From positions 744,001 through 808,000 of the forward strand of contig NZ_CP028960.1 of NCBI RefSeq assembly GCF_003071365.1: DNA of 64,000 nt, read 5' to 3'. Each line of letters starts with the position of its first letter. The first letter of the stretch is position 1. Made by a program: the position numbers and the translations under genes. Source of the stretch: Methyloceanibacter sp. wino2 (lineage in GTDB: Bacteria; Pseudomonadota; Alphaproteobacteria; Rhizobiales; Methyloligellaceae). This document shows positions 1-64,000 of the stretch, in pieces. The notes under the pieces were generated by a model. That model did not search any database and was not told the origin of the DNA. It saw only the letters and a program-made list of their open reading frames with translations.

Positions 1-60
1 GAGTGCGATGTCACTCATCGAAGCCGTTTGAGGCTCAATGTTGACCGCGTGGCTCGTCAT
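1..60 (-). CDS. possible N-terminus of a gene running off the left edge
   Basis: An ATG at 58-60 on the minus strand opens a frame with no stop to the window edge, giving 20 codons beginning MTSHAVNIEPQTASMSDIAL. A purine-rich GGAAGTGAG lies about 9 bases upstream as a weak ribosome binding site. The fragment is too short to assign to any family, and an open frame of this length can arise by chance. It is listed only because position, strand and spacing fit a gene following modD. Confidence 0.3.
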   Translation of the reverse strand, partial: MTSHAVNIEPQTASMSDIAL

Positions 61-395
61 GGTGATTTCTCACTTCCGACGGAGGACTTGCACTCGCCAT
101 CTCGGGGTCCCGTGCCGTCATCCCCGTCACTAGATGTTTGGAATTGATCTCATCTTGTGTCAGCAACGGCGGCTTGTCGTGCCTAACCTTCTGGCCGGTG
201 GTGCTGAAGAATTGATCGCTTTGCTTAGCAACCCGGGTCACCGTGGCCGCGACCACGCGCATCCGCTCGATTTGCACCCCAAGTCCTGACGTAGGTCATG
301 AAATTGGGCGTAGTGAGCAGTCCGGACCGCCTATTGTTTGCGCAGGATATTTCGCACATGCAGCAATTCGCCGCATGCAATGCGGTACCTGCACC
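61..395. other. intergenic stretch, no supported gene
   Basis: About 335 bases between the possible edge gene and the modD stop. A minus-strand frame of about 80 codons exists but has no recognisable domain and a composition unlike the neighbours. No terminator with a T-tract is evident. Confidence 0.4.
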
Positions 396-1265
396 TCATT
401 CATGAGGCGGCGGCCCGAGACTCACGGCGATGTCCGCGGGACGTGCCGTGTACGGCCAAGAGCTGACCAGCACGTCTGCTCCGGACTGCACATAATTTCC
501 GGCGTTCTCGGGTGTAATGCCGCCGGCGGCCGCAAGCACCGGCTTTGGTGTGATCGACGAGAGGGCTTGCGCGAGCTCGGCCACCTCCTGGGGACGGAAC
601 TTCTCGGTCTGGATGACGTCGAAACCGGCTTTGGCCGCATCGATCCCCTCCGCGACGGACAGAACCTCGATGATGCATTTCTTCTCGGGTGCGATGGACT
701 TCAGCCGTCGCGCGAGAGACGCGAGGTCGCTGTCCGGCAGGAACGCACGATGTTCGGGAAAGACCAGGAGCGTCTCGGACAGACCCAGCCGGTGCATCAC
801 GGCCCCGCCGGCGCGGACGGCCGCGGCCGCCATGGCTTTCGTGCCCGGAACATTCTTGCGCGTGCAGGCGACGACGGCGTCCGCGCGAGCGGCTTGAGCC
901 GCATCGGTCAAGGCACGTGCGGCTGTGGCGACACCGGACCAAATCTCAAGGAAAGTCTGGCTGACCTTCCAGCCCCTGTGCAGGGCGGACGCAGGCCCCT
1001 CCCCTTCGAGGAGCGTGTCGCCGGACGCCAAGCGGTCGCCCGAACGCGCATGCGGCGTCACAGAAACGCCCGCGAGAGACAGCACAGCCGTCGCATCCTC
1101 GAGACCGGCAACCGTCATCGCTTGCCGCGCGGCAAAACGGATCGAACCGTTGCCGCCACCAATGCCAAGGCTTTCCGTCGTGAGATCTCCGTAAGGCGCA
1201 TCGTCCGAGAGCAACGCCCAATGGTCCTCGGGTGCCAGAATGGGAGGCGGCGGAAAATCGGTCAT
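396..1265 (-). CDS. modD: ModD-like pyrophosphorylase
   Basis: A 289-aa protein of the nicotinate-nucleotide pyrophosphorylase (QPRTase) superfamily, subgroup ModD, which is associated with molybdenum-utilisation loci but whose reaction is not established. Family hallmarks seen are the N-terminal DAPYGDLTTESLGI stretch, the catalytic-type segment ACTRKNVPGTKAMA, the HRLGLSETLLVF stretch and the C-terminal AAGGITPENAGNY loop. The start is the ATG at 1263-1265; a TTG two codons upstream is less likely. It is the last gene of a minus-strand set, 12 bases after the globin stop. A true NadC is unlikely because the sequence follows the ModD pattern and no nad genes are nearby. Confidence 0.85.
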   Translation of the reverse strand: MTDFPPPPILAPEDHWALLSDDAPYGDLTTESLGIGGGNGSIRFAARQAMTVAGLEDATAVLSLAGVSVTPHARSGDRLASGDTLLEGEGPASALHRGWKVSQTFLEIWSGVATAARALTDAAQAARADAVVACTRKNVPGTKAMAAAAVRAGGAVMHRLGLSETLLVFPEHRAFLPDSDLASLARRLKSIAPEKKCIIEVLSVAEGIDAAKAGFDVIQTEKFRPQEVAELAQALSSITPKPVLAAAGGITPENAGNYVQSGADVLVSSWPYTARPADIAVSLGPPPHE

Positions 1266-1277
1266 GAGCAATATCTA

Positions 1278-1823
1278 TCAGCGCCCATGATGCTGCGCAT
1301 CGTGCGGGTTTCCGGAATCGTTTCGCATCCAGTTGGCGAGCTTCGCCATGGCGTCATACAGCTCTTCGCGCAAAGCGGGTTCGGCGACGGTCTCCTCGAG
1401 CGCCTGGCGCATGCATAAGAGCCAGGCATCGCGCTCCGCCTCCCCAATGCGAAAGCGGATATGGCGGCTGCGAAGCCGCGGGTGCCCCCGTTCCGCCGAG
1501 TAGAGCTTCGGCCCGCCCATCCACTCGCCGAAATAGCGCCGCAGAACCTCCTTGGTCTCAGAAAGATCCGGCGCATGCATGGCGCGGATGCCCCGCGCTT
1601 CGGGAAGCGTGTCCATGCGCCCGTAAAAGGTCTCGACGAGCCGGTGCACGCCGTCCGCTCCACCGATGCGCTCAAACAGCGTCCGCGGCGACGGCTTGGG
1701 GACCTCTTGTTGAAACTGGGCCGAACTTGCCTGGCATTGATGTGTCGATTGCCCAGCTCGATGTGTTGACGGTCCAGCTCGATATGACGATTGCCCCGCT
1801 CGATGACGTCTTTGATGCCTCAC
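1278..1823 (-). CDS. group II truncated haemoglobin with a repetitive N-terminal extension
   Basis: A globin of the truncated group II (TrHbO, YjbI) type. The recognisable fold starts near residue 50 with TLFERIGGADGVHRLVETFY. It continues through the FGEWMGGPKLYS region and the HPRLRSRHIRFRIG stretch, where the proximal haem histidine is expected, to a conserved RDAWLLCM segment. Such proteins bind oxygen or NO and often support microaerobic or NO metabolism. The only start I find is GTG at 1821-1823, with AAGGGA about 9 bases upstream, giving roughly 50 extra residues encoded by a 21-base tandem repeat. No Met codon lies closer to the domain, so either the extension is real or the 5' end is damaged. 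Confidence 0.8.
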   Translation of the reverse strand: MRHQRRHRAGQSSYRAGPSTHRAGQSTHQCQASSAQFQQEVPKPSPRTLFERIGGADGVHRLVETFYGRMDTLPEARGIRAMHAPDLSETKEVLRRYFGEWMGGPKLYSAERGHPRLRSRHIRFRIGEAERDAWLLCMRQALEETVAEPALREELYDAMAKLANWMRNDSGNPHDAQHHGR

Positions 1824-1826
1824 TCG
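1740..1826. repeat. 21-bp degenerate tandem repeat in the 5' end of the globin gene
   Basis: Three consecutive 21-base units (1740-1760, 1761-1781, 1782-1802) and a diverged 24-base unit (1803-1826). On the minus strand each starts CGAG and ends CAT or TAT. In the globin frame they encode a seven-residue repeat of the form HRAGQST. In an alternative frame the same DNA reads as a charged, helix-like IELDRQHIELGNRHI, which may be the original coding frame. Confidence 0.8.
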
Positions 1827-1843
1827 ATATTGTCCCTTTTAGT

Positions 1844-2008
1844 TCACTCGCTCATATCCGGGATGAGAAGAACTTCGTCGGGCATGCCGCCGGTTCCCTC
1901 AAGCCGCTCAATCCCACCGACCTTCGCCAGTCCACCGTCTTCTTCGACAAGCACGACGGCGGTCTTGGGCATATCCGCCAGCGCCTTCAGCAACTGTTCG
2001 ACGGTCAT
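1844..2008 (-). CDS. 54-aa protein of unknown function
   Basis: A short acidic soluble protein (MTVEQLLKALADMPKTAVVL...) ending in PDMSE. Its ATG overlaps the stop of the upstream DUF6156-like gene as ATGA, which is strong evidence for translational coupling and for a real gene. It has one predicted amphipathic helix, a hydrophobic strand TAVVLV and no cysteines or membrane segment. It lies 20 bases before the globin start. I do not recognise the family. Confidence 0.6.
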   Translation of the reverse strand: MTVEQLLKALADMPKTAVVLVEEDGGLAKVGGIERLEGTGGMPDEVLLIPDMSE

Positions 2009-2331
2009 GGCGTATCCTCCCCGGCGCTTTCCAGGGAGGCGGCGCCATCGAAACGCAAGATGCGTGTGTCCTCATCCAGCATTGTGACTTCCGCCTGCAG
2101 CAAGGTGCCGTTCGCGTCGTACTCATAGCGGTGCGTCAGCTCGACCTCGCCATAGACGAGTTTCTGGCATTCGAGCAACCGTCCCGCCGCATCGAACCGC
2201 GCGCGTATGAACGTGTTCCGGTTCGACAACGCCTCCGGCTCGATCGGCGTGACGAGGCGCAAGGGCAAGCGGACACCGCTATATGTGGCGAAGTAGTGCC
2301 AGTCGCCGTCTTGAGACGCTTCCAACGACAT
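2005..2331 (-). CDS. DUF6156-like small protein
   Basis: A 108-aa soluble protein with a DGDWHYFATYSGVRLPLRLV core and a HRYEYDANGTLLQAEV stretch. The pattern resembles small proteins I associate with DUF6156, whose function is unknown. The start is the ATG at 2329-2331, supported by GAGG 5 bases upstream; an in-frame GTG at 2355 is an alternative. It is the first gene of the set DUF6156-like, 54-aa protein, globin, modD, and sits 132 bases downstream of an FNR-type dyad. The family name is from memory and is the weaker part of this call; the ORF itself is secure. Confidence 0.7.
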   Translation of the reverse strand: MSLEASQDGDWHYFATYSGVRLPLRLVTPIEPEALSNRNTFIRARFDAAGRLLECQKLVYGEVELTHRYEYDANGTLLQAEVTMLDEDTRILRFDGAASLESAGEDTP

Positions 2332-2369
2332 CCCTCCCTCGCACTCCCTTCTCACCTATGGGCCAGCAT

Positions 2370-2389
2370 CGTGTCGGAAACCCGACACG
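2370..2389 (-). promoter_or_regulatory. perfect leader hairpin
   Basis: CGTGTCGG and CCGACACG form a perfect 8-bp stem with a 4-base loop. It lies between the FNR-type dyad and the first gene of the modD operon, so it would be in the 5' leader of that transcript. There is no T-tract, so it is not an intrinsic terminator. Confidence 0.5.
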
Positions 2390-2462
2390 TGTCCGCCCGG
2401 CGCCGCGGCATGCGCGCCCAATTCCAAGACCTTGCAGACAGCAGCATATGCGCGCGCCTGCA

Positions 2463-2476
2463 TTGACCGTGGTCAA
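2463..2476. promoter_or_regulatory. FNR/FixK/NnrR-type dyad
   Basis: TTGACCGTGGTCAA is a perfect 14-bp palindrome matching the TTGAY-N4-RTCAA pattern of FNR-family regulators. It sits 132 bases upstream of the DUF6156-like/globin/modD genes. Oxygen- or NO-responsive control of this set, which includes a truncated haemoglobin, is a reasonable inference. The cognate regulator cannot be read from the window. Confidence 0.5.
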
Positions 2477-2571
2477 TCCGCATCGATGCAAGTTCCCTGC
2501 CTAGGGAACACGCCAGGGGTGGTTTGAGAAAAATTGGAACCGCGTCCTCGCTATACCGGTGTGCGGCACGA

Positions 2572-2915
2572 TCAGTCGATCACGCGGAAGCGGACGCCCT
2601 CGGAGCTCACATATTGTTTGGGGCCTACGCGCATGAAGCTGACGCAGCTCGTGCTTTGGCAGGCCCACTCGGGAAGGTCGAACAGATTTTGTTTCCTTTG
2701 ACACGCCAAATGCCATCCACCGACCCGATCAAGGCCTTGGCGGATACGACGCCGCCTGGGCGATAACGCATGGTGACGTTCATCCCGAACTGCCGGGTCA
2801 CGATGGTCCTGTTGAGCATCTCGTCGAGAACTTCCCGCGCCGTGAGCGTCTTCGCGTGGACCGGCATGGGGGCGAATGCAACGAATAGGATGATCAGGCA
2901 ATAGGCACGCAACAT
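2572..2915 (-). pseudogene. small secreted protein gene with a frameshift
   Basis: The 5' part encodes a signal peptide (MLRAYCLIILFVAFAPMPVHA) and a domain with MRYRPGGVVSAKALIGSV, DGIWRVKGNKICSTFP and then a change of frame. The remainder, TSCVSFMRVGPKQYVSSEGV, continues in the next frame to the stop at 2572. One added base near 2650-2675 would restore a single protein of about 114 aa with paired cysteines, typical of small periplasmic proteins in rhizobia-like genomes. It may be genuine decay or an assembly error. The function is unknown. Confidence 0.65.
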
Positions 2916-3027
2916 GGTTTGCTCTGCACGATCAGAGTGGAACAGGGGACTTGCGAGATACGGAACCGGGAGGCGTTCGGATCACCGCAGCCGCCGGGTT
3001 CGGACGGCGGCCATACATCTGTCCCAG

Positions 3028-4287
3028 CTAGCGCGTTCTGGAGGTGACGCGTGCAAAGCACCAACTGGCGACCAGCCCGAGCAGCGCAAAGCCCGTGACG
3101 ACCCAGAAAACATGCTGATGTCCGGCCGCGCCAGGCGACTGATCGAGCAGATAGCCCATGAGGGGTCCCATGAACACATCGGGCGTGTAGCCGATAACTG
3201 AAACAAGGCCGACGGCCGCGCCCGTATAAGCGCGCGGAACCTTTCCCTCGCGCATGATTGCGAAATAGAGCCCGCGCAAGGCGAAGATGCCCAGGCTGCT
3301 GCAAACGACCGTGAGAAGGAAGATCCAGACCATCCCGGACCCAATCAGCCCGCTTGCCAAAATGAGGCTACCAAATGCCAGCAGCATGAAAGAGGTCACG
3401 GTCATGGTGGAGGCGCCGATCCTGTCTGCCAGAAGCCCGGCTCCCACGGCAGCGAACGGGCGTATCCACAGCGAAAACACGCCCGCGCGCGCGGCATCCA
3501 CCTCGTCGAGCCCGACGACTTGGTTCGCGTAGAGCGAAAAGTCGTCGATCACTTTGAAGCCGACATAGGCGCACAGGATGATCGCGGCCTGCAGCCAGAC
3601 CGTCGGCATGGCCGCCACGCGCGCCACGCCCTTCAAAGACAAGGGCTCTTCCGCGGCGGTCTCCGATGGGTCCCTATGGGGAAGCGAGAGCATGACCAGA
3701 ACTGCGGCCGCGAACGTCGTGCCCGACAGAACCAGGATGATCCGGCGCAAGGCTTCGGTCTTTTCCGCAAGGGTCGCCGCCTCGCTGTCGGCCGGCAGAA
3801 GCCCTGCGAAGAGCATCACCATGACGGAGCCCACCGATGCCGCCAGCAACCCACGGCCGCCGTCCAAAAACCCAAAGGCGCGGCCCTGCTCGTCCTCGCC
3901 GCCCCATTGGCGCGTCGCGCGGATCAACGGCGCCCAGAACAACGCGACGGTCGTGACTCCCCAATAGGCGTAGAGCATCACCAGCGTGGACAATGACGGC
4001 ACCGCCATCATCACTAGACCGCCTGCGGCCGTCGACACTAAAGCGACCGCCAGCAGAATGCGCGCGGGAAACTTATCCGCGAGTGGGCCGCCAAAGAAAT
4101 ACGCAGCCATGGCGACGACGCCGTAGACGGCATAGGCCGTACCCAGTTCGAGGTTAGTCAGATCGAAAACTTCGAGGAGCGTCGGCCGGAAGACACGCGC
4201 GAACACAAAGGGCAGGAGAAAGACGGATTCGCCGGCAATGACCAGCGCTGCGATCGACAAGGCTCGCCGCGCGCTTCTCATCTGCAT
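3028..4287 (-). CDS. MFS transporter
   Basis: A 419-aa protein with 12 hydrophobic segments and a major facilitator layout: a conserved first loop (FGGPLADKFPARILL, resembling the GxLaDrxGrR motif), a central cytoplasmic loop around residues 195-215 with HRDPSETAAEEP, and a second half with GLLADRIGAS. It probably moves a small organic or inorganic anion across the inner membrane; the substrate cannot be read. The ATG at 4287 is preceded by AGGA at a suitable distance. No operon partner is adjacent; its 5' side faces the end of a response-regulator gene on the same strand. Confidence 0.85.
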   Translation of the reverse strand: MQMRSARRALSIAALVIAGESVFLLPFVFARVFRPTLLEVFDLTNLELGTAYAVYGVVAMAAYFFGGPLADKFPARILLAVALVSTAAGGLVMMAVPSLSTLVMLYAYWGVTTVALFWAPLIRATRQWGGEDEQGRAFGFLDGGRGLLAASVGSVMVMLFAGLLPADSEAATLAEKTEALRRIILVLSGTTFAAAVLVMLSLPHRDPSETAAEEPLSLKGVARVAAMPTVWLQAAIILCAYVGFKVIDDFSLYANQVVGLDEVDAARAGVFSLWIRPFAAVGAGLLADRIGASTMTVTSFMLLAFGSLILASGLIGSGMVWIFLLTVVCSSLGIFALRGLYFAIMREGKVPRAYTGAAVGLVSVIGYTPDVFMGPLMGYLLDQSPGAAGHQHVFWVVTGFALLGLVASWCFARVTSRTR

Positions 4288-4557
4288 TGCCGGCAGTCCT
4301 GCATCACGTGTCGATCACTCCGATTGGCCAACATGCCGTGTTCGTTCTAGCTGCGCGCCAGCAAAAGCGCCACGCCGATGGCGGCGCCACGCGGCTCCAA
4401 CCACTTCTTATAGGGGATCCACCCTATCGCGCCGGGTCCAGCCTCGCTCTAGCCTGTTCTCAACCGGGCCTGTGATCCGCTTACAGACAGCGTTCCAAGC
4501 CCGTCCAGGAATGGACCACGAGACCGAAGCATGGAAACGTTCCCCGCAATGGCCGAC

Positions 4558-5211
4558 TCACAGCTGATCCGACCCTTCGAGAAGCCCCTCGCGCAGCGCG
4601 TAGCTCAAGAGCTCCGCGATGGAATGCACATCGAGCTTGCGCATAAGGTTGGTGCGATGATTGTCGACGGTTTTGAGACTGACGCCCAGGCGGCTCGCAA
4701 TCTCCTTGTTCGAAAGGCCGGTCGCGACGAGGCTAAGAATCTGTCGCTCGCGCGCCGTCAAGCTGCTCGCCGGCGTCCCCTCTTCCAGAAGAGCCACGAT
4801 CTCGGGCGCGATCACCTTCGCGCCGCTCAGGATCACGGGGACGCTGTCCCGCAGCTCGTCGGGATCGCCGCGCTTGGCGAAGAGCCCGTCGACGCCGGCG
4901 GTAACCAACTCGCTGAGAAGACCGAGCGAGGTCAGCCCCGTAAAGACGATGATGCGCGTGTCGGGGCTCCAGCGCCGCGCTTCTTCGTAGATTTCGAGGC
5001 CTTGCGCGTACGGCATGGCCATGTCCAAGGTCAGGAGACCGGGCTTGTGCTGGCGCACCAGGCTGATCGCCTCGAGGCCGTCCTGCGCCTCGGCGACAAT
5101 CGAAATGCCGTCCACGGATTGAAGGATCTGCTTGATGCCGTCGCGCAGCAATTTGTGGTCGTCCGCAACGATCGCGGTCGCGCTGACTTTCGGTAAACCG
5201 TCATGAGCCAT
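4558..5211 (-). CDS. NarL/FixJ-family response regulator
   Basis: A 217-aa protein with a receiver domain (acidic VADDHKLLRDG, phospho-acceptor Asp in LLTLDMAMP, FTGLTSL and FAKRGD segments) and a C-terminal LuxR-type helix-turn-helix (LTARERQILSLVATGLSNK ... KTVDNHRTNLMRKL). It is expected to bind DNA when phosphorylated by the divergently encoded histidine kinase. The start is the ATG at 5209-5211; the two start codons of the divergent pair overlap by 9 bases, so each gene's ribosome binding site lies inside its neighbour. Confidence 0.9.
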   Translation of the reverse strand: MAHDGLPKVSATAIVADDHKLLRDGIKQILQSVDGISIVAEAQDGLEAISLVRQHKPGLLTLDMAMPYAQGLEIYEEARRWSPDTRIIVFTGLTSLGLLSELVTAGVDGLFAKRGDPDELRDSVPVILSGAKVIAPEIVALLEEGTPASSLTARERQILSLVATGLSNKEIASRLGVSLKTVDNHRTNLMRKLDVHSIAELLSYALREGLLEGSDQL

Positions 5212-7302
5212 TCCGATATTCCCCCAGCGCACCGGCAAGCCGCAAGCACGCGGCGCCCGCGACTATACCGCCATTGCCCCTGGCGGGCCTGCCTCATCTT
5301 GTTAGCAGCGCTTCTGGGGGCGGCTCAAGCCTGGGCCGATGCCGACGCGCCCTTGCAGCTACAGCGCACGGACTTTCATGCCGACTTGGCACCGCACGTG
5401 CGCTACCTCGTCGACGGCGAGCACGCGCTGAGCCCCGAGCAAGCCCTCGAACGCGTCCCGACGGACAAGTTCAAGCCCATCGAGACATCCATCGTGGATT
5501 TCGGGTTCACCAAGGCCCGGTTCTGGCTGTGGGCCGAGGTGGAGAACCCCACCGAGGCGGCCGGCACGTGGAAGCTGGTCCTGAGCAATCCCCTTTCCGA
5601 TGCGCTGTCGGTATACCTCGTTCCCAAAACCAACGACGGCTTCGGCGATCCGGTCGAGATCTTGTCGCACAAGCTCGACGAGCCCTTTGCGGCGCGCGAG
5701 CTTGCCTATCGCAACTACGTCGCGACCTTCCGGCTTGCCGCGCACGAGCGTGCCGGGCTGCTGATCGCCTATGCCTCCAAGGCCGCGACACAACAGGTCC
5801 TCTATGTCGAGAGCCCGGACTATTTCTTCGCGCAGGTCGACCAGGAGGACATGCACAATTTCCTGGTCTTGGGCCTGCTGCTGGGCATGACCCTTGTCAG
5901 CGTCATCTACCTGACCGCCCTGCGGTCGCGGGCCGCGCTGTACTACGGTCTATATATATGTGCGGCGGCTCTCTACCTCTTCCAGACGGACGGATACGGC
6001 TTCCAGTTCCTGTGGCCGTCGTGGCCGGGCTGGAACACCATGGCGGTCATTCCGATCGGCGCCATATGGGCGGCCAGCGGCCTGCAGTTTGCCCGCTCGT
6101 TCATAGATGCGCCGAAGAACCACCCCACGCTGAACACGCTCTTCCTTGGCGGCCTCGTTGCGTCCGGCCTGATGTTCGTCTCGTCCTTCTGGCTGTTCGA
6201 AGCGTCCTGGTTCAAATTCGTTGCCCTCGCGCTTGCCGTCTATTGCACATCTCTCTATGTGGCGGCCGGCATCGCCGCAGTCCGGTGCGGCCAAGCGGGC
6301 GGGCGCTTCTTTCTGGTCGGCGCTCTCATCGTCGTTGCCCCGATCTTGGTCGGCCTGGTCAGCTATGCGTTGCCCGGCCAGTTTTCGCAGGACTTGATCG
6401 GGCACGGCGCGCGCTATGCGCTCGGCCTGGAAGGGATCGCCTTCGCCCTCGCCATCTTCGTGAATCTTCTCGGCATACGACGCGAGCGCGACGAGGCCAT
6501 GCGCCGCGAGATTGTCGAGACCAAGGAGAAACTGGCGGCGGTCGAGGCTTTGCAGGAGGCCAAGCAGAAACATGCGCGCGCGGTGCAGTTGGCCGAGCGG
6601 CGGCGCGATCAGCTCGCGACCACGGCACACGATATTCAGCAGCCCCTCGCCTCCTTGCGCATGGCGTTGCGGCAGATGGAGGACCTTGCCGGGCCTGACC
6701 GTGAGAAGATCGCCGGCAGCCTGTCCTATCTCGACCAGCTGATCGACCGGAACTTGCAACAGACCCGCCCCTCGGCAACGGGGGACGACCATGGCGAAAT
6801 GGACGATCCTCACGCGCGCTTTGCCGCGAGTGCCCAAGATAAGCCTGCGGCGGAGGACTTTCCGGTCGCTATCGTCCTCGACAACGTGGCGCGCATGTTC
6901 GAGGCCGAGGCACACGAGAAAGGCTTGGGCTTCCGCGCGGTCCCCAGCAGCCTCCACGTGACCGCTGATCCCATCGGGCTCATGCGGATCATCAGCAATC
7001 TCGTTTCCAACGCGGTGAAGTACACCGAGCGGGGCCGCATCCTGCTCGGCTGCCGGCCGGCGCGGGACCGCGTCCGCATCGAGGTGCGCGACACGGGCCC
7101 CGGCATGACACAGGAAGAAGTCGGCCGCGTGCTCAAGCCTTACGAGAAAGGCGAGAGCGGCGGCACGGGGCTCGGCCTTGCCGTCGTCTCACGGCTCGCG
7201 CGCGAACACGGCTTTACCTTCGACGTGACCTCGACCCCGGGCCGCGGCTCGGTCTTCTCCGTGTCCGTACCGCGCAGCAGGACCGAGGACGCGGGGACCT
7301 GA
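5203..7302 (+). CDS. 7TMR-DISM sensor histidine kinase
   Basis: A 699-aa membrane kinase. An N-terminal signal (ACLILLAALLGAAQAWA) precedes a periplasmic 7TMR-DISM extracellular domain (about 50-200), then seven hydrophobic segments (about 210-425), a coiled linker, a HisKA box with the phospho-acceptor in TTAHDIQQPLAS (His476), and an HATPase domain with NLVSNAVKYTERG, DTGPGM and GTGLGLAVV. It probably senses a carbohydrate-like or small soluble ligand through the DISM domain. Its partner is the divergent response regulator. It ends 9 bases before the convergent SulP stop of cassette A. Confidence 0.9.
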   Translation: MSHSDIPPAHRQAASTRRPRLYRHCPWRACLILLAALLGAAQAWADADAPLQLQRTDFHADLAPHVRYLVDGEHALSPEQALERVPTDKFKPIETSIVDFGFTKARFWLWAEVENPTEAAGTWKLVLSNPLSDALSVYLVPKTNDGFGDPVEILSHKLDEPFAARELAYRNYVATFRLAAHERAGLLIAYASKAATQQVLYVESPDYFFAQVDQEDMHNFLVLGLLLGMTLVSVIYLTALRSRAALYYGLYICAAALYLFQTDGYGFQFLWPSWPGWNTMAVIPIGAIWAASGLQFARSFIDAPKNHPTLNTLFLGGLVASGLMFVSSFWLFEASWFKFVALALAVYCTSLYVAAGIAAVRCGQAGGRFFLVGALIVVAPILVGLVSYALPGQFSQDLIGHGARYALGLEGIAFALAIFVNLLGIRRERDEAMRREIVETKEKLAAVEALQEAKQKHARAVQLAERRRDQLATTAHDIQQPLASLRMALRQMEDLAGPDREKIAGSLSYLDQLIDRNLQQTRPSATGDDHGEMDDPHARFAASAQDKPAAEDFPVAIVLDNVARMFEAEAHEKGLGFRAVPSSLHVTADPIGLMRIISNLVSNAVKYTERGRILLGCRPARDRVRIEVRDTGPGMTQEEVGRVLKPYEKGESGGTGLGLAVVSRLAREHGFTFDVTSTPGRGSVFSVSVPRSRTEDAGT

Positions 7303-7311
7303 ACGGCAAGA

Positions 7312-9069
7312 TCAGCAGGCTTCGGCGGCCATGGCACGAGGAACCGGTTCATCCGGGCGGCCGGAGACGGCCATCCAGGCGTCGTATTGGGACAGGAACA
7401 CGCGCCCGTTCAGATGCTGCAGGAGATGGGAGGCTTCGAGCCGGTCCATCACCGGGCCTTTCACTTCCGACAGATGGAAGCCGACACCCATGTCGGTCAG
7501 GCGCTCATTGATGGCCTCGAGGCTCTCCAGCGCCGAGTAATCGACGGCGTTCACCGCCGAGAACATCAGAACGACATTGCGGATGCCGCAACCCTCGGTC
7601 ACGCGCGCCAGGATCAGGTTCTCCAGGAAGCGGGCGTTGGCGAAGTACAGGCTCTCGTCGACACGGAGCATCAGGAGCCCCGGATCGGTCTCGACCGTGT
7701 GGCGGTTGATGTTGCGGAAGTGATGCGTGCCCGGCACGAGGCCGATCTCGGCCACGTGGGGTCGCGATGTCTTGTAGAGATGCATGAGCACCGAGATGGC
7801 AACGCCGGCGGCGACGCCGATCTCCACACCGAGCAACAGCGTCAGCAGGATGGTGGCGGCAACGGCGGAGAAGTCGGACTTCGAGTAGCCCCAGGTCTTC
7901 TTGAGGATCGACAGATCGATGAGGCTCAGCACGGCCACGATGATGGTTGCGGCGAGGGTCGCCTTCGGCAGGAAGTAGATCAGCGGCGTCAGCGCGACGG
8001 CGGCGATTGCCAAGCCGACGGCCGTGTAGGCGCCGGCCGCCGGCGTCTCGGCGCCGGCGTCGAAATTGACGACCGAACGCGAGAAACCGCCCGTCACCGG
8101 ATAACCGCCCGTGAAGGCCGCCCCGAGATTGGCGGCGCCCAAGCCGATCAGTTCCTGATCGGGGTCGATGTGCTGGCGCTTCTTGGCGGCGAATGTCTGG
8201 GCCACCGAGATGGACTCTACGAAGCCGATGATCGAGACGAGGATCGCCGGCACCGCAAGATCGGCGAGCAGGTCGGGAGAGAGCCCCGGCATGGTCAGCG
8301 GCGGCAGGCTCTGGGGCACTTCGCCGACGATCGATAGGCCGCGTCCGTTAAGGCTGAAGTACCAGGCCACCAGCGTCGTCACCACGACGGCCGCGATGGG
8401 TCCTGCCTTGGTGATGAGATCGGCGAGCTTCGGACCGAGACCGATTGATCGCAGGAACGGCTTCAGCCCCTTGCGCACCCAGAACAGGAACCCGATAGCC
8501 CCTGCCCCGATGGCGAGCGTAATGACATTGGTCTCGCCGAAATGCGTCACGAGCGAACCGATCATCTCGGGCAGCGTATGGCCGCCCGCGTCGACACCCA
8601 GGATGTGCTTCAGCTGACTGCAGGCGATCAGGATGCCCGAAGCGGTGATGAACCCGGCAATCACGGGATGGCTGAGGAAGTTCGCGAGGAACCCGAGCCG
8701 CAGCACGCCGAGCATTAGGAGAAAGCCACCCGACAGCAGCGCCAGCGTCAACGCCGCGACCACATAGCCGGCCGTGCCTTGTTCGGCCACCTGGCCGACG
8801 GCCGATGCGGTCAGCAGGGACACCACGGCCACGGGGCCGACGGCCAGGGCGCGGGACGTACCGAAGATCGCATAGAGGATGATCGGCACGATGGAGGCGT
8901 AGATACCGGCTTCCGGCGGCAGCCCCGCCAGCAGCGCGTACGCGAGCGACTGCGGGATCAGCATGATCGTCACGATCACCGCCGCGACCAGGTCGTTCGA
9001 GAACGTGGTGGCGTTGTACGTACGCCCCCAATCGAGGACGGGAATGAATTTGCGCAGCCGAGCGATCAT
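7312..9069 (-). CDS. SulP-family anion transporter, copy A
   Basis: A 585-aa SulP/SLC26-type permease with about 10-12 membrane segments (about 20-430), the AYALLAGLPPEAGIYAS signature near residue 45, and a C-terminal STAS domain (about 445-560, with SAVNAVDYSALESLEAIN). Members carry sulfate, bicarbonate or related anions. Placed last in a sulfide-oxidation operon, it may export sulfite or sulfate, or import an anion; direction is inference. It follows the SQR gene by 10 bases. It is nearly identical to the protein at 19405-21162 apart from a few positions and the last 15 or so residues. Confidence 0.9.
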   Translation of the reverse strand: MIARLRKFIPVLDWGRTYNATTFSNDLVAAVIVTIMLIPQSLAYALLAGLPPEAGIYASIVPIILYAIFGTSRALAVGPVAVVSLLTASAVGQVAEQGTAGYVVAALTLALLSGGFLLMLGVLRLGFLANFLSHPVIAGFITASGILIACSQLKHILGVDAGGHTLPEMIGSLVTHFGETNVITLAIGAGAIGFLFWVRKGLKPFLRSIGLGPKLADLITKAGPIAAVVVTTLVAWYFSLNGRGLSIVGEVPQSLPPLTMPGLSPDLLADLAVPAILVSIIGFVESISVAQTFAAKKRQHIDPDQELIGLGAANLGAAFTGGYPVTGGFSRSVVNFDAGAETPAAGAYTAVGLAIAAVALTPLIYFLPKATLAATIIVAVLSLIDLSILKKTWGYSKSDFSAVAATILLTLLLGVEIGVAAGVAISVLMHLYKTSRPHVAEIGLVPGTHHFRNINRHTVETDPGLLMLRVDESLYFANARFLENLILARVTEGCGIRNVVLMFSAVNAVDYSALESLEAINERLTDMGVGFHLSEVKGPVMDRLEASHLLQHLNGRVFLSQYDAWMAVSGRPDEPVPRAMAAEAC

Positions 9070-9079
9070 TTGTGGAGGA

Positions 9080-10759
9080 TCACTTCGCAGCTACCGAGAG
9101 GCGCTCGGGCTTGGCCATCCACTCCTTGCCCTTGAGCATGGCCCACCAGTAGATCGGCGGCAGCATCTTCTCCTTCAAAATCCAGGCGGCGCGGGAGGGT
9201 TTCGTCCCGTCGATGAAGAATTTCGGGAAGCTCGGCTTCAGCGCACCGCCATAGCCGAACTCGGCCAGCACGATCTTGCCGCGCTCGACTGTGAGCGGGC
9301 ACGAGCCGTAGCCGTCATATTGTGCCACCGCGGACCGGCCGGCGATATCGGCGACGATGTTCTCGGCGACTGTCGGGGCTTGTTTGCGGGCCGCGGCGGC
9401 CGTCTTCGCGTTGGGTGCGTTCATGACGTCGCCCAGGCTCCAGATGTTGTCGTAGGCCTTGTGGCGCAGCGTGGTCTGGTCCACATCGACCCAGCCGGCG
9501 GCATCGGCCAGCGGCGACACACGGATAAAGTCCGGCGCCGTCTGCGGGGGACAGACATGGATCATGTCGAAGTCCATGGTGACCGTGGTGGGGTCCGTGT
9601 CCGGCTTCGACACTTTGAAAGTTGCCGTCTTGGCCGAGCCGTCGATAGCAATGAGGTTGTGGAAGAAGTTCAGGTGCGCGCCGTACTTCTCGACGTATTT
9701 CATGAGCGCCGGCACGTAGTCCTTCACGCCGAACAGCACACCGCCGGCGTTGTTGAACTGGATGTCGATGTCCTTGAGGACGCCACGGCGGTACCAAGCG
9801 TCGGCCGACAGATACATGGCCTTTTGCGGTGCGCCGGCACATTTGATCGGCATGGGGGGCTGCGTGAAGATCGCCCGGCCCTTGTTCATGCGCTGGACCA
9901 GCTCCCACGTATACGGCGCAAGGTCGTAGCGATAGTTCGAGGTGACGCCATTGCGGCCGAGCGTCTCCTCGAGACCTTCGACGGCGCCCCAATCGAGCTT
10001 GAGACCGGGACAGACGACGAGGCGGTCGTATTTGACCACCCGGCAGCCATCCAGAATGACCGCGTCGTTCTCCGGCTCGAACGCGGCAACCGCGGCCTTT
10101 ATCCAGTGGACGCCGCTGGGAATGAGCGAGCCCATGGTCTTGGCCGTGTCCTGTGCTTGGAACACACCGCCGCCGACCATGGTCCAGCCCGGCTGGTAAT
10201 AATGGATCTCGGCGGGATCGATGATCGCGATATCGAGATCGGGACTACGCGCGTGCAGACTGGAAGCAACGGCAATGCCGCCGGCCCCGCCGCCAACGAT
10301 GACGATGTCGAACTTGGCATCGCCGGTGTCGGTCGGCGTCTTGCCGCCATTGGCGATGCGCCGCGCGACGCCGTTCATGTCGTAGCCTGCCGCCTTGGCC
10401 GCCGCCAAGATGTCCGACATGGGAAGCGCCTTGGACTGGCTCAGCGACCACAGCGTCACCGAGCGCGTACCCGTCCGGCAGTAGGCGAAGACGGGCCCCG
10501 GGAGCTCGCGCAGCGCGGTGCCGAACGCGACGGCATCCTCGTCCTGCACGAGCCCGGACTTGACGGGCAGATAACGGGCCTCGAGTCCGACCGCGTCGGC
10601 CGCCTCGTGGATCTCCTCGAAGGTCGGCTGATCCGCGCCCTCGCCGTCGGGGCGGTTGCAGACGATCGAGCGGAAGCCTTGCGCCTTGAGCTCGGCGATG
10701 TCGGCCGGTGAAATCTGGCTGCTGACCGACAGCGCGTCCGAGATGCGTTTCAGTTCCAT
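9080..10759 (-). CDS. sqr: DUF442 sulfurtransferase-like / type II sulfide:quinone oxidoreductase fusion, copy A
   Basis: A 559-aa fusion. Residues 1-110 are a DUF442 (TIGR01244, Blh-type) dual-specificity-phosphatase fold with a cysteine P-loop CRTGTRS (Cys94). Residues 150-559 are an FAD-dependent oxidoreductase with the dinucleotide motif DIVIVGGGAGG. The two cysteines characteristic of type II SQR (as in human SQOR) are present: IKCAGAPQKAMYL (Cys307) and YDGYGSCPL (Cys487). Expected role: membrane-associated oxidation of sulfide, electrons to quinone, sulfane sulfur to an acceptor, perhaps handled by the fused domain. It lies 19 bases after the hydrolase gene. Residues 228-477 are identical to copy B. 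Confidence 0.9.
   Translation of the reverse strand: MELKRISDALSVSSQISPADIAELKAQGFRSIVCNRPDGEGADQPTFEEIHEAADAVGLEARYLPVKSGLVQDEDAVAFGTALRELPGPVFAYCRTGTRSVTLWSLSQSKALPMSDILAAAKAAGYDMNGVARRIANGGKTPTDTGDAKFDIVIVGGGAGGIAVASSLHARSPDLDIAIIDPAEIHYYQPGWTMVGGGVFQAQDTAKTMGSLIPSGVHWIKAAVAAFEPENDAVILDGCRVVKYDRLVVCPGLKLDWGAVEGLEETLGRNGVTSNYRYDLAPYTWELVQRMNKGRAIFTQPPMPIKCAGAPQKAMYLSADAWYRRGVLKDIDIQFNNAGGVLFGVKDYVPALMKYVEKYGAHLNFFHNLIAIDGSAKTATFKVSKPDTDPTTVTMDFDMIHVCPPQTAPDFIRVSPLADAAGWVDVDQTTLRHKAYDNIWSLGDVMNAPNAKTAAAARKQAPTVAENIVADIAGRSAVAQYDGYGSCPLTVERGKIVLAEFGYGGALKPSFPKFFIDGTKPSRAAWILKEKMLPPIYWWAMLKGKEWMAKPERLSVAAK
9327..10078. repeat. 750-bp tract apparently identical to 21532-22283
   Basis: Reading base by base with a constant offset of 12205, I find no mismatch between this tract and 21532-22283. 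The sequence immediately on both sides differs at scattered positions, mostly third codon positions. The tract covers SQR residues 228-477. A sharply bounded identical block within otherwise diverged duplicates is the signature of recent gene conversion. Confidence 0.85.
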
Positions 10760-10778
10760 CAGCGCGTCTCCGCTTAGC

Positions 10779-11663
10779 TTAGAGGCCGTTGACCGGGACC
10801 TTCAGCATCGGCCGGCCGTCTTTGTCCTTCGGCACCTCGCCGCCGCGTATGTTCACCTGCAGCGAGGGGATGATCAGTCGCGGCATGCCGAGCGTCGCGT
10901 CGCGCTCGGTGCGGAACTTGATGAAGTCTTCCTTCGTCTTTCCGTTACCGACATGGATGTTGTTCTTCTTCTCCTCGGCGACCGTGGTCTCCCAGGCGTA
11001 CTCGCGTCCGCCCGGCGCATAGTCGTGGCACATGAAGAGGCGCATCTCGTCCGGCAGGCTCAGCACCTTCATGATCGAGTCGTAGAGGGTGCCGGCATCG
11101 CCGCCGGGGAAGTCGGCGCGCGCGGAACCGCCATCGGGCATGAACAACGTGTCGCCCACGAAGGCGGCATCGCCGATCACATGGACCATGCAGGCCGGCG
11201 TATGACCGGGCGTGTACATGGCGAACGCCTGCATGTTGCCGATGGTGTAGGTGTCGCCGTCCTCGAACAGGGCGTCGAACTGGCTGCCGTCGCGCTGGAA
11301 TTCCGTGCCTTCATTGAAGAATTTGCCGAAGGTCTCCTGCACGACCAGGATCTTCGAGCCGATGCCGAGCTTGCCGCCGAGCTCCTGCTGGATGTACGGC
11401 GCGGCCGACAGATGGTCGGCATGGGCATGGGTCTCGATGATCCATTCGAGCTTGAGACCGCGCTCCTTGATGCGGGCGATGATCTCGTCGGCACTGTCAT
11501 GGGTGATGCGGCCCGCCGCATAGTCGAGGTCCATCACGCTGTCCACGACGGCACAGGAGTTGGAGGTCGGGTCCTTGACGATGTAGCTGATGGTGTTGGT
11601 CGGCTCGTCGAAGAAGGATTCGACTTCCGGGTGGACGGTCATGTCGATCGGATAGTTCGTCAC
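10779..11663 (-). CDS. persulfide dioxygenase-like MBL-fold hydrolase, copy A
   Basis: A 294-aa metallo-beta-lactamase-fold protein with the metal-binding HAHADH motif, a second histidine in TPGHTPAC, the bridging aspartate in AFVGDTLF and a late histidine in FMCHDYAPGG. It resembles the ETHE1/Blh persulfide dioxygenases that oxidise glutathione persulfide to sulfite. The start is the GTG at 11661-11663, with AAAGGAC upstream; copy B has ATG at the same codon. It precedes the SQR fusion by 19 bases, consistent with consuming the persulfide that SQR makes. A dioxygenase role is inferred from family and context. Confidence 0.88.
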   Translation of the reverse strand: MTNYPIDMTVHPEVESFFDEPTNTISYIVKDPTSNSCAVVDSVMDLDYAAGRITHDSADEIIARIKERGLKLEWIIETHAHADHLSAAPYIQQELGGKLGIGSKILVVQETFGKFFNEGTEFQRDGSQFDALFEDGDTYTIGNMQAFAMYTPGHTPACMVHVIGDAAFVGDTLFMPDGGSARADFPGGDAGTLYDSIMKVLSLPDEMRLFMCHDYAPGGREYAWETTVAEEKKNNIHVGNGKTKEDFIKFRTERDATLGMPRLIIPSLQVNIRGGEVPKDKDGRPMLKVPVNGL

Positions 11664-11705
11664 GAGAATAGTCCTTTCCAAATTGGGTACCTGAACCTGG
11701 CCGGC

Positions 11706-11740
11706 TGGCGGGGCCCCGCGCGCTCAGCGCGCCGCCGGGA
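11706..11740 (-). promoter_or_regulatory. GC-rich intergenic hairpin
   Basis: A perfect GCGCGC-TCA-GCGCGC stem (11718-11732), extendable by flanking GGCGG/CCGCC, lies between the DUF2892 gene and the hydrolase gene. It lacks a T-tract, so it is more likely an mRNA processing or stabilising element, or a partial stop, than a full terminator. Confidence 0.4.
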
Positions 11741-11769
11741 CGCCCGGCCACAGCGGGCCATTCAAGTCT

Positions 11770-11979
11770 TCAGGCACACGTCTTCAGGCCAAAGATGCTG
11801 TAGATGGGGCAGACGCGAACGACGGCCACGATCAGCATCACCACCCCGACAATGGCCGCGCCATATTTCCAGACCGAAGTCTCAGCGAGCGGCAATCCGC
11901 TGAAAAACGCGAACCACAGCAAAACGAGGCCGAGTACTGCGCGGAAAATCCGGTCGATTGTGCCGACATTTGCGGTCAT
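11770..11979 (-). CDS. DUF2892 small membrane protein
   Basis: A 69-aa protein with two hydrophobic segments (about 10-30 and 38-56) and the DUF2892 pattern: an N-terminal NVGTIDRIFRAVLG and a C-terminal RVCPIYSIFGLKTC with a Cys pair. The family occurs alone or fused to rhodaneses such as YgaP and is common in sulfur-trafficking operons. The ATG has GAAAGGG about 8 bases upstream. It lies between the Crp/Fnr regulator and the hydrolase, all on the minus strand. The role is unknown; an accessory to periplasmic or membrane sulfane-sulfur transfer is inferred. Confidence 0.85.
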   Translation of the reverse strand: MTANVGTIDRIFRAVLGLVLLWFAFFSGLPLAETSVWKYGAAIVGVVMLIVAVVRVCPIYSIFGLKTCA

Positions 11980-12032
11980 GGCGGAGCCCTTTCAGGGTTG
12001 AGTTCCCCATGAAAATACCGGGTCCTGTGGAG

Positions 12033-12057
12033 CCTGTCGGTGACGTAGTCACACAGG
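12033..12057. promoter_or_regulatory. inverted repeat between regulator and DUF2892 genes
   Basis: CCTGT-N2-GTGAC-GTA-GTCAC-ACAGG forms a 10-bp dyad with one bulge, 23 bases beyond the Crp/Fnr stop and upstream of DUF2892. The GTGAC/GTCAC core resembles half sites used by the Crp superfamily, so it may be the regulator's own operator inside the operon. The spacing differs from canonical CRP sites. Confidence 0.35.
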
Positions 12058-12079
12058 CCCGCGACGGCTCGTAAGGGCC

Positions 12080-12745
12080 TCAAGCGGAGGCGGCCAGCCG
12101 CTCCAGGGCCGGGGTGTCGCTCAACGACACATGGCCTCGTGAGAGGCGGATCCAGCCGCGCTTCTGGAACTCGCTGAGCTGGCGGGAAACCACCTCACGG
12201 GCCGTGCCGAGCTCGGTCGCAAGCTGCTGGTGCGTCACCTCGAGCTCGCCGGAGCCTCCCGCAAGCCCGATAAGCCGGTCCGCCAGGCGCACGTCGATCT
12301 TGCCAAAGGCGACCTCGTCGATGACACGAAACAGGTCCGTGATACGACGCGCATAGGCCGCAAAAACGAAAGCGCGGAACTGCGGGGAGCTGGCGGCCAG
12401 CTCGTCGAACACCGCTCGTGGGATCGCCACGGCGGTCACGGCGGTCTCCGCCACGCCCTCGGCCGAATAGGCCTCATGGGCGAGCAGGCAGGCGGTGGTC
12501 AGGACACAGCTTTGCCCCGCCTCGACCCGGTAGAGCACGATTTCGCGCCCGCTTTCGGAGGTCTGTGAGACCTTCACTGTTCCTTCGATCAGGAGAAGCA
12601 AATTGTCGGGCTCGAGCCCCGGGCCGAAGATCTTGGTCCCGCCCGGAACCGACACCACCTGACTGCGGCTCACCAGGGCGTCCTTGATCCGCTCCGGGAG
12701 ACGGCTCAATCCCTCGAAACGCTCGATCCAGTTGGCGTCTTTCAT
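12080..12745 (-). CDS. Crp/Fnr-family regulator of the sulfur cassette
   Basis: A 221-aa regulator with an N-terminal cyclic-nucleotide-binding-type beta barrel (about 20-125) and a C-terminal winged helix with LEVTHQQLATELGTAREVVSRQL (about 165-195). It lacks the N-terminal cysteine cluster of FNR, so it should not carry an Fe-S cluster of that kind. Two cysteines sit close together in ESCVLTTACLL-type sequence (here QSCVLTTACLL, near residues 80-87), at the usual ligand region of the barrel. As first gene of the DUF2892-hydrolase-SQR-SulP set it is the likely local regulator, and the cysteine pair could sense persulfide (inference). Confidence 0.85.
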   Translation of the reverse strand: MKDANWIERFEGLSRLPERIKDALVSRSQVVSVPGGTKIFGPGLEPDNLLLLIEGTVKVSQTSESGREIVLYRVEAGQSCVLTTACLLAHEAYSAEGVAETAVTAVAIPRAVFDELAASSPQFRAFVFAAYARRITDLFRVIDEVAFGKIDVRLADRLIGLAGGSGELEVTHQQLATELGTAREVVSRQLSEFQKRGWIRLSRGHVSLSDTPALERLAASA

Positions 12746-12853
12746 CGAGAATGCTTTCTTCCAACTCGCTTGCCCAGCTCGGCACCGTGCCCGCGGCAGG
12801 CACAGCCGTGGTTTTAATAGACATTCGGCCCCGACGCGAGCGGTTCGACCGCG

Positions 12854-13897
12854 CTACGGCTTGAGCCGCTCGATGATGGCCTGCAGCGCCTCGATGGCCT
12901 CGGCCCGCTCGCGCTTCTTCAGGTCTAGCAGCACCTTGAAGCCGTCCTGCTCCTCCCGGATAACGGATCCTTCGCGCTCCAGATCCTCGTAAAGCCCGAG
13001 CACCTTGTAGCAGCGGACCGGTTCGGCGAATCCCTTGACCTTGATTGGCTCGCGCTCCTCCACGTCCACCTCGTCTTTGACGAGTGAGTAGGTCTCGTGA
13101 CCGATCAGAATGCTGTCGGTGTCTGCATGGAACTCGAGGCGCGCGGTGGCATTCACGCAGCTGCCGATGATGGTGTAGTCCATGCGCTCGTCACCGCCGA
13201 AATTGCCCACGGTGACGTAGCCGGTATTGATGCCCATGCGCAGGTGAAACGGCTCCGTGGCGCCGAGCTCCAGCCATTCCGTATGGAGCTCACTCAAGCG
13301 CCTGAGCATCGCCAGGGCCATGCGGACACAGGCGACCGCATCCTCCTTCACGCCCTTGGACTGGGGGTCGCCGAAGAACACCATGATGGCGTCGCCGATA
13401 TATTTGTCGATGGTCGCACCGTATTCGAGCGCGATATTGGTCATCTCCGTGAGGTAGCGATTGAGTAGGTTGGTGAGGTCCTCGGACTCCAACCTGTCGG
13501 TCGTCTCGGTGAAGTTCATGATGTCGGAAAAGAAGATCGTCAGCTTCTTGCGGCTAGAGGCGATTTCGACGTTCTGCGCGCCGGTGAAGATCGAGTGGTA
13601 GATCTGGGGCGACAAATATTTCGACAGCTTGGTCGCCAGCGCATCCAGCTCCTTGTTGTGCTTGGCAATGACCGTGTTGGCCTCTTTCTGCTCCTTGCTC
13701 AGCGCGTTGAGCTGTTCCTCATTGCGGTCGCTGAGGCGCATCAGCCGGCGCGTCGTGCGCAACAGCTTCTGATAGTCCTTGAGCAGGCCTTCGTAGAGCG
13801 TGCGGTCGCCAATGTCGGCGAAGCGGCCGTCGTCGAGGAGCTTCTGTGCCTCGACGATGACCTTCCCTTCGGCGGCAAAGAGATCGTCCGACGGCAT
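12854..13897 (-). CDS. class III adenylate/guanylate cyclase
   Basis: A 347-aa soluble protein. An N-terminal helical, coiled-coil-prone region (about 20-105) precedes a class III cyclase catalytic domain: LTIFFSDIMNFTETTD (first metal Asp), TIDKYIGDAIMVFFGDP (second metal Asp and a substrate-type Lys), and IIGSCVNATARLE (transition-state Asn/Arg). It should make cAMP or cGMP; the Lys favours ATP. Its ATG shares one base with the SiaC stop (TGATG), so it is translationally coupled to the SiaA/B/C-like genes. It takes the place held by the GGDEF enzyme SiaD in the Pseudomonas operon. Confidence 0.9.
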   Translation of the reverse strand: MPSDDLFAAEGKVIVEAQKLLDDGRFADIGDRTLYEGLLKDYQKLLRTTRRLMRLSDRNEEQLNALSKEQKEANTVIAKHNKELDALATKLSKYLSPQIYHSIFTGAQNVEIASSRKKLTIFFSDIMNFTETTDRLESEDLTNLLNRYLTEMTNIALEYGATIDKYIGDAIMVFFGDPQSKGVKEDAVACVRMALAMLRRLSELHTEWLELGATEPFHLRMGINTGYVTVGNFGGDERMDYTIIGSCVNATARLEFHADTDSILIGHETYSLVKDEVDVEEREPIKVKGFAEPVRCYKVLGLYEDLEREGSVIREEQDGFKVLLDLKKRERAEAIEALQAIIERLKP

Positions 13898-14286
13898 CAG
13901 CCCGCCATCTTTTCGAGATGGAACGCGGCGCTCTCGAGCTCCTCGCCGAATTCCTCGCCCAGCTCTTGCATCGTGTCGTCGTCGTTGTCGTAGAACCAGT
14001 AGACGTCCACGTCGGCGCCGTTCTTAGCGGCGTCCTCGAGCTTGTCCATCAGCATCATCACGGCCTTGGCGCTCGAGCTGTTCAAATAGATGAGTTCGAA
14101 GTCGAAACGGCAACGCCCCTCACCCAGCGAACCGAGATACTCGTCGAGCGCGTTGAAGACCGGCCGGTAAAACTCGGTCACGTCCTCTGGGTAGGATTCG
14201 CCCGACAGCTTCAGGTGATTGTTCGGATAGTCGAAGACCACGGCCGGCGTGCGGGAGGTCTGCTCAATGTTCAACGGATCGCGCAT
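13897..14286 (-). CDS. siaC: SiaC-family (DUF1987) regulatory phosphoprotein
   Basis: A 129-aa protein of the DUF1987 family. The motif LIYLNSSSAKAVMMLMDKLE contains the serine/threonine cluster phosphorylated by SiaB-type kinases, and the tail is acidic (YDNDDDTMQELGEEFGEE). In Pseudomonas aeruginosa, SiaC in its unphosphorylated form activates the diguanylate cyclase SiaD. The start is the ATG at 14284-14286 with GAGG 9 bases upstream; an upstream TTG is less likely. It sits directly before the class III cyclase, its probable partner here. Confidence 0.88.
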   Translation of the reverse strand: MRDPLNIEQTSRTPAVVFDYPNNHLKLSGESYPEDVTEFYRPVFNALDEYLGSLGEGRCRFDFELIYLNSSSAKAVMMLMDKLEDAAKNGADVDVYWFYDNDDDTMQELGEEFGEELESAAFHLEKMAG

Positions 14287-14297
14287 CAATTCGGACC

Positions 14298-14867
14298 TCA
14301 AATCGTCGCTCTCAAGGCAAAGAAGACGTGGTCGCCATCGACATCGGCGAAGTCGTACTCGATCGGCTTCGAGGCGCGACGCGCGATTTCCGTGAGGCCG
14401 AGCCCGGCCCCCTTGCTGCCTTGTTCGGGGTCGGCTCTAAGCTGTTCTTTGTAGAGAATCTTCAAGTCGTCCTTGCTCATGTTCCTCACTTTTTCAAGCC
14501 GCTCCGCAAGCCGCTCGACGTCCCCTTTGCGCACGAGATTACCGGCGCAGACCACGTAGTCATTGCCCTCGCGCCCGATGGTGAGGATGCCGTACCGCAT
14601 CTCCATGAGCGCGCCCTGTTCGTCCGCGGGTGGCATTTCCTGACGCGCCTTTTCGGCGGAATAGCGGATAATGTTTTGCATCTGCTCGACGAAGACGGCG
14701 AACACGCTGCGCAGGGTCTTGGTGTCGGCGTCATCGATGGTCAGCTTCTGCTTGAGCGCCTCCCCCACCCCGGACAGCACCGGCTCCGTCACATAGCCGC
14801 TATAGGCGAAGATCACGCCTTGGCGATGCAGCATCGACCGCAAGTCCATCAACTGGCCGGCTAGCAT
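14298..14867 (-). CDS. siaB: SiaB-family protein kinase (DUF6272)
   Basis: A 189-aa protein resembling SiaB, a histidine-kinase-like ATPase fold that phosphorylates SiaC. Features seen are the GVIFAYSGYVTEPVLSGVGE start, a FVEQMQNIIRYSAE helix matching the N-box region of GHKL ATPases, and GSKGAGLGLTEIARRA matching the glycine-rich ATP lid. AGGAGG stands 5 bases before the ATG. It follows the phosphatase gene by 9 bases and precedes siaC by 11. Confidence 0.88.
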   Translation of the reverse strand: MLAGQLMDLRSMLHRQGVIFAYSGYVTEPVLSGVGEALKQKLTIDDADTKTLRSVFAVFVEQMQNIIRYSAEKARQEMPPADEQGALMEMRYGILTIGREGNDYVVCAGNLVRKGDVERLAERLEKVRNMSKDDLKILYKEQLRADPEQGSKGAGLGLTEIARRASKPIEYDFADVDGDHVFFALRATI

Positions 14868-14876
14868 TGAGGCCTC

Positions 14877-17327
14877 CTAGGCACGGGGGATGAAACCCAA
14901 AACCGTCAGATCATCGCGCCGCCTCTGATCGCCCTGAAACTTCTCGAAGGCGTCGCGCAGTGTCTCTTCCTGCTCATTCATTGGCGCATCGCGGAGCTTA
15001 TGCAAGAGGTCCTTAAAACGTTGCTTGCCGAAGGCGCGACCGCGCGGCCCCCCGATCTGTTCGATGAGCCCATCGGTCGTAAGGTAGAACGCGTCGCCTG
15101 AATCGTAGCCAAACGTGGTGTTCTTGAATCTCGTCTCCGGACGATAACGCCGGTAGCCGAGGCCCTCGCGGTCGCCTTTGATCTCGATAACGCCTTCGCT
15201 ATTCGACCGCCACAGCGAGAAGCGCGCACCGGCAAATGTTATCTGCCGTTTGCTCAGGTCGATGAAACAGACTCCGGCTTCCAGTCCGTCGTCGGTTTCG
15301 CCGTGCTGTTCGTCCTGGCCAAGCAAGCTTTGCACGCCCTGATGCAGACCGGAGAGCACTGCGCTTGGGCCGCCGGGCGCATCGCGCAGTATGCGGTCGA
15401 GCAGACCCCAGGCGATCAGGGTCATGAAGGCGCCAGGGACGCCGTGGCCCGTGCAATCGCCGACCATGATCGCATGGCCGTCTTCAACGGGCTGAAACCA
15501 GAAGAAGTCACCGCCGACAATGTCCCGCGGCTCCCAAATTAGGAAGTGGTCCGCCGCAATGGCTTCGATCTCGCGCCGCGCGGGAAGCACCGCGGACTGG
15601 ATGCGGCTGGCATAGTGCAGGCTTTGTAGGATCAGCTGGTTCGCCGCCGCCGCCCGCCGCTCGCTCTCCTTGATCTCGGTGAGATCGCTGTAGACGGCGA
15701 CCGTGCCGCCGGTTTCTGTGCGGCGCTCGCTGATCTGCAGCCAACGACCGTCCGACCGGCGCTGAAGAATGGGCTCGCCGGGATATCTGTGCTCGTCGAG
15801 GCGCTGGCGAAGCCAGCCTTCTTCGCGCCCCTTGGCATCCTCGATCAGACCGTGGGCGACGGCCTTCCGCAGGATCGTCTCGAAGGAGTTCCCTGGCCCA
15901 GGCGGCCCGTCGCCGGCGTCGAACAGCTCGCCATATTTCTGATTGCCGAGAACCAGACGGTCCTCTGAGTCGTAAAGAGAGAATCCTTCCGAGATCGTCT
16001 CGATGGCGTCGGTCAGCCGTTGCTCGCGTTCGTGAAGCGCGGCTTGCTCGGCCGTCTTGCGCTCGGTCACTTCGGACCAGGTGCCGATCACCTCGAGCGG
16101 ATCACCGTTCCGGTCCTTGACGAGGGTCTGCTCGTCGCTGACCCAGCAATAGGTGCCGTCCGCCTTGCGGAAGCGATATTCCGAGACGCGGCGCCCCAGT
16201 TCGAACAGTTCCGATTGACCGGCTTCGACCGCCGCGAGGTCCTCGGGATGCACGTGGGAGCGCCAGAAGTCGGCCTGCTTCAGGTAGTCGTCGGGCTCGT
16301 ATCCCAGGACGCGCTTGATGTTGCCGCTGACAAACGTAGGCGTGAAGCTTCCTGTCGCGCTGAAGCTGTAGACTACGGCCGGAGCGCTGTGGAGCATCAG
16401 GTCGAAACGGGCGCGCGCTGCGTTCTCGGCCTCTTCGGCCGTCTTGCGTGCGGAGATGTTGCTCCAGGAGCCGACGATCTCGACGGGCTCGCCATGCTCG
16501 TCGCGCAGGAGATACTGCTCGTCGCTGACCCAGATATACTTGCCGTTGCGCTTGCGGAACCGGTACTCGGTGGCGTGGCGCCCCTTGTCGAAAATCAACG
16601 CCTCTTCGGCTTCGACGCCTGCGAGGTCGTCCGGATGCACGTGGGAGCGCCAAAAGTCCGCATGCTCCATGTATTTCTCCGGGCAGTAGCCCAAGAGCCG
16701 CTTGATGTTCTCGCTGACGAAGGTGGGCGCGTAATCGCCGCGCGCCTTGAAGCTGTAGATCACGGCCGGTGCCGCTTCGAGAAGTGTCGACAGCCGGGCT
16801 TGGGTGGCGTCTTCCCGCGCCTCGGCGCTCTTGCGCGCGCTGATGTCGCTCCAGGAGCCGACCACTTCGCTCGGCGCTCCTTGTGCGTCGTAGATCATGT
16901 GCTGTTCGTCGTTCACCCAGCGATAGGTGCCGTCCTTGTGACGGAAGCGGTATTCGACGGTCAGGTCACCCGTCTCGAAGAGAGTCTCCAGATCGGCATC
17001 GAGGCGCTCGAGGTCGTCGGGATGAACACGCTCGCGCCAGAAGCCGGGATTGCCGAGATAGTCTCCCGGCGCGTAGCCGAACAGGCCTTCGATATTGTCG
17101 CTGACGAAGGTGGGCGCGAAGTCGTCGCGCGCCTTGAAGGAGTAAAGCACCGCGGGCGAGGCGGAGAGCAGGCGCGCCGTTCGCGCCGAAGCATCCGCGC
17201 TCGCGCCGTCTCCTGATTCACGCAAAGCCTTCTCGATCGCCGCGGTCACCTCAGCGGGGTCCGTGCCAGGAATCAGCAAGGATTCCAGCGCGGCGGCAGC
17301 GCGAGCGGCACTCTTTTTCGGCGTCAT
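14877..17327 (-). CDS. multi-PAS SpoIIE-type phosphatase, SiaA-like
   Basis: An 816-aa cytoplasmic protein. Three closely related PAS-PAC units of about 125 aa lie at roughly 50-175, 180-305 and 310-430, each with APTFVSxNI, HPDDL and W(V)xDEQ motifs. A fourth, more distant PAS lies at about 445-560. The C-terminal PP2C/SpoIIE domain has DIVGGDFFWF and GDCTGHGVPGAFMT, the metal-binding aspartates of the family. Pseudomonas SiaA is a membrane HAMP-containing PP2C that dephosphorylates SiaC; here soluble PAS sensors replace the membrane input. It is the first gene of the four-gene minus-strand set. Confidence 0.88.
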   Translation of the reverse strand: MTPKKSAARAAAALESLLIPGTDPAEVTAAIEKALRESGDGASADASARTARLLSASPAVLYSFKARDDFAPTFVSDNIEGLFGYAPGDYLGNPGFWRERVHPDDLERLDADLETLFETGDLTVEYRFRHKDGTYRWVNDEQHMIYDAQGAPSEVVGSWSDISARKSAEAREDATQARLSTLLEAAPAVIYSFKARGDYAPTFVSENIKRLLGYCPEKYMEHADFWRSHVHPDDLAGVEAEEALIFDKGRHATEYRFRKRNGKYIWVSDEQYLLRDEHGEPVEIVGSWSNISARKTAEEAENAARARFDLMLHSAPAVVYSFSATGSFTPTFVSGNIKRVLGYEPDDYLKQADFWRSHVHPEDLAAVEAGQSELFELGRRVSEYRFRKADGTYCWVSDEQTLVKDRNGDPLEVIGTWSEVTERKTAEQAALHEREQRLTDAIETISEGFSLYDSEDRLVLGNQKYGELFDAGDGPPGPGNSFETILRKAVAHGLIEDAKGREEGWLRQRLDEHRYPGEPILQRRSDGRWLQISERRTETGGTVAVYSDLTEIKESERRAAAANQLILQSLHYASRIQSAVLPARREIEAIAADHFLIWEPRDIVGGDFFWFQPVEDGHAIMVGDCTGHGVPGAFMTLIAWGLLDRILRDAPGGPSAVLSGLHQGVQSLLGQDEQHGETDDGLEAGVCFIDLSKRQITFAGARFSLWRSNSEGVIEIKGDREGLGYRRYRPETRFKNTTFGYDSGDAFYLTTDGLIEQIGGPRGRAFGKQRFKDLLHKLRDAPMNEQEETLRDAFEKFQGDQRRRDDLTVLGFIPRA

Positions 17328-17404
17328 GGCTAGGCTCTATCAGATCGCGGCAGGGTTGTCGCCACTCTCGCCCGGGTTGCAGATTGTGCCGTCGGCCACA
17401 GGCT

Positions 17405-17644
17405 TTAGGCTATCCGATACTTTGCCTTGAACCGGCAGATCTCATCCCACACGTCCGGCGCTACGGACTGCGCGGTCACGCGGGCGAATATGCGGCTGAG
17501 AATGTCCCGCTCCTGGTCGTCCACGGTCCCATCCTCAAGCGCGAGTCTCTTGAGCATGGCCAGTTCCTGAGCGTCGATCGTGCCGTCGTTGGCGAACACG
17601 TACAGGAACGAGTACTGCATGATGGCGTTCGCATTCGAACTCAC
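17405..17644 (-). CDS. TerB-like small protein
   Basis: A 79-aa helical protein, SSNANAIMQYSFLYVFANDG followed by TIDAQELAMLKRLALEDGTV. The pattern of two acidic loops (NDGTIDAQE, DGTVDDQE) followed by helices resembles TerB/tellurite-resistance-type or EF-hand-like small domains. The start is the GTG at 17642-17644 with a strong AAGGAGGAG upstream; the longer frame to 17692 would put that ribosome binding site inside the gene. It lies upstream of the SiaA-like gene on the same strand, 77 bases away. Function unknown. Confidence 0.7.
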   Translation of the reverse strand: MSSNANAIMQYSFLYVFANDGTIDAQELAMLKRLALEDGTVDDQERDILSRIFARVTAQSVAPDVWDEICRFKAKYRIA

Positions 17645-18003
17645 CGCGTCTCCTCCTTGTTTATTGGCCGGGCCGTCTTTAGAGGCTAGCAAGCAGCAAA
17701 ACTGAAGCTAGCACAGTGGCTTGGCAGATATTCAAGTCTATCCGAGTCGCCGAGACATAGAAATGCGCCGGTGCGGCCGGGAACGCGGCGATCCATTTGC
17801 GAAGACGCTCTGGCCACCAGGCATGGCATGGAGACTCGCCTCTTCCCGCGCAGATTCCCGTCAGTTGCATAAATACGCAATTCAAGGAGCCTGTTTCTGC
17901 GTCTTCTCTGGGCGGCAGGCTGCCTCCCTGTGACAAGATAAGTGGCTTCTTTGCCTCGTAAATTAGCTTCGTCTGATATACCGCGGGCGCCACCCGCTCA
18001 GTA
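17645..18003. other. intergenic stretch, no supported gene
   Basis: Divergent region between the TerB-like gene and the OsmC gene. A minus-strand frame of 104 codons is present but lacks a ribosome binding site and any recognisable pattern. The AT-rich element at 18004-18039 follows it. Confidence 0.4.
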
Positions 18004-18039
18004 TTGAATATGACTTATCTAATATGATATGTGTGAATG
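18004..18039 (+). promoter_or_regulatory. AT-rich 36-bp element shared with cassette B
   Basis: A 36-base sequence starting ATTGAATATGAC and ending ATATGATATGTGTGAAT. It matches the reverse complement of 24100-24135 at 34 of 36 positions, and in both places it reads toward the downstream gene (OsmC here, cassette B there). It contains two AATATGA repeats 14 bases apart. Against GC-rich surroundings this is best explained as a shared promoter/operator; the regulator is unknown. Confidence 0.7.
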
Positions 18040-18169
18040 GGGTCTTGGGGGCATAACTGGACCGCCACGGTCTGTGGCGGCTTTGGCTCCGAACCTCCTC
18101 GCGTGCCTCGCGGCTTTCGAACCGAGAGCGCGGTGAGCCAACAACAAAGATGTATTGGAGGAAATTGCT

Positions 18170-18715
18170 GTGTCCCAGGAGAGCGTGAAGCAAGCTCTAT
18201 TAGCCAAGATTCAAGCCGTTCAGGAGAACCCCGCCCAAGCGCGCCTCGTGTTCAGGGCGAGTACCGCTCTGGTGGAAGACGTCAAATGCACGGCGCAGGT
18301 TCGCGACTTCGCCCCGCTGACCATCGATGAGCCGCCGGATCTCGGTGGATCGGACACGGGCGTCAACCCCGTGGAACTCGTTCTGGTCGCCTTGGGGACT
18401 TGTCAGGAAATCATGTATTCCGCCTATGCGGCCGTGATGGGGGTCAAGCTCGACGAGGTCAAAATCGACGTCAAAGGATACCTCGATGTCAGAGGCCTCC
18501 TGTCCATGGATGAGTCGGTCCCGGCCGGCTACGAGAAGATTGTGTACGACACCCAGATCAAGAGCTCGGCCGACCCGGAGAGCATCCAGAAGGTGATCGC
18601 CATGGCCGAGAGCCATTGCCCGCTGCTCGACATGATGCAGCGTCCGGTGGAGATCACCGGTGAGGTGAAGTTGAACGGGAAGCGCCTGGAGACGACGGCA
18701 GAGGCTGCGGCCTAG
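18170..18715 (+). CDS. OsmC-family protein
   Basis: A 181-aa OsmC/Ohr-superfamily protein, with GVNPVELVLVALGTCQEIMYSAYA carrying the first family cysteine and SHCPLLDMMQRPVEI the second. The family reduces organic hydroperoxides or, in some branches, handles thiol or persulfide substrates. The start is the GTG at 18170 with GGAGG 8 bases upstream; an in-frame TTG lies within that ribosome binding site. It is followed by the DsrE-like gene and preceded by the element shared with cassette B, which points to a sulfur-stress role. Confidence 0.85.
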   Translation: MSQESVKQALLAKIQAVQENPAQARLVFRASTALVEDVKCTAQVRDFAPLTIDEPPDLGGSDTGVNPVELVLVALGTCQEIMYSAYAAVMGVKLDEVKIDVKGYLDVRGLLSMDESVPAGYEKIVYDTQIKSSADPESIQKVIAMAESHCPLLDMMQRPVEITGEVKLNGKRLETTAEAAA

Positions 18716-18920
18716 CACGCCTACAGCGGCGGGCCGCTTCGACCAGGCCCGCCGTCCCACCTTGGGCCGCCCGATGCCAGGCGAGCGTGAGGCCGGACGA
18801 ACAGAAGACCGCCCCACCTGCCGGACAAAGAACAAGCTTCAATATGCGGTCGGTCAATGCGCGGCCGCGATCCTTGCACCAACGTTCCCCCAAATTCGTG
18901 AATCACAGGAGACATGACTG

Positions 18921-19358
18921 ATGAAATACTTCGCGTCGAAATCGAACATGATCGTCGCCTTTGCCCTCGCCGTGTTGGCGATGGTCGCCACTGCGCAACC
19001 CGCCATATCAGGAGACAAAGATCCGCTCTTCGTCAGCCTGGTTTCCGACGATGCGCACGCCGCGACCATGGCTCTGAGCTTCGCCAAGACCATTCAGGAC
19101 GAGGGTCACCCCGTGACGGTGTTCTTCAACAATCGCGGCGTGCTCGTGGCCTCGAAGGGACACACCGATACGTACCCCGAGCAGCAGAAGCAGATTGCTG
19201 ATCTCACCAGCGGCGGCGCGGTGCTGCTCGCCTGTCCCCACTGCATGAAGTACTACGGCCTCAAGGACGAGAACCTTGTCGATGGCGTGAAGGAAGGCGA
19301 CCCGAAGACGGTGACCAAGCAGCTTTTCATGGACGGGACCAAGACCCTCACCTGGTAG
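18921..19358 (+). CDS. secreted DsrE/TusD-like protein
   Basis: A 145-aa protein with a signal peptide (about 1-30, ending AQPAISG) and a DsrE/DsrF-like alpha/beta domain: PLFVSLVSDDAHAATMALSFA, VFFNNRGVLVA and a conserved cysteine pair in LLACPHCMKYYG. DsrE-type proteins carry sulfane sulfur on a cysteine; most are cytoplasmic, so periplasmic export here is notable. AGGAG stands 9 bases before the ATG. It is convergent with SulP copy B, 46 bases away. Confidence 0.8.
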   Translation: MKYFASKSNMIVAFALAVLAMVATAQPAISGDKDPLFVSLVSDDAHAATMALSFAKTIQDEGHPVTVFFNNRGVLVASKGHTDTYPEQQKQIADLTSGGAVLLACPHCMKYYGLKDENLVDGVKEGDPKTVTKQLFMDGTKTLTW

Positions 19359-19404
19359 GCTTGTCAGACAGACTTAATTACCCAAGAAATTGGCCGTCCA
19401 AGCC

Positions 19405-21162
19405 TCAGAATGTTTGGGCGGCCAAGACGGGTTTGGGCCTTTCGGATGGCCATCCCAAGACGGCCATCCACGCGTCGTATTGGGACAGGAACACGCGGCC
19501 GTTCAGATGCTGCAGGAGATGGGAGGCTTCGAGCCGGTCCATCACCGGGCCTTTCACTTCCGACAGATGGAAGCCGACGCCCATGTCGGTCAGGCGCTCG
19601 TTGATGGCCTCGAGGCTCTCGAGGGCCGAGTAATCAACCGCGTTCACCGCCGAGAACATCAGAACGACATTGCGGATGCCGCAGCCCTCGGTCACGCGCG
19701 CGAGGATCAGGTTCTCGAGGAAGCGGGCGTTGGCGAAGTACAGGCTCTCGTCGACCCGGAGCATCAGGAGACCCGGATCGGTCTCGACCGTGTGCCGGTT
19801 GATGTTGCGGAAGTGATGGGTGCCCGGCACGAGGCCGATCTCGGCGACGTGCGGACGCGATGTCTTGTACAGATGCATCAGCACCGAGATGGCAACGCCG
19901 GTGGCGACGCCGATCTCGACGCCGAGCAACAGCGTCAGCAGGATGGTGGCGGCGACGGCGGAGAAGTCGGACTTCGAGTAGCCCCAGGTCTTCTTGAGGA
20001 TCGACAGATCGATGAGACTCAGCACAGCGACGATGATGGTCGCGGCCAGCGTCGCCTTCGGCAGGAAGTAGATGAGCGGTGTCAGGGCCACGGCGGCGAT
20101 GGCCAAGCCCACAGCCGTATAGGCGCCGGCCGCGGGTGTCTCGGCGCCGGCGTCGAAATTGACGACCGAGCGCGAGAAGCCGCCGGTCACCGGATAGCCG
20201 CCCGTGAAGGCCGCGCCGAGATTGGCCGCGCCCAAACCGATCAGTTCCTGATCGGGATCGATGTGCTGGCGCTTCTTGGCGGCGAATGTCTGAGCCACCG
20301 AGATGGACTCCACGAAGCCGATGATCGAAACGAGGATCGCTGGCACCGCAAGATCGGCGAGCAGGTCGGGAGAGAGCCCCGGCATGGTCAGCGGCGGCAG
20401 GCTCTGGGGCACTTCGCCGACGATCGATAGGCCGCGCCCGTTCAGGCTGAAGTACCAGGCCACCAGCGTCGTCACCACGACAGCCGCGATGGGTCCCGCC
20501 TTGGTGATGAGATCGGCAAGCTTCGGACCGAGACCGATCTTCCGCAAGAACGGCTTGAGACCGGTGCGCACCCAGAACAGGAACCCGATAGCCCCTGCCC
20601 CGATGGCGAGCGTAATGACGTTGGTCTCGCCGAGATGAGCCACGAGGGAACCGATCATCTCGGGCAGCGTATGACCGCCCGCGTCGACACCGAGGATGTG
20701 CTTCAGCTGACTGCAGGCGATCAGGATGCCCGAGGCCGTGATGAACCCGGCAATCACCGGATGGCTGAGGAAGTTCGCAAGGAACCCGAGCCGCAGCACG
20801 CCGAGCATCAGCAGGAAGCCGCCCGACAGCAGTGCCAGCGTCAACGCCGCAACCACGTAACCGGCCGTCCCTTGTTCGGCCACCTGGCCGACGGCCGATG
20901 CCGTCAGCAGCGACACCACGGCGACCGGACCGACGGCCAGGGCACGAGACGTGCCGAAGATCGCATAGAGAATGATCGGGACGATGGAGGCGTAGATACC
21001 GGCCTCCGGCGGCAGCCCCGCAAGCAGCGCATAGGCGAGCGACTGCGGGATCAGCATGATCGTCACGATCACCGCCGCGACCAGGTCGTTCGAGAACGCG
21101 GCCCCGTCGTAGGTGCGGCCCCATTCGAGGACGGGAATGAACTTGCGCAGCCGAGCGATCAT
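19405..21162 (-). CDS. SulP-family anion transporter, copy B
   Basis: A 585-aa SulP permease with a STAS domain. It differs from copy A mainly at DWGRTYNATT/EWGRTYDGAA near the N-terminus, RKGLKPFLRSI/RTGLKPFLRKI, VAAGVA/VATGVA, TH/AH, and a replaced C-terminal tail (AVLGWPSERPKPVLAAQTF). All membrane segments and the STAS core are kept, so it should be functional. Here 119 bases separate it from the SQR gene, against 10 in cassette A, so it may have its own expression. Confidence 0.9.
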   Translation of the reverse strand: MIARLRKFIPVLEWGRTYDGAAFSNDLVAAVIVTIMLIPQSLAYALLAGLPPEAGIYASIVPIILYAIFGTSRALAVGPVAVVSLLTASAVGQVAEQGTAGYVVAALTLALLSGGFLLMLGVLRLGFLANFLSHPVIAGFITASGILIACSQLKHILGVDAGGHTLPEMIGSLVAHLGETNVITLAIGAGAIGFLFWVRTGLKPFLRKIGLGPKLADLITKAGPIAAVVVTTLVAWYFSLNGRGLSIVGEVPQSLPPLTMPGLSPDLLADLAVPAILVSIIGFVESISVAQTFAAKKRQHIDPDQELIGLGAANLGAAFTGGYPVTGGFSRSVVNFDAGAETPAAGAYTAVGLAIAAVALTPLIYFLPKATLAATIIVAVLSLIDLSILKKTWGYSKSDFSAVAATILLTLLLGVEIGVATGVAISVLMHLYKTSRPHVAEIGLVPGTHHFRNINRHTVETDPGLLMLRVDESLYFANARFLENLILARVTEGCGIRNVVLMFSAVNAVDYSALESLEAINERLTDMGVGFHLSEVKGPVMDRLEASHLLQHLNGRVFLSQYDAWMAVLGWPSERPKPVLAAQTF

Positions 21163-21281
21163 CTTCGCCTCGAAACAACAGGTTTGCGCGCCGAACGCGC
21201 TTCCCGCTTATCCGCGAGAAGGCGCCGGCAGGGTTGGAACAGCGATCCGGGAGTCGCTCGGAGCGATCACTCGTGGAAGGA

Positions 21282-22964
21282 CTACTCGGCCGGTGCCACC
21301 GTGAGCCGCTCCGGCTTGGCCAACCACTCCTTGCCCTTGAGCATGGCCCACCAATAGATCGGCGGCAGCATCTTCTCTTTGAGGATCCAAGCGGCCCGTG
21401 AAGGCTTCATGCCGTCGATGAAGAACTTCGGGAAGCTCGGCTTCAGCGCGCCGCCATAGCCGAACTCGGCGAGCACGATCTTGCCGCGCTCGACCGTGAG
21501 CGGGCACGAGCCGTAGCCGTCATATTGCGCAACCGCGGACCGGCCGGCGATATCGGCGACGATGTTCTCGGCGACTGTCGGGGCTTGTTTGCGGGCCGCG
21601 GCGGCCGTCTTCGCGTTGGGTGCGTTCATGACGTCGCCCAGGCTCCAGATGTTGTCGTAGGCCTTGTGGCGCAGCGTGGTCTGGTCCACATCGACCCAGC
21701 CGGCGGCATCGGCCAGCGGCGACACACGGATAAAGTCCGGCGCCGTCTGCGGGGGACAGACATGGATCATGTCGAAGTCCATGGTGACCGTGGTGGGGTC
21801 CGTGTCCGGCTTCGACACTTTGAAAGTTGCCGTCTTGGCCGAGCCGTCGATAGCAATGAGGTTGTGGAAGAAGTTCAGGTGCGCGCCGTACTTCTCGACG
21901 TATTTCATGAGCGCCGGCACGTAGTCCTTCACGCCGAACAGCACACCGCCGGCGTTGTTGAACTGGATGTCGATGTCCTTGAGGACGCCACGGCGGTACC
22001 AAGCGTCGGCCGACAGATACATGGCCTTTTGCGGTGCGCCGGCACATTTGATCGGCATGGGGGGCTGCGTGAAGATCGCCCGGCCCTTGTTCATGCGCTG
22101 GACCAGCTCCCACGTATACGGCGCAAGGTCGTAGCGATAGTTCGAGGTGACGCCATTGCGGCCGAGCGTCTCCTCGAGACCTTCGACGGCGCCCCAATCG
22201 AGCTTGAGACCGGGACAGACGACGAGGCGGTCGTATTTGACCACCCGGCAGCCATCCAGAATGACCGCGTCGTTCTCCGGCTCAAAGGCAGCCACACCGG
22301 CCTTGATCCAATGGACGCCACTCGGAATGAGCGAGCCCATGGTCTTGGCCGTATCCTGTGCTTGGAACACACCGCCGCCCACCATGGTCCAGCCCGGCTG
22401 GTAGTAATGGATCTCCGCCGGATCGATGATCGCGATATCAAGACTAGGCTTGCGTGCACGCAAGCTGGAGGCGACGGCGATGCCGCCCGCCCCACCGCCG
22501 ACAATGACGATGTCGTATTTGGCGTCGCCGGTATCGGTCGGCGTCTTGCCGCCATTGGCGATGCGCCGGGCAACACCGTTCATGTCGTAGCCGGCCGCCT
22601 TGGCCGTCGCCAGGATGTCCGCCATGGGTAGCGCCTTGGACTGGCTCAGCGACCACAGCGTCATCGAGCGCGTCCCCGTCCGGCAATAGGCGAAGACAGG
22701 CCCCGGAAGTTCGCGCAACGCAGCGCCGAACGCGAACGCGTCCTCGTCCTGAATGAGTCCGGGTTTCACCGGTAGATAACGTGTCTCGAGTCCGACCGCG
22801 TCGGCCGCCTCGTGGATCTCCTCGAAGGTCGGCTGATCCGCGCCCTCGCCGTCGGGCCGGTTGCAGACGATCGAGCGGAAGCCTTGCGCCTTCAGCTCGG
22901 TGATGTCGGCCGGTGAAATCTGGCTGCTGACCGACAGCGCCTCGGATACGCGTTTCAACTCCAT
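21282..22964 (-). CDS. sqr: DUF442 / type II sulfide:quinone oxidoreductase fusion, copy B
   Basis: A 560-aa fusion with the same order as copy A: DUF442 domain with CRTGTRS, FAD motif DIVIVGGGAGG, and the type II SQR cysteines in IKCAGAPQKAMYL and YDGYGSCPL. The N-terminal domain and the extreme C-terminus (ERLTVAPAE) are diverged from A, while the middle 250 residues are identical. It should be active, unlike the hydrolase beside it. It begins 14 bases after the remnant stop of that hydrolase. Confidence 0.9.
   Translation of the reverse strand: MELKRVSEALSVSSQISPADITELKAQGFRSIVCNRPDGEGADQPTFEEIHEAADAVGLETRYLPVKPGLIQDEDAFAFGAALRELPGPVFAYCRTGTRSMTLWSLSQSKALPMADILATAKAAGYDMNGVARRIANGGKTPTDTGDAKYDIVIVGGGAGGIAVASSLRARKPSLDIAIIDPAEIHYYQPGWTMVGGGVFQAQDTAKTMGSLIPSGVHWIKAGVAAFEPENDAVILDGCRVVKYDRLVVCPGLKLDWGAVEGLEETLGRNGVTSNYRYDLAPYTWELVQRMNKGRAIFTQPPMPIKCAGAPQKAMYLSADAWYRRGVLKDIDIQFNNAGGVLFGVKDYVPALMKYVEKYGAHLNFFHNLIAIDGSAKTATFKVSKPDTDPTTVTMDFDMIHVCPPQTAPDFIRVSPLADAAGWVDVDQTTLRHKAYDNIWSLGDVMNAPNAKTAAAARKQAPTVAENIVADIAGRSAVAQYDGYGSCPLTVERGKIVLAEFGYGGALKPSFPKFFIDGMKPSRAAWILKEKMLPPIYWWAMLKGKEWLAKPERLTVAPAE
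21532..22283. repeat. 750-bp tract apparently identical to 9327-10078
   Basis: Partner of the identical block in SQR copy A, with a constant offset of 12205 and no indel. Mismatches begin right at both edges (TGCGCA against TGTGCC on the left; CTCAAAGGC against CTCGAACGC on the right). Confidence 0.85.
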
Positions 22965-22978
22965 GACTCTCTCCCCGC

Positions 22979-23861
22979 TTAAAGTTCGTTGACCGGGACT
23001 TTCAGCATCGGCCGTCCGTCCTCGTTTTTTGGCACCTCGCCGCCGCGCATGTTCACTTGCAGCGAGGGATGATCAGTTTCGGCATGCTCAGCGTCGCATC
23101 GCGCTCGGTGCGGAATTTGATGAAGTCTTCCTTCGTCTTCCCGTTGCCGACATGGATGTTGTTCGCGCGCTCGTCCGCAACGGTGGTTTCCCAGGCGTAT
23201 TCGCGTCCGCCCGGCGCATAGTCGTGGCACATGAAGAGGCGCATCTCGTCCGGCAGGCTCAGCACCTTCATGATCGAGTCGTACAGCGTGCCGGCATCGC
23301 CGCCGGGGAAGTCGGCGCGCGCGGAACCGCCATCGGCATGAACAACGTGTCGCCCACGAAGGCGGCATCGCCGATCACATGGACCATGCAGGCCGGCGTG
23401 TGACCGGGCGTGTACATGGCGAACGCCTGCATGTTGCCGATGGTGTAAGTGGCGCCGTCCTCGAACAGGGCGTCGAACTGGCTGCCGTCGCGCTGGAACT
23501 CGGTGCCTTCGTTGAAGACCTTCCCGAAGGTCTCCTGCACGACCATGATCTTCGAGCCGATACCGATCTTGCCGCCGAGTTCCTGTTGGATGTACGGGGC
23601 CGCCGACAGATGGTCGGCATGGGCGTGCGTCTCGATGATCCATTCGAGCTTGAGACCACGCTCCTTGATGCGGGCGATGATCTCGTCGGCGCTATCATGG
23701 GTGATGCGGCCAGCCGCGTAGTCGAGGTCCATCACGCTGTCCACGACGGCACAGGAGTTGGAGGTCGGGTCCTTGACGATGTAGCTGATGGTGTTGGTCG
23801 GCTCGTCGAAGAAGGATTCGACTTCCGGGTGGACGGTCATATCGATCGGATAGTTCGTCAT
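22979..23861 (-). pseudogene. persulfide dioxygenase-like hydrolase, copy B, two frameshifts
   Basis: Aligned to copy A this gene is 2 bases shorter. One G is missing from the run at about 23335-23336 (GG against GGG in A) and one at about 23065-23067 (GGG against GGGG). The first shift ends translation after 197 codons, just past DTLFMP. The product keeps HAHADH, TPGH and the GD motif but loses the CHDYAPGG histidine and the C-terminal 100 residues, so it is unlikely to be active. The original start, ATG at 23861 with AAAGGAC upstream, is intact. Both losses are in G runs, so sequencing error must be excluded. Confidence 0.8.
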
Positions 23862-24099
23862 GAGGGTAGTCCTTTAGAGGGGAGAAACTCGAGCGCCATC
23901 ACGATCCCGAACGCGGCGACCATGATCTCCCGGCACGTTTCCAAGATGGCCGGGACAGCGTTTGAACGGCGAGTTCCTCCAATCCAGTCTTGTTGTCGGC
24001 CTGCCAGGTTCGTGGGCTCCACGCCGCCAGGCACGAGAGGAAGATTGGCCCCGAAATTGCCCACAAGCATTCGCTTTCGAGCCTCGGCTTCGAGATCGG

Positions 24100-24135
24100 A
24101 TTCACACATATCATATTCGATAAATCATATTCAAT
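24100..24135 (-). promoter_or_regulatory. AT-rich 36-bp element upstream of cassette B
   Basis: Read on the minus strand it matches 18004-18039 at 34 of 36 bases. It lies about 240 bases upstream of the cassette B hydrolase start, and no comparable element is seen upstream of cassette A. It probably drives or controls cassette B transcription. Confidence 0.7.
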
Positions 24136-24241
24136 AGGACATACGCTGACCCTCGAGATTGGTCAACAAACGCCCCTATGGCCTGCTAAATAAGTGACTT
24201 CAGGCTATTAGAGAATTCCAAGTTGCGCGCCAACCCATCGT

Positions 24242-24270
24242 TTGACACCGAATTCTTGCTTGTCTATTTG
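24242..24270 (+). promoter_or_regulatory. possible promoter of the lpd-lipoyl protein genes
   Basis: TTGACA at 24242-24247, a 17-base spacer, and TATTTG at 24265-24270, in an AT-rich stretch 170 bases before the lpd start. The -35 box is perfect and the -10 box is weak. Confidence 0.35.
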
Positions 24271-24438
24271 TTTAATTGATTGGAAACTGCGCGCAAACAT
24301 GGCGACGCTTGATTCCGTTGGGGGACGGACTCGTCGACGCGACTGCGATCGAGAGCTCTCGTTGTACAGGCGGGCAAGCCGGAATGCTTTGGCGGCGTGA
24401 AATAACGACACAAACAAACAAATCTAGGGAGCAACGCC

Positions 24439-25818
24439 ATGCCTACGCATGTTATCGTCCTTGGCGGCGGACCCGCCGGGTATGTATCGGCACTGCATGC
24501 GAGCCAGCTCGGCGCACGTGTGACACTGGTGGATGCAAGCGGACTTGGAGGCACCTGTCTCCACAGGGGATGCATCCCCACCAAGACATTGGTCTCTTCG
24601 TGTTCGCTGCTCGACCAGCTTAAAGACGCCTCGAAATGCGGGATCACCATCAACGGTGACATCGACGTCAGCTGGCCGGGGGCGCTGGCCAACGTACATC
24701 GCGTCATCAACACGATGGCCGGCGGAATCGAGGGTCTCCTCAACAATCGCAAGATCGAGGTCATCAACGACGAAGGCTGGTTGGCCGACGGCCATACCGT
24801 GACCCTAGCTGGCGGCGGTCAAGTCAAGGGCGACTACGTGCTGATCTGCACCGGTTCGAAGCCGGCACGTCCCAAAGCCTTCCCGTTCGACGGGCATACG
24901 GTCGTCACGAGCGATGATCTGCTGCATTGGTCCGACCTTCCGACTTCGCTGGCCATCATCGGCGAAGGGATCATCGCGTGCGAGTTTGCCTTCATTTTCG
25001 CGTCGCTCGGCGTGAAGGTCACTGTCGTCGGGATGGAGCGGCTGCCGGCCCCTGCTCTGGATACCGATATCTCGGCGGTGCTACTTCGGGAGATGCGCAA
25101 GAAGGGCATCAAATTCGTCGGCGGCGCTCCTGTCGAAAGTATCGAATGCCGTGACGACGGCGTGGCGGTTAGCCAGAAGGACAAGCCCGAAATTACCGCG
25201 GAACGTGCGCTCGTCTGCGTCGGCCGCATTCCGAACAGCGAGACGTTGCATCTCGAGGCGGCCGGCGTGGAGAGCGGGCGGCGCGGCGAGATCATCGTCG
25301 ACGATTTCATGCGGACCAGTTGCCCGACGGTCTACGCCGCCGGCGACGTCACCGGGCGCGTCATGCTGGCCCACGCAGCGTCCGCGCAAGGCAAGGTGGC
25401 CGTGGAACACATTCTCGACCATGCCCCTGCGGCCATCGACGAGAGCAAGATCCCGTGGGCGATCTTCACCTCCCCCGAAATTGGCTGCGTCGGACTCTCC
25501 GAGCAGGAGGCCGGCCGGCGAGGAATTGAAGTCCGCTGCGGCACGTTCGACATGCGCGGCCTCGGCAAGGCCCAGGCGATGGGCAAGATTGCCGGGATGG
25601 CGAAGATCGTAGCCGACGCATCGACGGGTGAAGTCCTCGGCGCTCACGTCATGGGCGCGCACGCCACGGACATCGTGCATGAAGCCGTCGTCGCGATTCA
25701 GCAGGGCATGAGTGTCCGGGAACTTGCACGTGCCGTGCATGCGCACCCTACCCTCTCGGAAAGCGTTGTCGAAGCAGCCGAAGACGTCTTCGGCCTGGCG
25801 CTACACAAAGTTCAATAG
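24439..25818 (+). CDS. lpd: dihydrolipoamide dehydrogenase
   Basis: A 459-aa flavoprotein disulfide reductase. It has an N-terminal FAD motif (VIVLGGGPAGYVSA), the redox-active pair in GGTCLHRGCIPTKT (about 35-50), a second dinucleotide motif (LAIIGEGIIACEFA), the FAD motif VYAAGDVTG, and the C-terminal catalytic HPTLSE. It reoxidises dihydrolipoyl groups on carrier proteins with NAD+. AGGGAG precedes the ATG. The next gene encodes a lipoyl carrier and no pyruvate or glycine-cleavage subunits are nearby, so it probably serves that carrier rather than a 2-oxoacid complex. Confidence 0.9.
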   Translation: MPTHVIVLGGGPAGYVSALHASQLGARVTLVDASGLGGTCLHRGCIPTKTLVSSCSLLDQLKDASKCGITINGDIDVSWPGALANVHRVINTMAGGIEGLLNNRKIEVINDEGWLADGHTVTLAGGGQVKGDYVLICTGSKPARPKAFPFDGHTVVTSDDLLHWSDLPTSLAIIGEGIIACEFAFIFASLGVKVTVVGMERLPAPALDTDISAVLLREMRKKGIKFVGGAPVESIECRDDGVAVSQKDKPEITAERALVCVGRIPNSETLHLEAAGVESGRRGEIIVDDFMRTSCPTVYAAGDVTGRVMLAHAASAQGKVAVEHILDHAPAAIDESKIPWAIFTSPEIGCVGLSEQEAGRRGIEVRCGTFDMRGLGKAQAMGKIAGMAKIVADASTGEVLGAHVMGAHATDIVHEAVVAIQQGMSVRELARAVHAHPTLSESVVEAAEDVFGLALHKVQ

Positions 25819-25855
25819 GCAGGGCAAACGGTGCCTTTGCGGGGAGACGAAACCA

Positions 25856-26239
25856 ATGGAACAGCAGCAGAACTACCTTTTCCACAGCGAGCACCTGTGG
25901 GTCCGCAAGATTGACGACCACCACATGCTGGTCGGCATCAGCAACTACGCCAAGGGCCAACTCGGCGACATCGTCTTTGTCGATTTCCCGGACATCGGGT
26001 CCGAAATCGTGCAAGGCGTGCCGTTCGGCGTGGTGGAATCGATGAAGGTCGTTTCAGACCTCATCGCTCCCGTGTGCGGCACCGTGATCGAGACGAACGA
26101 GCAGCTCCAGGAAGAGATCGCGCTGATCAACGAGGACCCTCAAGGCGGGGGTTGGATTTTGCGCATCAAATTGACGGACCCGTCGCAATTGTCGGCGCTG
26201 CTGTCCGACGAGCAGTACGCAGCGCTGCGTGACGACTGA
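25856..26239 (+). CDS. GcvH-like lipoyl carrier, possibly LbpA type
   Basis: A 127-aa lipoyl-domain protein of the GcvH fold. The attachment lysine lies in VVESMKVVSD near residue 63, with the expected HLWVRKIDDHHMLVGIS start and GGGWILRIKL end. It follows lpd by 37 bases on the same strand. In Hyphomicrobium and other sulfur oxidisers GcvH-like proteins called LbpA act with the sHdr heterodisulfide-reductase-like complex to oxidise sulfane sulfur. Isolation from gcvT/gcvP and placement between SQR and mtoX favour that role, but no shdr genes are visible here, so an ordinary H protein remains possible. Confidence 0.8.
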   Translation: MEQQQNYLFHSEHLWVRKIDDHHMLVGISNYAKGQLGDIVFVDFPDIGSEIVQGVPFGVVESMKVVSDLIAPVCGTVIETNEQLQEEIALINEDPQGGGWILRIKLTDPSQLSALLSDEQYAALRDD

Positions 26240-26245
26240 TCCTCG

Positions 26246-27415
26246 TTAGTACTTGTACTTATCGGCAACGTCCGCGCTCGCCTCGTTGGCCGGACGTTCG
26301 CCCGTCAAGGACTTGAGGAACGCGACGAGAGCCTGCTTATCACCGTCGTCGAGGTTGAGAGGCTGGACCAGTCCGCTCTTGTTAGGACTGTAGTCCCCGC
26401 CTCTGTCATAGTACTCGACGACTTCCATGAGGGTGCCGAACGAGCCATCGTGCATATAGGGTCCGGTGATCGCGACATTCCTCAAGGTCGGCGTCTTGAA
26501 GGTCCAACGATCGGCCGGGTCTCGCGTGACCTCATAGCGCCCCAGATCGTTCGGGATGGGATTACTGATCGCGCTGAGCTGCTGTTCGCTCCGCGACGTG
26601 TACGTGCCTGGCGCCAATTGAATCTTGTAGTGGCGATCATGGCGCTTACCGCGATCCATTGTCCGCGTATAGCCCAAACCCGTGTCGTGGAATTTTCCGT
26701 CTGACAGCAGAGCCGACTCCGAACTGATCGTGTGACACCCGGAGCAGCCCGCCTTACCCGTGAACAGCGCGAAGCCGCGCTGTTCCTCGGCCGTCAATGC
26801 GTCGTCCTCACCGCCGTAACGCCAGCGATCGAAGCGTGAATTGCCGAGAAGCAGAGACCGCTCATAGGCAGCCAAGGCTTCGCCAACCGTGTTCATGCTG
26901 ATTCCCCGGCCTGGAAAGGCCTCCTCGAAAGATCCCTTGTAGTTCGGCAAGGACTCGATCCGGTCCAGCACCCAGCCAATGGACGGGGCGGCTATCTCGT
27001 GGTGATCGAGGATGGGGGCCCAGGCCTGTGTCTCGAGATGCGTCTCGCGACCGTCTCGGAACAAGCTCGTCTCGTAGGCGACATTGAAGAGCGACGGCGC
27101 GTTCCGTTTGAGGCTCCTGCCTTCCATGCCCACGGAGGAGCCGAGCTGGTTCGACGTGAACGCCTGGGCCTCGATGTGGCACATGCCGCAGGACATGGTG
27201 TTGTTGATCGAAAGACGGCGATCGAAAAACAGCTTGTGCCCCAACTCCACCACGACCGGATCCGCCGGCGGCACAGGCAATGGCGGCAACCCCAAAGGAG
27301 GGACGTTGCCAGAACCGGCGTCTGACCGCTTCGCAGTATCGTCCGCAAAGCCGGCCGATAGGACGAATGCAGCCGCCACGAGCGTGGCGGCTGCCGCTGA
27401 GAATCTATTGACCAA
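26246..27415 (-). CDS. dihaem cytochrome c peroxidase/MauG-family protein
   Basis: A 389-aa secreted protein with a signal peptide (VNRFSAAAATLVAAAFVLSAGFA) and two haem c motifs, CGMCH (near residue 78) and CSGCH (near 230), in the order typical of bacterial dihaem peroxidases and MauG. Candidate distal ligands lie in PTLRNVAITGPYMHDGSF. In Hyphomicrobium the methanethiol oxidase gene is followed by sco and mauG-like genes, the products being linked to enzyme maturation. The start is a TTG overlapping the upstream sco stop by 11 bases. It converges on the lipoyl-protein gene with only 6 bases between. Confidence 0.88.
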   Translation of the reverse strand: MVNRFSAAAATLVAAAFVLSAGFADDTAKRSDAGSGNVPPLGLPPLPVPPADPVVVELGHKLFFDRRLSINNTMSCGMCHIEAQAFTSNQLGSSVGMEGRSLKRNAPSLFNVAYETSLFRDGRETHLETQAWAPILDHHEIAAPSIGWVLDRIESLPNYKGSFEEAFPGRGISMNTVGEALAAYERSLLLGNSRFDRWRYGGEDDALTAEEQRGFALFTGKAGCSGCHTISSESALLSDGKFHDTGLGYTRTMDRGKRHDRHYKIQLAPGTYTSRSEQQLSAISNPIPNDLGRYEVTRDPADRWTFKTPTLRNVAITGPYMHDGSFGTLMEVVEYYDRGGDYSPNKSGLVQPLNLDDGDKQALVAFLKSLTGERPANEASADVADKYKY

Positions 27416-28124
27416 TGCTTTGCCCGCGTTCTTCCATCACAAGGGTCTTGATATCATTGAGGATAACACCAGGATCCAGAAAGTTGGATGCGTAGATCTC
27501 CCGGACCCAGCCATCTGGATCAATCAAGAACACCTTCAAGGAGTGGTTGATGATGATACGGCCACGCGAGTCCTTGTCAGCGTAGATGGGCTGTCCAAAG
27601 TCCTCGAGTGTCGACTTCAAAAAATAGTCCGTCCACGACGTGACGAAGTACCAGGGTACCGGCGCGTTGCCCTTGTTCTCAAGGTCCTCGAAGAGCTGCA
27701 ACGTCTGCGGCACGTCGTGCTTTGGATCGAAGCTGTAGAAGACGAGTTGAACCTCGTCGCGAAGCTCGGGGTCTTCCGCGATCTTGTCGCGAACTTCGAA
27801 GAAGGCGTTCCAAAGCAGCGGACAGCCGGTCGGGTCCGTACACAGCGCGTAGAAGAACGTCATGAGCGTGATCTTGCCGGTCGTATAGCTCGACAGGAGC
27901 TTGGGATAGCCCGAGCCGTCGATGACCACGCTGAAAGGTACCTCCTGAATCTTCCCGAGCTCGTAGGTGCCGGGCTCCGGATAAGGGATCAAGCCTGCGT
28001 TGTCCTTTGAAAGGGCACTTCCTGCCGCTCCGAACAGAACGGCAGGAAGCAGGATCAGCGCTAGGACTTGGCGAACGAGGGGCAAGCAAATGCCCGTTCG
28101 TACATATCCTAGGGATCGATGCAT
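27405..28124 (-). CDS. SCO1/SenC-family copper protein of the mto operon
   Basis: A 239-aa protein with an N-terminal hydrophobic anchor or signal (VLALILLPAVLFGAAGSALS) and a thioredoxin-like SCO domain. The copper-site cysteines are in ALCTDPTGCPLL, so they are spaced CX5C instead of the usual CX3C, and the conserved histidine is in IIINHSLKVFLID. SCO proteins deliver copper to cuproenzymes; here the client is probably MtoX, a copper-dependent methanethiol oxidase. The start used is the ATG at 28122-28124; an in-frame GTG at 28163, overlapping the mtoX stop, is possible. Confidence 0.85.
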   Translation of the reverse strand: MHRSLGYVRTGICLPLVRQVLALILLPAVLFGAAGSALSKDNAGLIPYPEPGTYELGKIQEVPFSVVIDGSGYPKLLSSYTTGKITLMTFFYALCTDPTGCPLLWNAFFEVRDKIAEDPELRDEVQLVFYSFDPKHDVPQTLQLFEDLENKGNAPVPWYFVTSWTDYFLKSTLEDFGQPIYADKDSRGRIIINHSLKVFLIDPDGWVREIYASNFLDPGVILNDIKTLVMEERGQSIGQ

Positions 28125-28137
28125 GTCGGTATGGCGA

Positions 28138-29463
28138 CTACATCGACGCGGGGTCGGTAACACCCGTGGGATAGCCGGTCGGAGAAAGCGGTCCGCCGGT
28201 GAACTTCATGTGGTGAGCGCGCCCGAGCTTCTCCTCGATGAAGTCGACCTCGAACTTCTGCACGAGCTCCTTGCCGTCCCATTCGAAGGCCTTGAGGAAC
28301 TGATCGTTCTCCTCGCCCTTCTTGTCCCAGTTGGCCAAGAGAGAGGTGGTGAAATAGACGCGCTTACCGTCCCAGCTCTGGGAAACCATGTTCACCTGAT
28401 TGCCCATCTTCTTCTCATAGATCTGCACGGGCTTCTCGGGATCGGTGATATCGAAAAGACGCGTCGTCCCATCGAGGAACGTGTTGACCCAGAGCTGCTT
28501 GGCGTCGGCCGAGATCGAGATGTCGACAGGAAGCGGAATCTTGGAGGGATCGCCGACATCGGCGACAGGCTTCGCCTGCCACTCGCCATTGTCGTCGCGC
28601 TTGATCAGCCACAGCTTCGACGTCAAAGCGGTAGCCGTCAGCGCCCAATCGTCCCCTTCCTTCAAGGACCAGCGAATCTCGAGCGGCGCACCGGGGACCT
28701 CAAAGATCTTCTCCGGCTTCATGGACTTCAGATTCCAAATGACCATCGACTTTCCGAAGTTCTTCATGGCTTCTTCGTCTTTGAGCATCTTGCCGAAGTC
28801 CATCATGTAGTTGTTCCACCCGGTGAAACTCGATGTCAGCAGCACGTTCTTCGACGGGTTGATGCCGATGTCGTAGCCATAGCCGTCGCCACCATCGGTC
28901 GTCGGCATGGGGTGCTTCGAGATGAACTCGCCCTTGTTGTTGTAAACGGCCAAGCCGGTCTCGCCGCCATGGTCGTCCACGTTGGAGAGCGCCTGAATCA
29001 GCATGCGGCCAGGGAGGGCATAAAAAGTGTGCGGCCCCACATAACCCGTTTGGTCTGTGAAATCGTCGATCGTTTTGACGAGTTTCGGATTGGCAGGGTC
29101 GGTGCCGACGTCAAAGATAAAGATCTTGTTGTCGTCGAGGCGACCGGACCACATGTATTTGCGATCATCGGAAAAGCCGACGTGATGGGCCTCGCCGCGG
29201 CCGCCGACCGACAGGGTGTTCACGACCTTGCCATAGGTCTTGGACTCGGGGTCGACATCAATCGTGACGAGCTTGTCGCTCTCGTCGCCCATGCCCTCGA
29301 TGCCCAGCGTCCAAACTTGCAGGTACTTTTCCTGCCCTTTGATGAGAGCATTCGTGTAGGGCGAGTTGCACGTCTCGTCAGCCTTGGCAACGTGGCTGAG
29401 CGAGAGCGGGGCAAACGAAACGATTGACGCCATGAAGATGGCCGTCAAGCGATGCCTTGTCAT
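28138..29463 (-). CDS. mtoX: methanethiol oxidase (SBP56 family)
   Basis: A 441-aa SBP56/selenium-binding-protein homologue with an export signal (ending SLSHVAKA). The beta-propeller carries histidine-rich segments GRGEAHHVGF, VGPHTFYALPG and GRAHHMKFTGG that are plausible copper ligands. In Hyphomicrobium this family is the periplasmic methanethiol oxidase, converting methanethiol with oxygen to formaldehyde, sulfide and hydrogen peroxide. GGAGGA precedes the ATG at 29461-29463 by 8 bases. It is first in the mtoX-sco-mauG set, the arrangement described for known MTO loci, which makes this more specific than a generic SBP56 call. Confidence 0.92.
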   Translation of the reverse strand: MTRHRLTAIFMASIVSFAPLSLSHVAKADETCNSPYTNALIKGQEKYLQVWTLGIEGMGDESDKLVTIDVDPESKTYGKVVNTLSVGGRGEAHHVGFSDDRKYMWSGRLDDNKIFIFDVGTDPANPKLVKTIDDFTDQTGYVGPHTFYALPGRMLIQALSNVDDHGGETGLAVYNNKGEFISKHPMPTTDGGDGYGYDIGINPSKNVLLTSSFTGWNNYMMDFGKMLKDEEAMKNFGKSMVIWNLKSMKPEKIFEVPGAPLEIRWSLKEGDDWALTATALTSKLWLIKRDDNGEWQAKPVADVGDPSKIPLPVDISISADAKQLWVNTFLDGTTRLFDITDPEKPVQIYEKKMGNQVNMVSQSWDGKRVYFTTSLLANWDKKGEENDQFLKAFEWDGKELVQKFEVDFIEEKLGRAHHMKFTGGPLSPTGYPTGVTDPASM

Positions 29464-29566
29464 TTTGGGGTTCCTCCGTTGGTGGATAATTTCACCGCGA
29501 CCCTGCATTCGAAGGTTGCCGCGGCGGATTCCGTTGTTCAAGTGCACTCGACGGCGCACACATTAC

Positions 29567-29596
29567 ACTTTACGCTATACAAATGTTTAAAGTCAA
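29567..29596 (-). promoter_or_regulatory. possible mtoX promoter
   Basis: On the minus strand TTGACT (29591-29596), 18 bases, then TAAAGT (29567-29572), about 105 bases upstream of mtoX in an AT-rich patch. The overlapping TCAATTGA palindrome at the -35 region could bind a regulator. Confidence 0.35.
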
Positions 29597-30363
29597 TTGA
29601 CCGAAGATCAATCGAGCCCTCTGGAAATTGGTGTTCCGATTGCGTTCGGGGCGATTCTTCCGCGGAGGCGAACGGGCTTCATATTCTCCGCAAGGCTGGA
29701 GAACGATGCAGTCCCCGCAGGGCCGCATTATCGATTGTCGCGAACCACGCGAACCGAAATCGCCGGCTAGGCCATTACGTCGGGAGACGGCACAGCAGCG
29801 CAGGGCCAAGGCTGCGGGAACGCCGCGCTCAAAGCTATAGAAATGGCTGAAAACCAATTGATTCCGGGGACTCGTGCTGCTTTGTGTCTTGTTGCGAGAA
29901 TGGCTTCAAACAAGACGAACCGCAGCCGGCGATCCATCGCGGACTGAGATCCAGGGCCACGGCAGGCAGACGAACAACGGGGCCGGAAGCGCCCTCGCCA
30001 GCGATCGCCTGATTGACTGCCGGCTGGCTTGCGGGGCGGCAGACTATCGAGGGCGCCGACCCGCCACCCCGATCGGATGTCAATCTAGCCGTTAATGTCT
30101 TGACTTAATAATTTCGATATATGAAAACTATAGTTGCTCGAAAGGGCAACCTATCTTCTCCAGAACCCACATGGCCGCGAGTCTCAGTCCGGGCTCGCGG
30201 CCATCATGCTGGTGACTTCGGGAAGGACTGTGGGGCGCTCTCGGCGGGCCCTAGAGACCCGCGCCATCGCGACGGGCATCAGCCACTAGCGTTTGGAACG
30301 GTCGGGTCGCGAGACCCCTCTTGAACGGACCTGCTTGAAAGGAGCTGCAAGCCTCGTCAAAGC
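29597..30363. other. long intergenic region with a perfect orphan hairpin
   Basis: No convincing gene. An AT-rich patch at about 30097-30130 (TTGACTTAATAATTTC) is followed by a perfect 11-bp inverted repeat, ATGGCCGCGAG and CTCGCGGCCAT, at 30171-30204 with a 12-base loop. It is not followed by a T-tract on either strand. It could be a structured small RNA, a 3' element of the ArsR transcript or a relic. Confidence 0.45.
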
Positions 30364-30744
30364 TTAGCTTGCGTGGAGCCGTACGAACACGGCCGCCTGA
30401 TTGGACACATTGGATTCGCGTCGAGGCTCGGAAACGATCGGCCGAGCGGAGCTGCCGCCGAAAATCTCCATCAGCCCGCTGGCAAACCGGCGGGCCTCAT
30501 CGCTTGCCAAGCTGTAGTAGGCGGATTTGAACTCCCGACGTGCCACCGCGATCTTGGCATTGCGCAGTTCCGCCAGGTGCTGGGACAGATTGGGCTGCCG
30601 AATCTTGAGCTGTCGCTCGAGCTCCGCGACGGATGTCTCGCCTTTCAGGAGGCAGAACACGATCCGCAGGCGCGCGGGATTGCTCACAGCTTTCAGCCAG
30701 GCGGCGGCAGCAGTGGCGTCGATTTCCTTGGCCATTCTTGTCAC
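30364..30744 (-). CDS. ArsR-family regulator with one cysteine
   Basis: A 126-aa winged-helix repressor: WLKAVSNPARLRIVFCLLKGE, then the recognition helix in LKIRQPNLSQHLAELRNAKI and the wing ARREFKSAYYSL. The sequence follows the BigR/SqrR branch, whose members sense persulfide through two cysteines. Only one cysteine is present (in VFCLLKGE); the C-terminal position holds FGGSS instead. The start is the GTG at 30742-30744 with AAGGA 5 bases upstream, overlapping the peroxiredoxin stop by 4 bases. It is co-transcribed after the peroxiredoxin and near mtoX, so it is a candidate regulator of sulfur or peroxide genes. Confidence 0.85.
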   Translation of the reverse strand: MTRMAKEIDATAAAAWLKAVSNPARLRIVFCLLKGETSVAELERQLKIRQPNLSQHLAELRNAKIAVARREFKSAYYSLASDEARRFASGLMEIFGGSSARPIVSEPRRESNVSNQAAVFVRLHAS

Positions 30745-31439
30745 TTGTTCCTTTTTGATCCGCCAGTATCGGGCGGCGGCGACAGCCTGAAGTACCAGTC
30801 TGAACCCAACTCTTGATCTTCTTCGATTGTATCGAGGTTGATCGGGACCGGGAGGAGGACATCCTGTCCCGGTTGCCAGCCCTCAGGCGTCGAAACACCG
30901 TGCTCATCGGTGACTTGGAGCGCGGTCAGAAGGCGCAACAGTTCCTCGACATTCCGTCCGGTCGTCATCGGATACCAGATGATGGCGCGAATGATGCCGG
31001 CCCGATCGATCAGGAACGCGGCCCGCACGAGCGCGCTGTCCCGCGCTTGCGGTGCGATCATGCCGTATGCTCTGGCGACCATCATCGAAGGATCCTCGAT
31101 GATCGGAAAGGTGATCTTCACGCCGAACTGCCGCTGGATGCTGTGAATCCACGCCAAATGAGAGAACAGGCTGTCGACCGACAGCGCGAGCAACTCACAA
31201 TCCAGCGCCCGAAACCGGTCCGCGGCTTTCGCGAACGCGATAAACTCGCTCGCGCAGACAGGCGTGAAGTCGGCGGGATGAGAAAACAGAAGCAGCCATT
31301 TTCCGCGATATGACGACAATGACCGCTCGCCCATCGTCGTGCGAGCGCTGAAGTCCGGCGCGGGGTCTAGAAGCAGCGGAGGGCCGGCTGCAGTTGCGCG
31401 GGCCCACTCGCTCCCACATTCGTTATTATTGTCGTTCAC
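30741..31439 (-). CDS. peroxiredoxin (1-Cys/Prx6-like)
   Basis: A 232-aa peroxiredoxin with the active-site motif HPADFTPVCASEFIAF (peroxidatic Cys), the LALSVDSLFSHLAWI segment and a long C-terminal domain (VLLPVPIN) characteristic of the Prx6 branch. It reduces hydrogen peroxide in the cytoplasm. The start is the GTG at 31437-31439 with AGGAG 7 bases upstream; longer frames lack a site. Next to the ArsR gene and mtoX, it is well placed to clear the peroxide produced by methanethiol oxidation. Confidence 0.85.
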   Translation of the reverse strand: MNDNNNECGSEWARATAAGPPLLLDPAPDFSARTTMGERSLSSYRGKWLLLFSHPADFTPVCASEFIAFAKAADRFRALDCELLALSVDSLFSHLAWIHSIQRQFGVKITFPIIEDPSMMVARAYGMIAPQARDSALVRAAFLIDRAGIIRAIIWYPMTTGRNVEELLRLLTALQVTDEHGVSTPEGWQPGQDVLLPVPINLDTIEEDQELGSDWYFRLSPPPDTGGSKRNK

Positions 31440-31960
31440 AAGTGTGCTCCTAGAGAACAGCCCAGTGTTCCGGACGTTGCCAATTCTTGTCGCAGCAATT
31501 TTGCTGGCGCCTCGTTCGCGAGGCATTGACCCATCTTAAAGCCCCCTGCCCCCAGGCCCATCAGCAAATAAGCTTCACTCGATTCCGCGTGATGGGAGTG
31601 TGGTGCGAAGAATGCTTCGCTTACGGAGGGCCCCTAGTCAACTGTCATCCCGCCGCACTGGAACGCAGGAAAGCTTAGGCGATCACGCGCAATGTATAGT
31701 GGGGCCGCACCTCATGGCGCATATTTGGGATTTGCAAAGTATATGTTCCGAAGAGCAATTCTTGCTTTGCGTAACTTCGAAGTCTTTCTAAGCTTACTTT
31801 TATACCCGCAGAGATAGCCAGTTGCCAAATGACCACCTGACTCTCAATGTTCTTGGTGAATTGCGGTTTTTTGAAAGTAAGGCTGCTCGGGTGCCTCCGA
31901 ATGTATTCCCAATTGGAGCCGAAGCGGTTGGGTCACGGTCGTGCCCATGGCGGGCGAGGC
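31440..31960. other. intergenic stretch, no supported gene
   Basis: About 520 bases between the peroxiredoxin start and the terminator of the outer-membrane channel gene. Short frames only, no RNA gene recognised. The relatively AT-rich part near 31740-31860 shows no clear promoter. Confidence 0.4.
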
Positions 31961-31961
31961 A

Positions 31962-32016
31962 CAAAAAGAAACGGCGTTCCGGCACCGGGAATTCATGACC
32001 CCGGGCCGAAACGCCG
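31962..32016 (-). terminator. intrinsic terminator of the channel gene
   Basis: On the minus strand a long imperfect stem, ACGGCGTTTCGGCCCGGGG pairing with CCCGGTGCCGGAACGCCGT around a short loop, is followed directly by TTTCTTTTTG. It lies about 30 bases after the stop at 32046. This is a clear rho-independent terminator. Confidence 0.85.
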
Positions 32017-32045
32017 TCAGTTAAGCGTCAGCAGGCGCGATTCGA

Positions 32046-32981
32046 TCACTTCATGCCAGCTGCCGCCGGAGCCGGAGGATTGAACAACGGAACCGTGACG
32101 CGCGCCGAAATGCGCGTATCTTTGCCGCCGAAGGTCTGGTTGTTTGCCGCAAGGCTGCGCGTGGCAAAGACTTCCGTCGTAACCGAACCGAAGGTGTAGC
32201 CAACCAGCCCGCCGAGGGAGAACTGACTGTATTCGTCGTCCCCCCAATTGTTCCGGGCGGCCTCACTGATGTCCGTGGACGCGCTTCCGATCAACCCGAA
32301 CTGCCAGTTGTTCACGTGCTTCACGGCAGCGAAGTCGACGTCCAACGTCGAGGGCTGCGTGCGAATCCCCGTGTCGAGGTCCTCTCCGCTATAGAGATAA
32401 ATGAAGTTCGCGCTGAAGACCCAGCCATTGGTCGCGTAGGCCACGCCCAACAGATCGGCAAAGGTCCAGAAGTTGCCCCCGAGATAATTGCCGATGAACG
32501 TGTCGACGGGGGTAAAGCCGCCGACGAAATTGGAGACGCTCCAGCCCCCGCCGAGATCCCAAGCCACGCCGAAGAGGCCTGCCGGATTGTAGAAGTCGCG
32601 CGCCCAAAGAGACGACCCGTTGGTGGCACCGGGATTGACGCCGACGCCCAATTGCGGCGTGAACACGATCGCCTCGAAACGGCCGCCGAGGACCTCGTAC
32701 GGCGTCGACCAAGCGAGGACCGGAATGTTCACGACGGCATCCACTTCATCGACGCCCGGTATCATGTCCCCGGACCGTTCCATGTAGTAGGCCTCGTTGA
32801 TGAAATACACTCCCTGCGGCAGTGGCATGCCCAGCGGAATGTTTGAGGTCCAGCCTGGAGGGCTCACTGGGTCAGCGAGTGCTGACGCCGGCATGCCAGC
32901 AACAAGAGCAAGCACCCCCGCCAGGACGATTGAAAATGAGACCCTCCTCGAGCGGATCCTCTTGGCACGCTTCTCCGACAT
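32046..32981 (-). CDS. outer-membrane channel, phenol-degradation meta-pathway family
   Basis: A 311-aa secreted protein. The signal peptide (VSFSIVLAGVLALVAGMPASALA) is followed by a beta-rich sequence with alternating aromatic strands (FIGNYLGGNFWTFADLLGVA, WVFSANFIYLYSG) that fits the Phenol_MetA_deg/transporter family of outer-membrane beta barrels. It ends ARVTVPLFNPPAPAAAGMK. Substrates are hydrophobic small molecules in studied cases; here it might admit volatile sulfur compounds or C1 substrates (inference). The start is the ATG at 32979-32981 with AAGGGGG upstream. It has its own terminator and an AT-rich dyad upstream. Confidence 0.8.
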   Translation of the reverse strand: MSEKRAKRIRSRRVSFSIVLAGVLALVAGMPASALADPVSPPGWTSNIPLGMPLPQGVYFINEAYYMERSGDMIPGVDEVDAVVNIPVLAWSTPYEVLGGRFEAIVFTPQLGVGVNPGATNGSSLWARDFYNPAGLFGVAWDLGGGWSVSNFVGGFTPVDTFIGNYLGGNFWTFADLLGVAYATNGWVFSANFIYLYSGEDLDTGIRTQPSTLDVDFAAVKHVNNWQFGLIGSASTDISEAARNNWGDDEYSQFSLGGLVGYTFGSVTTEVFATRSLAANNQTFGGKDTRISARVTVPLFNPPAPAAAGMK

Positions 32982-33055
32982 TGACGTTCCCCCTTGTCGA
33001 AACATTTTCCCGAATGAGGCCGAGCGTCCCATTCGAATCTTTGATTAATGATTAT

Positions 33056-33083
33056 TCATATTCTTTTATCTTATATGATATGT
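33056..33083. promoter_or_regulatory. AT-rich dyad related to the sulfur-cassette element
   Basis: TTATCTTATATGATATGT at 33066-33083 matches 17 of 18 bases of 18016-18033. Together with TCATATTC just upstream it forms TCATAT-N11-ATATGA. It sits 75-100 bases upstream of the channel gene, but the shared part runs in the opposite direction to that gene, so it works as an operator if it works at all. Confidence 0.5.
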
Positions 33084-33614
33084 CCAGCGCTCCGGCCCGG
33101 TTTTGCCGCCGGGTTAGGCAAAATCGTCGCACCCAGTGGCAAAGATGCCACATCTATTTTATCTCTGTTTATCAGTATGTTGCATTGTCTAGCGCCGCTT
33201 AACAGGGCTTATGACGCTGCCGGAAGGCGTGCGGGCTCGTATCCCGGCACCCTCTATAGATTAATAAATTATTGTTCTTCTAAGGCTGCAAATAGGTTGG
33301 TGCTTGACAGACTGTCTCATGCGGTCTGGCCTTCGTTTCAGGCTCCACGCCGCTGTGTCTGACAGGCCCTTGGGGTTGCGCGCCACGCAATCTGGCGGTC
33401 AGCGTCCTCTCCTAATGCCGTCCATCCCACGCGAAGGAGTCTGTCGCTAGGCGCTGCTACGGCGCTCGCGCGACGGAGGCGTCAGGGGCGTGCAAGCGCG
33501 GAAAAGTCTGACTATGGATCCGTTTTTGACCCAGGGCGGTTATGCGATTGCGCCATGGCCGTGATTCAAGCGGCCTGACCAGGAAGCAGTGCTCCGACAG
33601 CCCCTGAGTGCAGC
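33084..33614. other. intergenic stretch with a repeat fragment
   Basis: About 530 bases with only short unsupported frames. At about 33521-33540 there is TTTTTGACCCAGGGCGG, resembling one end of the dispersed intergenic repeat found at 50797, 59899 and 63858. Confidence 0.4.
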
Positions 33615-35771
33615 TCATTTTTCAGCATAGAGCGTCACACCATCCCAATCTTCGGGCGGCGGCTTGTCGATCCACTCGCGACACAGCTCGCGCAGTCGGA
33701 GCGAGGGGCCATCATGCGGATCGGCGGTCAACACTGACTCGAGAAGGTCCACTGCCTCCGCGAAGCGGCGTTCGGTGGAGAGGTGCAAGGCAGCCTCATA
33801 CGCCTTGGCCCGCTCGCGGACTGCCTCCGAGACCTGCGCCGTTTCACCAAGCGGTTCGTAGATGTCGACGGCTACAGCCTTGCCCTTCATTCTCACACGG
33901 TCGATCCGTCGCCAGGCGAACGTGGAGCCGGACGCGGAGACGACGGACTCCGTGGCGAGCGCTCTCGTTCCATAGCGGACATTGAGTGCTTCAAGCCGGC
34001 TTGCCGTATTGACCGTGTCCCCGAGCGCTGTGTAGCTGAGCCGCTCCGGCGCCCCCACATTGCCGACCACGGCTTCCCCCGTGCAGAGACCGAAATGCGT
34101 GGTTAGGGCCGGTCGATCGCTATCCTGCCATCGAGAATTCTGATCCCGAAGCAAACGCTCGCATTTCAGGACTGCGGAAACCGCATGGGCTGCGTGATCT
34201 TCAAGCGGATCCGGCGCTCCCCAAAAAGCGACGATGCCGTCGCCTACGATCTTGTCGACGGTGCCGCGCTCGCTCTGTAGCGCTGAGATCATGAGTTGGA
34301 AATAGGCCGACATGTGGTGTGTAAGATCTTCGGGGCCCATGCTCTCAGCAATGCTTGTGAAGTCCCTTATGTCTGTGAAGAGCACGGTGAGGCTGGTTCT
34401 CTTTCCTCCGATCATTGCGACCTCGCCTCTACGGACCAGGTCGCGGACAAGAGCGACAGAGACATAGCGCGAGAACGATCGAATACCGGTCAGCATCTGA
34501 GACTGCGCTTCCGCCAGCTGATCGATTTCGCGAACGCCGGACTTGATCTGAGGGGCGTCCGCCAGGTTCAAGTCGCGGATCTTTACGCTCTGTTCCGCAA
34601 GAGCCTCCAGGGGGCGGCTAAAATAGCGGGCGGCGATACCGGCCAACAACAGTGCCAACACCACAGCAGCCGCCGAAACCGCGAGAACCCAGTGCCGTTG
34701 ACGCTGGGCCTCGCCCAAGAAATCATGCTCGGGAACCGCTACGCCTATCCACAGCAGCTGGTCCTGCAACCGGAACTGCCGGAATCCTCCCCACCACGCA
34801 TCGCCATCACTTTCAAAACTGAACACCTCCTGCGGACGGCGCCCGCTGCTACGCCAGGTCGAGACTGCATCCCGGATAACATCCAGATCCAGTTCCTCCG
34901 CCGTCAGAAGGGTGGCGACCCGGTCGGAGTCGGCTTGGCCAGACGCCTTCCGCAGGACGTCGCGAATTTCAGCTGAATCGGTCCAGCGCGCATCTGCCGG
35001 AAGACCAATCAAGGAGCCATCGCTGTGGAGTACGAAAGCTGTTCCGTTCGGACTGGGATGGAGACCAGACGTGAATTCGGACAGATCCCTGAGTAGGAGA
35101 TCGAACGCGACCAGTCTTGTTTGTCCCGAGGCTTGATCACGCCACTTCTGGGAGACCGTCAGACCGGCGTCTTTGGTGATGAAGAAGTAGTAGGGCGAAG
35201 TCCAATGGGTGCTCTCGAGCTCCGCTCCAATATAGAAAGGCCGACGTCGAGGGTCGTAGTCCAGTGCGTCATCCGGCAGCGGCTCTTCCGAGTAGAGTTG
35301 CAGATCGCCCGTCCATGTCACCACATAGCCGGCTGCAGGGCCTTTGTCCGCCCATACAAGCCGATTGTACCATTCGTAATCATCGCCACCCCGCAGATCG
35401 CGGAACAAGAGGTACTCAAGACCATCATCCCGAACGAGCATCATCGACGTGATCTGGCGGTGCCGATCCAGGAGCGGCATGTACAATGAGTTCAGGCGTT
35501 GGAGGTCGTCGCGACCGTTGTAGTCGAGGAGACCGGACTCCCACCAGGTTCTCGATACATTCAGGAATTCTTCGATGGAGCCAAAAAAGTGGCTCATCTC
35601 AGACTGCACCTGGTCGGCAGACTGGTCGATGTAGCGCTGCGACAGGTCGCGGATGGTTCGTCGCGCACCAAGGTCCACGACGATTAGAATCGAAGCCGCG
35701 ATCAGGAAGACGAGCGCCAGCAGCATCAGCAGTAGCGCGCTACGTGTGGTGATCGATCTGGTAGCGGTCAT
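33615..35771 (-). CDS. membrane-bound class III nucleotide cyclase with Cache-type sensor
   Basis: A 718-aa protein. TM1 (LLLMLLALVFLIAASILIVV, about 13-32), a large periplasmic region (about 35-370) resembling double-Cache sensors, TM2 (AVSAAAVVLALLLAGIAA), a HAMP-like linker (about 390-440), a class III cyclase domain with TVLFTDIRDFTSIAE, TVDKIVGDGIVAFWGAP and ALGDTVNTASRLEAL, and a short helical TPR-like tail (about 640-700). It probably converts an external ligand signal into cAMP or cGMP. It follows the DUF1028 gene on the same strand with a 93-base gap. Confidence 0.9.
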   Translation of the reverse strand: MTATRSITTRSALLLMLLALVFLIAASILIVVDLGARRTIRDLSQRYIDQSADQVQSEMSHFFGSIEEFLNVSRTWWESGLLDYNGRDDLQRLNSLYMPLLDRHRQITSMMLVRDDGLEYLLFRDLRGGDDYEWYNRLVWADKGPAAGYVVTWTGDLQLYSEEPLPDDALDYDPRRRPFYIGAELESTHWTSPYYFFITKDAGLTVSQKWRDQASGQTRLVAFDLLLRDLSEFTSGLHPSPNGTAFVLHSDGSLIGLPADARWTDSAEIRDVLRKASGQADSDRVATLLTAEELDLDVIRDAVSTWRSSGRRPQEVFSFESDGDAWWGGFRQFRLQDQLLWIGVAVPEHDFLGEAQRQRHWVLAVSAAAVVLALLLAGIAARYFSRPLEALAEQSVKIRDLNLADAPQIKSGVREIDQLAEAQSQMLTGIRSFSRYVSVALVRDLVRRGEVAMIGGKRTSLTVLFTDIRDFTSIAESMGPEDLTHHMSAYFQLMISALQSERGTVDKIVGDGIVAFWGAPDPLEDHAAHAVSAVLKCERLLRDQNSRWQDSDRPALTTHFGLCTGEAVVGNVGAPERLSYTALGDTVNTASRLEALNVRYGTRALATESVVSASGSTFAWRRIDRVRMKGKAVAVDIYEPLGETAQVSEAVRERAKAYEAALHLSTERRFAEAVDLLESVLTADPHDGPSLRLRELCREWIDKPPPEDWDGVTLYAEK

Positions 35772-35864
35772 GTCATTCGTTCGGTGGCTGGCGCAGCCGA
35801 CGAAACCATGCGGCCCAGCCGACGTCTAAGAAGTTGCCAGCAGAGAGCCTGCTCCATCCGTGTT

Positions 35865-36764
35865 TCATTTGCCGGGCAAGACGCGCTTCCAAGCCGCCGG
35901 CTCGTCTACGAGGCCGGTCGTCTCAAGGTGCCGGAAGACGTCGACGAATTCCGGTGCGTACTCGTTGAGGGTTGCCAACGCGGACGAAGCCTCTTCCTCC
36001 CGTCCAGCAAGGGTGAGAATTGCCGCGCGCCACATCTGCAGGTCAGCGTCGCTCTTCGTCTTCGCGACCGGCATGTCGACCACGTCTGCAAGAGCCTGCG
36101 AAGCCTGCCCGTCGAGTGCCCGCTCGAAGGCCGAGACCATCCGGTTATACCGCGCACTCCTTTCGACGAGAGCGTCGAGGCGATCGACGGGCGTCTCATG
36201 GTCGTCGACCCGCAGATCCACCACGCTGTCGCGCCAGGGTCGTCCGCTGCGCGTCGCCCTGACCACTTTGATGGCCGCCGAGCGCTGTCCGCGAAAATCG
36301 CCACCGGCCTTCTCGGCCGCGTGCAGCGCCGCCATCAGCCGCGTTGCGAGTGTGCCGGAGCCGCGCTCGAACGCCTCGACCATGGCGTCCCATACACCGT
36401 TGGTCCGCATCATGTTCGCCACGGCGATGCAGGTGTCACCAAATGCGTGGCCAGCTTCGGCGATGCAGGCGCTCCCGGTGTAGGCGGCCATTCGGCCGTC
36501 GCCGTCGATCATCGCGACCTGCCGCCGTTCCGGGTGGGCATCGATGCTGCTAATCGCGGTGAGCGCCTCACTGGCGGTGAGCCCCGCCCGGAGCGCATCG
36601 AGACCTAAGTCGCCGTAGGCCGGTTCGCCCATCGACTGGGTCGCGATGACCCCGAAGCCAGGCATGGTCCATGGCACGCTGTGGCCGACGGCAAAGGCCT
36701 GAGATTGGGTCGCGACGCCCATCTCTCCCGTTTTCGGGTCACGAGCGAGTATCGAATAGGTCAT
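35865..36764 (-). CDS. DUF1028 family protein
   Basis: A 299-aa protein whose first 210 residues match DUF1028: MTYSILARDPKTGEMGVATQ, GFGVIATQSM, the GDLGLDALRAGLTASEAL helix and AYTGSACIAEAGHAFGDTC. The family has an Ntn-hydrolase-like look and uncertain function, sometimes linked to peptidoglycan or amide hydrolysis. The C-terminal third (about 215-299) is helical and TPR-like. AGGA precedes the ATG by 4-5 bases. Confidence 0.85.
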   Translation of the reverse strand: MTYSILARDPKTGEMGVATQSQAFAVGHSVPWTMPGFGVIATQSMGEPAYGDLGLDALRAGLTASEALTAISSIDAHPERRQVAMIDGDGRMAAYTGSACIAEAGHAFGDTCIAVANMMRTNGVWDAMVEAFERGSGTLATRLMAALHAAEKAGGDFRGQRSAAIKVVRATRSGRPWRDSVVDLRVDDHETPVDRLDALVERSARYNRMVSAFERALDGQASQALADVVDMPVAKTKSDADLQMWRAAILTLAGREEEASSALATLNEYAPEFVDVFRHLETTGLVDEPAAWKRVLPGK

Positions 36765-37217
36765 CGAATCCTGCCCTTCCGGCAGTCAGATCTTAGGCCC
36801 GGCACCGACACCAAATGGACACCGCCCTTCGGGGTCGTGACAAAGCACATGTTTGCCGATTGGCCGGCTGACACTAGCAAAAACCGAGTGGAGACAAATG
36901 CTCAGGGCCTACACTATAGCGTTTGCGGCGCTGTCATTGCCCTTCAACGGCTCACTTGTGCACCAAAAGCCCATGGAGGACGGGCGCATCTGAGTAGACG
37001 GCACTGCAGCACGGCTCGGCACTAGCGAGCGATCCTTGAGACGCCACCTCAAGAGCGATGGTCTCAATGATCGCGGGCTCGCTAAAGCGGTTCGCGCGAA
37101 ACGGGCCTCGTCTATTCACGAGTCTCGTCTAGTCACGCGTGGTGTCGGTACCGGGTCCGAGGCTACCTCTTGAGGTCAGCTATTGGCATGGAGCGGACAC
37201 GTCCGAGCGCGCAGGCC
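36765..37217. other. intergenic stretch, nothing supported
   Basis: About 450 bases downstream of an APC permease and upstream of the DUF1028 gene. Small inverted repeats (CTTGAG and CTCAAG near 37045-37060; ACCTCTTGAGGT near 37164) are too weak to call terminators. Confidence 0.4.
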
Positions 37218-38819
37218 TCACGTCCAGAAAATGATGTAGGCGATCGTAGCCGAGAGAACGCCACCCGCGAGCGCCACATAAGGCAGCAAACCCGCTTTCG
37301 GATCGCTGATGGTCTTTCCATCAACGGAAAGGTCCGCCAGCATTTCAGGCGGGAACACACCTCGATCCTGGATGTAGTGCCGGTAGATGAAGACCGGAAT
37401 AACCAGCCCAATGGCAATAGCACCAGCGATCAGCGTACCCGAACCCCAGACGTCCGCGCCGGCGCCAAGCAGGAAGGCATTGACGAACGCCAGAAGCACG
37501 CCCGCGGCGAGGAGCACAGTCGGCGCACGCCAAGGCCGTTTCACGTGAGCGTTGTCGATACGATGGATCCAGCCCGCGTTGAGGTTGAGGAAGTTGAACA
37601 CGATGTAGCAGACGTTCGAGACTGCGAGCACGAACAGGTAGTCCGACATCAAGAGCAGGATCAGGTTGAAGCCAAGGTCGGTTGCCATGCCGTTGGTCGG
37701 CGCGCCGTTCTTGTTGACCCGGCTGAGATAGCGCGGCAGCCAGCCGTCGACGGAGCCCTGATAGAGAGTCCGCGAGCTGCCGGCCATTGCGGTGGTGATC
37801 GCCAGCATCAGGGCCAGCAGGAGCATTACCACGAGCAGATTGGTGATGAATGCGCCACCGCCGACCATCGCAGCCATGGCTTGCGCCACGCCGGAACCGT
37901 CGACGATGCCAGGCGCGATCACGCCTGCAAGACCAAGCGCTCCCTGAAAGGACAGCGGCACTAGGACGTAAACGGCGATACACAGCAGACCCGAATAGAG
38001 GATTGCCTTGTAGGTATCCGTTGCGGGGTTTTTGAACTCACTCGTGTAGCAAATCGCCGTCTCGAAGGCGTATGCCGACCATGCGGCGATGAAAAGGCCG
38101 CCGCAGAACAGAGCGATACCGGCCTTGTCCCAAGCAGCTGTCGCGACATCCGTGCCCGGCGCAAATGGCTGAAACGCCTGCATCGATACGTCGCCCGTAA
38201 CCAGAGGGACGATCCCGATAATCAGAAGCGGTATGAGTACGGATGCGCCGACGATGGTCTGCACCTTGGCGGTAGAGAGGATGCCACGGTGCTGAATGCC
38301 AAACGAGATCAGCATCAGGAGCGCGCCGATAAAGAAGGTGGAGTTGAGCCGTAGACTGAGATCCTCTTTGAAGAAGGATAGGTCTACGAGTTGGATTTCC
38401 CAGGTTCTGATAGCTGCTTCCGGCGGAAAGAGAGCCGTCAGAATGTAGCCCGCCGCAATGCCGCAACCGATGGCAAGAACGGGTGTCCAGGCGAGCCAGT
38501 TGCACCACACCGACAATGGCGCGATGAGCCGGCTGTAGCGAACCCAGGCTGCCGCGCCGTAGACAGAAGCACCACCCGATTTGTTCGGGAACAGCCCGGC
38601 AATTTCAGCGTAGGTGAAAGCCTGAATAAAGCCGAAGAGGACCGAAAGAGTCCAAACGAGGACAGAAGGAGTGCCAACCGTGGCGGCGATGCCGCCGATC
38701 GAGAACAGTACGAGCGCTGGAACACCGCTCGCGACCCAGAACGCGTCCTTCCAGCCGATGACGCGATGAAGATTGGATCCGCCGACACCCTCTTTTGCTG
38801 CGGCTGCGATTGAAGCCAT
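37218..38819 (-). CDS. APC-family amino acid/amine permease
   Basis: A 533-aa integral membrane protein with about 12-14 hydrophobic segments. APC features are the FWVASGVPALVLFSIGGIAA first segment and AGLFPNKSGGASVYGAAAWV, a match to the substrate-binding helix region near residue 75. It imports an amino acid or amine. The start is the ATG at 38817-38819, preceded by GGGGGG. It is divergent from the hybrid kinase at 39042, and its leader contains a terminator-like hairpin, suggesting regulated elongation. Confidence 0.87.
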   Translation of the reverse strand: MASIAAAAKEGVGGSNLHRVIGWKDAFWVASGVPALVLFSIGGIAATVGTPSVLVWTLSVLFGFIQAFTYAEIAGLFPNKSGGASVYGAAAWVRYSRLIAPLSVWCNWLAWTPVLAIGCGIAAGYILTALFPPEAAIRTWEIQLVDLSFFKEDLSLRLNSTFFIGALLMLISFGIQHRGILSTAKVQTIVGASVLIPLLIIGIVPLVTGDVSMQAFQPFAPGTDVATAAWDKAGIALFCGGLFIAAWSAYAFETAICYTSEFKNPATDTYKAILYSGLLCIAVYVLVPLSFQGALGLAGVIAPGIVDGSGVAQAMAAMVGGGAFITNLLVVMLLLALMLAITTAMAGSSRTLYQGSVDGWLPRYLSRVNKNGAPTNGMATDLGFNLILLLMSDYLFVLAVSNVCYIVFNFLNLNAGWIHRIDNAHVKRPWRAPTVLLAAGVLLAFVNAFLLGAGADVWGSGTLIAGAIAIGLVIPVFIYRHYIQDRGVFPPEMLADLSVDGKTISDPKAGLLPYVALAGGVLSATIAYIIFWT

Positions 38820-38856
38820 TGAGCTGCCCCCCAAATTGAGCTTCAGTTCTCCTTGC

Positions 38857-38902
38857 AAAAAAAGAAGCGCTGCCGGGAAGCTGTGTGCCCCCTGACAGCG
38901 CT
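38857..38902 (-). terminator. terminator-like hairpin in the permease leader
   Basis: On the minus strand AGCGCTG (38896-38902) pairs with CAGCGCT (38866-38872); a further GGGG/CCCG pairing lies inside, and the stem is followed by TCTTTTTTT. No gene lies upstream on this strand, only 45 bases remain to the permease ATG, and any promoter must lie beyond it. It therefore sits in the 5' leader, as an attenuator or riboswitch expression platform would. No known aptamer was recognised. Confidence 0.6.
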
Positions 38903-38907
38903 AAAGT

Positions 38908-38918
38908 CCCTATTAGGG
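38908..38918. promoter_or_regulatory. CCCTATTAGGG palindrome
   Basis: A perfect 11-bp dyad between the permease and the kinase genes. A similar CCCTCTTTAGGG occurs at 41356-41367 upstream of the cognate regulator gene, so both may be targets of that regulator. Confidence 0.4.
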
Positions 38919-38991
38919 TGGTTACACGTTGCACATTGCGCGGTGCTCCCGCTGGCGGCAATTGGCGCAAGTGGAGTTACCGGAACCCGGA

Positions 38992-39009
38992 CGGGGGAGG
39001 CCTCCCCCG
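38992..39009. promoter_or_regulatory. perfect 18-bp palindrome upstream of the hybrid kinase
   Basis: CGGGGGAGGCCTCCCCCG, 32 bases before the proposed TTG start of the kinase gene. The GGGGGAGG half recurs at 41365-41372 upstream of the response regulator. Autoregulation of the system through this element is plausible. Confidence 0.4.
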
Positions 39010-39041
39010 GTCGGGGTAGCGGGAGCGTCAGGGAGGTACAT

Positions 39042-40556
39042 TTGAGCACCGATCTCTTTGAGATTGTCGCCAACTACACATACGACTGGGAAACTTGGTT
39101 TCTGCCCGACGGCCAAGTCCGCTGGGTCAATCCGGCCGTCGAGCGCATGACCGGGTACTCCGTCGACGCGTGCCTAACGATGCCGGACTATCCCTTGGAG
39201 ATCGTGCACCCCGACGACCGCGATGCCGTGCGGGCCCTTCTCAAGTCCGCCCTCGAAGGGACGAGCGGCAATGACGTCGAGTTTCGCATCCAGCGTCGGG
39301 ACGGTCAGGTGGGGTGGGCGGCCGTGTCCTGGCAGCCCATGATCGGGCCCGATGGGGAACGGCTCGGAGTGCGGACCAGCATTCGCGATATCTCATGGCG
39401 CAAGAGCGCAGAGGACGCGCTCCGCCTCGCGAAAGTCGATGCCGAGAAGGCGGACCGGGCGAAGAGCCGCTTTCTCGCCGCCGCGAGCCACGACCTGCGC
39501 CAGCCCCTTCAGGCGGTCAGCATGTATGTCTCGGCCTTGGCCCGCCGGGAGGCGGACGAGACGAGCCAGGAAATCCTAGCGGACATCCGGACCTGTCTCG
39601 ACGCTGGGAACGAATTGCTAGAAGACCTCGTCGATATTTCGCGTCTGGACGCCGGCGTGGTCGTTCCCGAATTTTCGGACGTCGCCATCGCCGACCTTTT
39701 CGAGATGCTCGAGAAAAGCTTTCAGCGCGAGGCGCAAGACCGGCGGTTGGACCTCCGTTTCGTTCCAAGAAGCATCTTCGTGCGCGCGGACCACGCAATT
39801 CTAGCCCGTATCCTGCAGAATCTGCTGGCCAACGCGTTGCGGTACACCGAGCGGGGCCGGGTTCTGGTCGGGTGCAAGGTGCGCGGTGACGCCGCCATCG
39901 TGGAGGTCTGGGACAGCGGCATCGGCATTGCCCCGGAGTATCAGGACAAGATCTTCGAGGAGTTCTATCAGCTCGACAATCCGGCGCGGGACCGGCGGCG
40001 CGGGGCCGGCCTCGGCCTTGCCATCGTACGCCGCAAGGCCGCTCTCATGGGCGCCCCGATTGCGTTGCAGTCGGAACCTGGAAAAGGTTCCGTGTTCTCC
40101 ATCACACTCCCCATCGCGCAAGGAAATCAGGCCTTCAAGGTGATACGCGAAGACGGGCAGCTGGATTTGACCGGATGCACCATCGCCGTCATCGATGACG
40201 AGCCCCATCAATTGAACGCCTTGGAGACGCTGCTTCGCGCATGCGGAGGACAGGTCATTGCGGCCAATACGATCGACGGCCTCGTCAATCGGGTCGCGGC
40301 TTCGCAAGTCCCGCCAGAGCTGGCCATCGCCGATTACCGTTTGCAGGCCGGCGCCAGAGGTTCGGACGCGATCGCGGCGGTGCGCTTCAAGGTCAACCGC
40401 ACCATTCCGGGTATTCTTGTGACCGGCGATACCGATCCCGGACGCATCGCCGAGGCCGAGGCCAGCGGCTGCCGGCTCATCCATAAGCCGGTGGATGGCG
40501 CAAGCTTGGTGCGGACGATCAATCAGTTGCTCGGCAAAGTATCCTCCGCCGCGTGA
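39042..40556 (+). CDS. PAS hybrid histidine kinase with receiver domain
   Basis: A 504-aa soluble kinase. A PAS-PAC domain (about 5-125: WFLPDGQVRWVNPAVERMTGY), a HisKA box with the phospho-acceptor His150 in ASHDLRQPLQAVSM, an HATPase domain (NLLANALRYTERG, DSGIGI, GAGLGLAIV), and a C-terminal receiver (about 378-500) with acceptor Asp431 in AIADYRL and Lys in IHKPVDG. The start is the TTG at 39042 with GGGAGG 5 bases upstream; the frame extends 63 codons further without a site or conserved sequence. Seven bases separate its stop from that of the convergent response regulator. Confidence 0.88.
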   Translation: MSTDLFEIVANYTYDWETWFLPDGQVRWVNPAVERMTGYSVDACLTMPDYPLEIVHPDDRDAVRALLKSALEGTSGNDVEFRIQRRDGQVGWAAVSWQPMIGPDGERLGVRTSIRDISWRKSAEDALRLAKVDAEKADRAKSRFLAAASHDLRQPLQAVSMYVSALARREADETSQEILADIRTCLDAGNELLEDLVDISRLDAGVVVPEFSDVAIADLFEMLEKSFQREAQDRRLDLRFVPRSIFVRADHAILARILQNLLANALRYTERGRVLVGCKVRGDAAIVEVWDSGIGIAPEYQDKIFEEFYQLDNPARDRRRGAGLGLAIVRRKAALMGAPIALQSEPGKGSVFSITLPIAQGNQAFKVIREDGQLDLTGCTIAVIDDEPHQLNALETLLRACGGQVIAANTIDGLVNRVAASQVPPELAIADYRLQAGARGSDAIAAVRFKVNRTIPGILVTGDTDPGRIAEAEASGCRLIHKPVDGASLVRTINQLLGKVSSAA

Positions 40557-40563
40557 GGCAAGC

Positions 40564-41241
40564 TCACGAGGGCCGGGTCGGAATGCGGCGCGGCCAGCCA
40601 AGATCCGCGGCAATTAGAGCCGCTTGCGTCCGGTTGTGAGCCGAGAGTTTACGCAAGATCACCTTCACATGCGCTTTCACGGTGCTCTCGAGCAGGCCGA
40701 GGCTGCGGGCGATTTCCTTGTTCGACAGGCCCTCGATCATCAACGCAAGGGTGCTGCGCTGACGGGGCGTGAGCTGACGGAGGGGATTGTCTTCCGGGAG
40801 GTTCTCCAAATCTCCGGCCGTGCCGCCGCCTCCCTCGGAGAGAATCTGGTCGATCGCGTGACGCGGTACGTAAATCTCACCCGCGAGCACCAAATCGACC
40901 GCGTTGCGCAACACGCTTTCGCTCGACGATTTCGGGATATAGCCGCGCACGCCGAGCCCCATGCATTCCGCGATTTCCTCAGGCGCGGTATGGGCGGACA
41001 GAATGACGACGGGAACGGCGGGGCGCCGCTCGACGAAGCGCCGTACGCCCGCGGTCCCGTTCATTCCCGGCATCGCCAGATCGAGGAAGACCAAGTCGAA
41101 CTCCTCGTCGGTGTTGAGGACGTCCCAAGCCTCATTCGCATCCCCGGCATCGAATAGCTCGGCGACCGGAAACAACTGCCCTACGAGCAGTTTGAAGCCG
41201 GAGCGAAACAGCCTGTGATCATCGGCGATGAGTAGGTGCAT
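40564..41241 (-). CDS. NarL-family response regulator
   Basis: A 225-aa regulator with a receiver domain (LLIADDHRLFRSGF, LVFLDLAMPGM with the phospho-acceptor, ILSAHTAPEE, YIPKSSSE) and a LuxR-type helix-turn-helix (LTPRQRSTLALMIEGLSNK ... STVKAHVKVILRKL). The start used is the ATG at 41239-41241, right at the receiver domain; a longer frame to 41328 adds non-conserved residues. It faces the hybrid kinase tail to tail and is divergent from the small-membrane-protein operon, so it is the likely regulator of both permease loci. Confidence 0.88.
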   Translation of the reverse strand: MHLLIADDHRLFRSGFKLLVGQLFPVAELFDAGDANEAWDVLNTDEEFDLVFLDLAMPGMNGTAGVRRFVERRPAVPVVILSAHTAPEEIAECMGLGVRGYIPKSSSESVLRNAVDLVLAGEIYVPRHAIDQILSEGGGGTAGDLENLPEDNPLRQLTPRQRSTLALMIEGLSNKEIARSLGLLESTVKAHVKVILRKLSAHNRTQAALIAADLGWPRRIPTRPS

Positions 41242-41352
41242 GGGTCTCTTGTTCCCGGTGCGCAAGACAACTTGATCGTTGGGCGTCGTAATACTGGTTT
41301 TCAAGGTTCCCTCGTACGTCGGAGACACACCAACCCTCTTCTTGGGGCAGCG

Positions 41353-41372
41353 CCTCCCTCTTTAGGGGGAGG
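41353..41372. promoter_or_regulatory. inverted repeat between regulator and transport operon
   Basis: CCTCCC-N9-GGGAGG, followed by a second CCTCCC at 41377. It shares GGGGGAGG with the palindrome at 38992-39009. It lies in the 259-base divergent region between the regulator and the small membrane protein genes. Nearer the operon a hairpin (41444-41459) with an 8-A run at 41431-41438 would look terminator-like on the minus strand. Confidence 0.45.
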
Positions 41373-41500
41373 TATCCCTCCCTTGCGCCGTCGACAGTGT
41401 CTGAGTATCGCACGAAGCTGATCGTTCAGTAAAAAAAATTTCCCCTGCGGAAAAGCAGGACTGAGACGAAATGCCGCCTAGGGGCAATGGGAGGAATAAA

Positions 41501-41818
41501 ATGAGAAGCCTAACTGAGCGTATAGAAGCGATGTACGCAATGGATCGGATGGGAGCATGGACCTTCGTGGCCGTGCTCTGGTGCACCGTTCTGTTCGTGC
41601 TCTACATGGTTTGGCAGGCCGTGCCGGATCCGACAATTCGTCTGGTCCTAAGCTGCGCTGCTGGAGCCGTCCTCGTGTTCAACACGGCCTCCATTGGGGC
41701 GATGATTCGCCACTACAAGGAGGACAAGGACTTCATCTACGGCCTCGACATCAAACATCTCGACGCGGCACGCGAAGCCCGCGCCGGGCAATCGCGCACG
41801 GCCGCGCAACGGGCTTAA
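41501..41818 (+). CDS. small membrane protein 1 of the permease operon
   Basis: A 105-aa protein with two hydrophobic segments (TFVAVLWCTVLFVLYMVWQAV, about 20-40; IRLVLSCAAGAVLVFNTASIG, about 46-66) and a charged tail. The ATG at 41501 has GGGAGGAA upstream. It opens a tightly spaced plus-strand operon. I do not recognise the family; its layout resembles auxiliary small subunits found with some secondary transporters. Confidence 0.7.
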   Translation: MRSLTERIEAMYAMDRMGAWTFVAVLWCTVLFVLYMVWQAVPDPTIRLVLSCAAGAVLVFNTASIGAMIRHYKEDKDFIYGLDIKHLDAAREARAGQSRTAAQRA

Positions 41819-41831
41819 GGGGGATACGACA

Positions 41832-42218
41832 ATGAGCAGAAAAGCGTATCGGCCGCCCGAGCAAGGCAAGGCCGGACAAATCTTCGACTCCGTCTTTCTG
41901 CTGGTGCTGGTCTACGCGGTGCTCTTTGCGCCGCTCGTTCTGGGCCTGACCGGCGGAGGCACCGTCACCAAGACCGTCGACGAACCGACCTGGGAAGCGC
42001 TGGGTCAAAACCCGACGATGGCGACGCAGTGGGAGAAGCTCGGATTCACGCCGGAGACGGCCACCGAGATGATTACCACGCGTTTCGACTACACGATCAA
42101 CCCCTGGGCGCTCCTGATCACCGCAGTGGTGATCCTCGGATACTTCGTGTTCCTGGTCCGCTTCTCGGACAAGGAATATCGCGAAGTCATAGCCGAGCGT
42201 TTCGGCGACAAGAAATAG
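41832..42218 (+). CDS. small membrane protein 2 of the permease operon
   Basis: A 128-aa protein with two membrane segments (SVFLLVLVYAVLFAPLVLGL, about 20-40; PWALLITAVVILGYFVFLV, about 88-106) separated by an extracytoplasmic loop (GTVTKTVDEPTWEALGQNP). The tail is charged and ends RFGDKK. GGGGG stands upstream of the ATG, 13 bases after the previous stop. Family not recognised. Confidence 0.7.
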   Translation: MSRKAYRPPEQGKAGQIFDSVFLLVLVYAVLFAPLVLGLTGGGTVTKTVDEPTWEALGQNPTMATQWEKLGFTPETATEMITTRFDYTINPWALLITAVVILGYFVFLVRFSDKEYREVIAERFGDKK

Positions 42219-42227
42219 GAGGGGTCG

Positions 42228-42398
42228 ATGGATCTGTGGAACATCCTTGAATACGCCGCCTGGGGCATCTCCGGATTGCTCCTTTTGTGGATGCTTTTCG
42301 ACGCACTCCAAGTCAATCGAGACTTCAGCGAGGAGCTGTTGACGTCCTCTCGCGAGGGTGAGCTCGAGGGCGAAAGCGAAAAGCACGAACTGACCTAG
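42228..42398 (+). CDS. small membrane protein 3 of the permease operon
   Basis: A 56-aa protein (MDLWNILEYAAWGISGLLLL...) with one membrane segment (about 8-28) and an acidic C-terminus (EELLTSSREGELEGESEKHE). GGAGGG precedes the ATG by about 4 bases, and the gene starts 9 bases after the previous stop. Spacing and ribosome binding site make it credible despite its size. Function unknown. Confidence 0.65.
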   Translation: MDLWNILEYAAWGISGLLLLWMLFDALQVNRDFSEELLTSSREGELEGESEKHELT

Positions 42399-42424
42399 CG
42401 TCACTGATCAAGGGGGACGGCGTC

Positions 42425-43819
42425 ATGTCATCTACTGATACGGCCGGTCAGGACCGGCAGCGAATTTCACTCTTACGCGTTCTTGGGCCTGCCCACGTTT
42501 GGGCCCTGGGCGTTGGTATTGTGCTTGTGGGCGAGTTCATGGGTTGGAACTTCTCGGTGGGCAAGGGCGGCGCCATGGGCTCCCTCATCGCCTGCTGGGT
42601 CATCGGCTTGCTCTACACTTGCGTCGCGATGATCGACTCGGAGGTGACCTCCACGGTCGCCGCCGCGGGCGGGCAATACGCTCAAGCCAAGCACATCATG
42701 GGGCCGCTCATGGCCTTCAATGTCGGACTGTACCTCGTCATGGCCTACACCATGCTCGAGGCTGCCGACGCACTTGTCGTGGGTGACCTGCTCACTGCGG
42801 TTGCCGGTGAAATGGGCCATGATGCCCTCGATCCGCGACCGTTCGTGGTTCTGACGATCGCGGCACTCGCGTGGTTGAATTACCGCGGTGTGCTGATGAC
42901 GTTGACGGTCAACTTCGTCATCACCGCCGCCGCTTTTATCTCCATCGTCGTTCTGTTCCTCGGCGTTCAGCCCTGGAACCCCGGAGAAATGCTGCAACAT
43001 CGCGAGCTGCTGACCGATTTGCCGTATGGCTGGATCGGTGTAATCGCGGCCTTCCAGTTCGGCATCTGGTACTACCTTGGGATCGAAGGCACGTGCCAAG
43101 CCGCGGAAGAGGTGCGGTCACCGGCACGCTCGCTTCCTTATGGAACGATGAGCGGCATCATTACGCTCCTCATTGCAGCGACCATGACGTGGTACGTGGC
43201 TACGGGCCTTCTCCCCTGGGAGTTTCTCGGCCAGGCTGCGACCCCACTTTATGATGCTGCCCGTGTCACCGGCGTGCCTGCACTTCAGGTGTTCCTCTTC
43301 ATTGGTACGCTCTTCGCGGCCATCGCCTCGGCCAATGGCTGCATCAACGATGCCTCTCGCTCCTGGTTCTCCATGGGGCGCGATCGTTACATGCCGCTTT
43401 GGTTCGGTGCGGTGCATCCGCGTTACCGTACGCCGTACCGGGCGATCCTGTTCTTGATCCCGATTGCGGTGAGCTTTGCCTTCACGGGACTCCTCGACCA
43501 GGTCATCACCTTCTCGATCCTGTCGGGGCTGCTCGGCTACACGTTCATGCCGATCAATATGTGGATGTTCCGGAAGAAGTGGCCGCTCGGCACCATCCGC
43601 CGGGGCTATGTGCATCCGTTCCATCCACTGCCGGCGATCGTGCTCCTGCTGCTGTGCGTCACCACGTACTTCGCCACCTTCCTCGGCTACGGCACACAGC
43701 TCCTCGCCATGATGTGCTTCTACATCGTCGCGTCGCTGTGGTTCGTCTTCCACCGGTACAAGTATGTCCGGAGGGGCGATCAGTTCACCATGCCGTGGTC
43801 GCGGCCGCGCGGATACTAG
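42425..43819 (+). CDS. APC-family permease, ethanolamine-permease-like
   Basis: A 464-aa integral membrane protein with 12 hydrophobic segments. The pattern, with FMGWNFSVGKGGAMGSLIA near residue 40 and GIWYYLGIEGTCQAAEEVRSPARSLPYG near 215, resembles the ethanolamine permease (Eat) branch of the APC superfamily. Substrate assignment is tentative. It follows three small membrane-protein genes and precedes a UspA gene by 9 bases, all on the plus strand. Confidence 0.85.
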   Translation: MSSTDTAGQDRQRISLLRVLGPAHVWALGVGIVLVGEFMGWNFSVGKGGAMGSLIACWVIGLLYTCVAMIDSEVTSTVAAAGGQYAQAKHIMGPLMAFNVGLYLVMAYTMLEAADALVVGDLLTAVAGEMGHDALDPRPFVVLTIAALAWLNYRGVLMTLTVNFVITAAAFISIVVLFLGVQPWNPGEMLQHRELLTDLPYGWIGVIAAFQFGIWYYLGIEGTCQAAEEVRSPARSLPYGTMSGIITLLIAATMTWYVATGLLPWEFLGQAATPLYDAARVTGVPALQVFLFIGTLFAAIASANGCINDASRSWFSMGRDRYMPLWFGAVHPRYRTPYRAILFLIPIAVSFAFTGLLDQVITFSILSGLLGYTFMPINMWMFRKKWPLGTIRRGYVHPFHPLPAIVLLLLCVTTYFATFLGYGTQLLAMMCFYIVASLWFVFHRYKYVRRGDQFTMPWSRPRGY

Positions 43820-43828
43820 GAGGCACTC

Positions 43829-44260
43829 ATGATCAAGAACATCCTATGCGCCGCCGACGGATCGGCCATCTCGGCCAAAGCAATCGATTTTGCGATTGAT
43901 TTGGCCAAGGAACTCGGGGTCCCGCTCACGATCCTTGCGGTCGAGCTGGTCTCCAAAGAGGATATGGCGAACTCGCCGTTCTGGGACTCTCAGGTCCTGG
44001 CGGCCAGCGATGCCATCACGCGGGCCGAGTTCGAGCGCGCCGCCAAGCAGGCCAAAGCGGCGGGCTTGGACGGCGTGTCATGTGCGACGGCAAGCAGCCG
44101 CAACGTCCCGGAAGCGATCGCGGCTTATGCCGAACAGCATGGCTCTGATCTCATCGTCATGGGATCTCACGGTCATACGGGCCTGTCCCGCATGATCTTG
44201 GGCTCGACGGCCTATGCCGTGACAGCACGGGCCCATTGTCCCGTGACGATCGTACGGTAG
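43829..44260 (+). CDS. universal stress protein (UspA family)
   Basis: A 143-aa single Usp domain: MIKNILCAADGSAISAKAID at the start and the ATP-binding-type motif GSHGHTGLSRMILGSTAYAV near the end. AGGAGG precedes the ATG. In transport operons such proteins often modulate the neighbouring permease, which fits its place 9 bases after the APC gene. Confidence 0.88.
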   Translation: MIKNILCAADGSAISAKAIDFAIDLAKELGVPLTILAVELVSKEDMANSPFWDSQVLAASDAITRAEFERAAKQAKAAGLDGVSCATASSRNVPEAIAAYAEQHGSDLIVMGSHGHTGLSRMILGSTAYAVTARAHCPVTIVR

Positions 44261-44266
44261 GCGTCC

Positions 44267-44956
44267 ATGACGGTCCTGGCAGTCATAACAGCGGTGGTGG
44301 GGCTGGCATATCTTGCCTACCGCCACCGCGAAGATCAGAAAACGGTCCGAGCACGGAGGGCCGCGTTCTTCAACGACTGCCAGACCGTCCTCGACGACCC
44401 CAAGCTCGCCCTCGACGTGTTCGGATATCCTACGATCACCGGCACGTATGAGGGCGAGCCCATTCGGGCGGATGTGGTCGTCGACGGCATGGCGCTGCGC
44501 AAGCTGCCGTCACTGTGGCTGCGGGTTACACTGCAGGCGCCTGTCGCGACGGGCAGTGCTGTCGACATTATGATGCGCCCGTCGGGGGCCGAATTCTTCT
44601 CGCCTTTCGACACGTTGTCCGAGCGGCTCGATACGCCGGCGAGTTGGCCAGAACGTGCCGTGATCCGTTCCGACGACCCTGACAAGATCCCGCCGCCGGA
44701 GGCGATCCAGCCCCATTTGGACATCCTCGACGAGGCCAAGGGGAAGGAGCTTCTGATCACGCCGAAGGGCGTGCGGATCGTTTGGCAAGCCGACGAGGCG
44801 CAACGGGGGGACTACCTCTTGCTGCGTCAAGCGCGCTTCGAGGTCGTTCAATTCGATCGTGAGCGCTTTGTCGATCTCGTGCGGCGCTGCATCGCGGTGC
44901 GGCATGCGTTGGAGACCGGTGCAACCAAGGAGATGCTTCGTGAAGCCGCCGCCTGA
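44267..44956 (+). CDS. membrane-anchored protein of unknown function
   Basis: A 229-aa protein with one N-terminal membrane segment (MTVLAVITAVVGLAYLAY) and a soluble domain of mixed strands and helices (DVFGYPTITGTYEGEPIRAD, SLWLRVTLQAP, LLRQARFEVVQF). It has no cysteine pair or recognised catalytic motif. It starts 6 bases after the UspA stop. Family not recognised. Confidence 0.7.
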   Translation: MTVLAVITAVVGLAYLAYRHREDQKTVRARRAAFFNDCQTVLDDPKLALDVFGYPTITGTYEGEPIRADVVVDGMALRKLPSLWLRVTLQAPVATGSAVDIMMRPSGAEFFSPFDTLSERLDTPASWPERAVIRSDDPDKIPPPEAIQPHLDILDEAKGKELLITPKGVRIVWQADEAQRGDYLLLRQARFEVVQFDRERFVDLVRRCIAVRHALETGATKEMLREAAA

Positions 44957-45266
44957 AATTCTCGCGCGAGTCGGTTCTGACCGCCGGCCCGTGAACCCCT
45001 ATATCGTCCTAGCTCTTGCCATCGTTTTGCCCGGTGCGGGGCACGTCGCGGCCGGCATGCCGAGCCGCGGTCTGGTGTTCGTGTTTTTCATGCTTCTGTT
45101 CGGCTATATCACGGTGCAGCTCACCACGCCCGATCAGTCTCTCATGGGCCGATTTGCCGGCGGACTGTTTATCTATGCGCTGTCCATCACCGACGCGTAC
45201 AAGTGGGCAAGGTTGCGCCAGGAAGAATTCGACAGGTCCCGGCAAGGCGTATCAACCTTGGCGTGA
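44940..45266 (+). CDS. small polytopic membrane protein
   Basis: A 108-aa protein with three hydrophobic segments (about 20-38, 43-60, 70-85; GAGHVAAGMPSRGLVFVFFM, ITVQL, FAGGLFIYALSI). The GAGHVAAG stretch resembles small TM2-like membrane proteins. The start is the GTG at 44940 with AAGGAG 7 bases upstream, inside the previous gene, overlapping it by 17 bases. It is the last gene of the operon starting at 41501. Confidence 0.68.
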   Translation: MKPPPEILARVGSDRRPVNPYIVLALAIVLPGAGHVAAGMPSRGLVFVFFMLLFGYITVQLTTPDQSLMGRFAGGLFIYALSITDAYKWARLRQEEFDRSRQGVSTLA

Positions 45267-46092
45267 CGTTCGGAAGCGTTTTCCGAGCACAGATCTCACC
45301 CGATCGATGTGGCTGACCGTGCGAGCATTTTCGCTGCCGTAACCCCCGCCGCTATCCAAAATGGACCGCGAAGCTTCGAACAGAAATGCCGCGTCCCCGG
45401 CACACGGAATGCGGCGCGCGTCTTGTGCACTCACACAGTGTGGAACTCAGCTAATTGCCGACTGTCCAGGCACCAACTCGCTCCCGGATGCCATCTGGCA
45501 CCGGGCGCTAGAGAGCCAGTTGCGCTCAACGCCTCGTGACCATCGACCGATGTTTGCTGGCAGGAAAGGCGGCCGATGCATAGATCGGTTCGGACTGCGG
45601 GGCCAGCCGTGAGAGTCCGGAGAGAGCGGGAAATACCACGACTGGGTGGCTGTGCTGGCAGTCCGCAGTGAAAGGGTCTCTGCTCTTTAGTTCCCTGATA
45701 ACCGGGAAAATACAGGGAATGCCCTCGAGCTGGGGCTGCTGGGTGATGCTCAATACCAGCAACCTGACCGAACTGCGGGTGATATTCCTTAAGCGCGGAA
45801 CAGGTAAATTCTCTGAGCAAGCAGCGAACTTTCCTTGAAGCAACAGGGATTGCCCCGCCTTTTGACGAAGACGTGCGAGTGACGACAGAGCGGGCCTTTC
45901 AGGAGTCATGCCGACTCCACTTTTGACCCAAAGCAGACACGCTAGCTCGAGCCCATGTTAGCGGTGAACCCCGAGGCGATCCTTGGCATGGCATTGCTTC
46001 CCTGTCGCAGGGTAGGCTAGGTCGCTTGAACAGAATTAGGGAACGGCCGGACTGGGCTGGGCCCGTGCTTTGGAGAGCGCTGCTTTTTCGAA
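45267..46092. other. long intergenic region with decayed repeats
   Basis: About 826 bases without a convincing gene. It holds an inverted repeat TTCCCTG...CAGGGAA (45691-45719) and a degenerate frame resembling the repeat-derived pseudo-peptides common in rhizobia-like genomes. At 45914-45940 there is a half copy of the dispersed repeat (TTTTGACCCAAAGCAGAC). Confidence 0.5.
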
Positions 46093-49000
46093 ATGGACGT
46101 GCAATCTCCCGAACCGAAACGAGACGAGTCTCCATCATTCTTCGCGCGCGTCGTTGATCTCTTTCTGCGGACCAGTCTGGCGCCGTTCTTGATCGTTGTG
46201 GCGCTCATTGCCGGCGCCGCCGCCATTTTTTTGACGCCGCGCGAGGAAGAACCGCAGATCGTCGTGCCCTTGGCCGACGTCGTCGTCTCGGCCCCGGGGC
46301 TACCGGTGGAAGAAATCGAGCGGCAAATTGCGACGCCACTCGAGCAGCTTCTCATGCAGATCGACGGTGTTGAGCATGTTTACTCCGCCTCTTATCCCGG
46401 TCAGGCCATCGTCACGGTGCGCTTCTTCGTGGGGGAGAATCGGGAGGCCAGCCTCGTCAAGATCTACAACAAGATCTACTCCAACACGGATTCGATCCCA
46501 GCGGACGTCACCAGCTGGGTCGTCAAGCCACTTGAGATCGACGACGTGCCAATCGTCATCGCGACCTTGTGGAGCGAACGGCCCGATCAAGTCGACGACT
46601 ACGCGCTCCGGCGCATTGCCGAAGAGTTGGAGATCGAGCTCCAGGCGATCCAAGATACCAATCGGACCGAAATAGTCGGAGGCCGGCCGCGTGTCGTCAG
46701 GGTCGAACTCCAGCCCGATTCATTGTCCGCGCGCCGCACCTCGCCACTCGATGTTGCCTACGCTCTCGGTGTCTCCAATGTACGGCAGCCGGCAGGCAGC
46801 TTCGATCATCTCGACCAAAGCTTCACGGTTGAGGCGGGAAGGCTCTTCAACAACGCAGAGCAGTTGAAGAATACGGTCGTCAACGTCGTCGACGGGACGC
46901 CTGTGTTTCTGAAGGACGTTGCCCGCGTCGTGGACGGGCCGGAAGAGCGGACAAGCTATAGCTGGATCGGTTTGGGTCCGGCCGAAACCGGCGGCGGCAC
47001 GAAGAATGACTTCTTCCCCGCCGTGCATATCGCCATCGCCAAGCAGAAGGGCTCAAACGCGGTCTGGGTGTCGGAGCGAATACGGGATCGCTTGGCCGAA
47101 CTTGCAGAGACGCATCTTCCTGAAGGCGTACACTTTCGCATTACGCGCGACTACGGTGAAACCGCGAATGACAAGGTCAATGAACTGCTCGAGGCCCTCG
47201 TCGTTGCCATTATCATCGTGGTCGGGCTGATCGCCTACAGTCTGGGATGGCGTGCGGGATTGGTAGTCGCGGCCGCGGTGCCGATCACGTTTGCCCTGAC
47301 TCTGATCATCAACTTTTGGGCGGGCTACACCATCAATCGCGTCACGTTGTTCGCATTGATCCTGTCGCTTGGCCTGGTTGTGGACGACTCCATTGTGGGG
47401 GTTGAGAACATCCACCGGCACCTTGCCATGAGGAGGCAATCCGCGCTGGACGCCGTCCGCACTGCGGTGAACGAGGTCCTTCCGCCAATCGTGATGGCCA
47501 CGCTTGCCGTCATCGTCTCTTTCCTGCCGATGATGCTGATCACCGGAATGATGGGGCCCTATATGCGGCCGATGGCGCTGAACGTCCCCGTCGCCATGCT
47601 CATGTCGATGCTGGTCGCCATCACCATAACGCCCTGGCTCGCGTACAAGGTTCTGAAAAGTACTACGGATGAGGGCAACGTCGAGGAAGGCGCGGAGATT
47701 CCCCCGAAGCTCTATCGTGCCTATGCTGCAACGCTCGGCCCATTACTCGACAGCCGTGGAAAGACGTGGACGCTCCTAGCTGTAACGCTAGTCCTGTTCG
47801 TAGGGGCAGCGTTTCTCGCCGCCACGCGGGCTGTCCCGCTCAAAATGCTGCCCTTCGACAACAAGAACGAATTCCAGGTCCTGATCGATCCTCCGGAGGG
47901 CACGACTCTGGAGCGGACCGACGCCATTGCTCGGCGCTTGGCCGAAGTGCTGCGGCGCGCGCCCGAGGTCACGGACGTCTCGCTTTATTCCGGGCTGGCC
48001 TCGCCGATGGACTTCAACGGCTTGGTTCGGCACTACTATCTGCGTGATGCCCCGCACGTGGCGGACATTCGCGTCAACCTCGCCGGCAAGCGTGACCGAG
48101 AGATGCAGTCCCATGAGATTACGTTGAGGCTGCGCAAGGAGCTGGAGAGCGTCGCCAACGCCGAAGGCGCGCGTATCAAGATCATCGAAGTACCGCCCGG
48201 CCCGCCCGTATTGGCCACGATCACGGCGGAGGTCTATGGCGCCCCGGGAACACCTTACGCAAACGTGCGGGAGGGTGCCCGCGCTGTGGAAGCACGGCTG
48301 CGCGCCGAGCCGGGTGTTTCCGACGTGGACTCGACGGTGGAGGACGATTCTGAACGTTATCTGTTCGTGGTGGATCAGGAGAAGGCAGCGTTGTCGGGTG
48401 TGGCGACGGAGGATGTCGCCAAGACCGTCTCGATGGCGCTCTCGGGGTACGATGCTGCCCGGATGCATGATCCGGGCGAGGCGAACCCCTTGAATATCCG
48501 TCTGCGGTTGCCGCGCGATACACGGTCGGGGCTTGCACCACTGCGAGGCATGGCGGTCAAGGGCCAGGCCGGCATTGCCAAGATCCGCGAACGCGGCGGT
48601 GTGCGTGATGCGCCAGTTCCCATCGTTCGGCTCGGTGAGTTGGGTGCTTTCCAGTCACTTTCGAGCGAGAAGGCGATCTACCACAAGGACCTGAAACCCG
48701 TCGCGTTCGTCTACGCCGAATCTGTTGGCCGCGCGCCGGCGGCAATCGTTGCCGATGTAGTCTCCGATCTGGGAAGCGCGCCGGCGGCAAACTCGAGCCC
48801 AGACCCGCGCCCGGTTTCGAACCGTACGTATCTCGTCAATGGCGGCGGCCTTCCCTGGGCTCTGCCGCCCGGTGTCGACGTGCAGTGGGTCGGAGAAGGC
48901 GAGCTGAAGATTACCGTCGACGTTTTCCGGGATCTCGGTATCGCCTTCGGTGTGGCGCTGATCGGCATCTACCTCATTCTCGTCTATCAGACTGCGAGCT

Positions 49001-49485
49001 ACGCGATGCCACTGATCCTGATGATTTCTATCCCGTTGACGCTGATCGGCATCATGCCCGGTTTTTGGCTGTTGAATGCGCTGAGCGGCGCCCCAATCGG
49101 CGGTTACCTGAACCCCACCTTCTTTACGGCGACGGCGATGATCGGAATGATCGCGGTTTCAGGCATCGCGGTTCGTAATGCGATCCTCTTGATCGAGTTT
49201 CTCCACATTGCCTTGGCGCGCGGGACGAATTTGCGGGAAGCCCTGCTACAAGCCGGGGCGGTGCGGACGAGAGCCATCTTGCTTACGGCGGGAACGGCGA
49301 TGTTGGCTGCGGTACCCATCACGCTTGATCCAGTCTTCTCCGGACTTGCCTGGGCGTTGATCTTCGGTTTGCTGGTTTCGACCGCCTTTACGCTTCTCGT
49401 CGTGCCCGTCACATATTTTCTGGTGTATCGCGACCAACCCAATCACGGCCTGCCTGCCGGCGGAAACGAAGAGGTAGCCCAATGA
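46093..49485 (+). CDS. RND efflux permease
   Basis: A 1130-aa RND transporter. TM1 (APFLIVVALIAGAAAIFL, about 34-52) is followed by a first periplasmic loop (about 55-365), membrane segments about 370-560 including LVVDDSIVGVENIHRH (charged residues of the proton relay) and SFLPMMLITGMMGPYMRPMA, a second periplasmic loop (about 600-930) and a second membrane block (about 945-1110). It exports hydrophobic compounds or metals using the proton gradient. Its stop overlaps the adaptor start as ATGA. The order permease then adaptor is the reverse of most such operons, and no outer-membrane factor is adjacent. Confidence 0.9.
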   Translation: MDVQSPEPKRDESPSFFARVVDLFLRTSLAPFLIVVALIAGAAAIFLTPREEEPQIVVPLADVVVSAPGLPVEEIERQIATPLEQLLMQIDGVEHVYSASYPGQAIVTVRFFVGENREASLVKIYNKIYSNTDSIPADVTSWVVKPLEIDDVPIVIATLWSERPDQVDDYALRRIAEELEIELQAIQDTNRTEIVGGRPRVVRVELQPDSLSARRTSPLDVAYALGVSNVRQPAGSFDHLDQSFTVEAGRLFNNAEQLKNTVVNVVDGTPVFLKDVARVVDGPEERTSYSWIGLGPAETGGGTKNDFFPAVHIAIAKQKGSNAVWVSERIRDRLAELAETHLPEGVHFRITRDYGETANDKVNELLEALVVAIIIVVGLIAYSLGWRAGLVVAAAVPITFALTLIINFWAGYTINRVTLFALILSLGLVVDDSIVGVENIHRHLAMRRQSALDAVRTAVNEVLPPIVMATLAVIVSFLPMMLITGMMGPYMRPMALNVPVAMLMSMLVAITITPWLAYKVLKSTTDEGNVEEGAEIPPKLYRAYAATLGPLLDSRGKTWTLLAVTLVLFVGAAFLAATRAVPLKMLPFDNKNEFQVLIDPPEGTTLERTDAIARRLAEVLRRAPEVTDVSLYSGLASPMDFNGLVRHYYLRDAPHVADIRVNLAGKRDREMQSHEITLRLRKELESVANAEGARIKIIEVPPGPPVLATITAEVYGAPGTPYANVREGARAVEARLRAEPGVSDVDSTVEDDSERYLFVVDQEKAALSGVATEDVAKTVSMALSGYDAARMHDPGEANPLNIRLRLPRDTRSGLAPLRGMAVKGQAGIAKIRERGGVRDAPVPIVRLGELGAFQSLSSEKAIYHKDLKPVAFVYAESVGRAPAAIVADVVSDLGSAPAANSSPDPRPVSNRTYLVNGGGLPWALPPGVDVQWVGEGELKITVDVFRDLGIAFGVALIGIYLILVYQTASYAMPLILMISIPLTLIGIMPGFWLLNALSGAPIGGYLNPTFFTATAMIGMIAVSGIAVRNAILLIEFLHIALARGTNLREALLQAGAVRTRAILLTAGTAMLAAVPITLDPVFSGLAWALIFGLLVSTAFTLLVVPVTYFLVYRDQPNHGLPAGGNEEVAQ

Positions 49486-50534
49486 CCCTTCGCAAAGTGG
49501 TTCCAGGACTCCTCATCCTCGTTGGAATTCTGCTCGCCGTCGCGTGGCTGTCCGGGTGGTTCGAGGAGAAGAGCCCGCCTGGAGAAACCGAGGCTGCGCG
49601 CGGCGACGCCCCAAGCAATGCCGAGACGGCTGTCGTGGAGCGCGTGGCTGCGCCTGCGGTCGAGTGGGCGAGCGGCGCCGTTGAATCGGCGCGGCGGACG
49701 ACAGTTGCGGCACGCATCCTCGCACGGATCGAGGACATGAATGTCGTGGCGGGCGACGAAGTCGCAGAGGGTGATCTCTTGGCAACTCTTGACGCGCGCG
49801 ATCTCTTGGCCCGCGTCAAGCAGGCTCAAGAAGCGCTCAAGGCGGGAGAAGCCGAACGTGATCTCGCCCGCCAAGAGCTTGCGCGCACGGAGCAGCTGCT
49901 GGAGCGTGGGGTTTCCACGCAACAACGGTTTGACCAAGCGGTGTCCAATCTGCGGGTTGCCGAGGCTCAGGTGGATCGCCTGAAGCAGGATCTCAGTGAG
50001 GCGCAGACGGCTTTGTCCTTCACTGAGATACTGGCGCCTGTCGCAGGCCGAGTGGTCGATAGACTGGCAGAGCCTGGCGATACAATCACACCTGGCCAAC
50101 CGCTGTTGCGGCTGTACGACCCATTGGCGCTGCGGGTCGAGGCGCCGGTACGTGAATCTCTGGCTTTAGGCTTGAAGACCGGCGATGTCTTGCGCGTCGA
50201 CATACCAGCACTCCAGGACACGTTGTCAGGTCAAATTGATGAGATCGTCCCCTACGCCGAGCCTGGCGCACGCACGCTCCTTGTGAAGGTTCGTCTGCCA
50301 AGCGATGCACGGGCTCTTGCTGGCATGTTCGCGCGGATAGCGGTTCCTGCGGGTGAACGCGCTCGGCTTCTCGTGCCCGCAGATGCGGTGAAGCGTATCG
50401 GCCAGCTTGAGCTCGTGACCGTGGTGCGCGATGGCCAGATGGCCCAGCGTATGGTCACGACGGGACAACCTACCAATGATGCCCGCATAGAGATTCTCAG
50501 TGGCCTCAAGGAGGGAGAGCGCGTGATGAGGTGA
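49482..50534 (+). CDS. periplasmic adaptor (membrane fusion protein) of the RND pump
   Basis: A 350-aa protein with an N-terminal membrane anchor (LILVGILLAVAWLSGWF), then lipoyl-like barrel halves (ARIEDMNVVAGDEVAEGDLL and EILAPVAGRVVDRLAEPGDTI) around a helical hairpin (about 105-175) and a beta-barrel/membrane-proximal region ending in GLKEGERVMR. It links the permease to an outer-membrane channel encoded elsewhere. Its ATG overlaps the permease stop by 4 bases. Confidence 0.9.
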   Translation: MTLRKVVPGLLILVGILLAVAWLSGWFEEKSPPGETEAARGDAPSNAETAVVERVAAPAVEWASGAVESARRTTVAARILARIEDMNVVAGDEVAEGDLLATLDARDLLARVKQAQEALKAGEAERDLARQELARTEQLLERGVSTQQRFDQAVSNLRVAEAQVDRLKQDLSEAQTALSFTEILAPVAGRVVDRLAEPGDTITPGQPLLRLYDPLALRVEAPVRESLALGLKTGDVLRVDIPALQDTLSGQIDEIVPYAEPGARTLLVKVRLPSDARALAGMFARIAVPAGERARLLVPADAVKRIGQLELVTVVRDGQMAQRMVTTGQPTNDARIEILSGLKEGERVMR

Positions 50535-50734
50535 GCCAAGCGCAATGAGCTGGGGCTGCCCCAGCACAGCTTAGTCTGCTTCGTGAGGAGAACGGTGCAA
50601 CCAAAGGCCGGTTTCGACATATCCGCTAATGGCCCGGAGCGGCCGGGGCCTTGAGTTGGGCCCACATTGGGCCTATCATCATGGTTACTCAGATTACTGA
50701 GACAGTCTCCCAGGGTTACTCCAGTCCCGTCGCC

Positions 50735-50760
50735 AGCCCCCGGCGCGGGGCTTATTTTTT
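50735..50760 (+). terminator. intrinsic terminator after the RND operon
   Basis: AGCCCC and GGGGCT form a 6-bp stem around CGGCGC, followed by TATTTTTT. It lies 200 bases after the adaptor stop, before the M32 peptidase gene. Confidence 0.7.
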
Positions 50761-50796
50761 GGGTGCATTGTTGTTGCGCACCTTCCAGCGCTAATG

Positions 50797-50866
50797 ACCA
50801 CTTCTGGCACGGAACGGACGTGCCGTTTGCTCTGCCTCTAGGTCAGCTTTTGACCCAGAGCAGACG
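50797..50866. repeat. dispersed intergenic repeat, copy 1
   Basis: Begins TGACCACTTCTGGCACGGA and ends TTTTGACCCAGAGCAGACG, framing a variable middle. The same two ends occur at 59899-60008 and 63858-63927. The remaining intergenic DNA (50867-51088) shows no gene. Confidence 0.75.
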
Positions 50867-51088
50867 TTCCTGGTCAACTCAACCGCTTTAATCGACAGAG
50901 CCCGGTGTCCAACGCCGAAAGCGGCCCGGTGCTCCCGTTTACGCCCCAAGGGATGTCCCTGGAGAACGGTTCTACGGTCTTCTGTTGGCGGCACTTTGTC
51001 CCGAGACGATCTACCGGATGCGCCAATGCAAGGCTCGCGGTAAGCTGACCTTCGTTTGGTGCCGGAGCCAAGTTCGAGAGTCCTGGCC

Positions 51089-52591
51089 GTGTCTGATAGT
51101 ACGAGTCCCTACGCGAAGCTTGAGATGCATTTTGCAGAGCTTCATCAGATTGAGCACGCCCAGGCAATGCTGAGCTGGGACGAGGCGGTGATAATGCCTC
51201 CGGGCGGCGGCACCGAACGCGGCGAAGCGCTGGCGGCGCTAGCAGCCATCGCGCATCGAGCGCTGACCACTGACGCTGTTGGAAACCTCCTCAACGCCGC
51301 CGAAGCCGGCAGCGATCCGCTCAGCCAATGGCAGCAGGCTAATCTGCGCGCGATGCGGCGCATGCACACGCGTGCGGTTGCTGTCCCCGAAGACATTGTG
51401 AGGGCCTCGCAAGTCGCCGCCGCGCGCTGTCAGCAGATCTGGCGTGTTGCCCGCGCGGAGAACGATTGGAAAGCCGTTGCCGAACCACTCGCGGAGGTGC
51501 TCGCGCTGGCCCGGGAGGAAGCCGCCGCACTCGGGGAGGCGCTGGCGCTCGACCCGTACGACGCGCTGCTCGACGGCTACGAAGAGGGGACCCGCGCAGA
51601 CGATGTGGTCCCCTTGTTCGACGACCTTAAGGGGTTTTTGCCCGGCCTCGTGGACCGGGTTCTGGCCCGGCAGAGAAGCCCGTTGCCACTGCCGGGCCCA
51701 TTCCCGCAAGATGGCCAGAACCGGCTCGGCGAAGAAATGATGCGAAGGCTCGGCTTCGACTTCGCGCGCGGGCGCCTGGATATCAGTCACCATCCGTTCT
51801 GTGGTGGCGTCCCCGACGACACGCGCATCACCACCCGCTACAGCGATACCGACTTCTTGGAGTCTTTCATGGCGGTGCTGCACGAGACCGGGCACGCGCT
51901 CTATCAACAGGGCCTTCCTGCCGATTGGCGGCAGCAGCCCGTGGGCAACTGCCTCGGCGCCGCCGTGCACGAGAGCCAGTCGCTATTCGTTGAAATGCAA
52001 ATCTCCCGGAGCAGCTCTTTCATGGAGTTCGCGGCGCCGCATATCCGTCATCACCTGGGCGGGGGGCAAGACGATGACGCATGGACCGCGGACAACCTCC
52101 ATGCGCACGCCATCTGCGTACGCCGCGATTATATCCGCGTTGAGGCGGACGAGCTTACCTATCCGCTCCACGTTATTCTCAGGTTCGAGCTGGAGCGCGC
52201 CTTGATTGCGGGCGATCTCTCCGTCGCGGACATACCCGATGCCTGGAACGACGGCATGAGCCGGTATCTCGGCCTATCGACCGACGGCAATTTCAAGGAC
52301 GGCTGTATGCAGGATGTCCACTGGTTCTCCGGGCTCTTCGGCTATTTCCCGACCTATACGCTCGGTGCGCTAGTGGCGGCGCAATGGTTCGCAGCCGCCA
52401 CGAGATGCCTCCCAGATATCGAAACAAGTATACGGACCGGAGACTTCGCCCCCGTGGTCAGCTGGCTTCGGAAAGAAATTCATTCTCGCGGACAGCTCAA
52501 AACAGCACGCGAACTCCTAACGGAGATCACCGGCGAGCCGCTTAACATCCGCTACTTCAAAGACCATTTGGAACGGCGCTATCTCGGTTGA
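51089..52591 (+). CDS. M32-family metallocarboxypeptidase (Taq type)
   Basis: A 500-aa metallopeptidase of family M32. The zinc site HETGHALYQ (HExxH, near residue 270) and the downstream AAVHESQSLFVEMQ glutamate region are present, with the family signature HPFCGGVPDDTRITTRY about 40 residues before. It removes C-terminal residues from peptides in the cytoplasm. The start used is the GTG at 51089; a TTG at 51056 is possible, and neither has a strong ribosome binding site. Its 3' end overlaps the convergent GNAT-like gene by 13 bases. Confidence 0.88.
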   Translation: MSDSTSPYAKLEMHFAELHQIEHAQAMLSWDEAVIMPPGGGTERGEALAALAAIAHRALTTDAVGNLLNAAEAGSDPLSQWQQANLRAMRRMHTRAVAVPEDIVRASQVAAARCQQIWRVARAENDWKAVAEPLAEVLALAREEAAALGEALALDPYDALLDGYEEGTRADDVVPLFDDLKGFLPGLVDRVLARQRSPLPLPGPFPQDGQNRLGEEMMRRLGFDFARGRLDISHHPFCGGVPDDTRITTRYSDTDFLESFMAVLHETGHALYQQGLPADWRQQPVGNCLGAAVHESQSLFVEMQISRSSSFMEFAAPHIRHHLGGGQDDDAWTADNLHAHAICVRRDYIRVEADELTYPLHVILRFELERALIAGDLSVADIPDAWNDGMSRYLGLSTDGNFKDGCMQDVHWFSGLFGYFPTYTLGALVAAQWFAAATRCLPDIETSIRTGDFAPVVSWLRKEIHSRGQLKTARELLTEITGEPLNIRYFKDHLERRYLG

Positions 52592-53349
52592 GCCTGTTCC
52601 GCTGCTCCGGCGGCATCGACCGTTCCAGATAGCTCCCGGCGGCAGAACTTTTCCATGCTTCTCGCCCCCAGAACGGCTGCCGCCTGTTCTCGAAAATATT
52701 CGATGCATCGGTACTCGGCTTCCGTTGCGCCCCGCGCAAACGCCTCATCCCCAAGCGGGCTCCCGATCTCCTCAAAGCGATCGGCATCGTGAACGCCCAA
52801 TCCCATATTGATAAGCGTTCGGCCATCACTCCTGAAAGGAGGGCCGAGGAGATAGAAGCCGAGGTGGTCAAAGAATACTGCTGCAATTCCGGGCGAGGTA
52901 GTCAGCAGCACAATTTCCGCGCCGTCGCGCTCCAGCCGCCTCGTCAGCTCGACCATCAGGGCCTTGGCGGCTGTCATGCTGCTTGCGCTTCCCTTGATGG
53001 GCACCGACCGTCCGCGGAAGGGCGGGAGCACGGCAACCGCGTTGACGGTCGCCACCGCGGCTCGGACGCCCTCGAGCTCGGGACGCTTCATGAGCTCCGT
53101 GAAAAAGTTCGCGTGAGGAAAAGACTCCCCAATCATCGTGGCCCGCGCGATGCCGATCGCCCTGCCATCTGCACGCGCAATTACAAACATCGAGTGGGGG
53201 TCAAAGGGGTCGGGCGCAACGCGGCGGGAACAAGGCTCGAGCGGTAGCTGCCAGCCCTGTTCGATCACGAAGACGTCGTGCTTGATCTCCCGATACTCAT
53301 CGAACTCAGGCACCGATGTGTCGTCGAAGAAGCTTACAGTGACAGCCAT
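52579..53349 (-). CDS. GNAT-like acyltransferase
   Basis: A 256-aa protein with an acyltransferase-like core (about 10-190): EYREIKHDVFVIEQGWQLPL resembles the N-terminus of autoinducer-synthase-like GNAT proteins, and VATVNAVAVLPPFRGRSVP resembles the acetyl-CoA-binding strand-loop (V-x-P-x-x-R-G). The substrate is unknown. Its start overlaps the end of the patatin gene by 16 bases, so they are co-transcribed; its stop overlaps the M32 peptidase gene from the opposite strand. Confidence 0.7.
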   Translation of the reverse strand: MAVTVSFFDDTSVPEFDEYREIKHDVFVIEQGWQLPLEPCSRRVAPDPFDPHSMFVIARADGRAIGIARATMIGESFPHANFFTELMKRPELEGVRAAVATVNAVAVLPPFRGRSVPIKGSASSMTAAKALMVELTRRLERDGAEIVLLTTSPGIAAVFFDHLGFYLLGPPFRSDGRTLINMGLGVHDADRFEEIGSPLGDEAFARGATEAEYRCIEYFREQAAAVLGARSMEKFCRRELSGTVDAAGAAEQAQPR

Positions 53350-55253
53350 ATCTTCAACAAATATCCGATCGACGACCAGCTCTTCGTCAGTGACATCTCG
53401 CCGAGTTTCACTTCATGCGAATTGGGATGAAAGAAATCCCCCACATAGCCGTCTTCGGTCTGGGTGAGCTCGACTTCGAAGCGTGCGGTTGGATGTTTCT
53501 TATGATTGCCGTTCTGTCCTCGATCGAATTGCTTGAAGGTAACGTCGATCTTCTGCTCGTTTCCGACATATCTGGAGTCGCCACTCATGAGAAACACGAC
53601 GCGGCGGAACTCGCCCGGGAACCGGAAGAACGCGGTTCCGTGCACGAAATCATCCCGAACGCGCAGGGACGCCCGTCCGTATCCTACTTTTCCGACGACA
53701 TTCTCCTGACGCTTGAAGTCCTCAACGGCCTTCACGAGACTCGCCTGGATCGGCATTTCTCCCGTCTCTTGGAATCGGTCGACAGCGGTGCGCTGCTCTG
53801 GACTGAGCATGTTCTCCTCCCACTGCGGCAGGTAGTCGTCGTAGACGATGCTCATCCGATAGGAATCGGGCCATGCGAGAAAGTAATCGAACGTGTTCAG
53901 GAACACGGACCCGAGCAGGTAGACAAAGGCGATGGCAAGGGTCAGGTTGAGAACGCCCCAAGGGTCTCTCAACGAAAAAAAGTGCGGGTGCACACGATTT
54001 GAGTCGAGAAGTCTCTTCGCTGTGGCAACGGCCTTTTTGTGCTCACCGCCAATGTTTTTCTCAAGCAGCCGGGATTTTTCGGCCACACATTCCGGAATCC
54101 AAAGTGGCTTGTCGGCGAGCTCGGGTTTCGTCTTCGTCCACAAATCCTTCAAAACATACCGGGCGACGCAATAGCCGTGGGCGACCAGCGTCCTAACTTC
54201 CATGTCCGTGAACTTGTCGAGATCGGTTCGTATGCTTTTCGCTGCCCTCTGGACATTGAGGTGCAGAGCCTGCTCATCTTCGTGGGGATGAACTTCCGTC
54301 GACAACTGCGCGAAGCGAAACCGGCTGAGGCGTTTCTCGTCTTTCAGGAGGGCCTCTGAGAAGATGTTCTGTTCCCGAACGCGTTCGTACTCCAGCTCGC
54401 CGACACGCTTCATGAGGATATCGGCAGAGCGGGACGCCGCATTCAGCAAAGAGCGAAAGCGCTTGGTGTAGTTGGGGTCGAAGGTTGCACCGGCATCGCT
54501 GATGACGACATGGTCGAAGTCGATCTCGTGGTCCAGCAGCGCAAGCTTCCGCGCTCCGAGGTTGTCGAAGATGCCGCCGTCGGTCACATAGGAGAACGGC
54601 GACTGAAACGCGGCCATGTCGACTTGAAGGCGCTCCGCCGTCAGTTCAATCGGAGGAAAGAACAGCGGATAAGAGGATGAGGCGGCGACGGCCAGAGCGG
54701 TGCTGATCGCATACGTCTCGTACAGTTCGGTACCTTGAGGTGTATCGATGCAGAAGCCGTCGGCGGTGAATGAGCACAGTTGGCCGCTGGAAAGATTAGT
54801 TGTCAGGATATGGAGTGCAGGCGCTTTCGGGTTGCGCACGCGCAAGCCATGCAGAGTCGTGTAGTCGTAGAACTTGTCGTAGAACTGCTCCAACAAGTCC
54901 GTCCGGCCGAGCTTGACCTTTGGAATGAGGCTCGCAGCCAGTAGCAGCGGCAGCCGTCGTACAATCTTCCCCCGCACGTCCTGCTGGGTGAACGCGATCA
55001 GTTCCGCGGCTGCTTTCTCGAAGTCCGCATCGTTCTCCGACGTATATTCACTCCAGCGATAGATGAGGTGCGCGGCGATGATACTGCCGCCGGACACGCT
55101 CGCCAGCTGGGTAACGTCGGCCAGCAGGCCGGCGTCGCGCAAGAAGCGGACCAGCCCAAGGTGAAACAAGGTGGCGCGGAAGCCGCCACCGGAAAGAGCG
55201 AGGCCGATATTCAATGCCGGTTCTTGTTGTTCCGGCGGCTTGTCGTCCGCCAT
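53334..55253 (-). CDS. patatin-like phospholipase with membrane segment
   Basis: A 639-aa protein. Patatin domain (about 10-330): oxyanion hole GLALSGGGFRATLFHLGLV, nucleophile elbow ASVSGGSIIAAHL and the dyad aspartate in TDGGIFDNLGARK. A membrane segment (LNLTLAIAFVYLLGSVFLNTFDYF) near 430-455 is followed by a C-terminal region of about 180 aa not typical of patatins. It is expected to hydrolyse lipid acyl esters at the inner membrane. It precedes the GNAT-like gene, suggesting acyl release and transfer (inference). Confidence 0.88.
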   Translation of the reverse strand: MADDKPPEQQEPALNIGLALSGGGFRATLFHLGLVRFLRDAGLLADVTQLASVSGGSIIAAHLIYRWSEYTSENDADFEKAAAELIAFTQQDVRGKIVRRLPLLLAASLIPKVKLGRTDLLEQFYDKFYDYTTLHGLRVRNPKAPALHILTTNLSSGQLCSFTADGFCIDTPQGTELYETYAISTALAVAASSSYPLFFPPIELTAERLQVDMAAFQSPFSYVTDGGIFDNLGARKLALLDHEIDFDHVVISDAGATFDPNYTKRFRSLLNAASRSADILMKRVGELEYERVREQNIFSEALLKDEKRLSRFRFAQLSTEVHPHEDEQALHLNVQRAAKSIRTDLDKFTDMEVRTLVAHGYCVARYVLKDLWTKTKPELADKPLWIPECVAEKSRLLEKNIGGEHKKAVATAKRLLDSNRVHPHFFSLRDPWGVLNLTLAIAFVYLLGSVFLNTFDYFLAWPDSYRMSIVYDDYLPQWEENMLSPEQRTAVDRFQETGEMPIQASLVKAVEDFKRQENVVGKVGYGRASLRVRDDFVHGTAFFRFPGEFRRVVFLMSGDSRYVGNEQKIDVTFKQFDRGQNGNHKKHPTARFEVELTQTEDGYVGDFFHPNSHEVKLGEMSLTKSWSSIGYLLKIWLSL

Positions 55254-55683
55254 GTTCGCATTTACCTCCCAGCCAATCCGAAATTGGTTCGCCGGTACAG
55301 AACGTCAATTTCGGTCGACCGCCGGTCAACGAAAGACCGAGGTCAGATGATCTTGCATCATCTTCGGGCACGGGCTCGGCGTATTTGACCTAAATCAGAG
55401 AGTTGACGTGCAGCGTGAAGCGATGCCTGGAGCTCGACCACCAACGGTTGCTCAGGCAAGAGGAGTAAGCAGCGGAGCTTGCGGCTGCCCCGCCATTGCT
55501 CTGCTCTCCTTGTCCCATCGGCATGCTTGACGCGGGCCAATGCGGCAAGGCATGGGATTAAACGCTCTGCTTTGGTAGCTCGGCTCCGGTCGCCGACCGG
55601 CCGCGAGGCGCACGAAGTGCCGAGACCCCTTTGGGACGACAATAGAGCACGGCCGGACGGGAATGCCGGTAGCTAGGACCCCC
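55254..55683. promoter_or_regulatory. intergenic region with a possible FNR-type site
   Basis: TTGACCTAAATCAG at 55385-55398 resembles the FNR/FixK consensus at 8 of 10 defined positions, about 290 bases before the transporter gene. No gene is supported here. Confidence 0.35.
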
Positions 55684-58092
55684 ATGACGAGCACCAACGG
55701 TTTGCCACCTCAGATCCGTCTCTACCGCTACACGAAGCCATTCGTGCTGCTTGGCGAGGTGACGTTGCGCTACCCGAGACGGGCGCTCGCAATCCTCGTG
55801 TTGCTGACCTTGATAGTGGGCGCGGGTCTATTTCGGGTGGAAGCCGACGATGCGCTAGACCGATTTCTCCAGTCCTCCACACCAGATTACCAGGCGTTCG
55901 AGGCGTTGCGAGAACGCTTCCCCGCGAGCGATCTCGACGTCTATCTGGCGGTTGATGGGCGTGACCTTCTCAGCTCAGAGCATCTAGGCCAGATGCAGGA
56001 CATCGCGTTCGATCTGCTGCTCCTGGATTCGGTCGATACCATCGTCTCGATCTTCGCACTACGTGAGCCGCTGGCGTCGGATCGCTTGCCGGCTCCGATC
56101 ATACCCGACGACTTGAGCGACGACGATCAACTTGCCGACCTGGGAACGCTGCTCGATGGGCACCCGCTGGCAAGTGGCCGTCTTATTTCGAAATCCGTCG
56201 ACGGGCGCCGCCTTGCGCTGTTCGTGGTGGCTCTCAATCGCGAACAGGTCTCGAGCCGCGGTCTTCCCAACATCGTTCGCGAACTCGATAGCGCCATCGC
56301 TCAGAGCGCTGCCGGAAGCGACCTTCGCCTGGGGCTGTCGGGCATGCCTGTCATGAAGGCGGAGGTGATCGAGAGCACCCGCCGCGATATTCTGGTGTTC
56401 AACGCTATCGGCCTCGTGGTCGGTGCCTTGATTCTCGCGATCTTCTTTCGCCGCTGGCAGCTCGTCATGATCGCCATCGCGCCGGCGCTCTTGGCGGTCC
56501 TGTGGTGCCTTGGACTGTTCGGCTGGACCGGCACGCGCATCGATCCCCTGATGAATGCCGTAATGCCGCTTGTGCTCGTGGTGGCGCTGAATAACGGCAT
56601 GCACTTTCTGTATGCCATCTGCCGCAACCTCGACGCCGGCGCGCCCAAAGTGAGCGCTATCCGCCAATCCTTGGCGGAGGTAGGCCCGGCTTGCGCATTG
56701 ACCTCGATAACAACGTCGATAGCGCTGCTGTCCATGGCACTGAGCAACTCTGAGCTCATCCGCTCGTTTGGGATCATGGCGGCCCTGTCGGTCTTGCTCG
56801 CCCTTGCCATCGTCATGGCGGTGATGCCCATGCTGGCAATGGTGTTTCTCAAGGAGGGTAAGTCCAAATATCTGAGCGGTGGTCGCGCCCGGAAAGGCGC
56901 GCAGCTCCTGGAAAACTTGTCGGTGAGGCTCTCAACGAGCGTTGCGAAGAAGCCGAACATCATCGCCGTTTCCGGGCTCGTTCTGACGATGGTGTTTGCC
57001 TGGGCGTATCTGCAGTTGGAGCCGCGTTTTCGTCTCAGCGACATGCTTCCCGATCAAGGCACCGCAGTGCCGGTTCTGGATCGTATCGAGGACAGGCTGG
57101 GCGGCCTTTTCCCGTTGAGCGCTCTTGTGCAGTGGCCGGAGCAATTGGACTACCAGTCGGATGAGGTTCGATCGGCCATCCAGGACATCCATGAGACGCT
57201 GCAGGGTCACCCGGGCATCAGCAAGGTCAACTCGCTCTATGACCTACAGGTTTGGGCCGAGTCCGGCGGATTGTCCCCGTCCGCTGCGATCGAACGCCTA
57301 AACGAAGCTGCGCCGCCGGAAGTCATCTCGCGATTCGTCAACGCCGACCGCCACGCAGCTTTGGTCTCCGGCTACATCAACGACCTTGAAGCCAATGACA
57401 TTCTGAAACTCTCGAGCGAGCTCGATTCGGAACTCGACGGGGTGCGCGTGCGTCATCCGGGGTTCACGATAACGCTGACGGGCCTTGCGAGCGTCGGCGC
57501 CACTCGTTCCACAGCGATCATATCTCAGCTGAGCCTCTCGATGTTGGGCGCCGTGATAATCGTGATCGCTCTGATCGGCATGGCGTTTCGGTCGATCCTG
57601 TTCGCCGGCCTAAGCGTCATCCCAAATCTCTTCGCTCTATTCGCCACTGGGACGTGGCTGATGTTGCTCCAAGGTGGTCTCGACTATGCGACGATCGTTG
57701 GTCTTACGGTCGCGTTCGGACTTGCCGTGGATGACACGATCCATGTGTTGAACAGGTATGAAATCGAGGTGCAGCGCTCGGGCGACGCCTCGATTGCGGT
57801 CGAAGATACGATGCGTATTATCGGTACGGTTCTGATCCTGACCACGGTCGCGCTGCTTGCCGGGATCTCCGTGACCCAGCTCAGCGTCGTGCCGCCGACG
57901 CGGCAATTCGGTTTGATCTGCATGTCCACGCTGATATTCGCCTTGCTCGGAGACTTGGTCATTCTTCCCGCCCTTATCCTCGTCGCGTCTCGCTGGAAGA
58001 ACTGGCCGCTCCGACCTGAGCCTGTGGAGACAACGGATTTTGACCGGGGCCAACCTGACGAGGAACTGCACGCATGGAAGGTCAAAGGATGA
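55684..58092 (+). CDS. MMPL/RND-superfamily transporter (HAE3-like)
   Basis: An 802-aa protein with two RND halves: TM1 (ALAILVLLTLIVGAGLF), periplasmic loop (about 60-235), membrane block about 240-385, then TM7 (IIAVSGLVLTMVFAWAYL), loop (about 450-600) and membrane block about 610-775 with VGLTVAFGLAVDDTIHVLNRY, which carries the charged relay residues. Members move lipids or hydrophobic molecules. The start is the ATG at 55684, with AGGA 5 bases upstream; the in-frame start at 55663 adds seven residues. Its stop overlaps the next start. Confidence 0.85.
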   Translation: MTSTNGLPPQIRLYRYTKPFVLLGEVTLRYPRRALAILVLLTLIVGAGLFRVEADDALDRFLQSSTPDYQAFEALRERFPASDLDVYLAVDGRDLLSSEHLGQMQDIAFDLLLLDSVDTIVSIFALREPLASDRLPAPIIPDDLSDDDQLADLGTLLDGHPLASGRLISKSVDGRRLALFVVALNREQVSSRGLPNIVRELDSAIAQSAAGSDLRLGLSGMPVMKAEVIESTRRDILVFNAIGLVVGALILAIFFRRWQLVMIAIAPALLAVLWCLGLFGWTGTRIDPLMNAVMPLVLVVALNNGMHFLYAICRNLDAGAPKVSAIRQSLAEVGPACALTSITTSIALLSMALSNSELIRSFGIMAALSVLLALAIVMAVMPMLAMVFLKEGKSKYLSGGRARKGAQLLENLSVRLSTSVAKKPNIIAVSGLVLTMVFAWAYLQLEPRFRLSDMLPDQGTAVPVLDRIEDRLGGLFPLSALVQWPEQLDYQSDEVRSAIQDIHETLQGHPGISKVNSLYDLQVWAESGGLSPSAAIERLNEAAPPEVISRFVNADRHAALVSGYINDLEANDILKLSSELDSELDGVRVRHPGFTITLTGLASVGATRSTAIISQLSLSMLGAVIIVIALIGMAFRSILFAGLSVIPNLFALFATGTWLMLLQGGLDYATIVGLTVAFGLAVDDTIHVLNRYEIEVQRSGDASIAVEDTMRIIGTVLILTTVALLAGISVTQLSVVPPTRQFGLICMSTLIFALLGDLVILPALILVASRWKNWPLRPEPVETTDFDRGQPDEELHAWKVKG

Positions 58093-58487
58093 AGCAAGTC
58101 TGGCTCTTGCTGGTCGTCGGTTCCGCCGCTGCTCTGAGCACGCTTGGTGCAACGGCATCCGCCTCGAGTTCCCTGGACGGCGTTTGGAGCGGCAGCGGCG
58201 AGGTCAACCCCAAGGACGGTGAGAGGGAGACCGTTCGCTGCCGTGTCCAGTACAAGCAAGAAAGCGAAAAAGTCTTCGGCGTCACGGCGACTTGCGCCAC
58301 GCGCTCGCGAAAAATCCAGCAGACCGGCAAGGTTCTGAAGGCGACCGCCTCAACCTATGTGGGTGACTTCTACAACCAGAGCTACGACGTCTCAGGTCGG
58401 GTGCGCGTCGTTCTCAATGGCGCCACCCAGACCGTTACATTTCGGAGCGCCCGGGGCACCGGCAGCGTCAGTCTGCGCAAGCAGTGA
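58089..58487 (+). CDS. small secreted protein after the MMPL transporter
   Basis: A 132-aa protein with a signal peptide (MKQVWLLLVVGSAAALSTLGATASA) and a beta-rich domain with two cysteines (ETVRCRVQYKQ, VTATCATRSRK). Its ATG overlaps the transporter stop, which implies coupling and a shared task, for instance periplasmic substrate handling. Family not recognised. Confidence 0.72.
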   Translation: MKQVWLLLVVGSAAALSTLGATASASSSLDGVWSGSGEVNPKDGERETVRCRVQYKQESEKVFGVTATCATRSRKIQQTGKVLKATASTYVGDFYNQSYDVSGRVRVVLNGATQTVTFRSARGTGSVSLRKQ

Positions 58488-58548
58488 CCCCAGGCGATGG
58501 ACGTTGCGACGGAAAAACAGCCTGCTCCCCGCGGTTTGAGCAGAGTCA

Positions 58549-59043
58549 ATGCGTCGCCCAATTTGGATAACGACACTGATCCCCATGAGAACCAGCCGCG
58601 CGATCGTTATAGCCGTCGGGATGTTGGCATCGTTGCAGTTCGCGATGTTCGCTGGAAGTGCCAGTGCGGCAGGCTGCCCTCATACCCCTGCGGCATCCAG
58701 CGCCGAGCGCAAGGCGATTTTGAATGCGCTGCGAAAGCCCATCGCGCGAGAGCTCGGTCAAGCCGTCAGGTTCCGGATCGAGACGGTCAGCGTGTGCCGC
58801 GGCTGGGCCTTTGTCGAAGCCACGCCTCAGAGGCCGAACGGCAAACCGATCGATTGGAGCGTTTCCTCCTACGCAGATGCGGTCGCAAACGATGCGTGCG
58901 GGCTCTTGGTCCACGGGTTGCTCGCAAAAAACAAGGGGCAGTGGAAGGTCAGGCAGACCGTGGTTTGCGCTACGGATGTCCCGTATGTCACCTGGGCGAA
59001 GGAATTCGGCGCCCCGGTCCAAATCTTTCCGTACCAAGAATAG
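58549..59043 (+). CDS. secreted protein of unknown function
   Basis: A 164-aa protein (or 152 aa from the Met codon at 58585) with a signal peptide ending GSASA and four cysteines after it (AAGCPHTP, VSVCRGW, NDACGLL, TVVCATD), probably two disulfides in the periplasm. A PVQIFPYQE end closes it. It follows the previous gene by 61 bases on the same strand. No family recognised; a processed secreted factor acting with the transporter is an inference. Confidence 0.68.
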   Translation: MRRPIWITTLIPMRTSRAIVIAVGMLASLQFAMFAGSASAAGCPHTPAASSAERKAILNALRKPIARELGQAVRFRIETVSVCRGWAFVEATPQRPNGKPIDWSVSSYADAVANDACGLLVHGLLAKNKGQWKVRQTVVCATDVPYVTWAKEFGAPVQIFPYQE

Positions 59044-59089
59044 TCTGCAAGATCGCGATCCCTCCGTCCCGCGGCCCCAGGGGTGCCGG

Positions 59090-59731
59090 TTAGTCGACGT
59101 CGTGAGTGCGCGGGTCTGGCTCATCCTTGTCGATTACGTCCGAGCCGCCTGTAGGAGAGGGGTCGTCCTCGAGATCCGGTAGACCGGCGCGCAGGTATGC
59201 CACGGTCATGAAAATTTCTTCCCGCGTCAGTTGGTCTTTGAAGGCCGGCATGGCGGTGCCGAACGGCTTGCCACCTTCTGCGATGCTCCACAGGAGGTAC
59301 TGATCCACGGCGAAAGGTTGCCCCACCAAATAGGCCAGCATGGCCGGCGAGGGTCTCAGCGCCTGGGAGAGATTTCCATTTCCAAGGCCCAGCCTGCCGT
59401 GACACTGCCGGCAATGGGCCGCGTAGAGCTTTGCGCCTTCCACGATGCCGCGCACCGTGTAGCCCACCTTGTTGTCGGCGTTTGTGTATTCTTCTGGGAC
59501 CTTGCCATTTGAAAACGTCGAGAACCGCAGCATTCTTTGCCGCTGGTCGGTATCCAGATGTTGCAGATCCGCGTCGAAACCGAGCGGCCGTGTATCCGGC
59601 TGGGCCTGCGGTGTTGCGTCAGCTTCGGACGAGGCACTATCCGAAGCTGGCGGCGCATCCTCCGCGTATGAAGCGGGCGAAAGCAGACCGGCAAGGCCCG
59701 AAAGGATGAGAGCGGCAACAGTCCGCAGCAT
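59090..59731 (-). CDS. secreted mono-haem cytochrome c
   Basis: A 213-aa protein with a signal peptide (MLRTVAALILSGLAGLLSPASYA), a proline- and acid-rich linker, and a class I cytochrome c domain with CRQCH (near residue 118) and a candidate Met ligand in GTAMPAFKDQL. It carries electrons in the periplasm. The start is the ATG at 59729-59731 with AAAGGAC upstream; the longer frame to 59788 lacks a site. It is convergent with the secreted-protein gene. Confidence 0.85.
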   Translation of the reverse strand: MLRTVAALILSGLAGLLSPASYAEDAPPASDSASSEADATPQAQPDTRPLGFDADLQHLDTDQRQRMLRFSTFSNGKVPEEYTNADNKVGYTVRGIVEGAKLYAAHCRQCHGRLGLGNGNLSQALRPSPAMLAYLVGQPFAVDQYLLWSIAEGGKPFGTAMPAFKDQLTREEIFMTVAYLRAGLPDLEDDPSPTGGSDVIDKDEPDPRTHDVD

Positions 59732-59898
59732 GGGTGTTGTCCTTTCGCCAAGGGGTTTGCTGCGCGACGACATAGCAACCCTCGCCACACCAAACCTTAT
59801 CGCTGATCAACTGCCGTCAGCGCGTCGGATCAGGCCAGGCGGAGAACTTTTCTCTATCATAGGACTGTGTATCCGGACTTGGCTCGGACGATCGTGGT

Positions 59899-60008
59899 CC
59901 GCTTCTGGCACGAAGCAGACCTCGATCTCTGTAGCCGACATGCCTGCTTTGAGGGGTAAAGCGGACCTCTCGGCCCCTCTCTACAACTTCGGCTTCTGAC
60001 CCAAAGCG
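59899..60008. repeat. dispersed intergenic repeat, copy 2
   Basis: Starts CCGCTTCTGGCACGAAGCAG and ends GGCTTCTGACCCAAAGCG, with an internal CATGCCTGCTTTGAGG stretch absent from the shorter copies. Its translations give the repeat-derived peptides often predicted as tiny ORFs in Hyphomicrobiales genomes. It lies between the cytochrome and dehydrogenase genes. Confidence 0.75.
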
Positions 60009-60078
60009 CAACCCAACGGGCCAGCTATGCGCCGTATCGAACTCTCATCCATGGGCCCGCCCTACCTGTCGAACTTAA

Positions 60079-61836
60079 CTACTCGTGCTCAGCGTGTCCT
60101 ATCGCCCAGACATAGGTCGCAACCGCGGCGAGATCGTCATCTGACAGAGGAACTCCGCCAAAAGGAGGCATTGCGCCGGGATGTTGCTTCGGCTTCGGCA
60201 CGCCGTGCCTGATGGTTTCGGTGATGGCCTGAACGCTTCCGTCGCCCCAAAGCCAGGTCCCGTCCGTCAGGTTGGGTCCGACCGGGGTCCCGATGCCATT
60301 GGCGCCATGACACCCCGCGCAGGTCGCTCCCGCGGCCTTGCCGTGAAAGATCTCCATACCGAGCGCGACTTGTTCGGGCGTCGCTCCGGGGGGCACCGGA
60401 AGATCGGCGGCCCCGTCCTGCCCACCGTCCGCCTCGAAAGCTTCGCCGGAGGAGGCCGCGGCCTCCACGGTCGGCTCCCGTGCGGCCTGAATTGGGGCGT
60501 TGGAATCCCCGTTGTAGGTCACGCGCCAGATGCGGCCCCCCTTGTCATCGCCGATATAGAGAGCGCCATCCGGCCCGATCGCGAGCCCCGACGGCCGATG
60601 CGCAGCCCCGCCCGGCTCCTTGCTCGCGCCGGCAAAGCCGTCCGCGAACACCACGTAGTCGCCGGAAGGCTTGCCATCGGCGAGAGGCTGGAAAACAACG
60701 TTGTATCCGGCTTGGGGACCAGGCGCCCGGTTCCAGGAGCCGTGGAACGCAATGAATGCGCCCCCGTCATACGCCTTCGGAAACTGTGAGCCTTTGTAGA
60801 TCTTGAGGTCATTGGGCGCCCAATGCGCTGGGAAGACGGCGACCGGCGGCTCATACTCACTGCATTGGCCTACCTTCTTGCCCCCATCACCGCCATATTC
60901 GGGCGCGAGCACCAGCTTCTTCTGCTCTGGATCGTAGTAGCAAAACGGCCACCCGTAGTTGGCCCCGTCCTTTACGATCATGACCTGCTCGGCGGGAAGC
61001 TCGAAGCCCTGTTGCTGCGAGTAGAGCTCAGGCCAATTCTCGTGGAGCTGATCCCGGCCATGCTGGGTCGTGTAGAGACGTCCGGCCGAGTCGAAGTCGT
61101 ACCCCTCGGCATTGCGGATACCGGTAGCGTAACGCTCCTTCGAGGAGAAAATCTGTCCTGTCTTGTTGGCATCGTAGCGCCAGATCCCACCGCGCGTCTC
61201 AAGCTCCGCACAGGGATCGTTCCCGGGCGAATGCGGCATGCGGTTGCTCACCTCGCAAACATTGGTTTGCGAGGCGCTTGTGACAAACAGATTTCCGTCA
61301 TCGTCAATCGAGAAGGGATGCATCGGGTGATCCCCGGTCAGCGGCATGCCGCTCAAGATCGTCTCCGGATCGCTCGAGGGCTTGATGTCGCCGTCTTGCA
61401 GTTCATAGCGGACGATGCTGTCGTCGCTCTCCGCATACAGCCCGTCCTCGTAGAGCCAGATTCCCGTACCGCCCTTGACCCCGGCCGAAGAGGGCGGACC
61501 GAACCGTTCAATCACGTCGGCCCTGCCGCTGCCCTTCGTGTCCTTCAGCGCGACCAGAAATCCCCCCTTTGGAGGCGGATCCTTCGGGTAGTAGGCACCG
61601 CTCCAGGTATTCGCGTAAACAACGCCTTCAGGGGTCACGGCAAGCTGACGGACATGACCGAGCTCGTCCGCGAAGATCGTCGCGCAGAATCCTGCGGGTA
61701 AGCTTATGCCTGCGGGCTCAGAACAGCTCTCATCCTCAGCGTGAGCAATAGTTGACCCTGATACGAGGAGCGCGAAACCCAGCGCTATGCCACCCAGGCT
61801 TCGTTGGTATCGTTTGGCATTCGTTGTCATCTTCAC
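60079..61836 (-). CDS. sorbosone-dehydrogenase-like / cytochrome c fusion
   Basis: A 585-aa secreted protein. Signal peptide (about 1-33), a six-bladed beta-propeller of the PQQ-dependent sugar/L-sorbosone dehydrogenase type (about 40-420, with QLAVTPEGVVYANTWSGAYY and GWPFCYYDPEQKK), a low-complexity linker, and a cytochrome c domain with CAGCH (near residue 507) and a Met ligand in GAMPPFGG. It probably oxidises a sugar or aldehyde and passes electrons to its own haem. The start is the GTG at 61836, overlapping the previous stop. Confidence 0.87.
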   Translation of the reverse strand: MKMTTNAKRYQRSLGGIALGFALLVSGSTIAHAEDESCSEPAGISLPAGFCATIFADELGHVRQLAVTPEGVVYANTWSGAYYPKDPPPKGGFLVALKDTKGSGRADVIERFGPPSSAGVKGGTGIWLYEDGLYAESDDSIVRYELQDGDIKPSSDPETILSGMPLTGDHPMHPFSIDDDGNLFVTSASQTNVCEVSNRMPHSPGNDPCAELETRGGIWRYDANKTGQIFSSKERYATGIRNAEGYDFDSAGRLYTTQHGRDQLHENWPELYSQQQGFELPAEQVMIVKDGANYGWPFCYYDPEQKKLVLAPEYGGDGGKKVGQCSEYEPPVAVFPAHWAPNDLKIYKGSQFPKAYDGGAFIAFHGSWNRAPGPQAGYNVVFQPLADGKPSGDYVVFADGFAGASKEPGGAAHRPSGLAIGPDGALYIGDDKGGRIWRVTYNGDSNAPIQAAREPTVEAAASSGEAFEADGGQDGAADLPVPPGATPEQVALGMEIFHGKAAGATCAGCHGANGIGTPVGPNLTDGTWLWGDGSVQAITETIRHGVPKPKQHPGAMPPFGGVPLSDDDLAAVATYVWAIGHAEHE

Positions 61837-62708
61837 GGCTCCAAGCGGTACGCGACCAGAACACCATCGTTCATGAACGGGATCATCACGAGCTTCTCGT
61901 CGCTTCGGTAGAAGAGATCGGCGGTTCCCTGGTTTAGGTCGAGCAGTCTCTCGGCCTTTCCAGAGGGCTGGACCCGGAAGAGAGCGCCAGCCACCCAGTC
62001 AGTGACAAGAAAGTCTCCGGCGCCATCCGGCGCGAGCCCATCGAGATTGCCGATCGGGGTGCCGTCGCCGAGATTTGCGATCTCTTTGCTGTCCAGGTCG
62101 ACGGTCCTGAGATGGTCGGGCTTTGCCGACATCATCTCGCCTTTGCCCCAGGACGCTACGATCAATCTGCCGTCGTCGGGGTATAGACCGTTCGGGGCAG
62201 CGAGTTCGGCGCTACGGAGCCACACTCCGAATGCGTCGCCATCGAGTGCGTAGATCGTGTTGGTGAGCGTGTCCGAGATGAACACGCGTCCGTCCTTGTC
62301 CACGGCGATGTCGTTCAGGAACTTGGCGTCCGGTGCCTCGTAGACTTTAGAGATCTCTCCTGTACCGATGTCAATGACGACAAGCCGATCGACATCCGCA
62401 ACATAGAGCCGGTCACCATAAAGCCCCAAGCCCTTCGGGGCATTCAGCCCCGTCACCCATTCTGCCGTCTCGACTTTTCCATCCGGCGTCAGTTTCGCGA
62501 TGTAGCCCTTGCCGTCCTTGTCGGTTGGCCCGCCGTCCACATTCGACACGTAGAGCACGTTTCGCTCGGGATCGAACAGGACGGATTCGGGCTGACGCAA
62601 GCCTTCCGCGCGCCAGACTTCCTTCAATTCTGTAGCCAAGCCGAGGCTTGGAATGCTCGCGACGGCCACCAACGTAGTCGCGAGCAGAAGGCTCGTGATT
62701 CTCGACAT
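61833..62708 (-). CDS. secreted SMP-30/NHL-like beta-propeller protein
   Basis: A 291-aa protein with a signal peptide (LLLATTLVAVASIPSLGLA) and propeller repeats (PESVLFDPERNVLYVSNVDG, FLNDIAVDKDGRVFISDTL, PNGLYPDDGRLIVASWGKG, NLDGLAPDGAGDFLVTDW) matching the SMP-30/gluconolactonase fold. It may hydrolyse a lactone or bind a ligand. Its stop overlaps the dehydrogenase start by 4 bases; both are divergent from the LysR gene. Confidence 0.85.
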   Translation of the reverse strand: MSRITSLLLATTLVAVASIPSLGLATELKEVWRAEGLRQPESVLFDPERNVLYVSNVDGGPTDKDGKGYIAKLTPDGKVETAEWVTGLNAPKGLGLYGDRLYVADVDRLVVIDIGTGEISKVYEAPDAKFLNDIAVDKDGRVFISDTLTNTIYALDGDAFGVWLRSAELAAPNGLYPDDGRLIVASWGKGEMMSAKPDHLRTVDLDSKEIANLGDGTPIGNLDGLAPDGAGDFLVTDWVAGALFRVQPSGKAERLLDLNQGTADLFYRSDEKLVMIPFMNDGVLVAYRLEP

Positions 62709-62808
62709 TCAGCGCTCCTTGATTGGTCAATTTCGCGAGGCGCGGCACGAGCGGCCGTGCGCTGCCTCAGAACTAAGTTAGGCCCTGCCCCGGGCGTGCA
62801 TTAGGCCG

Positions 62809-62842
62809 TATAATCTGCATAGTCCTATGAATGGAATTCATA
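62809..62842 (+). promoter_or_regulatory. LysR promoter and abutting operator dyad
   Basis: A perfect TATAAT at 62809-62814 is followed by TATGAAT-GGA-ATTCATA (62826-62842), a perfect 7-bp dyad containing the T-N11-A motif of LysR regulators. It ends one base before the LysR ATG at 62844. It lies in the divergent region shared with the SMP-30-like gene, so it may serve both. Confidence 0.55.
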
Positions 62843-62843
62843 A

Positions 62844-63737
62844 ATGAGCCGCCAGAACGTCGCCGATCTCCCAGCCTTCATTGCCGTGGCACGAGAGCGC
62901 AGCTTCACCAAAGCGGCGGCGAAGCTGGGGATCTCCCAATCGGCTTTGAGCCATACAATTCGTGCCTTCGAGGAACGGCTTGGCGTTCGGCTCCTGACCC
63001 GCACGACACGAAGTGTTGCGCCGACGGAAGCAGGGGAACGTCTGCTACGATCCGCCGGGCCGAGGTTCGATGAGATCGAGGCTGAACTGGAAGCTCTGAG
63101 CGAGCTTCGTGAGAAACCCGCAGGAACTATTCGCATTACCGCAAGCGATCACGCCGTCCGCTGGCTCCTATGGCCGAAGCTTTCGGCTTTCTTGCCGAGC
63201 TATCCGGATATCCAGGTCGAGATCGCCGTCGACAACGCACTGACCGACATCGTCGCCCATCGGTTTGACGCAGGCGTTCGCTTCGGCGAACAGGTGGAAA
63301 AGGACATGATTGCCGTACGCATTGGACCTGATCTCCGATCCGCGGTGGTTGGCGCGAAGTCTTATTTCGCGCGGCATGGGCGGCCAATGACGCCACATGA
63401 TCTAGTCGATCATCTCTGCATCAATCTGCGCCTCCTCGCTCAGGGCGGTCTTTACGCCTGGGAATTCGAAAAGGACGGCCACGAGATCAACGTGCGCGTC
63501 GAGGGGCAACTTGTCTTCGACAGCATCTTCCCTGCCCTCGATGCCGCCCTTGCTGGTTTCGGCCTGGCCTATCTGCCGGAGGATGTAGCTCGGCCCCATC
63601 TTGCCGACGGACGGCTAACACGGGTGCTCGAAAATTGGTGCCCTCCTTGGCCCGGATACCGCCTCTATTATCCAAGTCGAAGGCAACCCACCTCCGCCTT
63701 TGCATTGCTGGTCGATGCGCTGCGCCACCGGGGCTGA
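62844..63737 (+). CDS. LysR-family transcriptional regulator
   Basis: A 297-aa regulator with an N-terminal winged helix-turn-helix (FIAVARERSFTKAAAKLGIS, SALSHTIRAFEERLGVRLLTRTTRS) and a substrate-binding domain (about 90-295). It follows the pattern of the many LysR proteins that end LLVDALRHR. It probably controls the divergent SMP-30/dehydrogenase genes. The ATG at 62844 has only a weak GGA upstream because the operator occupies the leader. Confidence 0.9.
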   Translation: MSRQNVADLPAFIAVARERSFTKAAAKLGISQSALSHTIRAFEERLGVRLLTRTTRSVAPTEAGERLLRSAGPRFDEIEAELEALSELREKPAGTIRITASDHAVRWLLWPKLSAFLPSYPDIQVEIAVDNALTDIVAHRFDAGVRFGEQVEKDMIAVRIGPDLRSAVVGAKSYFARHGRPMTPHDLVDHLCINLRLLAQGGLYAWEFEKDGHEINVRVEGQLVFDSIFPALDAALAGFGLAYLPEDVARPHLADGRLTRVLENWCPPWPGYRLYYPSRRQPTSAFALLVDALRHRG

Positions 63738-64000
63738 GCAGGAAGACCGGCCGTCAACACGGCTAGAGCCCGTCTGGATGCTTGATCGGAAACTGATGCC
63801 GACTGACCGGATAAACGCGATCGACAGTAACCAGGCCTGCTCGACTGCAATTCTGTCGGCCACTCTTGGCACGGAGCGGGCATGCCCTTTGCCAGACTCT
63901 AAATCTGATTCAGACCCAAAGCGGACAGTTAGACCGTCCTTCCGTCACCTCTTTGGGGGCATAAGCTCCTCAGTCTTGATGATAGAGTTCAACAACCGAG
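63738..64000. repeat. intergenic end of window with dispersed repeat copy 3
   Basis: At 63858-63927 the sequence starts GGCCACTCTTGGCACGGAG and ends TTCAGACCCAAAGCGGACAG, matching the ends of the repeats at 50797 and 59899. No gene is supported to the window edge. Confidence 0.7.

Follow-up and report, generated by a model that had tools for sequence, protein, structure and literature searches.

A SiaABC-type partner switch predicted to govern a class III adenylate cyclase through a SiaC-receptor stalk helix in Methyloceanibacter

The window analysed here is a whole stretch of 64,000 nucleotides from Methyloceanibacter sp. wino2, whose 3.21 Mb genome holds a single copy of SiaC and whose closest named relatives are Methyloceanibacter marginalis and M. 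superfactus. On the minus strand, from 17327 down to 12854, Pfam and NCBIfam models identify four closely packed genes encoding a PAS-PP2C phosphatase, a SiaB-family kinase, SiaC and a class III cyclase (Table 1). Nine bases separate the SiaA and SiaB genes, and the SiaC stop codon shares one base with the ATG of the cyclase gene (TGATG). These assignments and DNA junctions bear out the first-pass annotation, which had described a SiaABC-type gene set followed by a coupled class III cyclase; the Crp/Fnr gene that it had placed 108 bases downstream on the same strand lies at exactly that distance. Gene order is identical in genomes of the same genus. The siaB-siaC-effector order is non-random, since among 44 cyclase-type SiaC loci SiaB adjoins SiaC in 43, a PP2C gene lies no more than 6 kb away in 37, and the gap between SiaC and the cyclase is 40 bases or less in 42.

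Table 1. Positions of genes and predicted sites at the switch locus
Feature	Position	Strand	Basis
SiaA-like sensor phosphatase	14877..17327	-	Pfam; NCBIfam SiaA model aligns to PP2C part only
SiaB-family Ser/Thr kinase (DUF6272)	14298..14867	-	Pfam 2.3e-45; NCBIfam SiaB_fam_kinase
SiaC phosphoprotein	13897..14286 (ORF to TTG at 14301)	-	PF09345 7.8e-40
Predicted phosphorylated Ser of SiaC, LNSSS	14077..14079	-	Alignment to Thr68 of P. aeruginosa SiaC
Class III adenylate cyclase, 347 aa, predicted switch output	12854..13897	-	PF00211 7.5e-28
Predicted SiaC-binding stalk of cyclase	13667..13795	-	Stalk profile A4; DGC-only stalk HMM; predicted helix
Core stalk motif R51-L-M-R-L-S-D-R-N-E-E-Q-L63	13709..13747	-	SiaD contact residues; 7e6g sequence
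Cyclase catalytic domain	13001..13555	-	Alignments; Asp125, Asp169, Lys165/Thr242, Asn249, Arg253
Crp/Fnr gene	12080..12745	same strand as cyclase	Pfam

The locus resembles SiaABCD of Pseudomonas aeruginosa (PA0172-PA0169) in its PP2C phosphatase, SiaB kinase, SiaC and adjacent stalk-bearing nucleotide cyclase, but the two differ at both input and output. The SiaA-like protein contains three PAS_3 domains, one PAS_7 domain and a C-terminal SpoIIE/PP2C domain (PF07228, 3.3e-22; residues 575-812), without the membrane/HAMP input of P. aeruginosa SiaA. It scores 240 bits against the SiaA equivalog model NF038263 (cut-off 700). The kinase exceeds the threshold of the SiaB family model NF038262 (195.5 bits, cut-off 85), and SiaC that of PF09345 (135.7 bits, gathering cut-off 24.5); phmmer also aligns SiaC to the SiaC structures 6k4f, 6kko and 7e6g with E values of about 1e-19. 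By sequence score the window SiaC belongs to the family but does not rank as an equivalog of P. aeruginosa SiaC, because its 100.8 bits against NF038265 (biofilm regulation phosphoprotein SiaC) fall below the cut-off of 150. The more likely SiaC start is the ATG at 14286, which has GAGG upstream and lies about 11 bases after SiaB; the TTG at 14301 would give a 4-base overlap with SiaB. Both the phosphosite loop and the docking face are conserved. The Y-L-N-[ST]-S loop carries a serine aligned to the P. aeruginosa Thr68, a position occupied by S in 74 of 82 aligned rows and by T in 8, and the contact residues Y65, N67, S69, M75, D79, L107, E110 and Y31 are identical.

In class III cyclases, the catalytic residues indicate whether ATP or GTP is the substrate. 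The closest solved structure to the window cyclase is P. aeruginosa CyaB (class IIIb; 3r5g, 1.7e-68), with which its catalytic domain shares 56% identity over 188 columns. All the catalytic and ATP-selecting residues aligned are as in CyaB: the metal-binding D125 and D169, the ATP-type pair K165 and T242, and the transition-state residues N249 and R253. Since these residues match, the substrate is probably ATP and the product cAMP; of the two outputs offered by the first-pass annotation, cAMP is thus favoured and cGMP is not. No GGDEF diguanylate cyclase, the output of SiaABCD, lies beside SiaC here; the adjacent output protein belongs to PF00211.

In the crystal structure of the SiaC-SiaD complex, the SiaD stalk contacts SiaC through R74, K77, V78, R80, I81, S82, D83, R84, Y85, Q86, M88, R90 and D91 (eLife 2021, PMC8457831). 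With SiaD numbering fixed from the 7e6g sequence, R51-L63 of the window cyclase align to SiaD K77-V-A-R80-I81-S82-D83-R84-Y85-Q86-Q-M88-M, so that R54-L55-S56-D57-R58, within residues 50-63 (RRLMRLSDRNEEQL), correspond to R80-I81-S82-D83-R84 (in short form, SiaD KVARISDRYQ and cyclase RRLMRLSDRNE). S56 and D57 are invariant in an alignment of 30 cyclases; the positions of SiaD Y85, M88, R90 and D91 are unconserved in the cyclase stalk. A profile HMM built solely from the stalks of SiaC-adjacent diguanylate cyclases (DGCs) matches the window cyclase (E=2.3e-7, 5,933 ORFs), and no other ORF of the window falls below E=1. The cyclase therefore bears an RxSDR stalk N-terminal to its catalytic domain, the feature by which we recognize a putative SiaC-gripped effector. 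SiaD has two SiaC-binding motifs and only one is seen in the cyclase, so the stoichiometry of SiaC may differ. SiaD Q86 bonds SiaC Thr68; at this position the window cyclase has Glu, as do 39 of 44 cyclases, always together with a SiaC serine. We considered co-variation between SiaC Ser/Thr and stalk Glu/Gln as evidence and rejected it, since the pairing of Thr with Gln (7 of 7) comes from one Pseudomonas-type lineage.

The stalk was followed across genomes with a 45-residue profile (A4, threshold E<=1e-6). This was seeded on SiaC-adjacent proteins, which does not build in an absence of stalks from genomes that lack SiaC. Among 398 evenly drawn Pseudomonadota genomes, 67 with SiaC and 331 without, the profile matched 58, every one of them SiaC-bearing, and it matched no genome among the other 331 (Fisher p about 1e-60, a significance inflated by relatedness). 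When the 14 genomes that supplied profile rows were left out, 44 of 44 stalk genomes had SiaC. In the phylum of Pseudodesulfovibrio, the stalk occurs in 2 of 247 genomes, both among the five with SiaC. Searches of the 398 genomes with a cyclase alignment gave matches starting at the stalk exclusively in SiaC-bearing genomes. Of 30 cyclase relatives examined, the motif was present in all nine that adjoin SiaC and in four non-adjacent cyclases whose genomes have SiaC elsewhere; in contrast, the motif is missing from 17 CyaB-type cyclases, which have membrane or PAS inputs and are not beside SiaC. Within its own genome, the window cyclase is the sole stalk protein (E=1.1e-17; next match 0.28) and the only one of seven class III cyclases to bear the stalk. 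The same search found no stalk-bearing GGDEF protein in this genome, and so no trace of the separate GGDEF partner that the first-pass annotation had named as evidence against its proposal.

The neighbourhood survey of DUF1987 genes that it had proposed was carried out on 134 non-redundant SiaC loci, taking the nearest same-strand stalk protein as partner. In this set, which is enriched for window-like SiaC, the partner is a class III cyclase at 45 loci, a GAF-HD-GYP or HD-GYP protein at 29, a GGDEF protein at 24, a histidine kinase at nine and another protein at three; 26 loci are without an adjacent stalk effector. The even Pseudomonadota draw alone gives 9 cyclase, 17 HD-GYP, 23 GGDEF and 3 histidine kinase loci. 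Many Alphaproteobacteria, and bacteria outside this class, share the SiaC-cyclase arrangement, and the stalk is borne by two distinct class III subfamilies, its S-D-R core being invariant or nearly so over four enzyme classes. The idea that a class III cyclase had replaced the GGDEF enzyme is thus upheld as regards the cyclase beside SiaC, but to describe it as one substitution is to take too narrow a view, since there are at least four output types. In the SiaC tree, output types cluster with about 16 changes of type, although support is weak and the well-supported branches compel at most one origin per output type. The window SiaC groups with alpha- and gammaproteobacterial SiaCs, all of cyclase type, in a supported clade of 25.

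The spacing between stalk and catalytic domain was also constrained. From the invariant stalk serine to the Tyr of KYLSP, an element that precedes the catalytic domain, there are 24, 31 or 38 residues in all 41 CyaB-type cyclases, and 35 residues in three adjacent loci of the other class III subfamily; from the same serine to DxLTG there are 21, 28 or 49 residues in all 24 diguanylate cyclases. Lengths therefore change in steps of whole heptads (seven residues), as would be expected of a coiled coil through which the SiaC site acts on the enzyme; given the few independent indel events, this is supporting rather than decisive. An AF2 model of the window cyclase (pLDDT 83.7) places the stalk inside one 64-residue helix (residues 29-92), followed by a CyaB-like domain (Foldseek against 3r5g, TMt 0.93). 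Overall, the RxSDR stalk is likely to act as a portable receptor helix for SiaC, the recruitment of which would have placed a single SiaABC switch over four chemically different outputs (cAMP synthesis, c-di-GMP synthesis, probable HD-GYP c-di-GMP breakdown and a histidine-kinase phosphorelay); linkers of whole-heptad length would preserve the coupling. The authors of the SiaD structure suggested that DUF1987 proteins modulate adjacent proteins (PMC8457831), a suggestion to which the present results add a motif, classes of partner and a rule for the coupling. Our search, which covered a library of open-access papers, found no report tying SiaC to class III cyclases or HD-GYP partners. If this is correct, a Pseudomonas biofilm switch would become a signalling cassette of general use with exchangeable outputs, any SiaC gene with a stalk-bearing partner would gain a predictable target, and Ser/Thr partner switching would be connected with cAMP in Alphaproteobacteria that are in culture (Ruegeria, Tritonibacter, Azospirillum, Stappia and Methyloceanibacter). 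From the motif, partners in trans can be predicted as well, and the heptad rule opens the coupling mechanism to direct testing.

We consider it likely that the locus encodes a SiaABC partner switch with cAMP output, in which unphosphorylated SiaC activates the cyclase. The soluble PAS-PP2C phosphatase would sense a signal, probably cytoplasmic, and remove phosphate from the serine of the SiaC LNSSS loop, which the SiaB-family kinase would phosphorylate. Unphosphorylated SiaC may then dock on the RLSDR motif of the N-terminal stalk helix and stabilize a parallel stalk dimer, so that the heptad-phased helix would join two cyclase domains into an active dimer producing cAMP; phosphorylation of SiaC would block docking. 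Elsewhere, a stalk of this kind would link SiaC to HD-GYP proteins, to diguanylate cyclases and to histidine kinases. We infer that SiaC binds the cyclase, and the activating sign is proposed by analogy with SiaD. The phosphosite is predicted to be Ser, rather than the Thr of P. aeruginosa. HsbA-HsbD and BgrV-BgrR, as cited in PMC8457831, also place a second-messenger cyclase under a phospho-switched STAS-like partner, but have STAS-domain partners and DGC outputs.

The sign of control could be the reverse, with docked SiaC holding the stalk inactive and phosphorylation by SiaB turning cAMP synthesis on. Sequence sets the docking site and not the sign, cyclase and DGC linkers differ, and the sole measured case is one DGC (PMC8457831); nevertheless, the same contacts activate SiaD via dimer formation, class III cyclases also need to dimerize, and linkers keep one heptad phase within each class, all of which makes inhibition unlikely. 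A looser relationship, with SiaC acting on another target beside an independently regulated cyclase, might be imagined from the likeness of the SiaC fold to anti-sigma factor antagonists (PMC7647112) and from the loci where SiaC has no adjacent stalk effector. Such mere proximity is highly improbable in view of the one-base overlap, an adjacency kept over many families, the status of the cyclase as the genome's only stalk protein and the absence of stalks from cyclases without SiaC. Nor is the stalk readily explained as a generic dimerization helix that resembles SiaD by chance. Helicity and heptad phasing are general properties of signalling helices, and the stalk has both, but the constancy of a polar S-D-R core across enzyme classes and the lack of any stalk in SiaC-less Pseudomonadota genomes leave this explanation with almost no likelihood. 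Activation of the cyclase by unphosphorylated SiaC remains our preferred reading.

Finally, the first-pass annotation had suggested that the Crp/Fnr gene could be a reader of the cyclase product. Its position close behind the cyclase and the cNMP-binding fold that Pfam detects in its product would suit a dedicated cAMP reader, but the protein is without the G-E...R-S cyclic-nucleotide phosphate cassette, which is intact in another Crp-like protein of the genome, L230 (FGEMAAIDGIPRSA). Moreover, of the 44 cyclase-type loci only three have the gene, and these belong to the closest relatives; at all three it is followed by genes for a persulfide dioxygenase (PDO), an SQR-like fusion and SulP. The suggestion could not be sustained on these grounds, a dedicated reader being very improbable; the gene is best read as part of a Crp-PDO-SQR-SulP sulfur (sulfide-oxidation) block. 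The genome as a whole encodes 14 cNMP-fold proteins, L230 among them.

Four loci in other genomes (L127, L130, L131 and L132) encode class III cyclases with the stalk, the N-terminal helix predicted to bind SiaC, and the SiaC genes all lie far off. The respective genomes, G163, G124, G175 and G144, all bear SiaC and also contain SiaC loci lacking a stalk partner; these cyclases are candidate partners in trans for SiaC. No stalk effector was found near the SiaB-SiaC pairs of loci L098 and L086.

Two further stalk proteins are encoded at loci L108 and L211. Because the L108 stalk cyclase ends in a PilZ domain, cross-talk between c-di-GMP sensing and cyclase output is suggested.

In the window, the small protein encoded 5' of the phosphatase gene, which we take to be TerB-like, gave no match in a Pfam search, and locus comparison showed its gene to be kept at two same-genus loci. 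The sia operon is flanked by two copies of a sulfide-oxidation block, ~93.5% identical, and the persulfide dioxygenase (PDO) of the second appears to be frameshifted.

Features in the window and at loci of other genomes
Feature	Position	Strand	Context
Sulfide-oxidation block (PDO, SQR-like fusion, SulP), copy 1	7365-11677	as sia operon	
Sulfide-oxidation block (same genes), copy 2	19458-23875	as sia operon	
PDO of copy 2	~22982-23879		
95-aa protein gene	17405-17692	as phosphatase	77 bases upstream of phosphatase
SiaB-SiaC pair	L098:3998-4372		PP2C phosphatase directly follows
SiaB-SiaC pair	L086:3968-4360		PP2C phosphatase directly follows
Class III cyclase, stalk and C-terminal PilZ	L108:2263-3957		adjoins SiaC
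PP2C-type protein itself bearing putative SiaC-binding stalk	L211:5428-6435
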